From Bacteroidota bacterium (GTDB taxonomy: Bacteria; Bacteroidota; Bacteroidia; Chitinophagales; Chitinophagaceae), in assembly GCA_018267955.1 (NCBI GenBank), contig JAFDXL010000003.1, positions 12,779 through 50,195 of the forward strand: DNA of 37,417 nucleotides. Direction: 5' to 3'. The number at the start of each line of letters is the position of its first letter. The stretch's first letter is position 1. A program made the translations under genes and the position numbers. A model generated the notes under the pieces. The model worked only from the letters and a program-made list of their open reading frames with translations, did no database searches and was not told the DNA's origin. This document shows positions 1 to 37,417 of the stretch, piece after piece.

Positions 1-99
1 CAGGTTCAGGTTTACAGTTTGTGTTGCTGTAGAAGAAACTTGTGCGTTAGCTGCGTAAGTGGAAGTAAGGATAGCTGCGATTGCGATGATCTTTTTCAT
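1..99 (-). CDS. Secreted protein of unknown function, N-terminal fragment
   Basis: Only the first 33 codons lie in the window; the gene continues past the left edge. The start ATG (complement of 97-99) is followed by MKKIIAIAAILTSTYAANAQ, a short basic n-region, a hydrophobic core and an A-x-A/Q cleavage context, which is a clear Sec signal peptide. The mature part begins VSSTATQTVNLNL. No family can be assigned from so little sequence. A Bacteroidota-type promoter lies 58-90 bases upstream (157-189), so the gene probably has its own transcript with a leader of about 50 bases. Confidence 0.7.
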   Translation of the reverse strand, partial: MKKIIAIAAILTSTYAANAQVSSTATQTVNLNL

Positions 100-156
100 T
101 TGGTTTGTTGTTTGTTGTGTGGTTATGGTTTGTTGTTGTTTGTTCGTTTGATGATG

Positions 157-189
157 CAAATATGGGGGCAACAGGTGTGCACATGCAAA
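157..189 (-). promoter_or_regulatory. Candidate promoter for the partial secreted-protein gene
   Basis: Read on the minus strand, TTTG (186-189) is followed after 21 bases by CATATTTG (157-164), which matches the Bacteroidota -7 consensus TAnnTTTG at 5 of its 6 defined positions with -33 TTTG at the usual 19-21 base spacing. It points at the ATG at 99. The call rests on motif and spacing only. Confidence 0.45.
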
Positions 190-281
190 AAATGCAGCCT
201 TGTTAACGCCGTTTTTGCAACCTGTTAACCGGTGATTAACAAACTATGCAACACAAGAAATTGAAAATCAAGCAGGTAATA

Positions 282-309
282 GAAAGAGCAGCCCTATGGC
301 TGCTCTTTC
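282..309 (-). terminator. Hairpin terminator of the suf operon
   Basis: A perfect 12-bp inverted repeat (282-293 with 298-309) closes a four-base loop, 27 bases past the last suf stop codon at 337. On the minus strand the stem ends in CTCTTTC followed by TATTACC, so the T-run is weak. The position right after a six-gene operon supports a terminator role. Confidence 0.65.
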
Positions 310-336
310 AGTAAATCATATATTGTTCTTAAAAAC

Positions 337-648
337 CTAAAGCATTCCCAGCTCTAACTGTGCGGCCTCTGACATCATACTCTTATTCCATGCGGGTGTC
401 CAGGTTACAGCCACATGCACATCATTGACACCTTCTATCTGCCTTACTTTCTGATCTACATCTATGGGTAGTGACTGTGCGACAGGACAACTAGGTGCTG
501 TAAGCGTCATAGTGATCTGTACATTATTGATAGGTAATATATCGATCTGATAGATCAGGCCCATCTCGTAAATATTGATCGGTATTTCCGGATCGTATAT
601 TGTTTTAAGGCATTCTATTACCTTCTCTTTCAAAGCATCAGTTTCCAT
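337..648 (-). CDS. sufT: SUF-associated DUF59 (MIP18/SufT-like) iron-sulfur assembly protein
   Basis: This 103-residue protein is a stand-alone DUF59 domain, the usual length for the family. It shows the conserved DPEIP near residues 19-23, EMGLIY near 28-33, the cysteine segment TAPSCP with Cys54, and a C-terminal WTPAW followed by MMSEAAQLELG. DUF59 proteins such as SufT, YitW and the PaaD subunit help mature or deliver Fe-S clusters to target proteins; SufT genes usually sit in suf operons. Here it is the last gene and overlaps the end of sufE by 11 bases, so translation is probably coupled. The exact step it serves cannot be read from sequence. The family is certain; the symbol follows the staphylococcal usage. 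Confidence 0.88.
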   Translation of the reverse strand: METDALKEKVIECLKTIYDPEIPINIYEMGLIYQIDILPINNVQITMTLTAPSCPVAQSLPIDVDQKVRQIEGVNDVHVAVTWTPAWNKSMMSEAAQLELGML

Positions 649-1084
649 TACTTTCCATTTTTAGTTTGTATGCCAATGCAAAGTTCTTCATTTGTTTTAC
701 CATAGACAGCAAACCGTTAGATCTTGTCTGCGCCAGGTGTTTGGTCATGCCTATGCGATCTATAAATTCAAGCTTAGCATTAAGTATTTCGTCGGGAGTA
801 TGATTGGTGAGCACACGTATCAGCATGCTTATTAAACCCTTTACGATCACTGCATCGCTATCTGCAGAAAAGTAGATATACCCGTCTTTATAATCGGCAT
901 GGAGCCACACAGTTGACTGGCACCCCCTGACCTTATTCTCATCCACTTTATATTTATCATCCAACGGCGGCAGCCTTTTACCCAGGTCTATGATATACTC
1001 GTATTTATCATCCCAGGAGTCGAAGAGCCCAAACTCTTCCACTATCTCATTTTCTGTATCCTGAATTGTATTCACTTTGCCCAT
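638..1084 (-). CDS. sufE: SufE, cysteine desulfurase sulfur acceptor
   Basis: SufE takes persulfide sulfur from SufS and passes it to the SufBCD scaffold. The 148-residue length is normal for the family. The invariant sulfur-accepting cysteine is Cys55 in the segment KVRGCQSTVW, and the motif GKRLPPL just before it is also typical. The gene lies 11 bases downstream of sufS and overlaps the DUF59 gene by 11 bases. The start ATG gives MGKVNTIQDTENEIVEEF, and no shorter start is needed. Nothing is odd about it; the partner SufS in the same operon makes the assignment firm. Confidence 0.93.
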   Translation of the reverse strand: MGKVNTIQDTENEIVEEFGLFDSWDDKYEYIIDLGKRLPPLDDKYKVDENKVRGCQSTVWLHADYKDGYIYFSADSDAVIVKGLISMLIRVLTNHTPDEILNAKLEFIDRIGMTKHLAQTRSNGLLSMVKQMKNFALAYKLKMESNGN

Positions 1085-1095
1085 TAATCACAAAG

Positions 1096-2340
1096 TTACG
1101 AAAGCATCTTCACTACCTTATGCAGGCCTGCCACCAAAGCATTTACTTCATCTATAGTGCTATAGACCGCAAAAGAAGCTCTTGTAGTACCCGGAATACA
1201 AAACCTTGACATTAACGGCTGTGTACAATGGTGGCCTGTTCGCACAGCAATACCCTGATTATCTAAAAGGATACCAATATCCTGCGGATGGATATTATCG
1301 ATAACAAATGATATTACGCCCGTTTTATGTTTGGACTGGCCAATGATCTTTAGGCCATTTATCTTTTGAAGTTCTTCTGTAGCGTAATTCAATAATACCT
1401 GCTCGTGACGGGCAATATTTTCTTTACCAATAGATTCCATAAAATCCATGGCTGCCTTAAAGGCTATTACATCGGCAATATTTGGCGTACCCGCCTCATA
1501 CTTATATGGCAGATCATTATAGGTAGTCTTTTCGAAAGTCACTTCTTTGATCATCTCTCCCCCACCCATATATGGCGGCATAGACTCCAGTATGTGCTTT
1601 TTACCATACAGTACACCAACACCGGTTGGGCCGTACAGTTTATGTGCCGACAATGCAAAGAAATCGCAATCCAGGTTCTGAACATCTATATCCATATGCA
1701 CAGTAGACTGTGCACCATCTACAAGCACGACAGCACCTGCATTATGAGCAGCTGCAACGATTTCCTTAATTGGGTTGATAGTACCTAAAGCATTAGATGC
1801 ATGCACTATGGCAACGATCTTTGTTTTGGAGTTCAGCAATGAATGGAAAACATCCATTTGCAGCTCTCCTGCTTCATTCACGGGTATTACCTTAAGGATT
1901 GCTCCTTTTTCCTCACACAAAATCTGCCATGGAACGATATTTGAATGGTGCTCCATGCCAGATATGATTACCTCATCACCTTTACCTACATTTTGCCTGC
2001 CCCATGTAGCAGCTACCAGGTTAATACCTTCTGTAGTGCCACGGGTGAAGATGATCTCTTCGCGGGTTGCAGCGTTGATGAATTGCTGCACGGCATCACG
2101 GGTTGCCTCAAAAGCAGCAGTAGCTTCTTCGGCCAGTGTGTGTATGCCTCTGTGAATATTGGCATTGTAGCCCGAGTAGTAAGAAGTCAGCGCATCGATA
2201 ACTGATTGCGGCTTTTGTGTGGTTGCAGCATTGTCCAGGTACACCAGTGGTTTACCTTTTACCAAACGTTCCAATATAGGGAATTGCTTTCTAACAGAAA
2301 CAATGTCTATAGCAGGCTGAACTTCTTCTATCGTTGCCAT
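1096..2340 (-). CDS. sufS: SufS, class II cysteine desulfurase
   Basis: SufS is a pyridoxal-phosphate enzyme that removes sulfur from cysteine, giving alanine and an enzyme persulfide. The 414-residue protein has the family's landmarks: the PLP lysine Lys234 in SAHKLYGPTG, the PLP-ring histidine in MEHHSN (residues 129-134), and the active-site Cys372 in RTGHHCTQP. The short loop around the cysteine marks it as the group II (SufS/CsdA) type, not IscS. It follows sufD with a single base between them and precedes its partner sufE by 11 bases. Confidence 0.95.
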   Translation of the reverse strand: MATIEEVQPAIDIVSVRKQFPILERLVKGKPLVYLDNAATTQKPQSVIDALTSYYSGYNANIHRGIHTLAEEATAAFEATRDAVQQFINAATREEIIFTRGTTEGINLVAATWGRQNVGKGDEVIISGMEHHSNIVPWQILCEEKGAILKVIPVNEAGELQMDVFHSLLNSKTKIVAIVHASNALGTINPIKEIVAAAHNAGAVVLVDGAQSTVHMDIDVQNLDCDFFALSAHKLYGPTGVGVLYGKKHILESMPPYMGGGEMIKEVTFEKTTYNDLPYKYEAGTPNIADVIAFKAAMDFMESIGKENIARHEQVLLNYATEELQKINGLKIIGQSKHKTGVISFVIDNIHPQDIGILLDNQGIAVRTGHHCTQPLMSRFCIPGTTRASFAVYSTIDEVNALVAGLHKVVKMLS

Positions 2341-2341
2341 C

Positions 2342-3643
2342 TTATATCTGAGTTGTCAATCGCGCTGCGATCAATTCCTGCACATACGTACGTATATGCT
2401 CTATTTTTATTTTTTCGAGTATATCCAAAGCAAATCCCTGCAGCAGAAGTGACATAGCTACTTCTTTAGGAATACCCCTCGACTGCAGGTAAAAAATCCC
2501 TTCTTCATCGAGGCTACCAACCGTACAACCGTGAGAACACTTCACATCATCTGCAAATATTTCCAATTGCGGTTGCGTGTTCACCGTTGCATTTTCACCT
2601 AACAAAATATTTTTGTTCGACTGGAATGCATTGGTCTTTTGTGCATCCTGCCTTACATAGATGCGGCCATTGAACACACCCGTAGAACGGTCGTTTAAGA
2701 TGCCCTTATATAATTCATTGCTTTGGCAATGAGGCATTACATTATCTACGATCGTGTGATTGTCTATATGGCTCTCTCCGTTCTGGAAATACAAGCCATA
2801 CATATGCGCCTCCGAATGAGCAGCACCCATTACGATATTCAGGTTATTGCGAACAATGCCACCATCTAATGAAATAGTTACCGTTTCTGCATAGCTTTTA
2901 CCTACCTGGTGAATATGTGTCGTACTTACCTGGCTGGCATTGCTATTGTCATTCTGGATCTTGCAATAAGACACATTAGCATTCTCCGCTACTACTATTT
3001 CCGTAACCTGGTTAGTGATGCTTTCTGAAGCGCCAAGTGTGGCATAAGTTTCTACGAAACTCACTTCTGCGGCTTCGCTTACGTATACCAAACAACGCGG
3101 CAATGCACAAACAGCATCTGCAACCGCGTCCACTATGTTATAAATATATACCGGGTTTGCTACTGCTTTCGCTTTAGGCACATAAATAAATACACCTTGC
3201 GCATATGCCGCGTTTAACGCATTGATACCGTCTTTCAGGTATTTGCTGCTACTATTGAAGTGTGTATTGACGATGTCGGCATATTCACCGGAAGCTGCAG
3301 CCTCAAGTGAAGTAACCACGATCTCTTCAGAAATGATCTTTGAGAATTCTTCAGAATACCGGCCATTCACAAATACAAGTTCGTTGGCATTTTCGTGGCC
3401 CGGAAGCCTTACAGCATCTATACTTGATTGGTTAAACGAAGTGATATCCTCATTCTGCAACCTGAATTCTTTCTTAAATATGCTACCTATACGGGTATAT
3501 TTCCATTCTTCATTCCGCGAAGTAGGAAAACCCATATTGGTAAAAGTATCAAGCGCTGACTTACGTACCGGGGCAAGCGGGCTATCCTGCTTTGCAGCCT
3601 GTATCGTATTCAATTGCTCTATATAATAATCCACTGTGCTCAT
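2342..3643 (-). CDS. sufD: SufD, Fe-S scaffold complex subunit
   Basis: SufD pairs with SufB in the SufBC2D scaffold. The 433-residue protein has the SufB/SufD beta-helix fold signature in its C-terminal half: histidine- and asparagine-rich segments such as HMYGLYF, NHTIVDN, the cluster VKCSHGCTVG near residue 370, and SRGIPKEVAMSLLLQGFA close to the end. The N-terminal part (NEEWKYTRIGSI) matches the usual SufD helical region. The gene lies 27 bases after sufC and one base before sufS. Start ATG at 3643; the product begins MSTVDYYIEQL. Confidence 0.93.
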   Translation of the reverse strand: MSTVDYYIEQLNTIQAAKQDSPLAPVRKSALDTFTNMGFPTSRNEEWKYTRIGSIFKKEFRLQNEDITSFNQSSIDAVRLPGHENANELVFVNGRYSEEFSKIISEEIVVTSLEAAASGEYADIVNTHFNSSSKYLKDGINALNAAYAQGVFIYVPKAKAVANPVYIYNIVDAVADAVCALPRCLVYVSEAAEVSFVETYATLGASESITNQVTEIVVAENANVSYCKIQNDNSNASQVSTTHIHQVGKSYAETVTISLDGGIVRNNLNIVMGAAHSEAHMYGLYFQNGESHIDNHTIVDNVMPHCQSNELYKGILNDRSTGVFNGRIYVRQDAQKTNAFQSNKNILLGENATVNTQPQLEIFADDVKCSHGCTVGSLDEEGIFYLQSRGIPKEVAMSLLLQGFALDILEKIKIEHIRTYVQELIAARLTTQI

Positions 3644-3670
3644 GTGTTTTTTGCTTTACAGCAAGGTGAT

Positions 3671-4435
3671 TTAAACGTCTTCTTCTACTCCTATTTCGTT
3701 CTTGATGAAGTCATACCCTTTCTTCTCCAGTTCCAATGCCAATTCTTTTGTGCCTGATTTTACGATACGGCCTTTATATAAAACGTGTACAAAATCGGGC
3801 ACCAGGTAATCTAACAAACGTTGATAATGTGTTATCACCAACACTGCGTTATTTTCATTGCGCAGCTTATTTACACCATTGGCCACGATCCTGATGGCAT
3901 CGATATCAAGACCTGAATCCGTCTCATCAAGGATAGCCAGCTTAGGCTGTAACATCGCCATCTGGAATATCTCGTTACGTTTCTTTTCACCACCAGAGAA
4001 GCCCTCGTTCAAGGAACGGCTCAACATGGCCTGGTCCATCTCCATCAACACCATTTTTTCCTTCATCAACTTCAGGAAAGAAACTGCATCCAGTTGTTCC
4101 TGGCCGCGATATTTACGCACTTCGTTCACAGCAGTTTTTATGAAGTTTGTAGTACTCAAGCCCGGTATCTCTACAGGATACTGGAAGCTCAGGAATACAC
4201 CTTCTCCGGCCCTTTCTTCAGGAGAAAGCTCCAACAGATCTTTACCCTCAAATGTCACAGAACCACCTGTTACTTCATAGTCCTGGCGGCCTGCCAGTAC
4301 AGATGCAAGCGTGCTTTTGCCGGATCCGTTAGGGCCCATGATCGCATGTACCTCTCCCGGTTTGATATCCAGATTAATACCTTTTAGAATTTGTTTTTCT
4401 TCAATGCCTGCCTGCAAATTTTCAATGCGCAACAT
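3671..4435 (-). CDS. sufC: SufC, Fe-S assembly ATPase
   Basis: SufC is the ABC-type ATPase that drives conformational change in the SufBC2D scaffold. The 254 residues carry Walker A GPNGSGKST (residues 34-42), the SufC-specific signature FSGGEKKR, Walker B LAILDETDSGLD with the catalytic glutamate, and the switch histidine in VITHYQRLL. Length and motif spacing match the family. It sits between sufB (30 bases upstream) and sufD (27 bases downstream). No membrane segment is present, as expected for a soluble ATPase. Confidence 0.96.
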   Translation of the reverse strand: MLRIENLQAGIEEKQILKGINLDIKPGEVHAIMGPNGSGKSTLASVLAGRQDYEVTGGSVTFEGKDLLELSPEERAGEGVFLSFQYPVEIPGLSTTNFIKTAVNEVRKYRGQEQLDAVSFLKLMKEKMVLMEMDQAMLSRSLNEGFSGGEKKRNEIFQMAMLQPKLAILDETDSGLDIDAIRIVANGVNKLRNENNAVLVITHYQRLLDYLVPDFVHVLYKGRIVKSGTKELALELEKKGYDFIKNEIGVEEDV

Positions 4436-4465
4436 GTGTATCTATATCTTTTTATTTTTTTAGAA

Positions 4466-5911
4466 TTATCCTACGCTACCCTCTAAGCTGATAGCCAGTA
4501 GTTTTTGTGCTTCGATGGCAAACTCCATTGGAAGCTGGTTCATTACCTCTTTCGCAAAGCCATTAATAATTAATGCAACGGCAGTTTCCGTATCAATACC
4601 TCTCTGATTGCAATAGAATATCTGGTCTTCGCCCACTTTAGATGTAGTGGCCTCGTGCTCTACCACAGAAGTGTTATTTTTTGCCTCTATATAAGGGAAC
4701 GTATGCGCGCCACATTTATCACCTATCAGCAGAGAATCACATTGTGAATAGTTCCGGGCATTTGCCGCATTCTTACTCATATGGACAAGACCGCGATAGC
4801 TGTTATTGCTGAAACCGGCAGAAATACCTTTTGATACTATACGGCTGCGGGTATGCTTGCCTATATGCTGCATTTTAGTACCTGTATCTGCCTGCTGATG
4901 ATTATTGGTAACCGCTACGGAGTAAAATTCGCCAACAGAATAATCACCTTTAAGTATCACACTCGGATATTTCCAGGTAATAGACGATCCGGTTTCTACC
5001 TGCGTCCAGGATATTTTTGAATGGCTACCCTGGCAAATACCTCGCTTGGTAACGAAGTTGTATATACCACCCTTGCCATCTTTATCTCCCGGATACCAGT
5101 TCTGCACCGTGGAATATTTGATCTCTGCATGGTCATGCGCAACTAACTCTACAACTGCGGCGTGCAGTTGGTTTTCATCACGCATTGGTGCCGTACAGCC
5201 TTCAAGGTAGCTAACATAGCTATGTTCATCTGCTACGATCAATGTCCTTTCGAACTGGCCTGTATTCTCCGCATTGATACGGAAATAAGTAGATAGTTCC
5301 ATTGGGCAACGCACACCTTTAGGGATGTAAACAAAAGAACCATCACTAAATACAGCCGCATTTAACGCTGCAAAATAGTTATCCGTCACCGGCACCACCG
5401 AACCAAGATATTTTTTGATCAGATCCGGATGTTCCTGTATTGCTTCGCTCATAGAGCAGAAGATGATACCCTGCTCTGCCAACTGCGCTTTAAATGTTGT
5501 TGCAATAGATACACTGTCAATTACCGCATCTACAGCTACACCCGAAAGGCGTTTTTGTTCGTCAAGGGATATACCCAGTTTTTCGAACGTCCGCCTCAAT
5601 TCCGGATCTATTTCATCCAGGCTATTGAGTTTCTTTTTTTGCTTGGGGGCAGAATAATATATAATATCCTGGTAATCTATCGGATCATATTTAACATTGG
5701 CCCATGATGGTTCTTCCATCTTCAGCCATTGATGATATGCTTTCAACCTGTATTGCAGCATCCATTCGGGTTCATTCTTCTTTGCAGAAATGAACCGAAT
5801 AGTATTTTCATCAAGTCCTTTGGGGGCTTCATCAGCTTCTATATCAGTAACAAAACCGTATTTATATTCGCTAAGTATCGCCTGCTCTATATCGCTGTAC
5901 TTCTCTTCCAT
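4466..5911 (-). CDS. sufB: SufB, Fe-S scaffold core subunit
   Basis: SufB is the scaffold subunit on which the cluster is built. From the chosen start ([20 protein letters not shown]) the protein has 481 residues, close to the standard SufB length. Conserved blocks include [34 protein letters not shown], and the C-terminal [11 protein letters not shown] with [16 protein letters not shown]. An upstream in-frame ATG at 5929 would add six residues. The start at 5911 is preferred because AAAGG lies eight bases ahead of it (5920-5924) and because the promoter -7 element at 5950-5957 would leave only a few bases ahead of the 5929 ATG. It is the first gene of the suf operon. Confidence 0.94.
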
Positions 5912-5919
5912 AACATTAA

Positions 5920-5924
5920 CCTTT
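5920..5924 (-). promoter_or_regulatory. sufB: Ribosome binding site that favours the inner sufB start
   Basis: The minus strand reads AAAGG, then eight bases, then the ATG at 5911. The alternative ATG at 5929 has no comparable element ahead of it. This is the main reason the shorter SufB start was chosen. Confidence 0.5.
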
Positions 5925-5949
5925 AGCATAACATATGCTAATTGGCTTG

Positions 5950-5957
5950 CAAAGTTA
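5950..5957 (-). promoter_or_regulatory. Promoter -7 element of the suf operon
   Basis: The minus strand reads TAACTTTG, an exact match to the Bacteroidota -7 consensus TAnnTTTG. Transcription would start near 5942-5946, giving a leader of roughly 30-35 bases to sufB. No good TTTG is found 19-21 bases upstream, so the -33 element is poor, which could mean that activation or repression is needed. No recognised Fe-S regulator site was identified. Confidence 0.55.
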
Positions 5958-6040
5958 CCAAGGAATTACCCAAAAAAGTATAAATAAAGCTGAATACACT
6001 ATTAAAAGCCTGAAATTCTCAGTTTTTTTTGAAAACCGAA

Positions 6041-6070
6041 TTGCATATATACCAATTACTAATACATTTG
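6041..6070 (+). promoter_or_regulatory. Promoter of the outer-membrane barrel gene
   Basis: TTG (6041-6043) and TACATTTG (6063-6070) are separated by 19 bases, the canonical -33/-7 arrangement of Bacteroidota sigma factor promoters, and the -7 is a perfect consensus. Transcription would start near 6075, giving a leader of about 43 bases to the ATG at 6118. It is back to back with the suf promoter, about 85 bases apart. Confidence 0.65.
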
Positions 6071-6117
6071 ACATATCTCGAAAAGCAAATAATATAAATT
6101 TATTGGCATCCAGGTTT

Positions 6118-6831
6118 ATGAACTCGCTTAGAACAGCTGCTGTAATACTACTGCTGGGGATGGTGCAACCAATCCACGCCCAAACCTCAAAGGCAAAATA
6201 TCCGGCTAAAAGATCTACCGCTACTACTAAGAAGGCTGCAACAAAAAAAACGGCACTTAAAGCTAAGGTTGCAATGCCTGCAAACAAGCCACCAGCAGAC
6301 GTATCTAAAACCGCTAAACCTATTCAACAGCCCCCACCCACACCACCTGCGCCACCGCAGGAGATCAACCCAATATCTTCAAAAGATCAGCCAATCGAAT
6401 TTGAAGCGGGATTCATGTTAGCCTTGCCTGTTCGTACGTTCCACTTATTTCAAAGATTCGGATTTGGGGTTGACGGAGCAGCGCACTACCGGCTACCAAA
6501 TAAACTAAAGGATCTGGCCGTAGGTGTAAGAGCTAACTATGCCTACTTCCTTGCAAAACCTGCAGGCACATTTTTCAAATCGGAGTCTGCCAGCCTTGTA
6601 AACCTGCTTGCAGATGCAGAATATAGACTGCCATATCATTTCTTTGCGGGTGCGGGTTTAGGAGTAGGCGTGGCACTGAGAAGCAGCGGCAGCAGTGTTG
6701 GGTTTGCTAAAGCCATATATGCCGGCTACGCGATCGATCTGCCTGACAATAGTTTGTTGTTCTCCCTGTTTTTCGGGCAATCTATGAGCGGCACCAAAAA
6801 CCTGGGCATCAGGGCAGCTATCCAACTCTAA
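6118..6831 (+). CDS. Putative outer-membrane beta-barrel protein with a Lys/Ala/Pro-rich linker
   Basis: The chosen ATG gives a 237-residue protein starting MNSLRTAAVILLLGMVQPIHA followed by Gln, a good Sec signal peptide; the longer reading frame upstream has no signal and crosses the promoter. After cleavage comes a basic, low-complexity stretch (about residues 25-80) of Lys, Ala, Thr and then Pro, and from about residue 85 a series of alternating hydrophobic strands with glycine turns (for example GFMLALPVRTF, GAGLGVGVAL) ending IRAAIQL, as in an outer-membrane barrel. No specific family is recognised. It is divergent from suf and runs towards the methyltransferase gene. Confidence 0.65.
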   Translation: MNSLRTAAVILLLGMVQPIHAQTSKAKYPAKRSTATTKKAATKKTALKAKVAMPANKPPADVSKTAKPIQQPPPTPPAPPQEINPISSKDQPIEFEAGFMLALPVRTFHLFQRFGFGVDGAAHYRLPNKLKDLAVGVRANYAYFLAKPAGTFFKSESASLVNLLADAEYRLPYHFFAGAGLGVGVALRSSGSSVGFAKAIYAGYAIDLPDNSLLFSLFFGQSMSGTKNLGIRAAIQL

Positions 6832-6869
6832 TGCTATATACCACAGGAAGGAGTAACTTTACGTTTTCT

Positions 6870-8048
6870 ATGTCTTTTTATACTACAATTGCGCCGGTTA
6901 CAATTACCTGTAATAAACGTTTGGCGCCTTACCTGGAACAGGAAGTAATTGAGTTGGGCTTTATTATTGAGGAGCGTTTTGTGACCGGAGTGCGTATTAA
7001 TGCAAGCCTGAACGACTGCATTAAATTGAACCTGAACCTGCGATGCGCAAGCCAGGTATTATACAGCCTGAAGCAATTTGATGCGACGGATGCGGATACT
7101 ATCTATAAAAGGTTGTTGGCCTATCCCTGGGAAAAGATCATTCCGGAAGATGGCTATTTTTCCATAACCAGTAACGTACAGAACGAGACGATCAATAATA
7201 ATATGTACGCCAACCTGAGGGTGAAGGATGCTATTGTTGATCGCTTTCGGGAAAAAACAGGCAAACGCCCTGATACCGGCGCAGAGCTGTCGGGGGCCGT
7301 TATTCACCTGTTTTGGAAAAATGACAACGCGGAGGTATTTATAGATACATCCGGTGATTCACTGGCAAGACATGGATATAGGAAGATACCTGGCCGGGCA
7401 CCCATGCTGGAAGCCCTGGCATCTGCAACGATCATGGCTAGCCAGTGGGATAGGAAGTCCCCATTTATTAACCCAATGTGCGGGTCAGGAACAGTTGCCA
7501 TAGAAGCTGCCCTGATAGCTACCAATACCCGGCCCGGGCTGTTCCGGATGAACTATGGATTTATGCATATTATTGGCTATGACGAAACCGTATACGACAG
7601 GGAGATGGCGATATTGGACGAGCAAATAACGGAGGTGCCGGGATTAAAAATAATAGCAACAGACTACAGCGATATAGCAGTAAAAAATGCTCAAAAGAAT
7701 GCAATAGCCGCCGGTGTGGCGGATATGATAGCGTTTTCTGTGTGTGATTTTGCGGAAACTGAAGTACCTCAGGGAGAAGCAGGCGTAATGTTTGTGAACC
7801 CCGAATACGGTGAACGCCTTGGCGATGAAAAGGAACTGGAAGAAACTTATGCGCGTATAGGCGACTTTATGAAGCAAAAATGCAAGGGATACCACGGATA
7901 CGTATTTACTGGCAACCTGGAACTTGCGAAGAAAATAGGACTAAAGGCGAAAAGACGAATAGAATTCTATACCAGCACCATTGACTGCCGTATGCTGGAA
8001 TATGAACTTTACGAAGGCAGCAGGAAACCTGCTAAAGAAATAGAATAA
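6870..8048 (+). CDS. THUMP-domain class I SAM-dependent RNA methyltransferase (RlmL/Trm14-like)
   Basis: The family methylates guanine N2 in rRNA or tRNA. The N-terminal part (residues 1 to about 165) is the ferredoxin-like plus THUMP RNA-binding unit (CNKRLAPYLEQEV, GDSLARHGYR). The Rossmann domain carries the SAM motif NPMCGSGT at 201-208, ATDYSDIAVKNA near 263-274, and a catalytic motif at 310-313 that reads NPEY where most relatives have NPPY. The start was taken at ATG 6870 (MSFYTTIAPV, 392 residues); an in-frame ATG at 6831 touching the previous stop codon would add 13 unrelated-looking residues. The target base cannot be named from the sequence. Confidence 0.82.
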   Translation: MSFYTTIAPVTITCNKRLAPYLEQEVIELGFIIEERFVTGVRINASLNDCIKLNLNLRCASQVLYSLKQFDATDADTIYKRLLAYPWEKIIPEDGYFSITSNVQNETINNNMYANLRVKDAIVDRFREKTGKRPDTGAELSGAVIHLFWKNDNAEVFIDTSGDSLARHGYRKIPGRAPMLEALASATIMASQWDRKSPFINPMCGSGTVAIEAALIATNTRPGLFRMNYGFMHIIGYDETVYDREMAILDEQITEVPGLKIIATDYSDIAVKNAQKNAIAAGVADMIAFSVCDFAETEVPQGEAGVMFVNPEYGERLGDEKELEETYARIGDFMKQKCKGYHGYVFTGNLELAKKIGLKAKRRIEFYTSTIDCRMLEYELYEGSRKPAKEIE

Positions 8049-8049
8049 T

Positions 8050-8568
8050 ATGCGCTATCTGAGATATACATTTCTTTTATTGTTGTTAGGCATAGGTACC
8101 TATGCCCATGAGCGCGACAGTGTTATCTCTACAAAGGAATTTACTGTGGTGAGCGCTGTAAAAACAGCCACAATAACATTGACTGACCTGAACAAATACA
8201 AACAGGAGCAATTGGGTAGCGTTAAAATCTTCAATCATAGAGGGCAACAAAAAGGCATTCTAAAGAACATCACCGGCGTGTTGCTAAAGAATATTGTCGA
8301 TTCCTCTTTTATGAATGTAGATAAGCCCAAAGACTATAGTGAATACTATATCTTGCTCATGGCTTCTGATGGCTATAAGAACGTATATTCGTGGAACGAG
8401 ATATATAATACGGATATTGGTAACCATATTTATATTATAACCGGGAAAGAAGGAAAACCTGCAACGGAGATGGAAGAACGTATTTTGGTAATGTCACTTT
8501 CTGATATCAATACAGGACGCAGGCATTTAAAGAACCTTTCCCGCATAGAAATAAAAAGGGCTGATTAG
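8050..8568 (+). CDS. Secreted molybdopterin-oxidoreductase-like domain protein
   Basis: The 172-residue product begins MRYLRYTFLLLLLGIGTYAH, a signal peptide. The rest resembles the molybdopterin-binding (sulfite-oxidase type, Oxidored_molyb) fold in outline: an ITLTDLNKY segment, then GILKNITGVLLKNIVD and ASDGYKNVYSWNEIY, which correspond to the usual 'V-DL', 'GVPL--LL' and 'A-DGY---S--E' positions. A cysteine ligand for molybdenum is not evident, so it is unlikely to be a catalytic molybdoenzyme. It is one base after the methyltransferase and shares one base with moaA, so it is very probably co-translated with the cofactor genes. A role in binding or handing over cofactor is inference. Confidence 0.62.
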   Translation: MRYLRYTFLLLLLGIGTYAHERDSVISTKEFTVVSAVKTATITLTDLNKYKQEQLGSVKIFNHRGQQKGILKNITGVLLKNIVDSSFMNVDKPKDYSEYYILLMASDGYKNVYSWNEIYNTDIGNHIYIITGKEGKPATEMEERILVMSLSDINTGRRHLKNLSRIEIKRAD

Positions 8569-9560
8569 TGCTGACAGATAATCACGGAAGAAAAATTAAT
8601 TATTTGAGGCTGGCTGTCACTGACAGGTGCAACCTGCGCTGCAGTTATTGCATGCCTGAAGAAGGTATTCAATGGCTGGAGCGAAAAGAATTGCTCAGCT
8701 TTGACGAAATGCTGCGCACCTGTAACATGCTGGTTACAGCCGGCATTGAAAAAATACGCATCACAGGAGGCGAACCCTTTGCACGTAAAGGTATTATGTC
8801 TTTTATATCTGACCTAGCGAAGCTTGATGGATTAAAAGAATTAACTATTACCACAAATGGCGTAGTAACCGCCCCATTGATCCCCGAATTAAAAGCACTT
8901 GGAATAAAAAGCATTAACCTAAGCCTGGATACATTAGACCGCGATCGTTTTTATGCTATTACTTTCCGGGATGAATTACCGGCAGTACTTAACACCATTG
9001 ATACTGCATTGGCGCACGATATACACCTAAAACTGAATGCGGTAGTGATGAATGGTAAAAATACAGAGGATATTTTACCATTGGTAGCACTAACAAAAGA
9101 CCTGCCGATAGATGTGCGGTTCATTGAAGAAATGCCATTTAACGGAGATGGACATACCGGACAGGAAATATTCTGGGATTACAAACGAATTTTAGACCAT
9201 ATCAAAACCCAATATCCTGCTATAGCCAAAATACAAGATCCACCTTATTCTACTTCCTATAATTATCAAATACCAGGGCATAAAGGAAGTATAGGCATTA
9301 TTGCTGCATATACACGTTTATTTTGTGGTACCTGTAACCGCATTCGCATTACTCCACAAGGCACGCTAAAAACCTGCCTGTACGATAATGGGGTACTCAA
9401 CATAAAGAGTTTATTGCGTGATGAAACATTGAACGATACAACTATCGTTAGCGCAATACAAAATGCCATTGCGCATAAACCGAAAGACGGGCATGAGGCA
9501 GAACGAATCCGTGACGTGAGTAATCCAGTTCATGAATCAATGGCCACTATTGGCGGATAA
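8568..9560 (+). CDS. moaA: MoaA, GTP 3',8-cyclase (radical SAM)
   Basis: MoaA carries out the first step of molybdenum cofactor synthesis, cyclising GTP. The 330 residues show the radical-SAM cluster cysteines Cys21, Cys25 and Cys28 in RCNLRCSYCMP, the ITGGEP motif at 65-70, the second cluster cysteines Cys253, Cys256 and Cys270 in FCGTCNRIR and LKTC, and the C-terminal Gly-Gly (329-330) that MoaA needs for activity. The start is GTG at 8568, sharing its first base with the preceding TAG stop; AAAGGG stands about seven bases ahead. Translation is therefore probably coupled to the upstream gene. Confidence 0.95.
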   Translation: MLTDNHGRKINYLRLAVTDRCNLRCSYCMPEEGIQWLERKELLSFDEMLRTCNMLVTAGIEKIRITGGEPFARKGIMSFISDLAKLDGLKELTITTNGVVTAPLIPELKALGIKSINLSLDTLDRDRFYAITFRDELPAVLNTIDTALAHDIHLKLNAVVMNGKNTEDILPLVALTKDLPIDVRFIEEMPFNGDGHTGQEIFWDYKRILDHIKTQYPAIAKIQDPPYSTSYNYQIPGHKGSIGIIAAYTRLFCGTCNRIRITPQGTLKTCLYDNGVLNIKSLLRDETLNDTTIVSAIQNAIAHKPKDGHEAERIRDVSNPVHESMATIGG

Positions 9561-9564
9561 TGTT

Positions 9565-10767
9565 ATGGTAACTGTACAGCAAGCTGAAGAAATAGTATTA
9601 GTTGAAGCCAGAAGCTATGGTGTAGAACACATACCTTTTCAATCGGCCATAGGAAGAGTACTTGCAGCGCCTTTACAAGCAGATCGTGATCTACCACCTT
9701 ATGACCGCGTTACAATGGATGGCATAGCGATTAATCACGCGGCCTTCGAAAAAGGCGTAACAAAATTTAAGATAAAAGGTACCCAGGCAGCAGGAGAAAA
9801 GCCTATAAACATAACATCTCCGGAAGAATGTGTTGAGATCATGACCGGTGCGGCGCTGCCCGAAACTACTGATACAATTATACGATACGAGGATGTGACT
9901 ATTGAAAACGGTTTTGCGACTGTCAATGTGACCACGATAAAAAAAGGACAAAATATCCATCGTAAGGGAACTGATAGAAAGGCAAATGACATTATACTTA
10001 ACGCAGGCAATTTGATAGATGCCTCTGCAATTGGCATTGCAGCTTCCATGGGGCAAACGACTGTTCCGGTGGAGCGATTACCTAAGATTGCCATTCTATC
10101 TACAGGCAATGAGTTGGTAGATCCATCAGAAACACCCAATGAATACCAGATAAGGCGATCGAATGTATATGCTATACACGCAATACTGCAGGAATATAAA
10201 GTAGATGCCGCGATCCTTCATATCCCCGATGATGTATTCGAGATTGAGAAGACATTATCAAAATGCCTGTCTGCATTTGATGCAATTATATTGAGCGGCG
10301 GCATTTCTATGGGAAAGTTCGATCACCTGCCACAAGTATTGGAACAGCTACAAGTACAAAATCTATTTTATAAAGTACAGCAACGGCCTGGAAAACCATT
10401 TTGGTTTGGAAAGCACAAGAATGATTGCCTTGTCTTCGCATTTCCCGGCAACCCTGTCTCGACCTTCATGTGCATGTTTCGCTACTTCGTGCCCTGGCTC
10501 CGGAAATCCATAGGCTTGGAGGCTACGTGCATTAAATGGGCTGAACTTGATAGCGATATAACATTTGAACCTAAGCTGCAATATTTTTTACAGGTAAAGT
10601 TGCGGTATACCAATGATGCCAAACTGGTTGCCACACCTATTACCGGAAATGGCTCGGGCGACTATGCCAACCTTGCAGATGCAGATGCATTTATGGAACT
10701 GCCGGCTGAAATAAGTAATTTTAAGAAGGGAAATATATACCCTGTTTGGCCGTACAAAGCCATTTGA
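9565..10767 (+). CDS. moeA: MoeA, molybdopterin molybdenumtransferase
   Basis: MoeA inserts molybdate into adenylylated molybdopterin. The 400-residue reading has the characteristic PPYDRVTMDGIA near the N-terminus, MTGAALPETTDTIIRYED, the MoaB/MogA-like core with ILSTGNELV, ILSGGISMGKFD and QRPGKPFWFGK, and FAFPGNPVSTF. The start at ATG 9565, four bases after the moaA stop, is preferred. An in-frame ATG at 9532 would overlap moaA by 29 bases and add MNQWPLLADNV. Family length is about 400-410, which fits. moaC follows after 11 bases. Confidence 0.93.
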   Translation: MVTVQQAEEIVLVEARSYGVEHIPFQSAIGRVLAAPLQADRDLPPYDRVTMDGIAINHAAFEKGVTKFKIKGTQAAGEKPINITSPEECVEIMTGAALPETTDTIIRYEDVTIENGFATVNVTTIKKGQNIHRKGTDRKANDIILNAGNLIDASAIGIAASMGQTTVPVERLPKIAILSTGNELVDPSETPNEYQIRRSNVYAIHAILQEYKVDAAILHIPDDVFEIEKTLSKCLSAFDAIILSGGISMGKFDHLPQVLEQLQVQNLFYKVQQRPGKPFWFGKHKNDCLVFAFPGNPVSTFMCMFRYFVPWLRKSIGLEATCIKWAELDSDITFEPKLQYFLQVKLRYTNDAKLVATPITGNGSGDYANLADADAFMELPAEISNFKKGNIYPVWPYKAI

Positions 10768-10778
10768 CTTTAGACACA

Positions 10779-11255
10779 ATGAGCGATTTCACACATATTA
10801 ATGAACAAGGCAAAGCTACCATGGTAGATGTCGGCGAAAAGATGCCTACCAAACGGACGGCTACCGCACGAAGCATTGTTTCCGTACCTCCGCTGGTACT
10901 AGAAAAACTAACTAACGGCGATATCCAGACGAAAAAAGGTGCCGTGTTTCAAACTGCGATTATTGGCGGCATTATGGGTGCAAAAAAAACGGGAGAGTTA
11001 ATACCACTTTGTCACCCTCTTGGCATGGATAACTGCAATATTGATATCCATGTAAATGAGAATGGGGAGATCGAGATATTATGCACGGCAAGCATAACGG
11101 CAAAAACGGGCATAGAAATGGAAGCACTTACCGGCGCTTCGATTGCGGCACTTACTATCTATGACATGTGCAAGGCTATGAGCCATGACATAGTAATAAA
11201 GGAAACCATGCTGATAGAGAAAACGGGAGGGAAAAGTGATCTCAGAAGAAAATAG
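10779..11255 (+). CDS. moaC: MoaC, cyclic pyranopterin monophosphate synthase
   Basis: MoaC converts the MoaA product to cyclic pyranopterin monophosphate. From ATG 10779 the protein has 158 residues, normal for the family. It keeps MVDVGEK near the N-terminus, the LCHP loop (77-80), GIEMEALTGAS, and the catalytic pair Asp129 and Lys132 in YDMCK. An in-frame upstream start at 10746 would run into moeA and adds residues with no family match. The last 20 bases overlap the start of mobA. Confidence 0.94.
   Translation: MSDFTHINEQGKATMVDVGEKMPTKRTATARSIVSVPPLVLEKLTNGDIQTKKGAVFQTAIIGGIMGAKKTGELIPLCHPLGMDNCNIDIHVNENGEIEILCTASITAKTGIEMEALTGASIAALTIYDMCKAMSHDIVIKETMLIEKTGGKSDLRRK
11225..11231 (+). 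promoter_or_regulatory. mobA: Strong Shine-Dalgarno for mobA inside moaC
   Basis: GGGAGGG lies inside the moaC coding sequence, with five bases between GGAGG and the GTG at 11236. It is one of the few good Shine-Dalgarno sequences in the window and decides the mobA start. Confidence 0.6.
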
Positions 11256-11850
11256 AAAAGGGTTGTATGGCCTGGTGCTTGCAGGCGGCAAAAGCACCCG
11301 TATGGGTAGCGACAAAACTGTTATGGCATGGCATGGCCAGGAACAACGCTATTACCTCACTGATATGCTGGGCAAATTCTGCGAAGAGGTATTCATATCC
11401 TGCAGGGCGGAACAGGCACATGGCATTGACGAACATTATAAGGTACTAACTGACAAGGTTGAGGGTAAAGGACCACTAGGTGCTATCCTAACAGCACTTA
11501 ATGCTGAGCCAGACAAAGCATGGTTAGTTGTTGCAAGCGATCTTCCCCTGCTGGATGAAGCAACTATTTTACAGTTGATCAACAATCGGGACTCAAATAA
11601 TATTGCTACAACATTTGAAAGTCCGCACGATGGATTGCCTGAGCCGTTAATTACCATCTGGGAACCTGCGGCCCTTGAAGCGATACAGTCATTAATACAG
11701 GAAAATATATCCTGTCCCAGAAAAGTGCTGATGCGCAATCTTGATAGTGTCAAGATAATTAAGCCTGCAAATCCCGAAGCCCTGCTGAACGCAAATACGC
11801 CTGAAGATGCAATAAAAGTTCGAGAGCTGATACAAAGTAAGACTACCTGA
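11236..11850 (+). CDS. mobA: MobA, molybdenum cofactor guanylyltransferase
   Basis: MobA-type NTP-transferases attach GMP to Mo-molybdopterin to form the dinucleotide cofactor. The 204-residue protein has the nucleotide-binding signature LVLAGGKSTRMGSDK at residues 13-27, the ASDLPLL aspartate motif near 100, and a GLPEPLITIW segment typical of MobA. It starts with GTG inside the end of moaC, 20 bases before that stop codon, with a strong Shine-Dalgarno. It ends by sharing one base with the moeB start. A cytidylyl- (MocA-like) specificity cannot be excluded, but length and motif favour MobA. Confidence 0.87.
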   Translation: MISEENRKGLYGLVLAGGKSTRMGSDKTVMAWHGQEQRYYLTDMLGKFCEEVFISCRAEQAHGIDEHYKVLTDKVEGKGPLGAILTALNAEPDKAWLVVASDLPLLDEATILQLINNRDSNNIATTFESPHDGLPEPLITIWEPAALEAIQSLIQENISCPRKVLMRNLDSVKIIKPANPEALLNANTPEDAIKVRELIQSKTT

Positions 11851-12899
11851 TGACAAGTGAGGACCTAAGATATAGCTGCCAGATGAAGCTGCCCGGTTTT
11901 GGGGCGGGAAAGCAGGAATCACTAAAGAATGCCCGCGTGCTAATTGTGGGGATTGGTGGCCTGGGTTGCCCGGCTGCTCAATACCTGGCAGCTTCAGGCA
12001 TAGGTAATATTATACTAGTAGATGGTGATACCATTTCTGCCACCAATCTGCACCGCCAGGTACTTTTCAATGAATCAGAAATCGGACAGAAAAAGGCGCT
12101 GGTGGCTCAAAAGAAACTTAGTGCACAAAATCCGCATGTTCAGATTAAAGCTTTAGATGTCCGTGTCGATTCAGATAATATATCGGGCCTGGTGGCTGAT
12201 TGTGATATAGTACTGGACTGCACAGATAATTTTGATACCAAGTATCTCTTAAATGACGCCTGTGTTTTGAACAATAAACCTTTGATATATGGCGCTATTT
12301 ATCAATACGAAGGACAAGTAAGCATCTTCAATGCAAGCAATGACAACGGCACGAGAAGCGCTAATTACAGGGATGTATTCCCGGATGTAGATAGCTCTCA
12401 AATTCCGGATTGCAATGATGGTGGCGTGATCCCTACCCTGGCAGGCATGATTGGACTAATGCAAGCCAATGAAGCAATAAAGTATATAACCGGTATTGGA
12501 GAAACCCTGGTGAGCAAACTCGCCATCCTTGATGCACTAACAATGCAAACCCGCATCATAAAACTGCCACAGGAAACCAAGACTCCAATTGATTCCCTTC
12601 CTGCACCCAATAAAGTTGCAACTATTACTAAGGAGCAATTGAATGAGTTTATTGAAAATGATAAGGTACTATTATTGGACGTAAGGACAGCAGAAGAACA
12701 TGCCATATTCAATATAGGAGGTGTCAATATTCCGCTATCATCTATTACTGAAGATTTTATAGTTCCGGAGCAGACGGAAGCGGTCATAGCATATTGTGCA
12801 ACCGGAAAGAGAAGTGCGGAAGCAGTGAAAATATTAAGTAAAAGGCTGCAAGGCCTCAAGGTTTACTCGCTTGAAAAAGGGCTGCAGAACTGGGATTAA
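11850..12899 (+). CDS. moeB: MoeB-like E1 adenylyltransferase fused to a rhodanese domain
   Basis: The enzyme adenylates the C-terminal glycine of MoaD so that sulfur can be added. Residues 1-240 form the E1/ThiF domain: GIGGLG (34-39), DGDTISATNLHRQ with the ATP-binding arginine, LDCTDNFDTK, and Cys188 in PDCNDGGV. Residues about 255-349 are a rhodanese domain with the active-site loop CATGKRS starting at Cys316, suggesting that sulfur is transferred within one protein. The two CxxC zinc pairs found in Escherichia coli MoeB are absent; the first position reads NYRDVFP. It overlaps mobA by one base and its stop interlocks with that of moaE. Confidence 0.9.
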   Translation: MTSEDLRYSCQMKLPGFGAGKQESLKNARVLIVGIGGLGCPAAQYLAASGIGNIILVDGDTISATNLHRQVLFNESEIGQKKALVAQKKLSAQNPHVQIKALDVRVDSDNISGLVADCDIVLDCTDNFDTKYLLNDACVLNNKPLIYGAIYQYEGQVSIFNASNDNGTRSANYRDVFPDVDSSQIPDCNDGGVIPTLAGMIGLMQANEAIKYITGIGETLVSKLAILDALTMQTRIIKLPQETKTPIDSLPAPNKVATITKEQLNEFIENDKVLLLDVRTAEEHAIFNIGGVNIPLSSITEDFIVPEQTEAVIAYCATGKRSAEAVKILSKRLQGLKVYSLEKGLQNWD

Positions 12900-13315
12900 G
12901 GATGTGCTGCTACCCAAACTTCCCCATCCTCAAATATTTCCTTTTTCCAGATAGGCACTGTTTCTTTTAATGTATCAATAGCGTATCTGCAGGCATCGAA
13001 TGCCGCATCTCTATGCGCAGCAGACACCGCGATCACGACGGGAACCTCACCCACGCCGAGAATGCCCACCCTATGATGCATTGCTATTTTGTGCAAAGGC
13101 CAGCACTGTAGCATTTCCTTCGCAATTTTATCCATCTCTTTTAACGCCATACGCTCATAGGCTTCAAACTCTAACCGCAGAACACTCTTTCCTTTTGTAT
13201 GATTGCGTACTGTACCAATAAATACATCAATGCCACCGCATTCAGGCGCCATTACCCAATTAATGCAGGCATTAATATCCAACGGCATATCTAATATTTG
13301 TATATCCGTATTCAT
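12896..13315 (-). CDS. moaE: MoaE, molybdopterin synthase catalytic subunit
   Basis: MoaE together with MoaD converts cyclic pyranopterin monophosphate to molybdopterin. The 139-residue protein carries the MoaE hallmarks GTVRNHTKG (35-43), LEFEAYERMA, HHRVGILGVGE, SAAHRDAAF, and the catalytic lysines Lys117 and Lys124 in LKETVPIWKKE. It begins in a TAATG overlap with the moaD stop, so the two subunits are translated together. Its stop codon overlaps that of moeB on the opposite strand in a shared TTAA. Confidence 0.94.
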   Translation of the reverse strand: MNTDIQILDMPLDINACINWVMAPECGGIDVFIGTVRNHTKGKSVLRLEFEAYERMALKEMDKIAKEMLQCWPLHKIAMHHRVGILGVGEVPVVIAVSAAHRDAAFDACRYAIDTLKETVPIWKKEIFEDGEVWVAAHP

Positions 13316-13551
13316 TATCCACCACTTACGGGAGGTATAATAGCCACCTCGTCATTATCTTTAATAACCAGATCATTCTCCGCATATTCATCATTAACCG
13401 CCACTGCATAAGAAGCGAGCGCCTTTAGTTTGGGATATTGCGTTTCCAATTTTCGCTTTACGTCAGCAACAGTTAGTTCGTTATCAAACTCCAGGTCAAT
13501 CGATGAACCGGAAAAGATTTCTTTAACGATGCCAAATGCCAATACTTTCAT
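13315..13551 (-). CDS. moaD: MoaD, molybdopterin synthase sulfur carrier
   Basis: MoaD is the small ubiquitin-like sulfur carrier whose C-terminal Gly-Gly is adenylated by MoeB and thiocarboxylated. From ATG 13551 it has 78 residues (MKVLAFGIVKEIF to the end VSGG), the proper size, and contains the usual DNDEVAIIPPVSGG ending. A TTG nine bases upstream is in frame but would overlap the previous stop codon region and is not preferred. The gene follows the TauE/SafE permease by five bases and couples to moaE. Confidence 0.92.
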   Translation of the reverse strand: MKVLAFGIVKEIFSGSSIDLEFDNELTVADVKRKLETQYPKLKALASYAVAVNDEYAENDLVIKDNDEVAIIPPVSGG

Positions 13552-13556
13552 AGTTA

Positions 13557-14306
13557 TCAACTAAAGAGGTGCATATGTTTTACAAGTACTTCTATGCCCG
13601 CCACCAGCACCAGCAAGGCCGTCATACGACGTACTACCAGCAGGTCAAACTTCACAGCACTCAACCAGGAGCCTAACTGCCCACCTGCCAACACTGCAAC
13701 CACAAGTAAAGTTATGCGAGTATAATTTAATTCAACGGACAAACCTGAAAGCTGTCCTGCAATACCTGCTATAGAATTAACCAATATAAATAAGCTTGCA
13801 GTAGCCGCTATTTTTTTCGATGTGTCCCAACCAGAAAGATTAAGCAGCGGAGACAAGAAAATACCTCCGCCAATACCTACCATACCAGACAGGAATCCAA
13901 TTAGGCCGCCTAAACCCGCATCCTTGAGAATATGAGGTTTCGAGACTGTTTTGATATTTTTCATTTTTATCCAAAGCAGTATTGATGCAATGATAAGACT
14001 ACACCCTAATACAATAAAGAAAACGTCTTCTTTTAATTTTAGCCTTGCACCAAGGAATGCCATTGGAATACTTGTGATGATCGATGGCAGTATTTTCTTC
14101 CAGTTAATTTGCCTGTTTCGCAAAAACACGAGTGTACCGCCTGTTACCACCACAATATTGCATATTAAGGCTATCAGCTTCATTTCCTGGAAAGGAATAG
14201 CGTATAGTGCCAAAATAGCCAGGTAACTAGATCCCCCGCCAAAACCAACTGAGGCATAGACGAACGCTATAATAAAGAAGAAAACAAGTAACTCCCAATG
14301 CTGCAT
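13557..14306 (-). CDS. TauE/SafE family membrane permease
   Basis: This is an integral membrane protein of 249 residues with about eight hydrophobic segments and the two repeats of the TauE/SafE (formerly DUF81) family: VYASVGFGGGSSYLAIL near the N-terminus and GFLSGMVGIGGGIFLSPLL in the middle. Characterised relatives export sulfite, sulfoacetate or similar sulfur anions, but specificity is not readable here. The position directly ahead of moaD-moaE suggests a link to sulfur or oxyanion traffic in cofactor metabolism (inference). ATG at 14306 was chosen over a GTG six bases upstream; neither has a clear Shine-Dalgarno. Confidence 0.85.
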   Translation of the reverse strand: MQHWELLVFFFIIAFVYASVGFGGGSSYLAILALYAIPFQEMKLIALICNIVVVTGGTLVFLRNRQINWKKILPSIITSIPMAFLGARLKLKEDVFFIVLGCSLIIASILLWIKMKNIKTVSKPHILKDAGLGGLIGFLSGMVGIGGGIFLSPLLNLSGWDTSKKIAATASLFILVNSIAGIAGQLSGLSVELNYTRITLLVVAVLAGGQLGSWLSAVKFDLLVVRRMTALLVLVAGIEVLVKHMHLFS

Positions 14307-14333
14307 ATCCACTCAGTTATGCGAAGACAAAGA

Positions 14334-15104
14334 TTATTTCAGCTTCAGTTCCAGGTATGCAGGACAATGATCTGAATGCTTCACATCAGGATATATTGCC
14401 GCACCTTTCAGAGTGTCTCTCAAAGGCTCTGTAACGGATATATAATCGATACGCCAGCCTTTATTTTGTTCGCGCACTGACGGAAAACGGGCGCTCCACC
14501 AGGTATAATGGTGCGGATCAGGATTGAATACACGGAAACTATCTACAAAACCCTTTTCCCAAAACTTATCGAGCCATTCCCTTTCTTCAGGTAAGAATCC
14601 GCTGGATTTTTTATTGCCTGCCGGGTTATGAATATCAATATTTTTATTAGCTATATTATAGTCACCGCAGATCACCAGCTTAGGCCTGTTTTTAGAAAGC
14701 TCCAGCAAGTATTCCTGGAATTCATCCAGCCACTGGTATTTATATGTTTGACGTTCATCGCCACTGGTACCACTCGGAAAGTATGCATTGATAACACTGA
14801 TATCGCCAAAATCAGCCCTTATAACACGCCCTTCGGCATCGCTTTGCATAATGCCATTACCATAAAATACATTATCGGGTTTGATTTTCGTAAAGATAGC
14901 TACCCCACTGTATCCTTTCTTCTCTGCGGAGAACCAAAACGTTTCGTACCCTAAAGCTTCTAATTCAGAAATATTTACGTCTTCTTTAGTGGCTTTTGTT
15001 TCCTGCAGACAAATAATATCAGCAGGGTCGGTTTGCAACCAATCTGTTAAACCCTTTTTCATGGCGCTTCTTACGCCGTTTACATTATAGGTGATGATAC
15101 GCAT
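14334..15104 (-). CDS. xth: Exodeoxyribonuclease III
   Basis: This AP endonuclease/3'-5' exonuclease acts in base-excision repair. The 256 residues show the ExoIII order of motifs: ITYNVNGVR (Asn7), CLQETKA with the metal-binding Glu35, NAYFPSG, CGDYNIANKNIDIHNP, RIDYISVT and SDHCPAYLEL with the catalytic histidine. The length is typical. It starts three bases after the haem-binding gene and stops 27 bases before the TauE permease start, so the three may be one transcript although their functions differ. Confidence 0.93.
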   Translation of the reverse strand: MRIITYNVNGVRSAMKKGLTDWLQTDPADIICLQETKATKEDVNISELEALGYETFWFSAEKKGYSGVAIFTKIKPDNVFYGNGIMQSDAEGRVIRADFGDISVINAYFPSGTSGDERQTYKYQWLDEFQEYLLELSKNRPKLVICGDYNIANKNIDIHNPAGNKKSSGFLPEEREWLDKFWEKGFVDSFRVFNPDPHHYTWWSARFPSVREQNKGWRIDYISVTEPLRDTLKGAAIYPDVKHSDHCPAYLELKLK

Positions 15105-15107
15105 CTC

Positions 15108-15569
15108 TTATTGTTGTTGTAGTGCGGGCTTAATCTGCTGCTGCAGGCCTTTAGCCCAGTAAATCAATGTGTTTTTTTCAGCGTCGGTAAGGATGGCATC
15201 CTTATGGATCCATGTATAAGAAGGTAACGGCATTTCATTCTTTTCCACCATGCCTATCACTTTATCCAGCTTACGCATTTGCCTTTTAGCGGAATAAGAT
15301 GCAAACTCATTAAAATTCAACTCTCTTTTACCTTCATTTACATGATTTTGCATCCATAACCCAATTGGCTGAATATTTGTATACCACGGATATCTTGTTT
15401 TGTTGCTATGACAATCATTACATGCTTTTTCCAGAATCACATTTACATCTGCTGGTACAGGATATATACTGGCTATATCAGCAGGACGCACTCCGGATTC
15501 ATTTCTTTCGGGCCTGACGAACTGAACCAATACGAGGGCTATTATCAGTAATACCAGTACTTTTCGCAT
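15108..15569 (-). CDS. Haem-binding domain protein with a CxxCH motif
   Basis: From ATG 15569 the 153-residue protein starts MRKVLVLLIIALVLVQFV, an N-terminal membrane anchor or uncleaved signal, followed by a soluble domain with one c-type haem motif, Cys50-x-x-Cys53-His54 in ACNDCHSN. NEMPLPSYTWIH further on could offer a methionine axial ligand. This matches the 'haem-binding domain' family common in Bacteroidota, where it occurs alone or attached to larger periplasmic proteins. A reading frame extends 25 codons further upstream but crosses the terminator hairpin of the neighbouring gene and lacks a signal start, so it was rejected. Confidence 0.8.
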   Translation of the reverse strand: MRKVLVLLIIALVLVQFVRPERNESGVRPADIASIYPVPADVNVILEKACNDCHSNKTRYPWYTNIQPIGLWMQNHVNEGKRELNFNEFASYSAKRQMRKLDKVIGMVEKNEMPLPSYTWIHKDAILTDAEKNTLIYWAKGLQQQIKPALQQQ

Positions 15570-15594
15570 ACAAATGAATTTTGCACAATTTAAA

Positions 15595-15624
15595 AAAACG
15601 CTGTAACAATTGCTACAGCGTTTT
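15595..15624 (-). terminator. Intrinsic terminator after the S9 peptidase gene
   Basis: A perfect 11-bp stem (15595-15605 with 15614-15624) has an eight-base loop and, on the minus strand, runs straight into a T-tract. It lies 23 bases past the peptidase stop at 15648 and ahead of the haem-binding gene, separating the two units. Confidence 0.85.
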
Positions 15625-15647
15625 ATATAATATAATATGGGCAAGCT

Positions 15648-17654
15648 CTATTTCAAAGTTTCCGCAAGCCATTCGTAGAACTCCCTATGCCATGCTATAC
15701 CGTTTTGAGCATGCAATATCCAGTGATTCTCATTAGGAAAATACAGCAACTTGCTTTTAATACCACGTAATTGGGCAGCCTGGAATGCTTCCAATCCCTG
15801 CTCGATAGGTACACGATAATCGATACCTCCTTGTATGATCATTATAGGAGCAGTCCATTTATCAACAAAATTGCTCGGGTTGAATTTCTGATACCCTTGT
15901 GGTTGTGGTTTTGCCCAGTATGGGCCGCCGATATCCCAGTTTGCAAACCAAAGCTCTTCCGTAGTACCATACCAACTCTTCAGATCAAACAGGCCATCGT
16001 GAGCAATAAATGTCTTGAACCTGTTTTCATGTATGCCGGCCAGCATGTACACACTATAGCCGCCATAACTGGCGCCAATACAACCCAGCCTGTTTTTATC
16101 TACGTAGCTTTCTTTAGATACTTCGTCAATTGCAGTCAGGTAATCGCGCATCGGCTGGCCTCCCCAATCTTTACTGATATCAGCATTCCACTTAACACCC
16201 CAACCCGGCATACCGCGACGGTTTGGTGCTACTATAATATAGCCATTTGCTGCCATCAACTGAAAATTCCAACGGAAGCTATAGAACTGAGAGAGCGCAG
16301 ACTGTGGCCCACCCTGGCAGTACAACAACGTAGGATATTTCTTCTTAGGATTGAAATCAGGGGGATAGATTACCCAAACGCCCATTTCTTTACCGTCAGT
16401 TGTTTTTATCATCTTCAGCTCTGTATTGCTCAGACCGATTTTACCATACACTTCATCATTTTCATGTGTAAGGGCCCTCATCGACCCGTCCTCTGTATTT
16501 ACCAGGTACAATTCAGCGGCATGGTTCATATCTGTACGCGACACGATCAATCCTTTGCGCGCCTGGCCAACAATACCCGCCACGTCGAATTTACCGGTAG
16601 TAACCTGGCGCACCGCCGGCAGCATTTTTACCATCAGGTTACCAGGTACATTTACTTCAAACAGTTGAACAGTACCCTTCGATGGAGCATTGAAATATAT
16701 TTTAGTTGAAGTACTATCCCAGATAAAACCTTCTACAGTACCATCCCATCCGGCTGTAAGATTCATCTTATAGGCATTTTTACTGCCCAGATCCATCACG
16801 TAAACATCTGTTTTATCTGCTTCGTAACCATCGGTATGCATACTGGTCCATGCCATGCGTTTGCCATCAGGGCTGAAAGACGGAGCCATATCGTAGCCCA
16901 TCATTCCTGCTGTCCAGTTAGTAGTGGTACCAGCCTTCAGATCGTAATAATAGATATCCGTATTAGTACTTTGCGCATAGTCCTTACCGGTCTTCTTTTT
17001 ACAAACATATACCAAACCTTTGCCATCAGGTGTCCAAACAAAATCTTCACTGCCTCCAAATGGTTTTTGCGGGCAATCGTAAGGTTCGGACTTCATGATG
17101 TCGGTCCATGTACCATCTGCAACGTTAAGAATACAAACATGCGAGTATTTACCATCTTCCCATGTATCCCAGTGCCTATAGTCCAGGTTTGTGTATGCCT
17201 GTAATGTAGTTTTAGGAAGGTCTTTATAGATATCAGAACCATTAACCGGGTCTACCAATACCTCGCGAGTAAATGCTATGTATTTATTATCGGGAGACAC
17301 CTTAATATTATCGGCACCATCAACAGGGTACTGCACGGCTTTCTTATCTCCCTTTCTTGTGATAGATATATTCTTTTCATCAGCAGTTGCAATAAGCTCT
17401 TCCCTGGTAGGCTTGCTATTACTCTCAGAAATCTCACTTAGCTTACCTGTAGCAATATTGAGTTTATAATGCTTCGTTGCTGATTTTTCTGTAGTCCAGT
17501 CGTATTGCCTGGTTGTATAATAGAGCGTTTTGCCGCTTGGCGTAATTCTGTCTGCACTCACTCGTTTCAGACTCCATAGCATCTCCGGCGTCATGTGGTC
17601 CTGGGCGGAAGCCTGTATAGATAGTAACAGGAATGCAACCAAAAGTTTTTTCAT
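15648..17654 (-). CDS. Secreted S9 family (prolyl oligopeptidase/acylaminoacyl-type) peptidase
   Basis: The 668-residue protein begins MKKLLVAFLLLSIQASAQ, a Sec signal, so it acts in the periplasm or outside. The N-terminal part (about 30-390) is a WD40-like beta-propeller with repeated SPDGK/TPDGK segments; the C-terminal part is an alpha/beta hydrolase with nucleophile Ser529 in GASYGGYS, Asp612 in GGIDYRVP and His644 in NENHWI. Such enzymes cleave oligopeptides that can enter the propeller. It lies 30 bases after the Ig-like lipoprotein gene, possibly in one transcript, and ends at an intrinsic terminator. Confidence 0.9.
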   Translation of the reverse strand: MKKLLVAFLLLSIQASAQDHMTPEMLWSLKRVSADRITPSGKTLYYTTRQYDWTTEKSATKHYKLNIATGKLSEISESNSKPTREELIATADEKNISITRKGDKKAVQYPVDGADNIKVSPDNKYIAFTREVLVDPVNGSDIYKDLPKTTLQAYTNLDYRHWDTWEDGKYSHVCILNVADGTWTDIMKSEPYDCPQKPFGGSEDFVWTPDGKGLVYVCKKKTGKDYAQSTNTDIYYYDLKAGTTTNWTAGMMGYDMAPSFSPDGKRMAWTSMHTDGYEADKTDVYVMDLGSKNAYKMNLTAGWDGTVEGFIWDSTSTKIYFNAPSKGTVQLFEVNVPGNLMVKMLPAVRQVTTGKFDVAGIVGQARKGLIVSRTDMNHAAELYLVNTEDGSMRALTHENDEVYGKIGLSNTELKMIKTTDGKEMGVWVIYPPDFNPKKKYPTLLYCQGGPQSALSQFYSFRWNFQLMAANGYIIVAPNRRGMPGWGVKWNADISKDWGGQPMRDYLTAIDEVSKESYVDKNRLGCIGASYGGYSVYMLAGIHENRFKTFIAHDGLFDLKSWYGTTEELWFANWDIGGPYWAKPQPQGYQKFNPSNFVDKWTAPIMIIQGGIDYRVPIEQGLEAFQAAQLRGIKSKLLYFPNENHWILHAQNGIAWHREFYEWLAETLK

Positions 17655-17684
17655 ATCATTTAATTATTGAACGCGAAAGTATAA

Positions 17685-19181
17685 TCATTTAACAGGCGGT
17701 TTATCCCTCGTTTTGGGGGATGTATCGCCCCTACCCTTTTTCACCGGTTCAAAATCTACGATATTACTCCATCCTGCCTTTAACTGTATAGGATCAGTAT
17801 ATGGGATCACATATTCAGGCTGTATCTTTTCCAGTAAATTGCCTGTATCCCATTTGCCATTATGATTTTTATCAACTATGATCCGCATTTTAAAGTCACC
17901 TGGCTTTAGCTTTCTTAATGCCACTACCGTATCTGTAACAACCTTATTGTAAATAGTATCCTTTTCAGATGTTACCATCAATATATAATCCGCTCCACGA
18001 TATTTACCAGGTAAGTGTATCTCCAGTTTTGCATAATCATCATCGCTTTGGGTGCGGAAAGAAAAACGTGCAGGCATCACCTCGGCACCTGCAGAGTCTT
18101 TAGCAAATCCTTTTAAAAGCCTTAACGTATATACCGCATCTTCTTTCCATGGCGCTGTAATGTGTAAGACCTGATTGCTGATAGTATCTCTAAAAACGTT
18201 CACTTCAGATTCTACAGACACACCCCCACTATCAAAGCTCAGGAATACCCGCTGCTTGTTGATGGTATCTATCCGTCGGTTAAAGGTGATATCAATGGGC
18301 CTTGTGATATCAAATGTGCGCTTGTTGATGTTGGAGGTATCGAGAACGATGGAGTAAACGAATGGAAACGGCTCATTCTTACGGACTGTTGCTCCCGAGC
18401 GGTCATTAGTCTTTTTACCTTCCGGTAACTTAGCGGTGTCTGTATCTATTTCTTCGAACACTCTTAAAGTAACGGGATTGATAGCACTATCTGCAGGATA
18501 TACAATGCTATCTATAAATCCTACCTTCTCTTTCTTTCCATCGAAAGTGAGATTGTTGTTTGCGTCGTGCAGGGCATATATGCGATAAGCGTGATAAGGA
18601 AGGCCTGCCAGTTCAAAACTTCCTCCTGCACCAATGGGCGCTATATAACTAGGTTTTTCCTTTACAATAGCGCTATCCGATTTTTCAGCTTTGTATAATA
18701 CGACAAATCCATCTGCATCCGGTAAGCCGGTCATCGCATCGTACACCGTACCGGCAATTTTTAATGAATCGAAATAATTGCCTGTACTAAATACATAAGT
18801 ATAGGGATCCATTGGATTACCTTCATGCAAGTCCTTTATTGCCTTGCCCATAGAAACCCGGTAAGTAGTATTTTCCTGGAGTAAGGTGTCCGGAATTTTG
18901 ATCTCTACCCTTTTTCCGTACGATAATACGCTCAACGGAATGGGTAGTAAAGGCGAAACCTGTACTTCTTTAGACGCATCACTCACTGTTACAAATTCAT
19001 TAAAATGCATCTCTATTAAAGACACACGTGTATTTAATAATGAATCTTTAGGAGAAACAGATTTGATCTTTGGCGGGGTCGTATCCTTCTTACCACCCTG
19101 GGGCGGCATGATATTGGCGCAGCCAACCAGCACCATACTTATCCATAAAAAAAACAGGAAGCGGGCAGAAAATAGCTTCAT
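17685..19181 (-). CDS. Ig-like domain lipoprotein
   Basis: The 498-residue protein starts with a lipoprotein signal ending LVGC, Cys21 being the lipidated residue. Residues about 33-133 are an SbsA-type Ig-like domain (TTPPKIKSVSPKDSLLN to the YTYVFSTG strand). Next comes a carboxypeptidase-regulatory-like domain (IAGTVYDAMTG). Two aspartate/asparagine loops, DANNNLTFDGKKE and DKNHNGKWDTG, resemble calcium-binding dockerin loops. A second Ig-like block (about 280-390) ends FSFRTQSD. This is a conserved Bacteroidota envelope family of unknown function. Its ATG has a consensus -7 element only seven bases upstream. Confidence 0.8.
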   Translation of the reverse strand: MKLFSARFLFFLWISMVLVGCANIMPPQGGKKDTTPPKIKSVSPKDSLLNTRVSLIEMHFNEFVTVSDASKEVQVSPLLPIPLSVLSYGKRVEIKIPDTLLQENTTYRVSMGKAIKDLHEGNPMDPYTYVFSTGNYFDSLKIAGTVYDAMTGLPDADGFVVLYKAEKSDSAIVKEKPSYIAPIGAGGSFELAGLPYHAYRIYALHDANNNLTFDGKKEKVGFIDSIVYPADSAINPVTLRVFEEIDTDTAKLPEGKKTNDRSGATVRKNEPFPFVYSIVLDTSNINKRTFDITRPIDITFNRRIDTINKQRVFLSFDSGGVSVESEVNVFRDTISNQVLHITAPWKEDAVYTLRLLKGFAKDSAGAEVMPARFSFRTQSDDDYAKLEIHLPGKYRGADYILMVTSEKDTIYNKVVTDTVVALRKLKPGDFKMRIIVDKNHNGKWDTGNLLEKIQPEYVIPYTDPIQLKAGWSNIVDFEPVKKGRGDTSPKTRDKPPVK

Positions 19182-19188
19182 TTGCTGC

Positions 19189-19196
19189 CAAAAATA
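19189..19196 (-). promoter_or_regulatory. -7 element abutting the Ig-like lipoprotein start
   Basis: The minus strand reads TATTTTTG, a perfect TAnnTTTG, with only seven bases between it and the ATG at 19181. If used, the mRNA would be leaderless or nearly so. No clear -33 element is found at the right spacing. Confidence 0.4.
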
Positions 19197-19228
19197 AGAT
19201 AAACCACCCGGTTTTACTATTTGTACGT

Positions 19229-19236
19229 AGGTTTGT
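19229..19236 (+). promoter_or_regulatory. Promoter -7 element of the glutathione peroxidase gene
   Basis: TAGGTTTG matches TAnnTTTG exactly and would place the transcription start about 35-40 bases ahead of the ATG at 19280. The -33 element is not convincing. It is divergent from the lipoprotein promoter 33 bases away. Confidence 0.4.
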
Positions 19237-19279
19237 AAAAACTTTTAAATTTTAACCTTAACAATTTAATCAAGCTAAT

Positions 19280-19828
19280 ATGTTTTTAAGCATTCTATTG
19301 TTATTCAAGCTTTTTTTCTTTAGCCCGGACCCCAAAGACAATCAAAAAGTTCCGGCCAGTATTTATGATTTTAAGGTAGAGGGGCTAACTGGTGGCACCA
19401 TAGATTTATCGCAATACAAGGGAAAGAAAATATTGATAGTAAATACCGCATCAGAATGTGGATTCACGCCTCAATACGAGGGGTTAGAACAGTTGTATAA
19501 GAAATACAAGGGAAAACTGGTGATAATAGGCTTTCCTGCAAACAACTTTGGCCACCAGGAACCTGGTACAAATGAAGAGATAGCAGGTTTTTGTAAAAAG
19601 AACTATGGTGTAAGCTTTCCTATGGCAGCAAAGATATCAGTTAAGGGCGATGACATGGCGCCGATCTATCACTGGCTTACAGAAGAAAAATATAATCACT
19701 ACAAAGACACCAAGGTGAAATGGAACTTCCAAAAATACCTGATCAACGAGAAAGGGCAATTGGTAGAAGTATTCTACTCGCCTACCAAGCCGATGAGTGA
19801 CGAGATCACCAAAGCAATTGAGCAATAA
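19280..19828 (+). CDS. Glutathione peroxidase family (thioredoxin-dependent type) peroxidase
   Basis: The 182-residue protein has an N-terminal hydrophobic stretch (MFLSILLLFKLFFFS) that is probably a signal or anchor, then a GPx domain: peroxidatic Cys60 in TASECGFTPQY, Gln93 in FGHQEPG, and the Trp-Asn pair in VKWNFQKYL. Cys105 in AGFCKKNYG stands where the resolving cysteine of thioredoxin-linked, non-selenium GPx enzymes lies, so the enzyme is more likely reduced by thioredoxin than by glutathione (inference from family knowledge). Substrates would be hydroperoxides in the cell envelope. It is monocistronic and followed by a strong terminator. Confidence 0.9.
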   Translation: MFLSILLLFKLFFFSPDPKDNQKVPASIYDFKVEGLTGGTIDLSQYKGKKILIVNTASECGFTPQYEGLEQLYKKYKGKLVIIGFPANNFGHQEPGTNEEIAGFCKKNYGVSFPMAAKISVKGDDMAPIYHWLTEEKYNHYKDTKVKWNFQKYLINEKGQLVEVFYSPTKPMSDEITKAIEQ

Positions 19829-19830
19829 CG

Positions 19831-19854
19831 AAAGCCTCTCATTAGAGAGGCTTT
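19831..19854 (+). terminator. Intrinsic terminator after the glutathione peroxidase gene
   Basis: A perfect 10-bp stem (19831-19840 with 19845-19854), loop ATTA, is followed by ATTTGTTTTATTT. It begins two bases after the peroxidase stop codon. Confidence 0.85.
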
Positions 19855-19945
19855 ATTTGTTTTATTTGATCCCGAAATCCTTTTATATAGCTTGCCTGTT
19901 TTACATCCTATACATCTAGGACTTCGAAGATCTTAAAAAGTTTAA

Positions 19946-20284
19946 TTAAGGGTGTGGTGGTAATGGCGGATGTGGAGGTAGTGGCGGATGCGGTGGAACC
20001 GGAGGGTGTGGCAGATGTCGCGGCATAGGAGGCCTTGGTGGTACAGGTACATGCCTGTAAACATGCACAGACGGCCTGTAATGCCGGCTATAATGGTGTC
20101 GCGGATAATACCGATAATGTCGTGGATAGTAAGCATAATGCCTGTCTGAATAGTAATAGTGCCTTACTACAGGCCGGCAATGATAGGTTTTGCAATGTCG
20201 ATAGTGCCAATGACGCGCAAGCACTTGCTCATTTGATATACAAAGCAGTAATGCTGCTAATATTACCGTTAGTATCGCTTTCAT
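19946..20284 (-). CDS. Secreted His/Tyr/Arg- and Pro-rich protein
   Basis: The 112-residue product has a signal peptide (MKAILTVILAALLLCISNEQVLA) and then a mature part built almost entirely of His, Tyr, Arg and Pro, with two cysteines in HCKTYHC near residues 30-36. Residues about 27-75 are RHY/YYPRHY-type; the last third is a proline-histidine tail ending in hexapeptide repeats of the PPHPPL type. About seventeen histidines suggest metal or haem binding, or a periplasmic structural role, but no family is recognised. The reading is supported by the signal peptide and by the terminator of the neighbouring gene; it stands alone between two terminated genes. Confidence 0.6.
   Translation of the reverse strand: MKAILTVILAALLLCISNEQVLARHWHYRHCKTYHCRPVVRHYYYSDRHYAYYPRHYRYYPRHHYSRHYRPSVHVYRHVPVPPRPPMPRHLPHPPVPPHPPLPPHPPLPPHP
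19949..20008 (-). repeat. 18-base tandem repeats encoding PPHPP(L/V)
   Basis: About three imperfect 18-base units on the minus strand encode the hexapeptide PPHPPL/V at the C-terminus of the His/Pro-rich protein. Third codon positions differ between units, so the peptide repeat is kept although the DNA has diverged. Confidence 0.6.
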
Positions 20285-20355
20285 AAGCTAATGATTTTGG
20301 TACAAAAACATTCTATACAAGAATTTCACCCTCAAAAAGTAAAAAACTGTTAAAA

Positions 20356-20383
20356 TAAATAACCCGCGATGTAGCGGGTTATT
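20356..20383 (-). terminator. Intrinsic terminator after accC
   Basis: A perfect 11-bp stem (20356-20366 with 20373-20383), loop of six bases, lies 23 bases past the accC stop. On the minus strand it is followed by a T-rich stretch (TTAACAGTTTTTTACTTTTTG). Confidence 0.8.
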
Positions 20384-20406
20384 TATCAAATAGTTACAAA
20401 TAATAA

Positions 20407-21894
20407 TCACCTTCTTTTAAGCTTCCAGTTAGAAGTTTGAGAAGCAATGCCTGTACTATTAATTGCACTTTTTTGCTGTTTTTCTTTGCTCCAGATATAA
20501 GAGCCCAGCAAAGCCGCTACTTCTTCAGCAGATTCACTATCTGTATTCAGATATTCAGGCTTAAAGTGCTTCTCAATAAATTTAGTGTCGAAATTGCCGC
20601 TGCGGAAAGGTTCCGTTTGTACTGCCCATTTACCGAAATTAAGCGTAGTGGAAATTCCCTGTATATAATATTCATCAATTGCCCTGCAAAGCTTATTGAT
20701 AGCCTCATCGCGCGTATTACCATGCACCACCAGCTTTGCTATCATAGGATCATAGAATATGGGAATATCCTGGCCTTGTTCATAGCCATCATCTACCCGT
20801 ACACCCGGCCCTTTGGGTGGCTGGTACATATCCAGTTTACCGGTATCAGGCAAAAAGTTATTCATAGGATCTTCAGCACAAACCCTTAATTCCAGGGAGT
20901 GGCCGTTGATCTTCAGATCTTCCTGAGAGAAAGAAAGCTTATTGCCACGAGCTACATTTATTTGCTCACGTACCAGGTCTATGCCCGATATCATTTCCGT
21001 AACACAGTGCTCTACCTGTAGACGGGTATTCATTTCAAGAAAGTAATAATTAAGGTTTTCATCTACCAGGAACTCAACGGTACCGGCACCATAATAATTG
21101 CAGGAACGAGCCACGGCAACGGCACTTTCACCCATTGCTTTACGGATATCGGGTGTCAGGCAGCTAGACGGTGCTTCTTCGATAAGCTTCTGGTGGCGAC
21201 GCTGAATAGAACATTCACGCTCGAAAAGATAAACATAATTGCCATGCTGATCGCCCATCAGCTGAATTTCTATATGGCGTGGCGCACCCACATATTTTTC
21301 TATAAATACAGCATCATCGCCAAAGGCACTTAAAGCCTCACTCTTGGCCATGCGCATCTGTTCTTCCAATTCAGCTTCATTGTTTACTACGCGCATGCCC
21401 TTACCACCGCCGCCTGCAGATGCTTTTATCAAAATAGGATAACCGATCCTTCCGGCTATTTCTTTCGCTTCGGCTACATCTTTCAGTGGGTCTTCCGTCC
21501 CCGGCACCATCGGCACATTGAACTTTTTAGCTGCCTGCTTTGCGGCTATTTTGCTCCCCATCATCTCTATAGAATAGGCAGACGGGCCGATGAATATAAG
21601 GCCGGCATCTGTAACTGCTTTGGAAAAGCCGGCATTTTCGCTTAAAAATCCATACCCTGGGTGTATGGCATCTGCACCTGTTTGTTTTGCTACTTCAATT
21701 ATCTTTTCGCCACGCAGGTAAGATTGCGCAGAAAGTGCGGGACCGATGCAGACTGCCTCATCCGCATAACGGACAAAAGGCATATTACGATCGGCCTCGG
21801 AAAAAACTGCCACTGTTTTAATACCCATTTCTTTGGCAGTGCGCATAACACGCATTGCTATTTCACCACGATTGGCAACCAGTATTTTTTGCAT
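20407..21894 (-). CDS. accC: Biotin carboxylase subunit of acyl-CoA carboxylase
   Basis: The enzyme carboxylates biotin with ATP and bicarbonate. The 495-residue ATP-grasp protein has LVANRGEIAMRVMR at the N-terminus, the glycine-rich ATP loop KASAGGGGKGMR, and the active-site block EMNTRLQVEHCVTE. About 45 residues beyond the standard AccC core end in SNWKLKRR; such tails occur in the carboxylases of acetyl/propionyl-CoA systems in this phylum (family knowledge, moderate certainty). No biotin carrier or carboxyltransferase gene is nearby, so the acyl-CoA specificity cannot be fixed. The gene appears to be transcribed alone. Confidence 0.87.
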   Translation of the reverse strand: MQKILVANRGEIAMRVMRTAKEMGIKTVAVFSEADRNMPFVRYADEAVCIGPALSAQSYLRGEKIIEVAKQTGADAIHPGYGFLSENAGFSKAVTDAGLIFIGPSAYSIEMMGSKIAAKQAAKKFNVPMVPGTEDPLKDVAEAKEIAGRIGYPILIKASAGGGGKGMRVVNNEAELEEQMRMAKSEALSAFGDDAVFIEKYVGAPRHIEIQLMGDQHGNYVYLFERECSIQRRHQKLIEEAPSSCLTPDIRKAMGESAVAVARSCNYYGAGTVEFLVDENLNYYFLEMNTRLQVEHCVTEMISGIDLVREQINVARGNKLSFSQEDLKINGHSLELRVCAEDPMNNFLPDTGKLDMYQPPKGPGVRVDDGYEQGQDIPIFYDPMIAKLVVHGNTRDEAINKLCRAIDEYYIQGISTTLNFGKWAVQTEPFRSGNFDTKFIEKHFKPEYLNTDSESAEEVAALLGSYIWSKEKQQKSAINSTGIASQTSNWKLKRR

Positions 21895-21951
21895 GGAACG
21901 AATATAGTTTGATTAATTGAATTGTTTTTAAGCTTAAATATTATAAAAATC

Positions 21952-23784
21952 TCAGGCATCAGGTGCTTCATGGTTTTCCGCAGATTGATTGAAATAGCTC
22001 CAAACAATACGCGCCTTGGCAGCACCGATTAACTTGGTTAACTCTCTTTCTGTAAGTGTTTTAATATTTTTTACGGAACGAAACTCTTTAAGTAAGTCTG
22101 TGGCCGTCTTATCGCCAATACCCGGGATAGCTTCGAGTTCATTTTTGATAGTGCCTTTACTACGGGTTTGCCGGTGAAACGTAATGCCAAAACGGTGCAC
22201 CTCGTCTCGTATGCGCCTTATCAGCAAATGTGCAGGGCTGTCATATGGCAACTGTAAGGGATCATTATCGCCGGGGAAGAATATTGATTCTTCTCTTTTT
22301 GCCAGGCCTACAATAGCCATTCTGCCGGTAATTCCCAGTTTCTCAATACTTTCCAGCGCTGCCCCTAATTGCCCTTTGCCACCGTCAATGATAACCAACT
22401 GCGGCAAAGGTTGATTCTCCTCCACCAATCTTTTATACCTGCGGTATACTATTTCTGACATCGAAGCAAAATCATTAATACCTTCAACCGTTTTTATATG
22501 AAAATGCCGATAGTCTTTCTTAGAGGGCTGGCCATGTTTGAAACATACCATTGCCGCTACAGGGAATGATCCCTGGAAGTTAGAGTTATCAAAGCATTCA
22601 ATATGCTCGGGCAAGTCTTGTAATTGCAAAGCGTCTTTTAGTTCCTCAAGGACTTTTTCTGTATTGTTCCGTTCTGCCTCACTAAGTAGTAATGTCTTTT
22701 TCCGCTTAGCATCTTGCATCGTTATCTCCGCATTTTTAAGGCTCAGCTCCAGTAACTTCTTCTTATCTCCCGCCTTTGGCACTGTCACCTTAATATTTTC
22801 GTCTGCCACATTAATGGCAAACGGCACTACCAATTCTTTTGCCTTACTTTCAAATACGTTTCTAAGATTATCAACTGCTAAAGACAATACATCAACATCG
22901 TCCTCATCTACTTTTTTCTCTAACTGAATGGTTTGCGCATAGATAATGCTTCCATTATTTACGGCCATATAATTGACATAAGCAAAATCATCATCGCTTA
23001 TGATCGTTGCCACATCCAGATTGCCTAAGTGTGTATTTACCACAGCAGACCTGCTTTCGTAAGTAAGCAGATCATCTATTTTAGTTTTTATTACCGCAGC
23101 CTTTTCGAACTGCATATTTGCGGCGCTTTCGGCCATCTCGTTCTTCAGGTACTTGATAACCTCACCAGTATTACCCTTCAACACATGCCTTACCTGCATC
23201 AGGTTATCTGCATAATCTTCCGCAGATTGTAGTCCTTCGCAAGGGCCTTTGCAATTGCCAAGATGGTATTCCAGGCAAACCTTATACTTGCCTCTTTTGA
23301 TATTTTCTGGAGAAAGGTTCAGGTTACAGGTCCTAAGGGGAATATTATGTTTGATAAGGCCAAGCAATTCGCGCACTCTTGCAACACTTGTAAATGGCCC
23401 CAGGTATTCAGATCCATCCCTAATAAGCCTGCGAGTAAAAAACACTCTTGGAAACGCCTCTTTTTTTATTACGATATATGGATAGGTCTTATCATCCTTC
23501 AGATCGATATTAAAACGAGGCTGATGGTGTTTTATGAGAGAATTTTCCAATAAAAAAGCATCGTGCTCTGTATTAGTAACGGTAAACTCTACCCTGTTAA
23601 TAAGAGATACAAGCCTCCTGGTTTTATAATTGTCAAGCGTTTTATTGAAATAGGAACTAACGCGTTTGCGTAGGTCTTTTGCCTTACCAACATACAACAA
23701 CTCATTTGACTCGCTGTAATATTTGTAACAACCGGGCTGATGCGGTATGGATGCAAGTATATCTGAAAATTGTTCTCTCGTCAT
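21952..23784 (-). CDS. uvrC: UvrC, excinuclease ABC subunit C
   Basis: UvrC makes the two incisions in nucleotide excision repair. Domains in order: GIY-YIG nuclease (residues about 10-90; GCYKYYSESNELLYVGKAKDLRKR), a cysteine region NLNLSPENIKRGKYKVCLEYHLGNCKGPC in outline, the UVR motif (about 195-230), the RNase H-like second nuclease domain (ECFDNSNFQGS, IIDGGKGQL, GLAKREE) and a helix-hairpin-helix end (AIPGIGDKTATDLL). ATG 23784 is preferred (610 residues) because AGGAG lies 11 bases ahead. A GTG at 23796 would add four residues and overlaps that AGGAG. Confidence 0.94.
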   Translation of the reverse strand: MTREQFSDILASIPHQPGCYKYYSESNELLYVGKAKDLRKRVSSYFNKTLDNYKTRRLVSLINRVEFTVTNTEHDAFLLENSLIKHHQPRFNIDLKDDKTYPYIVIKKEAFPRVFFTRRLIRDGSEYLGPFTSVARVRELLGLIKHNIPLRTCNLNLSPENIKRGKYKVCLEYHLGNCKGPCEGLQSAEDYADNLMQVRHVLKGNTGEVIKYLKNEMAESAANMQFEKAAVIKTKIDDLLTYESRSAVVNTHLGNLDVATIISDDDFAYVNYMAVNNGSIIYAQTIQLEKKVDEDDVDVLSLAVDNLRNVFESKAKELVVPFAINVADENIKVTVPKAGDKKKLLELSLKNAEITMQDAKRKKTLLLSEAERNNTEKVLEELKDALQLQDLPEHIECFDNSNFQGSFPVAAMVCFKHGQPSKKDYRHFHIKTVEGINDFASMSEIVYRRYKRLVEENQPLPQLVIIDGGKGQLGAALESIEKLGITGRMAIVGLAKREESIFFPGDNDPLQLPYDSPAHLLIRRIRDEVHRFGITFHRQTRSKGTIKNELEAIPGIGDKTATDLLKEFRSVKNIKTLTERELTKLIGAAKARIVWSYFNQSAENHEAPDA

Positions 23785-23795
23785 GCCTTTCTTCA

Positions 23796-23800
23796 CTCCT
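23796..23800 (-). promoter_or_regulatory. uvrC: Shine-Dalgarno of uvrC
   Basis: The minus strand reads AGGAG, overlapping the stop codon of the upstream lipoprotein gene, with 11 bases to the ATG at 23784. It argues for that start over the GTG at 23796, which overlaps it. Confidence 0.45.
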
Positions 23801-24365
23801 ATAAAAAAATGTATTCCACTCTCAGGTCGCGCCCCTTGCCTGTAACAGAAGATTCATAGTCCTGTATAATTATACTTTTTACAGGTTCGTAAAACAACTT
23901 TTGAGTATGGGTACTCCACTTGTTATTTCTTGCAGTCTCGATATATATAGAAGTAATCTTGTGGCTATAAATACTAGTGGTGATATTTAGCTTCCGGGTA
24001 AATAATTTAGGGTCATTGGCTTCATAACAAAAGTTCTCTGTCCGAGACATACTATCTACAAAGCTGGTAAAATTATACTGTCCTTCATACTTTCTGTCGC
24101 CGATATCGGTGGCAAAAAAGACTCTTAATATGTCACCCCAGTTAATGGCGTTAACATTAGTAATTACGCTATCGGCCTTACCATCTAAATATATTTTTTT
24201 AATAATACCAAAAGGTAAGCCGTGATACACATGCCACTGATCCGCAGCATATGCCTTGACAGAAAAATAGGTACCGGATGAAACCGCTTTTGAAGTATCA
24301 GTTCTCTTACAGGAAGCAAATAACATTAATGCAAAAAGTATAAGAGGCAAATGAGATCTTCTCAT
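23799..24365 (-). CDS. Lipoprotein of unknown function
   Basis: The 188-residue protein has a lipoprotein signal, MRRSHLPLILFALMLFASC, with lipidation at Cys19. The rest is a soluble, strand-rich domain with no motif that I recognise (segments such as SSGTYFSVKAYAADQWHVY and ETARNNKWSTHTQKLFYEPV). It sits just upstream of uvrC, so the two are likely transcribed together, without an obvious functional link. A perfect -7 element lies four bases ahead of the ATG. Confidence 0.7.
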   Translation of the reverse strand: MRRSHLPLILFALMLFASCKRTDTSKAVSSGTYFSVKAYAADQWHVYHGLPFGIIKKIYLDGKADSVITNVNAINWGDILRVFFATDIGDRKYEGQYNFTSFVDSMSRTENFCYEANDPKLFTRKLNITTSIYSHKITSIYIETARNNKWSTHTQKLFYEPVKSIIIQDYESSVTGKGRDLRVEYIFL

Positions 24366-24369
24366 CTTG

Positions 24370-24377
24370 CAAAGGTA
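24370..24377 (-). promoter_or_regulatory. -7 element abutting the lipoprotein start
   Basis: The minus strand reads TACCTTTG, a perfect TAnnTTTG, with four bases between it and the ATG at 24365. A transcript from here would begin at or within a base or two of the start codon. The -33 region is T-rich but lacks TTG. Confidence 0.4.
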
Positions 24378-24402
24378 AGGACTATGTAAGTTTTAAAAAG
24401 GA

Positions 24403-24981
24403 TTAGTTAAGCTGCGGATTTACGGGAAAATTGACCAGGTGTGCATACTCATCACCCAGGGATCTTATTGCTGACTTCCATATATTATTGTGGTCTGTCT
24501 CAAAAAGCAAAGACTCATCAAACGACCCTACAAGCCAGGAACCTTCTTTCATTTCCTGCTCCAATTGTCCGGGAGACCAGCCCGCGTAACCGAGTAGTAA
24601 CTTTATATCAGACTGGTCGTAGCTGCCATTGGCCAGTACATCCTGCAAACCATCAAAATCACCGCCCCAATAAGTACCGGCAGCAATGTTTACACCTCCA
24701 AGCTCTGGTATTTTATGAAGCATATGCAATGTTTCATTCTGTACCGGGCCGCCATTAAAAACAGTGAGGCTGGGTTGGATAAACTCAGGAAGCAGGTCAC
24801 TTAAAACCCAATCGGTATTTTTATTAATGATGAACCCCATAGAACCCTCGTCTCCATGCTCACACAACAACACAACTGACCGAGAAAACCCGGGATCTGC
24901 CAAAAACGGCTCAGCTATAAGAAAGCATCCCGCCGATAGCAATTTTGTATTCTCCTGCTTAGGTATATGCAAAAAATCCAT
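24403..24981 (-). CDS. YqgE/AlgH family protein (UPF0301)
   Basis: The chosen start gives 192 residues, MDFLHIPKQENTKLLSAGC, close to the usual 185-195 of this family. It keeps the family hallmarks FLIAEPFL, FSRSVVLLCEH, GSMGFIINK, FNGGPVQ and GYAGWSPGQLEQEM. Relatives were linked to alginate and transcriptional control in Pseudomonas, but a biochemical role is not established. A longer frame back to 25071 adds a Cys/Tyr/Phe-rich stretch and crosses the promoter, so it was rejected. It is divergent from the ZIP transporter. Confidence 0.9.
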   Translation of the reverse strand: MDFLHIPKQENTKLLSAGCFLIAEPFLADPGFSRSVVLLCEHGDEGSMGFIINKNTDWVLSDLLPEFIQPSLTVFNGGPVQNETLHMLHKIPELGGVNIAAGTYWGGDFDGLQDVLANGSYDQSDIKLLLGYAGWSPGQLEQEMKEGSWLVGSFDESLLFETDHNNIWKSAIRSLGDEYAHLVNFPVNPQLN

Positions 24982-24988
24982 CGTATAA

Positions 24989-25020
24989 TAAATGTAGCAA
25001 CTCCTGTAAACAAAAACAAA
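24989..25020 (-). promoter_or_regulatory. Promoter of the AlgH-family gene, adjacent to its start codon
   Basis: On the minus strand TTTG (25017-25020) is followed after 20 bases by TACATTTA (24989-24996), 5 of 6 defined positions of TAnnTTTG. Only seven bases separate it from the ATG at 24981. This is the best supported of the start-codon-adjacent promoters because both elements are present at correct spacing. Confidence 0.5.
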
Positions 25021-25129
25021 AATGCATAGAGAATGTTTGAATACGCTCATTATCAATCTGTACAAAGGCATTATCTATCATTCGTTTCTGAAAATGGAGT
25101 TACATTTACATAGAAAACCAGCACAGTAA

Positions 25130-25864
25130 ATGCATTTCTTTTACAGCATTCTTCTTTTTGCTATCACTTTTTTTGGAGGTATTATACCATTGTGGTTTAA
25201 AGATTTTGATGAAAAAAGGATGCAGTATCTGCTGGCTTTTTCAGGAGCTTTCCTGTTGAGTATCACATTTCTGCACTTATTACCGGAAACATTCAGTGAT
25301 CTGGGCGCCACGGCCGGTGTTTATGTGTTAATCGGTTTCTTTTTACAGCTTATCATTCAGCGGTTCACCCACGGTATAGAGCATGGACATTTGCATGTAC
25401 ATCCGCAAGAAGATCACCATCATCATGTACCGGTCTATTCTATACTTGCGGGATTAAGCCTGCATGCCTTTATGGAAGGATTGCCCCTTGGGTTTAATTA
25501 TAAAATGAGCGCTACAGAACCATCTTTATATCTTGCCGTAGCTGCACACAAACTACCGGAAGCCATACTTGCAACTACCCTCTTATTAAATGCCAAAGGG
25601 CGAAAGACTACATTAGTCACTATGTTCTTTTTCTCTTGCATTACGCCAATATCCGGCATCCTGGCCAATAGCCTTGGACAGTTTTACCATGCTATGGCTG
25701 CAGCTGTTGTGGCATTAATACCCATAGTAGCGGGGGCGTTTATACATATATCAACAACTATATTTTTTGAAAGCGGAACCAAGCAACATTTGCTTACCCG
25801 GCAAAAAGTAGCAGCAATATTAACCGGCGTAGCCATAGGCTTTGCCACTTTATTGTTTGAATAA
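25130..25864 (+). CDS. ZIP family metal transporter
   Basis: ZIP proteins import zinc or other divalent metals into the cytoplasm. The 244-residue protein has about eight membrane segments, the histidine-rich cytoplasmic loop HGIEHGHLHVHPQEDHHHH (about residues 83-101), and the metal-site helices SLHAFMEGLPLGFN and AHKLPEAI in transmembrane segments 4 and 5. Length is typical for the bacterial group. The TraB/GumN gene follows after 12 bases, which suggests a shared transcript. Metal specificity cannot be read from the sequence. Confidence 0.9.
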   Translation: MHFFYSILLFAITFFGGIIPLWFKDFDEKRMQYLLAFSGAFLLSITFLHLLPETFSDLGATAGVYVLIGFFLQLIIQRFTHGIEHGHLHVHPQEDHHHHVPVYSILAGLSLHAFMEGLPLGFNYKMSATEPSLYLAVAAHKLPEAILATTLLLNAKGRKTTLVTMFFFSCITPISGILANSLGQFYHAMAAAVVALIPIVAGAFIHISTTIFFESGTKQHLLTRQKVAAILTGVAIGFATLLFE

Positions 25865-25876
25865 TATCAAAAACTT

Positions 25877-26755
25877 ATGTCCCTTACCATACGATCGATA
25901 CTGCTTGCACTTATTACTTTTCTCTCGTCTTTTTCACTTAAAGCACAGCAGGGAAAGGAAGAGGAAAAATCGTTGTTATGGAAGATCAGTAGTAAGGATC
26001 TAAAAAAATCGTCTTATATATTTGGAACGATCCATATGATATGTCCCAAAGACTATGTCTGGACCGAAGCAATGAAGAATGCCTTTGAAAAATGCCAGGA
26101 GGTTTGTTTTGAATTGGATCTCGATGATCCAAACATGATGATGGAGATAGCGACCGGCATGCTAAACAAGGATGGCAAAACACTTAGGGAATATTTTAGT
26201 GACACAGACTATATAAAGCTGGAGAGGTACGTAAGGGATAGCATTGGCATGGACATATCGGTTTTCTCGCAGATGAAGCCTGTTGCCCTGGAGACCATGT
26301 TTGTTACGCATAACAACGAATGTGACAACCCAATATCCTACGAAAATAACCTGATGGCAGATGCGCAAAAAGTGCATAAGGAAATTACCGGGCTGGAAAC
26401 CGTAAGCGAGCAGCTGGACCTATTTGACAATCTGCCCGTAGACAGTGTAATTAAAGATGTAATGAACACTGTAAACGGCATAGAAACAGGCACCGATGAC
26501 TACAAAAAACTCATTGCCGCTTATAAAAAACAAGATATAAAAGCACTTTACAAGCTAATAAAGGCATCAGAAAAAATAGACCTGGACCTGGCAGGCTTCC
26601 TGGATGTACGCAATGAAAAATGGATACCGCGTATGACAGAAAAAATGGACCACGGGGCAATCTTCTTTGCAGTAGGTGCCGGACACCTTCCCGGCGAAAA
26701 TGGCGTATTAAACCTATTGAAGAAAGCTGGGTATATTGTAACCCCCGTTAAATAA
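25877..26755 (+). CDS. Secreted TraB/GumN (Tiki-like) family protein
   Basis: The 292-residue protein has a signal peptide (MSLTIRSILLALITFLSSFS then LKAQ). The TraB/GumN signature is complete: the first GxxH motif at residues 50-53 in IFGTIHMICP and the second at 267-270 in VGAGHLPGENGVLNLL. In the related Tiki proteins these GxxH motifs bind the metal of a protease, so a periplasmic metallopeptidase activity is plausible but not shown. It follows the ZIP transporter by 12 bases and converges on the response-regulator gene with five bases between stop codons. Confidence 0.87.
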   Translation: MSLTIRSILLALITFLSSFSLKAQQGKEEEKSLLWKISSKDLKKSSYIFGTIHMICPKDYVWTEAMKNAFEKCQEVCFELDLDDPNMMMEIATGMLNKDGKTLREYFSDTDYIKLERYVRDSIGMDISVFSQMKPVALETMFVTHNNECDNPISYENNLMADAQKVHKEITGLETVSEQLDLFDNLPVDSVIKDVMNTVNGIETGTDDYKKLIAAYKKQDIKALYKLIKASEKIDLDLAGFLDVRNEKWIPRMTEKMDHGAIFFAVGAGHLPGENGVLNLLKKAGYIVTPVK

Positions 26756-26760
26756 CGATC

Positions 26761-27156
26761 TTAGAATTGTTCCAATACGTGATTGATGGTAGAACTGGTA
26801 AGAGGTTTGTTCAGGAATTGTTTTACAGAAGAATATCCTTTTACCCTGGCAATATCATTTTCATTAATAGAAGAGGAGAGCATATAGATATAAAAGTTGC
26901 TTCTGCGATCTGCAGGCAATGTTTCAAACGACTCTACAAACTCAAAGCCATTCATCACGGGCATTTGAATATCTACAAAAATTATAGTTGGTATGTCATT
27001 CGCAGCCATCGTCCTTAAATAAATCAAGGCATCATTAGCTTGCTGAAAGGTGGACACACTTGCACAACGACCTGTATTCTGAATGATCTTTTCAGCTATA
27101 AAGCAATCTAACTTACTGTCATCAACAACTATAAAGTTCAGTTTCTCCTGGCTCAT
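26761..27156 (-). CDS. Single-domain response regulator (receiver only)
   Basis: From ATG 27156 the protein is 131 residues, MSQEKLNFIVVDDSKLDCF, a lone CheY-like receiver. Acidic residues Asp12-Asp13, phosphoacceptor Asp62 in IIFVDIQMP, the switch serine in MLSSSI and the conserved Lys-Pro in FLNKPL are all present. There is no output domain, so it would act by binding a partner or as a phosphotransfer intermediate. One base separates its ATG from the stop of the receiver-kinase gene. The longer frame back to 27195 runs into that gene. Confidence 0.88.
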   Translation of the reverse strand: MSQEKLNFIVVDDSKLDCFIAEKIIQNTGRCASVSTFQQANDALIYLRTMAANDIPTIIFVDIQMPVMNGFEFVESFETLPADRRSNFYIYMLSSSINENDIARVKGYSSVKQFLNKPLTSSTINHVLEQF

Positions 27157-27157
27157 T

Positions 27158-28246
27158 TTATTTATTTGGGATAGCGATAGAAAACGTCGTTCCATCTGCA
27201 GAAGATACGACGTCTATCTTACCATTTAATTTTCCTAATGCATCTTTCACGTTATACAGTCCAAAGCCCGATCCTACCTCCTCGCTATTACCCCTGTAAA
27301 ACATGTTAAATATCTGGTTAATGCTGTTTTCGGGAATACCGATGCCGTTATCTTTCACCACAATATTAGCTATTCCTTTGGCAACATTCACATCCAGTTC
27401 TACAAATTTATTTTCATTATTTTTTACCTGGTATTTAAAGGCATTGGACAACAAATTATTCAGTATGATCTTTATAGATACTTCATCAGAACGGAATGTT
27501 TCTGCCTGTTGTACATTCTTAACAAACTTTACATTGTTCATTTTACTGGTTACTTCGTAAATATCAGAAAGGTCTTTCACAATATCATCGAAGTTAATAT
27601 CAGCAATTTCCACCTCACCTCTCCGTATACTGTAATAGTCATGTAGGTTTTGGATATAATTATCCAGTTTTAGCATGGCATTTTCCATCATACCCATCAT
27701 TTCCTTTACGTCTGCCAGATTATCCGTATGCTTGGCAAGGTCTATAATCCCCAGAACGCTTAATATAGGGCCGCGCATATCGTGGGTGGCACTATATGCA
27801 AATTTGTCCAGTTCATTATATGCTTTCTGCAGCTCTTCGTTCTTTACAGCAAGCATTGCAGTGGTAACATAAAACTTGTATCCCTGGTCGATCGACGAAC
27901 GTATATCGTCCTCAGACCATGGTTTCTTAATATACCTGTAGACGTGGCCGCGGTTGATGGCATTAATAACAGATTCTATATCTGCATAGCCTGTAATAAG
28001 TATCCTGATGGGATTCGGGAACTCTTTGCGTATCTCTTCAAAAAATTCAACACCGGTTTTATCAGGCATTTTTTGATCACTTAGGATAACACTGATATCA
28101 GGATTAGCCTTTAGATGATTGATTGCCTCGGTTGTGTTGATTGCTACAAATATGTTATAATCAAACCTAAATGCGGCCTTGAAGCTGATGAGGTTATTCT
28201 GCTCATCATCTATATATAGTACTTTTATTTTATCCTTACCATTCAC
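27158..28246 (-). CDS. Receiver-histidine kinase protein (REC-HisKA-HATPase)
   Basis: The 362-residue soluble protein has a receiver at residues 1-125 (Asp13-Asp14, phosphoacceptor Asp57 in LSDQKMP, ILITGYAD, IKKPW), a short coiled linker, and a kinase core with His155 in SATHDMRGP, N-box NNLLSNAFKY (263-272), G1 KDNGIGIP (298-305) and G2 GSGFGLYNV (325-333). The receiver in front of the kinase suggests regulation by, or relay from, another kinase. It starts 11 bases after the 7TMR-DISM kinase stop and is followed by a lone receiver, so the three are an operon and probably a phosphorelay. Its receiver is very like that of the divergent gene at 34101. Confidence 0.9.
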   Translation of the reverse strand: MNGKDKIKVLYIDDEQNNLISFKAAFRFDYNIFVAINTTEAINHLKANPDISVILSDQKMPDKTGVEFFEEIRKEFPNPIRILITGYADIESVINAINRGHVYRYIKKPWSEDDIRSSIDQGYKFYVTTAMLAVKNEELQKAYNELDKFAYSATHDMRGPILSVLGIIDLAKHTDNLADVKEMMGMMENAMLKLDNYIQNLHDYYSIRRGEVEIADINFDDIVKDLSDIYEVTSKMNNVKFVKNVQQAETFRSDEVSIKIILNNLLSNAFKYQVKNNENKFVELDVNVAKGIANIVVKDNGIGIPENSINQIFNMFYRGNSEEVGSGFGLYNVKDALGKLNGKIDVVSSADGTTFSIAIPNK

Positions 28247-28257
28247 TAGCGTACGTT

Positions 28258-30450
28258 TTAAAGTGTTTGATGAATAATAGGAAGCTCAATGATAAATTCT
28301 GTACCTTCTCCTAATGCCGAATTTACGTTTATTGTTCCATTATGTTTAGCAATTGTATTATATGCAATAGAAAGCCCTAATCCTGTACCCTCGCCCACAT
28401 CTTTTGTTGTAAAGAAGGGTTCAAAAAGCTTTTTCTTTGTTGCCTCATCCATACCGGTTCCATTATCCTTTATCCTGACAGTTACAGAATCTCCGTTTGC
28501 GCTTGTAGAAACTGTCAGCAAACCACCTTTCGCCTCCTTGAAACGTTCTTTAATAGCATACAGGCCATTTGTCATAATATTGAGAAACACCTGGTTTAGT
28601 TTGCCGGGGAAACATTCTACCAACGGTAAATCACCATAATGCTTTTCAACTTCAATACGATTATCGAGCTGGTTGTTTACGATAACAAGAGTGGAATCGA
28701 GCCCTTCATTGATGTTGGCTTTCTTAAGATCGTCCTCATCCAACCTCGAGAAAATGCGTAAGCCTTTTACAATCTCGGCAGTTCTTGATGAGCCTTCATT
28801 GATACCATTTAAAAGATAATCGATCTCTGTCTTGAGATAGTCAAAATCATATTCCTGTTTCAGATCATCAATTTTCTTTTTCTTCTCTTCAACAGGTTCG
28901 TCACTCAATGTGATTGTTTCGATCTCATTCAACATGGTAATCACCATATCTACATCTCGCTTCAAAGGCTTTACATTAGATGTAACGAAGTTGATCGGGT
29001 TATTGATCTCATGCGCTATGCCGGCAGTAAGCTGACCAAGAGATGCCATCTTCTCCGATTCTACTAACTGCATTTCGGCTTCCTTGAGGTCGCTGATGGC
29101 CTTACTGAGGTCGTCGTTTGATTGTCTTAGTTCCTGGGTTCGCTCCGTAACCTTCGCCTCCAATATTACATTTTGCTCTCTGACAATTCGCGCATTTTCT
29201 TCAAGAGCCTCCATAGCCTGTGCCTGCGATTCTTCCTTTTCTTTCCGGAATATATTGATCTTATCTGCCAGCGCGAAAGACAGCAAAACGATTTCTATTA
29301 CAGAGGCTATCTGTAATGCGAATGTTGATGCTGTATTGTAGGGAACAATATCATAATCTTTCAGCACGAAAATAACCGCTCCTATTAATAGCAAACTCCA
29401 CGCAAGTAAAAAGAAGCCGGCGGGCCTGTAATGCCTGCGATATATCACATAGGATACAAATAAAGAATATAATGAGGCAATTGCCGTATTCAATTGCATT
29501 ACCTGGAAAGCGATGGACCGCATACCCAGTAACGAAAGGGCAATGCTGAAAACGAAAATTCCATTGAAAAAGATCAGGCCATAATGTAGCTTACGAACCT
29601 GTTCTTTAGTCCTGAGAAAATTCTTAATGAATTCAATCGCCGCCATAGCTCCCAGGCAAGAAAATAATGTAGGTCCTTGCAAAGCCAGCCAGGGCGAATT
29701 GGGCCAGAGATACTTAAAAGTGAAACTTTGCAGGGTTGTTTGTGTCAATCCTACCGTTATAATGTAAACAACATATAACAGGTAACTCCTATCACGAACT
29801 GAAAAATAAACAAAGAGGTTGTAGAAGGACATTACCAGGATAATACCCGTAAATATGGCCATCAACAGCTCTTTCTGATAGCTATTGCTAACTACCTGGG
29901 TTTCCGTGCCTAACCTTACAGGAAATACCAACTGCGCTGCGCTTTTTACTCTTAACAGAATCTCTACGGTATTACCGGGTTGAGCACCGGTACTAAAAAC
30001 GTAGTTACGATCGTTATACTTCCGTTCGTAAAATGGCTTGTGTTTATCTACGCTCTCCTGTAATAACAACTTGCCATCCTGCGAAAACACGTAAATATCT
30101 CCCTCGTCAATCAACGGTTGTTCTACAAGCAGCAAAGGTGTTTCAGAAGTATTGTTCTTCAGTTCAAACCTTATCCAAAAAGCAGAATTGGAGAGTGCGA
30201 AATTGGGAATTTTGCTAGTAACAGGCTTGTATGCAGTTGAAGAAAAAGCCTCCTGGTAGCTTAGTGTGTTCCCTTTGTCCTCCAAGACGCTCATACTGGT
30301 GCCCGGTATGGTCACCAATTGATCGTTTGTAGTATAATCCATCCTTCCGGCATAGGAGATACCTGCAGAAAAAATCAATAGTATGGCTAATTTTATTCGT
30401 ACAAACCAGTTGCTTTCACGAAAAAAAATATGCGCTACGTTAGAAGTCAT
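28258..30450 (-). CDS. 7TMR-DISM sensor histidine kinase
   Basis: The 730-residue protein has an N-terminal signal (to about residue 35), an extracytoplasmic 7TMR-DISMED2 domain (about 45-185; ALSNSAFWIRFELKN), seven membrane helices (about 195-395), a coiled coil (about 403-465), HisKA with His480 in LTAGIAHEINNP, and a HATPase domain with MTNGLYA (626-632), DNGTGMDE (662-669), FEPFFTTK and GEGTGLGLS (687-695). It is a complete, apparently active receptor kinase. DISMED2 domains resemble carbohydrate-binding modules and sense small external ligands in characterised cases. It leads the signalling trio and lies 156 bases downstream of the E1-nitroreductase gene on the same strand. Confidence 0.92.
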   Translation of the reverse strand: MTSNVAHIFFRESNWFVRIKLAILLIFSAGISYAGRMDYTTNDQLVTIPGTSMSVLEDKGNTLSYQEAFSSTAYKPVTSKIPNFALSNSAFWIRFELKNNTSETPLLLVEQPLIDEGDIYVFSQDGKLLLQESVDKHKPFYERKYNDRNYVFSTGAQPGNTVEILLRVKSAAQLVFPVRLGTETQVVSNSYQKELLMAIFTGIILVMSFYNLFVYFSVRDRSYLLYVVYIITVGLTQTTLQSFTFKYLWPNSPWLALQGPTLFSCLGAMAAIEFIKNFLRTKEQVRKLHYGLIFFNGIFVFSIALSLLGMRSIAFQVMQLNTAIASLYSLFVSYVIYRRHYRPAGFFLLAWSLLLIGAVIFVLKDYDIVPYNTASTFALQIASVIEIVLLSFALADKINIFRKEKEESQAQAMEALEENARIVREQNVILEAKVTERTQELRQSNDDLSKAISDLKEAEMQLVESEKMASLGQLTAGIAHEINNPINFVTSNVKPLKRDVDMVITMLNEIETITLSDEPVEEKKKKIDDLKQEYDFDYLKTEIDYLLNGINEGSSRTAEIVKGLRIFSRLDEDDLKKANINEGLDSTLVIVNNQLDNRIEVEKHYGDLPLVECFPGKLNQVFLNIMTNGLYAIKERFKEAKGGLLTVSTSANGDSVTVRIKDNGTGMDEATKKKLFEPFFTTKDVGEGTGLGLSIAYNTIAKHNGTINVNSALGEGTEFIIELPIIHQTL

Positions 30451-30456
30451 GCTATG

Positions 30457-30470
30457 ACCGATAGTTCGGT
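30457..30470 (-). promoter_or_regulatory. Small hairpin just ahead of the sensor-kinase start codon
   Basis: ACCGA (30457-30461) and TCGGT (30466-30470) form a 5-bp stem with a four-base loop, ending six bases before the ATG at 30450. No Shine-Dalgarno is seen. It could affect ribosome access, but the stem is short. Confidence 0.25.
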
Positions 30471-30564
30471 ACCATCAATGGGTTAAAAATGTTAATATTA
30501 ATTCCTCTATGCCAACCCAACAATTACCTCACTAATATATTACTCTTTATGATTATTAACAACC

Positions 30565-30596
30565 TATACATCAACATTTAATTATTGTTGATAGGA
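30565..30596 (-). other. Imperfect hairpin between the E1-nitroreductase and sensor-kinase genes
   Basis: ATCAACA (30570-30576) pairs with TGTTGAT (30586-30592), and outside them CCTAT pairs with ATAGG around a two-base bulge. It starts ten bases past the E1-nitroreductase stop at 30607. It may attenuate transcription into the kinase genes; there is no T-tract, so full termination is doubtful. The rest of the 156-base gap is AT-rich with no gene. Confidence 0.3.
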
Positions 30597-30606
30597 AAAC
30601 TGGTTA

Positions 30607-32925
30607 TCAGGCTGTTATAAGGATATCTTTCACATCTTTTCTATAAGGTAATATTTGCGGCTCGGGTGCCTTAAATACCCTAAACAGGTAAATGATAGAC
30701 TCGTTGCCATCGAGACCCTTATAGCCGGTCATCTTCCTGAATTCGTTGTACAGTTCCTTTATATGAGGAGTTATTCCCGGTGGCATATCCGGGGCGTTTT
30801 GCTCCAGGCGTTGAAAAAAGGCAACCGGTACGTTCATTGGATGAAATGCAATATCCAATTCTGTAGCTTTTAACCAGAGTTTTTGAGACGCGCGTCCTCC
30901 ATCGAGAAACGCTTGCTGATCGGTTCCTTCTATGGTAAGCAGCCCCATTGCCGAGGCTGTAGTCATATTTTTTATAGAGGCAGTGCTCAATACCTTACCT
31001 CCATCTATATCACGGAGAATAGCTACAACTTTGGGATCCCGTATCAACCTTACCCCTAAAAGATGGGCCGGGCTTAGCTCTAAAGTGGTGATGCCCATTC
31101 CTGTTTTGCGTTCAATAGCCTCAGCCTCGGTCCAGCGCATTTCCTGATAGGTAAAATCATAATGGCTTTGTGGCGAAAGAACCCTGTACCTGTCTGTTTC
31201 TGAAATAATCCTTCCCGTTGCTTCCAGTATGGCCGGATCATGAAAAAATTTCAATTTGGCCCCCTTGATAGACGAAACGCAGGATTGAAATTGATCGTAT
31301 ATATCCTGCGCCAACTCTACCTGCTGCGTAATGCGCCTGTTTGTGTGTCTTCTGAATATTACCTTTGAGAGATTATCATCTGTATGTGGTTCTATACCTT
31401 CTTCAGATGAACCTTTCGTAAAGAAAGTAAAAGATGCTATAGCATCATCACTATTACCTTCCGGATGATATTTCACTTTTGTCTCAAACCCAAGTTCATG
31501 CGATTTTAGGATAACATTCTCTACAGCGGCTCCTAATGCAATCATAGAAGCTGTATCCTTATAATCCATGAACGAAAAGCCAAAGTATCGATCGAAGAAT
31601 AGTACGAGGACACCTTTTTCATATACCCATTTCCACGGTTGTGCATTACCACCTGACGGGGCTGTACCTGCAGCATCTACAATCGCTGCTACCTGCTCCT
31701 GCGTTAATGTTATTCCACTTTTATCATCGGCACTGATGATTTTTGCGGCTACATCTTTTAACGTTTCAAGTTCCAGCGGATGAAATGGATTGGGAACAAC
31801 ATCAGTGTTCTCCTTCCTTTGTTTATTGCCAACCAATTCTTCCATATCTACAAAATAGCGCCCCGATTCATGATACTGATCCAGCGCTATACGTCTCCAT
31901 ATATCGGCAACGGCCCCACCGCCTAGAGCCACGGCAGAAGCTAATTGCGGCCAGGTAGTGATGGAATGCCCTATCTCAACTCCTGACGCCTTTAAGCGTG
32001 CAGAAATAGTATTTAGGCCAACAATGGGTGCCAGGTAAGGCATCTTTTCCTCATTGGTTTTTAAATGTTTCAGTTTAGAGATATCCAGATGATCTACAAA
32101 CCCATGCAGGATAGAACGATCAGGCTCCAGGTCGAACCGCTCTACATCAATAGTGCATCTATCGCTGGCTTCCATTAGCACCGGGATGCCAAGCTCCTTG
32201 GCTTTTACACGACAAAGAATTTTCATGTCCACGCCGTCACATTCATCTATCAAGGCATCCAGTTTACCGCCTTCCAGGTAAAAAGCATCCATATTTTCTT
32301 CTGTAAGACCATCCTCAAAAATGGTAACTTTCAGATATGGATCTATTTCAGCGATCTCACGGGCTACGGATATCACCTTCTTAAGCCCAAGGTTTTGTAC
32401 CCCGGTACGTATCCTGTTCAGATTTGTTAATTCCAGCAGGTCAAAATCTGCCAGCCTTATCTCTTTGAACGAACGCTCCATTGCCAGTGTAACAGCTACA
32501 GATTGCCCTACAGATAAGCCAATTACACCAATCACCTTGGTGGCTAATATATCGCGCTCACGTAATGTTATCTTATATTGATTGCGACTGGTGCGTACCT
32601 CTATAAATTCCGCTTCATCCAGCAGATGCACCATACGTTTGCTCCAAGGATAGTAAACCCATACCCCGTAATTAATCAAATCCCCATTCGTATGTTCATG
32701 GATCAAAGAATCATATTCTTCATCAGTCAATTGTTTTGTTGGGTTCCTGATCTTGAACATTTCCTGCAATTGAGGCACTATCTCATCGTAAAGAAAGATA
32801 TCCTCAGTTTGCAGCAGTTCATCAAATTGTTTTTTTTCTCCAGGATTATTAAGTCTGAAAAAAACGGGCTTATATAAATTCCTCTGTTGTTCTGTTTTGC
32901 TTTTGGCTATAGTTATCCTATCCAT
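30607..32925 (-). CDS. E1/ThiF adenylation domain fused to nitroreductase (Rv1355c family)
   Basis: The 772-residue protein has an N-terminal region of about 120 residues without a recognised motif, an E1/ThiF Rossmann domain (about 125-350), a linker, and a nitroreductase-like flavin domain (about 400-745). The E1 part has a nucleotide loop GVIGLSVGQS (133-142), the acidic-then-Arg segment ADFDLLELTNLNR ending Arg171, and DECDGVD (228-233). No zinc CxxC pair and no obvious catalytic cysteine of the ubiquitin-E1 kind is seen. The flavin part has APSGGNAQPWKW (422-433) and DGGRASQKLW near 676. The same architecture occurs in mycobacterial Rv1355c, annotated MoeY; to my knowledge its reaction is not established. 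It lies 20 bases downstream of the GNAT gene. Confidence 0.85.
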   Translation of the reverse strand: MDRITIAKSKTEQQRNLYKPVFFRLNNPGEKKQFDELLQTEDIFLYDEIVPQLQEMFKIRNPTKQLTDEEYDSLIHEHTNGDLINYGVWVYYPWSKRMVHLLDEAEFIEVRTSRNQYKITLRERDILATKVIGVIGLSVGQSVAVTLAMERSFKEIRLADFDLLELTNLNRIRTGVQNLGLKKVISVAREIAEIDPYLKVTIFEDGLTEENMDAFYLEGGKLDALIDECDGVDMKILCRVKAKELGIPVLMEASDRCTIDVERFDLEPDRSILHGFVDHLDISKLKHLKTNEEKMPYLAPIVGLNTISARLKASGVEIGHSITTWPQLASAVALGGGAVADIWRRIALDQYHESGRYFVDMEELVGNKQRKENTDVVPNPFHPLELETLKDVAAKIISADDKSGITLTQEQVAAIVDAAGTAPSGGNAQPWKWVYEKGVLVLFFDRYFGFSFMDYKDTASMIALGAAVENVILKSHELGFETKVKYHPEGNSDDAIASFTFFTKGSSEEGIEPHTDDNLSKVIFRRHTNRRITQQVELAQDIYDQFQSCVSSIKGAKLKFFHDPAILEATGRIISETDRYRVLSPQSHYDFTYQEMRWTEAEAIERKTGMGITTLELSPAHLLGVRLIRDPKVVAILRDIDGGKVLSTASIKNMTTASAMGLLTIEGTDQQAFLDGGRASQKLWLKATELDIAFHPMNVPVAFFQRLEQNAPDMPPGITPHIKELYNEFRKMTGYKGLDGNESIIYLFRVFKAPEPQILPYRKDVKDILITA

Positions 32926-32945
32926 TGTAATATCAGGCTAACGTT

Positions 32946-33659
32946 TTATTTATTTAAATTTGGTATTTTTAAATCGTACACAACATCCAGTATCCGCGCC
33001 TTCGGGCCTAGTTCTTCTTTGTGTTGTTGCAGGTTTTTACGCAGATCAAATATAATTTCTCTTTCTTCGGGATCAGCAGTTTCTAATGTTGTGGTATTAT
33101 TAATAATCACCGCGGTAGCAATAAGGTCTTCTTTCGGGTAATAGAATGTGCCGTTATTGCCAAGAAAAGTTGCTATTTCAAAACCTACGCGTGCACTATT
33201 CTTAACAGTCGCCGGTGCGCAAAGCCCAAACAATGTCGTAAGCTGAAGCTGCTCGGTGATAGCAACCGCAGCCCGGCCAAGGTACATGCTTCCGATACCT
33301 AAACCTGCAACCTCCCTAGAGTTCCATAAACCACAAAATTCAGCTGTTCCGGCCTCTGCATATTTTTGTATCTGCTGATGGATTGTTATATCCATGTCTT
33401 TTACTGCCTTTTCAATAGGCAATTCATATTTACCACCTGCAACCTGTACCCGGGCACCCCCATATACTTTCTCTCCATCTTCAGATTCTACAAGTATTAC
33501 ATAAGTGTTAGGATCTTCAAACCACTCTATATTAGCAGACGTGATCATAGTGATGCCGTATATCTTCAACACCTTCATGTGTCCGTCAACAAACTTTTGG
33601 CAAGCTGCTACATCATCAGGCGCCCTGAATGCTTTAATAACAATTTTGATGTAGCTCAT
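32946..33659 (-). CDS. GNAT-fold N-acyltransferase-like protein
   Basis: The 237-residue protein looks like a GNAT-fold enzyme of the type that includes FeeM and autoinducer-synthase-like acyltransferases, although I cannot confirm which subgroup. The beta-bulge and acyl-CoA loop appear at residues 107-130 (AEFCGLWNSREVAGLGIGS), followed by the helix LGRAAVAITEQL, strand LFGLCAP and the terminal RVGFEI (157-162), which matches the 'Y-x-x-x-GF' end of GNAT motif B. LPIEKAV near 80 is also suggestive. There is no signal peptide. It starts the run that contains the E1-nitroreductase fusion (20 bases downstream), so the two proteins probably act on one compound (inference). Confidence 0.6.
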   Translation of the reverse strand: MSYIKIVIKAFRAPDDVAACQKFVDGHMKVLKIYGITMITSANIEWFEDPNTYVILVESEDGEKVYGGARVQVAGGKYELPIEKAVKDMDITIHQQIQKYAEAGTAEFCGLWNSREVAGLGIGSMYLGRAAVAITEQLQLTTLFGLCAPATVKNSARVGFEIATFLGNNGTFYYPKEDLIATAVIINNTTTLETADPEEREIIFDLRKNLQQHKEELGPKARILDVVYDLKIPNLNK

Positions 33660-33789
33660 GGCATGTTAGTTGTTTCAATAAGAACGAATATGAAACGTGG
33701 TGATTGGTGAACGCTTTCTAAAAAAATATCAGTCATTATTATTTACCCTTCGTGCTTTTATTTAAATGTTTCAATAAAATACTGCATTA

Positions 33790-33825
33790 AAATATTATTG
33801 ATTAAAAATTACATCAATAATATTT
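33790..33825. repeat. 13-bp inverted repeat in the divergent region
   Basis: Arms 33790-33802 and 33813-33825 are perfect complements around a ten-base spacer. The arms are pure A/T apart from one G:C pair. It lies 131 bases ahead of the leftward gene and 276 ahead of the rightward one, so it is not a terminator; a dimeric regulator site is one option. Confidence 0.45.
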
Positions 33826-33969
33826 AAAAGTCAAACTATACTAAAAAAATGAAGTACTAATGGGCAGGCATAATTAACCGTAGCATTATTACAGATTTTT
33901 TGCTTTTTTCTCTCCCTATAAGCCCTTATCTGCTAATACTCAGCGTGTTTTCAATTGTAAAAGTAATGC

Positions 33970-33977
33970 TACTTTTG
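33970..33977 (+). promoter_or_regulatory. Candidate promoter -7 element of the divergent receiver gene
   Basis: TACTTTTG is an exact TAnnTTTG. Transcription would start near 33983, giving a leader of about 118 bases that contains a 26-codon reading frame. The -33 region is not a clear TTTG. Confidence 0.4.
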
Positions 33978-34100
33978 CATTTTCTACAATATTAAAAACT
34001 TATGCTTAAACTAATGGTATTTTCCATAAATGCAGTATCTTTAGTTGAAGCATATTTACATACGTTTGAAGCTTTTAATTAAACCATTATCAAACAAAGG

Positions 34101-34565
34101 ATGCCTGCAGATAAAATAAATATACTATATGTAGATGATGAGCAAAATAACCTCATTTCGTTCAAGGCGACCTTTAGGATGAAATATGCTGTGTTTACTG
34201 CCATTAGCGGAGAAGAGGCTATTAAGATATTGGATAGCCAGCCAATCGATATTATTGTAACAGACCAACGGATGCCTAATATGACAGGGGTAGAGTTTTT
34301 GGAATCCATCCTTGAAAAGCATCCGGACCCTATGCGTATTTTGCTTACCGGCTATGCAGACTTGAATGCTGTAATAGATGCTGTTAACAAAGGAAAGATA
34401 TTTCATTACCTTACCAAACCCTGGAATGAGGATGAATTGGATATGACGATAAAACGCGCCTATGATGTATATAAGCTAAAAAAGGACGAAAAGGAACTCA
34501 CAGAAAAGCTAGGCGTTACCAATGCTCAACTTGAATTTCTCTTAAGACAACAGTTACTTTCTTAA
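34101..34565 (+). CDS. Response regulator, receiver domain with short coiled tail
   Basis: The 154-residue protein is a receiver (about residues 1-125) with Asp12-Asp13, phosphoacceptor Asp55 in IVTDQRMP, LLTGYAD and YLTKPW, followed by a charged helical tail (KKDEKELTEKLG) that stops at residue 154. It shares the identical run DDEQNNLISFKA and many other positions with the receiver-kinase protein at 27158, and its tail ends about where that protein's kinase core begins. It therefore looks like a paralogue without a kinase. The divergent position next to the acyltransferase gene suggests it belongs to the same module. A good terminator follows. Confidence 0.87.
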   Translation: MPADKINILYVDDEQNNLISFKATFRMKYAVFTAISGEEAIKILDSQPIDIIVTDQRMPNMTGVEFLESILEKHPDPMRILLTGYADLNAVIDAVNKGKIFHYLTKPWNEDELDMTIKRAYDVYKLKKDEKELTEKLGVTNAQLEFLLRQQLLS

Positions 34566-34573
34566 ATTTTGAT

Positions 34574-34595
34574 ACGGCCCGTCAGGGCTGTTTTT
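34574..34595 (+). terminator. Intrinsic terminator after the divergent receiver gene
   Basis: A 7-bp GC-rich stem (34574-34580 with 34585-34591, one G-T pair), loop GTCA, runs into TTTT. It lies eight bases past the stop codon at 34565. Confidence 0.7.
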
Positions 34596-34635
34596 ATAAA
34601 TAGTATTTTAGCAGCCTGACATTACTAACCGTTTA

Positions 34636-35412
34636 ATGATAAAACTTAGCGTTGTTGTTATCACCTTTAATGAAGAAAAAAATCTTCCCCGTTGCCTTGA
34701 TTCTGTTAAAGAACTCGCAGATGAGATATTGGTAGTAGATAGCCTTTCAAGCGATAATACTTTATCTATTGCACAGGGTTACGGAGCACGTACTATTAGT
34801 CAAAAATTCCTTGGCCATATTGAACAAAAGAATTTTGCCTGTGCAAATGCTCAGTATGACTGGGTATTATCTTTAGATGCAGATGAGGCCTTGGATCCTG
34901 TGCTGGCCGGTAATATAAAAAAGGTGAAAGAGGGTCCACAGGCTAACGCTTTTCGCTTCGCGAGGCTGAATAACTTCTGTGGTAAATGGATCTATCATTC
35001 AGGTTGGTACCCTGATGCCAAGATCAGGCTGTTTAATCGCCATAATGGTATGTGGAAAGGTGAAAATCCGCATGACATGTGGGAACTGCATGACGCAAAT
35101 AGTAAGCCATTATGGTTGAAGGGAAATTTGCTACATTATAGTTTTTATAGCATATCTGATTATGTTAAAAAGATTGAACGCTATACAGAAATAGCTTCCC
35201 GGCTAAGAGTTGAAAAAGGCAAAAATTATAGTTTATTGCAAATATGGCTGGTGCCAAAATGGAAGTTCTTTTCCGACTATATTCTCCGGCTGGGAATATT
35301 AGATGGCTATGCGGGATACTTGGTTTGCAGGCTGAATGCGATGGAAACTATGATCAAATACGCGAAAACAAGACAGTATGCAGAATGGAAAAAACAAAGA
35401 AGGGAATTTTAA
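34636..35412 (+). CDS. Glycosyltransferase family 2, LPS-core WaaE/KdtX-like
   Basis: The 258-residue soluble GT-A enzyme has the family 2 start SVVVITFNEEKNLPRCLDSV, EILVVDSLSSDNT, and the metal-binding LSLDADEAL. The middle (GWYPDAKIRLFNR, GENPHDMW) and a C-terminal stretch after residue 175 with no strong membrane helix fit the WaaE/KdtX-type sugar transferases that act on lipopolysaccharide core or similar glycans at the inner membrane. Donor and acceptor cannot be told. rluF follows after one base, so the pair is likely co-transcribed. Confidence 0.87.
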   Translation: MIKLSVVVITFNEEKNLPRCLDSVKELADEILVVDSLSSDNTLSIAQGYGARTISQKFLGHIEQKNFACANAQYDWVLSLDADEALDPVLAGNIKKVKEGPQANAFRFARLNNFCGKWIYHSGWYPDAKIRLFNRHNGMWKGENPHDMWELHDANSKPLWLKGNLLHYSFYSISDYVKKIERYTEIASRLRVEKGKNYSLLQIWLVPKWKFFSDYILRLGILDGYAGYLVCRLNAMETMIKYAKTRQYAEWKKQRREF

Positions 35413-35413
35413 G

Positions 35414-36283
35414 ATGCAAGATGGTATTAGCTTAAACAAGTACATTAGTTCTACAGGTTTCTGTTCGCGCAGAGAGGCTGATAAGCTCATAGAACAGGCT
35501 AGAGTTACTATTAATGATAACATTGCCTTACCTGGTGCGCGCGTGCAAGACCGTGACATTGTATGTGTAGATGGGGAACCGGTAAAAAAGAAAAAGTCTG
35601 ACAGACCTATTTATATAGCATTAAATAAACCTGTTGGCGTTACCTCCACCACTGATACAAAAGACAAAACTAATATCATCAGTTTTCTGAATTATCCTAA
35701 GCGCATCTTCCCAATAGGAAGGCTGGATAAGGATTCTGATGGATTGATATTCCTGACCAATGATGGTGATATCGTCAATAAAATCTTAAGAGCCGAAAAT
35801 AATCATGAGAAAGAATACATAGTGACGGTTGATAAAGCCATTACACCGGAGTTCATTCAAAAAATGGCTAACGGTGTGCCGATATTGGGAGAAACAACAG
35901 AGCATTGTTTTGTAAAACAGGAAGGCAGTCGCAAATTCCGCATCATTCTTACCCAGGGGCTCAACAGGCAAATAAGACGCATGTGCGAATATCTTGGTTA
36001 TGAAGTTCGCACCCTCACACGTATCCGGATCATGAATGTGCAATTAGGCAATCTTGCGCCGGGCAAATGGCGATACCTGACCCAACCGGAAATTACTACA
36101 ATAGAATCTTTGATTGCCGGTTCCAGCAAAACAGCGTCGAGTGCAAAAAAAGTGAAAGCACCGAGTCAAAAGGATATTAAGCCTAAGGAACAAAAAAAGC
36201 TTCTGGCTAAGGAAGAAAAGTCTTCCCCTCTTGCTAAGCAAAAGAAACATACCAGCTATAAAGACTGGAGAAATAAAAGATAA
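35414..36283 (+). CDS. rluF: RluF-like 23S rRNA pseudouridine synthase with a lysine-rich tail
   Basis: The enzyme isomerises uridine in 23S rRNA. From ATG 35414 the 289-residue protein has an S4 RNA-binding domain (residues about 5-60; SLNKYISSTGFCSRREADKL), the catalytic motif GRLDKDSDGL with Asp105, and NRQIRRMCEYLGY, which match the RluF/RluE group; the S4 start resembles RluF best. The last 50 or so residues are a Lys/Ser-rich extension (KPKEQKKLLAKEEKSS) absent from the Escherichia coli enzyme. An upstream in-frame ATG at 35378 overlaps the glycosyltransferase and was not used. Confidence 0.86.
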   Translation: MQDGISLNKYISSTGFCSRREADKLIEQARVTINDNIALPGARVQDRDIVCVDGEPVKKKKSDRPIYIALNKPVGVTSTTDTKDKTNIISFLNYPKRIFPIGRLDKDSDGLIFLTNDGDIVNKILRAENNHEKEYIVTVDKAITPEFIQKMANGVPILGETTEHCFVKQEGSRKFRIILTQGLNRQIRRMCEYLGYEVRTLTRIRIMNVQLGNLAPGKWRYLTQPEITTIESLIAGSSKTASSAKKVKAPSQKDIKPKEQKKLLAKEEKSSPLAKQKKHTSYKDWRNKR

Positions 36284-36302
36284 TTCCCCGTAGGGGTATT
36301 TT
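36284..36302 (+). terminator. Short GC hairpin with T-run after rluF
   Basis: CCCC (36286-36289) pairs with GGGG (36293-36296) around GTA, flanked by weak A-T pairs, then TATTTTCATTTTG. The stem is short, but it lies immediately after the rluF stop codon. Confidence 0.5.
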
Positions 36303-36345
36303 CATTTTGCTGCGTTTTATCAGTGTAACTAATTAAATAAATATT

Positions 36346-36768
36346 ATGAAAGATTCATTGAAAACATTCTCCATCGCAGCAATCGCTTCCATAGTGGTAA
36401 TGACTGCTTTTTCCTTTAAGCCTGCAGATCCCAACGCTTCTACAGCACAACATGTAGTTTATGAATACAAACAATTTTCAACCATTGAATCTGTAATACC
36501 AGGAGGTCTTGGCAGATCACGGATACTAACAACAGACGATAGCGGACAAATGATTGAAAAGGAGCTGAAGAACTTCTACAGCATGGTAGGTATTAATTTT
36601 GGTAACATTGCTAATAATGACCGTGCAATTGTTGATCGTATCAATGACTACAGCAATCAGGGCTGGGAATTAATGCAAGTGTCAACAGGTTCACATGAAC
36701 AAGCATCTAACGGTAGTAGTTCCGGTGGTTTGTTTATCACACGATATCTCTTTAGACGAGCCAAATAG
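36346..36768 (+). CDS. Small secreted DUF4177-like protein
   Basis: The 140-residue protein starts with a hydrophobic segment (FSIAAIASIVVMTAFSF) that is a signal peptide or anchor. The mature part has the outline of DUF4177: VVYEYKQFSTIES at the start, a central helix, and INDYSNQGWELMQVSTG towards the end, where GWEL is the family's most constant feature. The last strand reads FITRYLFRR. The function of DUF4177 is unknown. It appears to be transcribed alone, with a terminator on each side. Confidence 0.68.
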   Translation: MKDSLKTFSIAAIASIVVMTAFSFKPADPNASTAQHVVYEYKQFSTIESVIPGGLGRSRILTTDDSGQMIEKELKNFYSMVGINFGNIANNDRAIVDRINDYSNQGWELMQVSTGSHEQASNGSSSGGLFITRYLFRRAK

Positions 36769-36779
36769 CATTTAGAAGG

Positions 36780-36803
36780 CCATCTTTTAAAGATGGTTTT
36801 TTT
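36780..36803 (+). terminator. Intrinsic terminator between two convergent genes
   Basis: CCATCT (36780-36785) and AGATGG (36791-36796) form the stem, followed by seven T residues on the plus strand. It ends the DUF4177-like gene; its T-run overlaps the stop codon of the convergent DinB gene. Confidence 0.75.
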
Positions 36804-37323
36804 ATTGCATTACAGAAAGATATTCTTTCCAAGGCCCTACAGCTTCTTTATATTGCTTCGCCATTGTTCTGCAGATCTGGATGATATGGCTAAGATCATG
36901 CGTTACCCATGTAGATAGCAATTGTCTTAGTGTAACTGTACCAAGAGATGGATGTATAGCCGTATTGTCAAGATCCGCTTCAGCCAGGTTAAGGTCATGT
37001 AACACCTGGAGATTGTTTTCCCTTGCTTCAGCGAATTCATCTAACAAATCTGCTAATGTTTTTCCCTTACTCTCTTCAAACATAGCTGTACGATCAAAAA
37101 CTTCAAATATTTTATCACCATCTTTTGTCAATGTTTTTGAGATACGGGGAATCCAATTATAATTCTCGCCATGTAGCAAATGGCCTACAACGTCATAAGG
37201 GCTCCATGTATTCTCCCCTTCGTTGTTCATAATCCACTCATTATCTAACCCGGTAAGTAATTCTTTTAGCAGGTTTGGTGTGCGTTCGAGGATGGGAATT
37301 GATTTTTCAAGACTGAATTGCAT
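36802..37323 (-). CDS. DinB-fold (DfsA/YfiT-like) putative metal-dependent protein
   Basis: From ATG 37323 the protein has 173 residues, the usual length for the DinB/YfiT four-helix-bundle family. The three metal-binding histidine positions are visible: HLLHGEN near residue 49 and THDLSHIIQI near 140. WSPYDVVGHLLH and LRQLLSTWVTHDLSH are the family's signature helices. Family members include thiol transferases and many proteins without known activity. The longer frame to 37401 runs through the terminator hairpin at 37380 and was rejected. Confidence 0.82.
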   Translation of the reverse strand: MQFSLEKSIPILERTPNLLKELLTGLDNEWIMNNEGENTWSPYDVVGHLLHGENYNWIPRISKTLTKDGDKIFEVFDRTAMFEESKGKTLADLLDEFAEARENNLQVLHDLNLAEADLDNTAIHPSLGTVTLRQLLSTWVTHDLSHIIQICRTMAKQYKEAVGPWKEYLSVMQ

Positions 37324-37379
37324 AGCGATGTTTTTTGCTTGTGCAATTTCGCTAATTATCTGTACAGTATTAAGCACAA

Positions 37380-37408
37380 AAAGCCGTTGTCTGTTGGACA
37401 ACGGCTTT
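37380..37408 (-). terminator. Strong intrinsic terminator at the right edge
   Basis: A perfect 12-bp stem (37380-37391 with 37397-37408) has a five-base loop and five T residues following on the minus strand (TTTTTGTGC). It probably ends a minus-strand gene that lies just beyond the window, and separates it from the DinB gene. Confidence 0.75.
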
Positions 37409-37417
37409 AGATAATAA

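Follow-up and report, generated by a model that had tools for sequence, protein, structure and literature searches.

A block of six genes in the genome of a Bacteroidota bacterium (Chitinophagaceae) sets a predicted acyltransferase and a ThiF-nitroreductase fusion beside a chain of kinase and receiver genes, raising the question of whether the enzymes produce an acylated small molecule and the kinases sense it or control it. A preliminary description of this DNA had proposed as much and called the arrangement undescribed. The window analyzed here is the whole stretch of 37,417 nucleotides (assembly GCA_018267955.1, contig JAFDXL010000003.1, positions 12,779 to 50,195), to which all coordinates refer. 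All six predicted ORFs were recovered with the positions, strands, and order first described, five on the minus strand and one divergent:

32946-33659, minus strand: predicted FeeM-like GNAT-fold N-acyl amino acid synthase, 237 aa (ORF, structure model, Foldseek)
30607-32925, minus strand: Rv1355c/TrzS-family ThiF-nitroreductase fusion (NF005901, Pfam)
30451-30606, minus strand: gap of 156 bp between the enzyme pair and the kinase trio (ORF boundaries)
28258-30450, minus strand: 7TMR-DISM sensor histidine kinase, 730 aa (Pfam)
27158-28246, minus strand: soluble receiver-histidine kinase with a GTG start and PhcR-like architecture (Pfam domains)
26761-27195, minus strand: single-domain receiver with PhcQ-like architecture (Response_reg only); with the listed starts it shares 38 bp with the receiver-kinase gene
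34101-34565, plus strand: divergent receiver, paralogue of the receiver of the receiver-kinase (Response_reg, sequence identity)

The synthase and the ThiF-nitroreductase fusion

For the acyltransferase, no Pfam family passed its cut-off and DUF3182 alone gave a sub-threshold hit; a search of the source genome with this protein returned one match at E ≤ 1. Foldseek comparison of its AlphaFold (AF2) model (mean pLDDT 87.1) with the PDB gave FeeM (2g0b, E 7.4e-07) as the best match, followed by the AHL synthases BjaI, TofI, MesI, and LasI. The model and these matches point to a GNAT/FeeM-like fold, in agreement with the fold originally proposed. LuxI-type AHL synthases are the second-best structural match group, but here the receptor would be a kinase rather than a LuxR-type protein, and the predicted acceptor, judging from FeeM and TrzA, an amino acid rather than SAM.

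The fusion carries the Pfam domains ThiF and Nitroreductase and passes the Rv1355c/TrzS family model NF005901 with 764 bits against a curated cut-off of 476 (residues 10-769). Its ThiF/E1-like cyclase occupies residues ~1-370 and its nitroreductase-family flavin oxidase ~371-772. Residues D230 (ECD motif) and G136, S138, V139, and G140 (nucleotide loop) are kept in all 55 ungapped ThiF rows (56 rows in total), and the flavin-domain residues N427, Q429, P430, W431, and R526 in all 36 fusion rows, an invariance that is read within the alignments of this study, separately from D217 and R540 of the tested TrzS.

Acyl-oxazolones are made by the pathways trzAS (Rv1356c/Rv1355c), oxzAB, and tyzACB, according to PMC12856293 and PMC10404671. 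In each, the N-acyl amino acid synthase neighbours a ThiF cyclase, with a nitroreductase-family flavin oxidase either fused to the cyclase or adjacent to it, and the window has this same combination, with the N-acyltransferase adjoining the fusion. By sequence and structure model, the pair appears to be of this known kind, a FeeM-like synthase with an Rv1355c/TrzS-family fusion in an acyl-oxazolone pathway like trzAS or oxzAB. The NF005901 match and the three described pathways remove the claim of novelty from the enzyme half of the arrangement. On the connection to kinases our literature searches returned no paper; nor did they find any synthase/sensor operon of this kind. There are also differences from the described pathways: PMC12856293 places trzAS beside c-di-GMP genes, whereas a kinase, a receiver-kinase, and receivers share the block here, and in relatives of the window three other types of tailoring enzyme replace the fusion.

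By analogy with homologues, the GNAT-fold enzyme would N-acylate an amino acid; its substrate is most likely aromatic, with tyrosine as a guess. The fusion would activate the carboxylate with ATP, close the oxazolone ring, and then desaturate it with O2.

The sensor, the relay, and the Phc operon

The sensor has the architecture of a 7TMR-DISM kinase, combining a PF07695 7TM region (176.1 bits) and a DISMED2 extracellular domain (95.2) with a kinase output (HATPase 80.8, HisKA below cut-off). In the receiver-kinase, Response_reg and HATPase scored above cut-off and HisKA below, and no DNA-binding family was matched in Pfam; both single receivers matched Response_reg only. Over 143 aa, the divergent receiver and the receiver of the receiver-kinase share 49% identity, confirming the paralogy noted earlier. 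Across 74 non-redundant loci, a same-strand receiver-kinase is present in 65, a same-strand single receiver in 35, and an opposite-strand receiver of the divergent type near the module in 48. The receiver-kinase is absent from L168, and a receiver-PAS-HisKA_3 protein takes its place in L092.

Compared at the level of gene order and domain architecture, the block resembles the phcBSRQ operon of Ralstonia, which runs synthase, membrane histidine kinase, receiver/histidine kinase, receiver in PMC8578825, PMC6989110, and PMC11960443. Neither regulator has a DNA-binding domain, in Ralstonia as described there or in the window. The two systems differ in their chemistry, PhcB being described in those sources as a methyltransferase whose products are 3-hydroxy fatty acid methyl esters, whereas the window encodes a FeeM-like synthase and a tailoring enzyme; its sensor also differs in being a 7TMR-DISM protein. 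This kinase would phosphorylate the linked receiver-kinase and receivers. No DNA-binding domain was found in these proteins, and the output of the relay would have to be passed on by contact between proteins or by a distant regulator, the way PhcR and PhcQ act on PhcA.

Linkage of synthase and sensor across genomes

We drew two samples, 395 genomes from the phylum Bacteroidota and 298 from the same order, with four synthase-bearing genomes common to both. The synthase was found in 40 genomes, and in 36 of them a 7TMR-DISM gene adjoins the synthase or tailoring genes (13/13 in the phylum sample, 27/31 in the order sample), usually with the receiver-kinase next after it. The 46 loci retrieved with the window's synthase all have an adjoining sensor, which the contig end cuts in L028 and L057. 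Among the four exceptions, L173 and L174 have a synthase and a tailoring enzyme with no sensor beside them, L175 probably has no adjoining sensor (433 bp to the contig end), and in one the contig ends. Ten neighbouring proteins at L173-L176, including the L174 and L176 synthases, contained no substitute sensor. Families seen among the neighbours there are PKD, TPR, beta-helix, SpoIIE, hydrolase, and short-chain dehydrogenase.

With a profile built from module sensors, and no more than four candidates scored in each genome, the 12 best matches in the 395 genomes were all module sensors. One further module sensor, the thirteenth (G111, 254.7 bits), ranks under 11 matches outside modules. Regions around 11 of the sensor matches outside modules (L177-L187) held no ORF matching the synthase profile. 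Since the window's sensor is the only PF07695 protein found in its 4.18 Mb genome and genes of other genera show the same linkage, the association exceeds chance. Plain synteny by descent was judged insufficient to explain it: at E ≤ 1e-20, just 16 of the 46 loci carry one or more of five genes that flank the module in the window (some loci being too short to show them), while the module persists and enzyme types interchange.

The kinase neighbourhood has exceptions beyond the phylum. Four actinobacterial plasmid regions (from 4 of 13 records) have no such kinase annotated beside the enzymes, in a gene table that is incomplete. The objection foreseen at the outset, that the pair might be conserved without kinases, therefore applies to these regions, and it holds also for L173 and L174 but not for the other Bacteroidota loci.

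The 156-bp gap had been seen as the weak point of the linkage and as the site of a possible attenuator. The gap exists, but it contains no terminator-like site (0, against a mean of 0.2 in shuffles) and the predicted folding of its RNA does not exceed that of shuffled sequences (z -0.84), so an attenuator or terminator is unsupported and was rejected. Such a gap is also a local feature: of 69 further non-redundant loci, 32 have an overlap just before the sensor gene and 30 a spacing of 0-60 bp, with longest-ORF starts.

Operon linkage would be expected just as much if the kinase sensed an environmental cue, such as stress, an antibiotic, or a host or algal metabolite, and switched on synthesis of an acyl-oxazolone serving as an antibiotic, surfactant, or stress metabolite. 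In keeping with such control of the enzymes by the kinases, sub-inhibitory antibiotics raise oxazolone output in several proteobacteria, as stated in the Discussion of PMC12856293, and the 10 proteins flanking the window module include none resembling an output regulator, transcription factor, or exporter. Under environmental sensing, however, the input half of the sensor should not track the last enzyme; on the trees described below it does so, more than the kinase half, and we regard this explanation as unlikely.

Co-inheritance of the tailoring enzyme and the sensor input half

The last enzyme of the module is one of four types. Among the 74 non-redundant loci it is a ThiF-nitroreductase in 36, ThiF alone in 26, a vanillyl-alcohol-oxidase (VAO)-type flavoenzyme in 7, and an ICMT-type methyltransferase, beside a FeeM-like gene, in only 4; one locus is cut by the contig start. 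With the cut locus left out, the synthase tree implies 15 changes of enzyme type.

For comparison the sensor was split into an input half (DISMED2 and 7TM, residues 40-400) and a HisKA/HATPase kinase half (450-728). Over 65 loci, enzyme type changes 8 times on the input-half tree, against 14 on the kinase-half, 13 on the receiver-kinase, and 14 on the synthase tree, with ranges that overlap in 60 bootstraps (8-12 for the input half, 11-16 for the others). The VAO (n = 5) and ICMT (n = 4) types form single clades on the input-half tree only (support 94, not starred, and 99, starred, respectively). The VAO loci formed one clade in 40 of 60 bootstraps of this tree and the ICMT loci in 53, compared with 0 on each of the other three trees, where a single VAO clade was rejected (p-AU 4e-69 for the synthase, 4e-35 for the receiver-kinase, 2e-8 for the kinase half). 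The pattern is visible between near relatives. Compared with L014, which has the same enzyme, the window is 87% identical in the synthase, 74% in the TM part, and 78% in the kinase half; compared with the VAO loci L016-L018, the corresponding values are 82-86%, 48-49%, and 81-82%.

Partial distance correlations over the 56 ThiF loci, with permutations that ignore phylogeny, gave 0.365 between ThiF and the input half (0/2000 permutations), against 0.178 between ThiF and the kinase half and 0.22 between ThiF and the synthase. The kinase half was strongly correlated with the receiver-kinase (0.765). The ThiF-input correlation was 0.295-0.450 in four subsets, and the input half was linked to the receiver-kinase at 0.198-0.300 in three of the four; within fusion loci, ThiF and the receiver-kinase were correlated at 0.299. 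Two other measures should be read beside these. In a regression over all pairs of the 65 loci, enzyme type had no effect on identity in the extracellular domain (-0.05) and one of +2.0 points in the TM part, and nearest-neighbour agreement with ThiF (56 loci) was highest for the synthase (31), followed by the input half (28), receiver-kinase (24), and kinase half (20). Taken over the trees and correlations, the input half, rather than the kinase half, appears to follow the type of tailoring enzyme.

Recombination tracts spanning neighbouring DNA could produce such co-inheritance as a by-product, with no relation to a ligand. In those VAO and ICMT loci with a sensor, the tailoring gene immediately precedes the sensor gene, and the input half is linked to the synthase too (0.21), both as tracts would predict. 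Yet the input and kinase halves, as parts of a single gene, lie even nearer to each other, and their partial correlation is 0.003 over the 56 loci and weak, at 0.157 (31/1000), within fusion loci, whereas ThiF and the input half remain associated in loci whose synthase gene separates the two (0.306, 1/1000). We therefore find recombination alone very improbable.

The whole of the co-inheritance evidence would be expected just as much from product-feedback homeostasis, in which the kinase would monitor how much N-acyl amino acid or oxazolone lipid the cell has in its own envelope and tune either the synthesis of this compound or the envelope itself, with no signalling between cells. The switch of enzyme type together with a changed receptor half between the window and L016-L018 resembles instead the divergence of communication groups, a resemblance that is suggestive only; we think homeostasis quite unlikely. 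In agr, communication groups consist of a diverged signal and its cognate receptor, and in both agr and ComQXPA the signal genes and the receptor input part co-vary while the kinase part is conserved. For ComQXPA, diverged groups of signal and receptor are described in PMC4408185. The signals of those systems are peptides, whereas enzyme-tailored small molecules are predicted here and whole enzyme families are exchanged.

The proposal of an acylated small molecule, produced by the pair and either sensed or controlled by the kinases, is thus supported by the linkage in 36/40 genomes and by the co-inheritance of enzyme and input half. We consider it probable that the module is a Phc-like operon of synthase, sensor, and relay, with an N-acyl amino acid derivative as the ligand of the sensor and a co-inherited specificity cassette. 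In the window, the ligand would be an N-acyl oxazolone or a close derivative, recognized at the sensor's membrane input half. In related lineages, ThiF alone, a VAO/p-cresol-methylhydroxylase-type oxidase, or an ICMT-type enzyme takes the place of the fusion, and the input half shifts along with the enzyme, against a constant synthase, kinase half, and relay. Ligand binding, secretion, self-sensing, and a response to population density are predicted on this reading and would give the module a quorum-sensing-like character. A signalling role for oxazolones has already been proposed in the Discussion of PMC12856293. The same paper, which found cold butanol-methanol extraction to work best for these labile compounds, reports higher amounts of the finished tryptazolones of Rhodococcus inside cells than in the medium, which fits poorly with a secreted signal.

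More broadly, the module may represent a new communication family of Bacteroidota, a reading for which we see an even case. In it, N-acyl amino acids would be turned by interchangeable enzymes into oxazolones or oxidized or methylated derivatives, each read by a matching 7TMR-DISM half, so that enzyme and receptor half form a cassette on a constant synthase-kinase-relay chassis. If true, this would provide a receptor and a function for bacterial acyl-oxazolones and, if experiments confirm it, a new kind of bacterial chemical signal. The candidate receptor lies beside the synthase in named cultured Chitinophaga strains as well, which makes the signalling question testable, and the paired exchange of the last enzyme and the receptor half would offer a natural experiment on the joint origin of a signal and its receptor.

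Genes of the module and their linkage

ORF calling and Pfam searches recovered six genes with the positions and domains assigned in the preliminary description:

26761–27195, minus strand, receiver
27158–28246, minus strand, receiver-kinase
28258–30450, minus strand, 7TMR-DISM sensor kinase (730 aa)
30607–32925, minus strand, ThiF-nitroreductase fusion
32946–33659, minus strand, acyltransferase (the synthase)
34101–34565, plus strand, divergent receiver

With 764 bits, the fusion protein clears the curated threshold for the NCBIfam Rv1355c family (476 bits). The acyltransferase returned no above-cut-off Pfam match; when its AlphaFold model (mean pLDDT 87.1) was compared with the PDB, the N-acyl amino acid synthase FeeM ranked first (2g0b, E 7.4e-07) and AHL synthases next. 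Within the source genome (4.18 Mb, 10 contigs) no second synthase copy was found, and the sensor is the sole PF07695 protein found; the MAG Bacteroidetes bacterium 43-93 carries a synthase 99% identical to that of the window. A strong ThiF-family protein at 11850–12899 of the window (251 bits to PF00899), unrelated to the module, closes a run of plus-strand genes.

The sensor adjoins the synthase and tailoring genes in all 46 loci picked by similarity to the window’s synthase, and the receiver-kinase is present in 44; contig ends truncate the other two (L028 and L057). Because these loci had been selected via the synthase, drawn samples were added. Among 395 Bacteroidota genomes, 13 carry the synthase, each with the sensor (the window plus 12 fetched regions), and 11 carry the TrzS/ThiF family (E <= 1e-40), beside the synthase by coordinates in 11/11. 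Among 298 genomes of the window’s order the synthase occurs in 31, four of them shared with the first sample, and the sensor accompanies it in 23 of the 27 new loci, one of which (L171) shows only the sensor start at a contig end. No sensor lies beside the synthase and tailoring genes of L173 and L174; L175 probably lacks one, with 433 bp left to the contig end, and the L176 contig stops 154 bp past the gene. Across both samples, the pairing of enzymes with a 7TMR-DISM kinase that had been proposed holds in 36 of 40 synthase-bearing genomes.

After removal of 12 loci with synthases at least 97% identical, 74 of 86 remained, with the sensor in 70, the receiver-kinase in 65 (absent from L168, replaced in L092 by a receiver-PAS-HisKA_3 protein), the same-strand receiver in 35 and a divergent-type receiver on the opposite strand in 48. 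In L027 (1061–7793) a single receiver gene separates the synthase and ThiF-nitroreductase genes, a sign that it is part of the module. L023 (8753–10696) holds two tandem synthase-family copies, flanked by the ThiF-nitroreductase and sensor genes; the copies may differ in acyl or amino acid specificity while serving one sensor. The L014 contig (JANLJF010000075.1), titled as the betaproteobacterium Azovibrio restrictus, is 60–92% identical to the window across the whole module and its flanks, and is probably misbinned Bacteroidota DNA.

The attenuator suspected in the 156-bp gap before the sensor (30451–30606) was not borne out, as nothing terminator-like was found there. The corresponding junction in the 69 other non-redundant loci that have a sensor is an overlap in 32, 0–60 bp in 30, 61–130 bp in three and longer in four, lengths that derive from longest-ORF starts and are biased toward overlap. 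Since most loci have overlapping or short junctions, the window’s gap is a local feature.

Enzyme and sensor families beyond the module

The fusion matched 13 records in a plasmid collection, all actinobacterial. The regions of four of these records are:

L188, Streptomyces plasmid, ThiF and GNAT gene, and farther downstream (about 5 kb) a sensor and a response regulator
L189, 6128–9042, Streptomyces plasmid, 622-aa ThiF-family protein, then beta-ketoacyl-ACP synthase 3, no GNAT gene (perhaps another acyl-oxazolone-like route)
L190, Rhodococcus plasmid, fusion near a GGDEF gene
L191, Mycolicibacterium plasmid, fusion beside a hypothetical gene and a P450

None of the four has a 7TMR-DISM kinase annotated beside the enzymes, in a gene table that is incomplete, and PMC12856293 reports c-di-GMP genes next to trzAS of M. 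tuberculosis. The enzyme family is therefore broader than the kinase linkage. The preliminary description had held that wide conservation of the enzyme pair without kinase neighbours would refute its reading. Enzymes with no 7TMR-DISM kinase annotated beside them do appear in these four plasmid regions and, with the sensor gene missing, in L173 and L174, though not in 36 of the 40 synthase-bearing genomes of the samples.

A profile built from 22 module input halves (matches kept at E <= 1e-45) found matches in 51 of 395 genomes. Every one of the top 12 belongs to a module, whereas G111, the thirteenth sensor from a module, scores 254.7 bits and is outranked by 11 matches outside modules. No synthase was found in the regions around 11 outside matches (L177–L187). 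Judged from these sequences, the sensor family extends beyond the module.

Exchange of the last enzyme and the sensor input half

In the 74 loci, the gene between or beside synthase and sensor encodes the fusion in 36 and an unfused ThiF in 26; seven have a VAO-type flavoenzyme (among them L173 and L176, which show no sensor) and four an ICMT-type methyltransferase. In L092 the type is cut by the contig start, with a ThiF end still visible. Parsimony on a single synthase tree with many weak forks gives 16 changes of enzyme type, or 15 without L092. Exchange is visible within the window’s own branch, where the fusion occurs in L014 (synthase 87% identical) and the VAO-type enzyme in L016–L018 (82–86%). 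In L173 and L176 the VAO-type oxidase adjoins a distant synthase-family member with no sensor alongside (L176 at a contig end), so this pairing may be older than the kinase link, or outlast it.

For these comparisons the sensor was divided into an input half (residues 40–400, extracellular DISMED2 and transmembrane part) and a kinase half (450–728). Against L014, with the same enzyme, the window is 48% identical in the extracellular part, 74% in the transmembrane part, 78% in the kinase half and 80% in the receiver-kinase, whereas against L016–L018 these values are 30–38%, 48–49%, 81–82% and 78–80%. In 60-residue windows, identity to L016–L018 is 38–50% at starts 201–281 and 72–90% at starts 401–561, with a dip to 62–63% at start 601, where L014 also drops (55%).

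The 65 loci in which sensor and receiver-kinase are both complete (31 fusion, 25 ThiF, and few VAO and ICMT, 5 and 4) require 8 enzyme-type changes on the input-half tree, 14 on the kinase-half, 13 on the receiver-kinase and 14 on the synthase tree. FastTree gave 8, 14, 14 and 13 respectively (bootstrap ranges 8–12, 11–16, 11–15 and 11–16). On the input tree the five VAO loci form a single clade (support 94, not starred), which is rejected by the synthase (p-AU 4e-69), receiver-kinase (4e-35) and kinase half (2e-8); on the input tree the four ICMT loci, too, group as one clade (99, starred). Out of 60 bootstraps per part, the VAO clade appeared in 40 and the ICMT clade in 53 for the input half, and neither in any for the other three parts.

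Among distances of 56 ThiF loci, partial r was 0.365 for ThiF and input half (0/2000 permutations, which ignore phylogeny) and 0.765 for kinase half and receiver-kinase; the two halves of one sensor were unrelated with the rest controlled (0.003). The ThiF–input link persisted by gene order (0.306, 0.341) and by ThiF type (0.295, 0.450). ThiF is also tied to the kinase half (0.178) and synthase (0.22), and the input half to the synthase (0.21) and, in three of four subsets, to the receiver-kinase (0.198–0.300). Fusion loci by themselves gave 0.299 for ThiF and receiver-kinase and 0.157 for the two sensor halves (31/1000). The nearest neighbour of ThiF agreed with that of the synthase in 31/56, input half in 28/56, receiver-kinase in 24/56 and kinase half in 20/56. 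In a regression over all pairs of the 65 loci, enzyme type had no effect on identity in the extracellular part (−0.05), and its effect in the transmembrane part was +2.0 points. Given these limits, the VAO and ICMT tree placement and the contrast within the window’s own branch are the strongest evidence.

Predicted product and its proposed sensing

The VAO-type oxidases of L016–L018 best match 8s7-series ‘Oxidoreductase’ chains in the PDB, then 4-cresol dehydrogenase, then vanillyl-alcohol and eugenol oxidases. This family acts on para-alkylphenols, binding the phenol by a Tyr-Arg pair. A Tyr-Arg is aligned in each of the five alignments shown, these being against 8s7-series chains only. N-acyl-tyrosine would fit both the fusion and the VAO-type enzyme, the amino acid being our inference.

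According to PMC12856293 and PMC10404671, tryptophan is N-acylated by TrzA in mycobacteria and Rhodococcus, after which TrzS (Rv1355c), a ThiF-flavin oxidase fusion, uses ATP for cyclisation and then O2 for desaturation, giving an N-acyl tryptazolone; OxzAB (Tyr/Phe) and TyzACB (Tyr) yield analogous products. The chemistry of the window pair is thus known in kind, and its predicted product is most likely an N-acyl oxazolone.

The module resembles the Ralstonia phcBSRQ quorum-sensing operon (PMC8578825) in having a synthase, membrane kinase, receiver-kinase and receiver and no DNA-binding output. Its synthase is FeeM-like and not a PhcB-type methyltransferase, and the module would be Phc-like in its working rather than an established Phc member. 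Among the papers listed in searches of open-licence literature, none covers such a module, judged by titles and abstract openings. PMC12856293 remarks on the resemblance of oxazolones to signal molecules and reports tryptazolones as mostly intracellular, the latter urging caution on a signalling reading; the sequence is compatible with cell-to-cell signalling and with product feedback alike. A ligand-receptor pair would be expected to leave such a trace, namely an input half that tracks the last enzyme and not the kinase half of its own protein. For this reason, and because the gene logic matches phcBSRQ, we think that the module produces an N-acyl amino acid derivative and perceives that same product.
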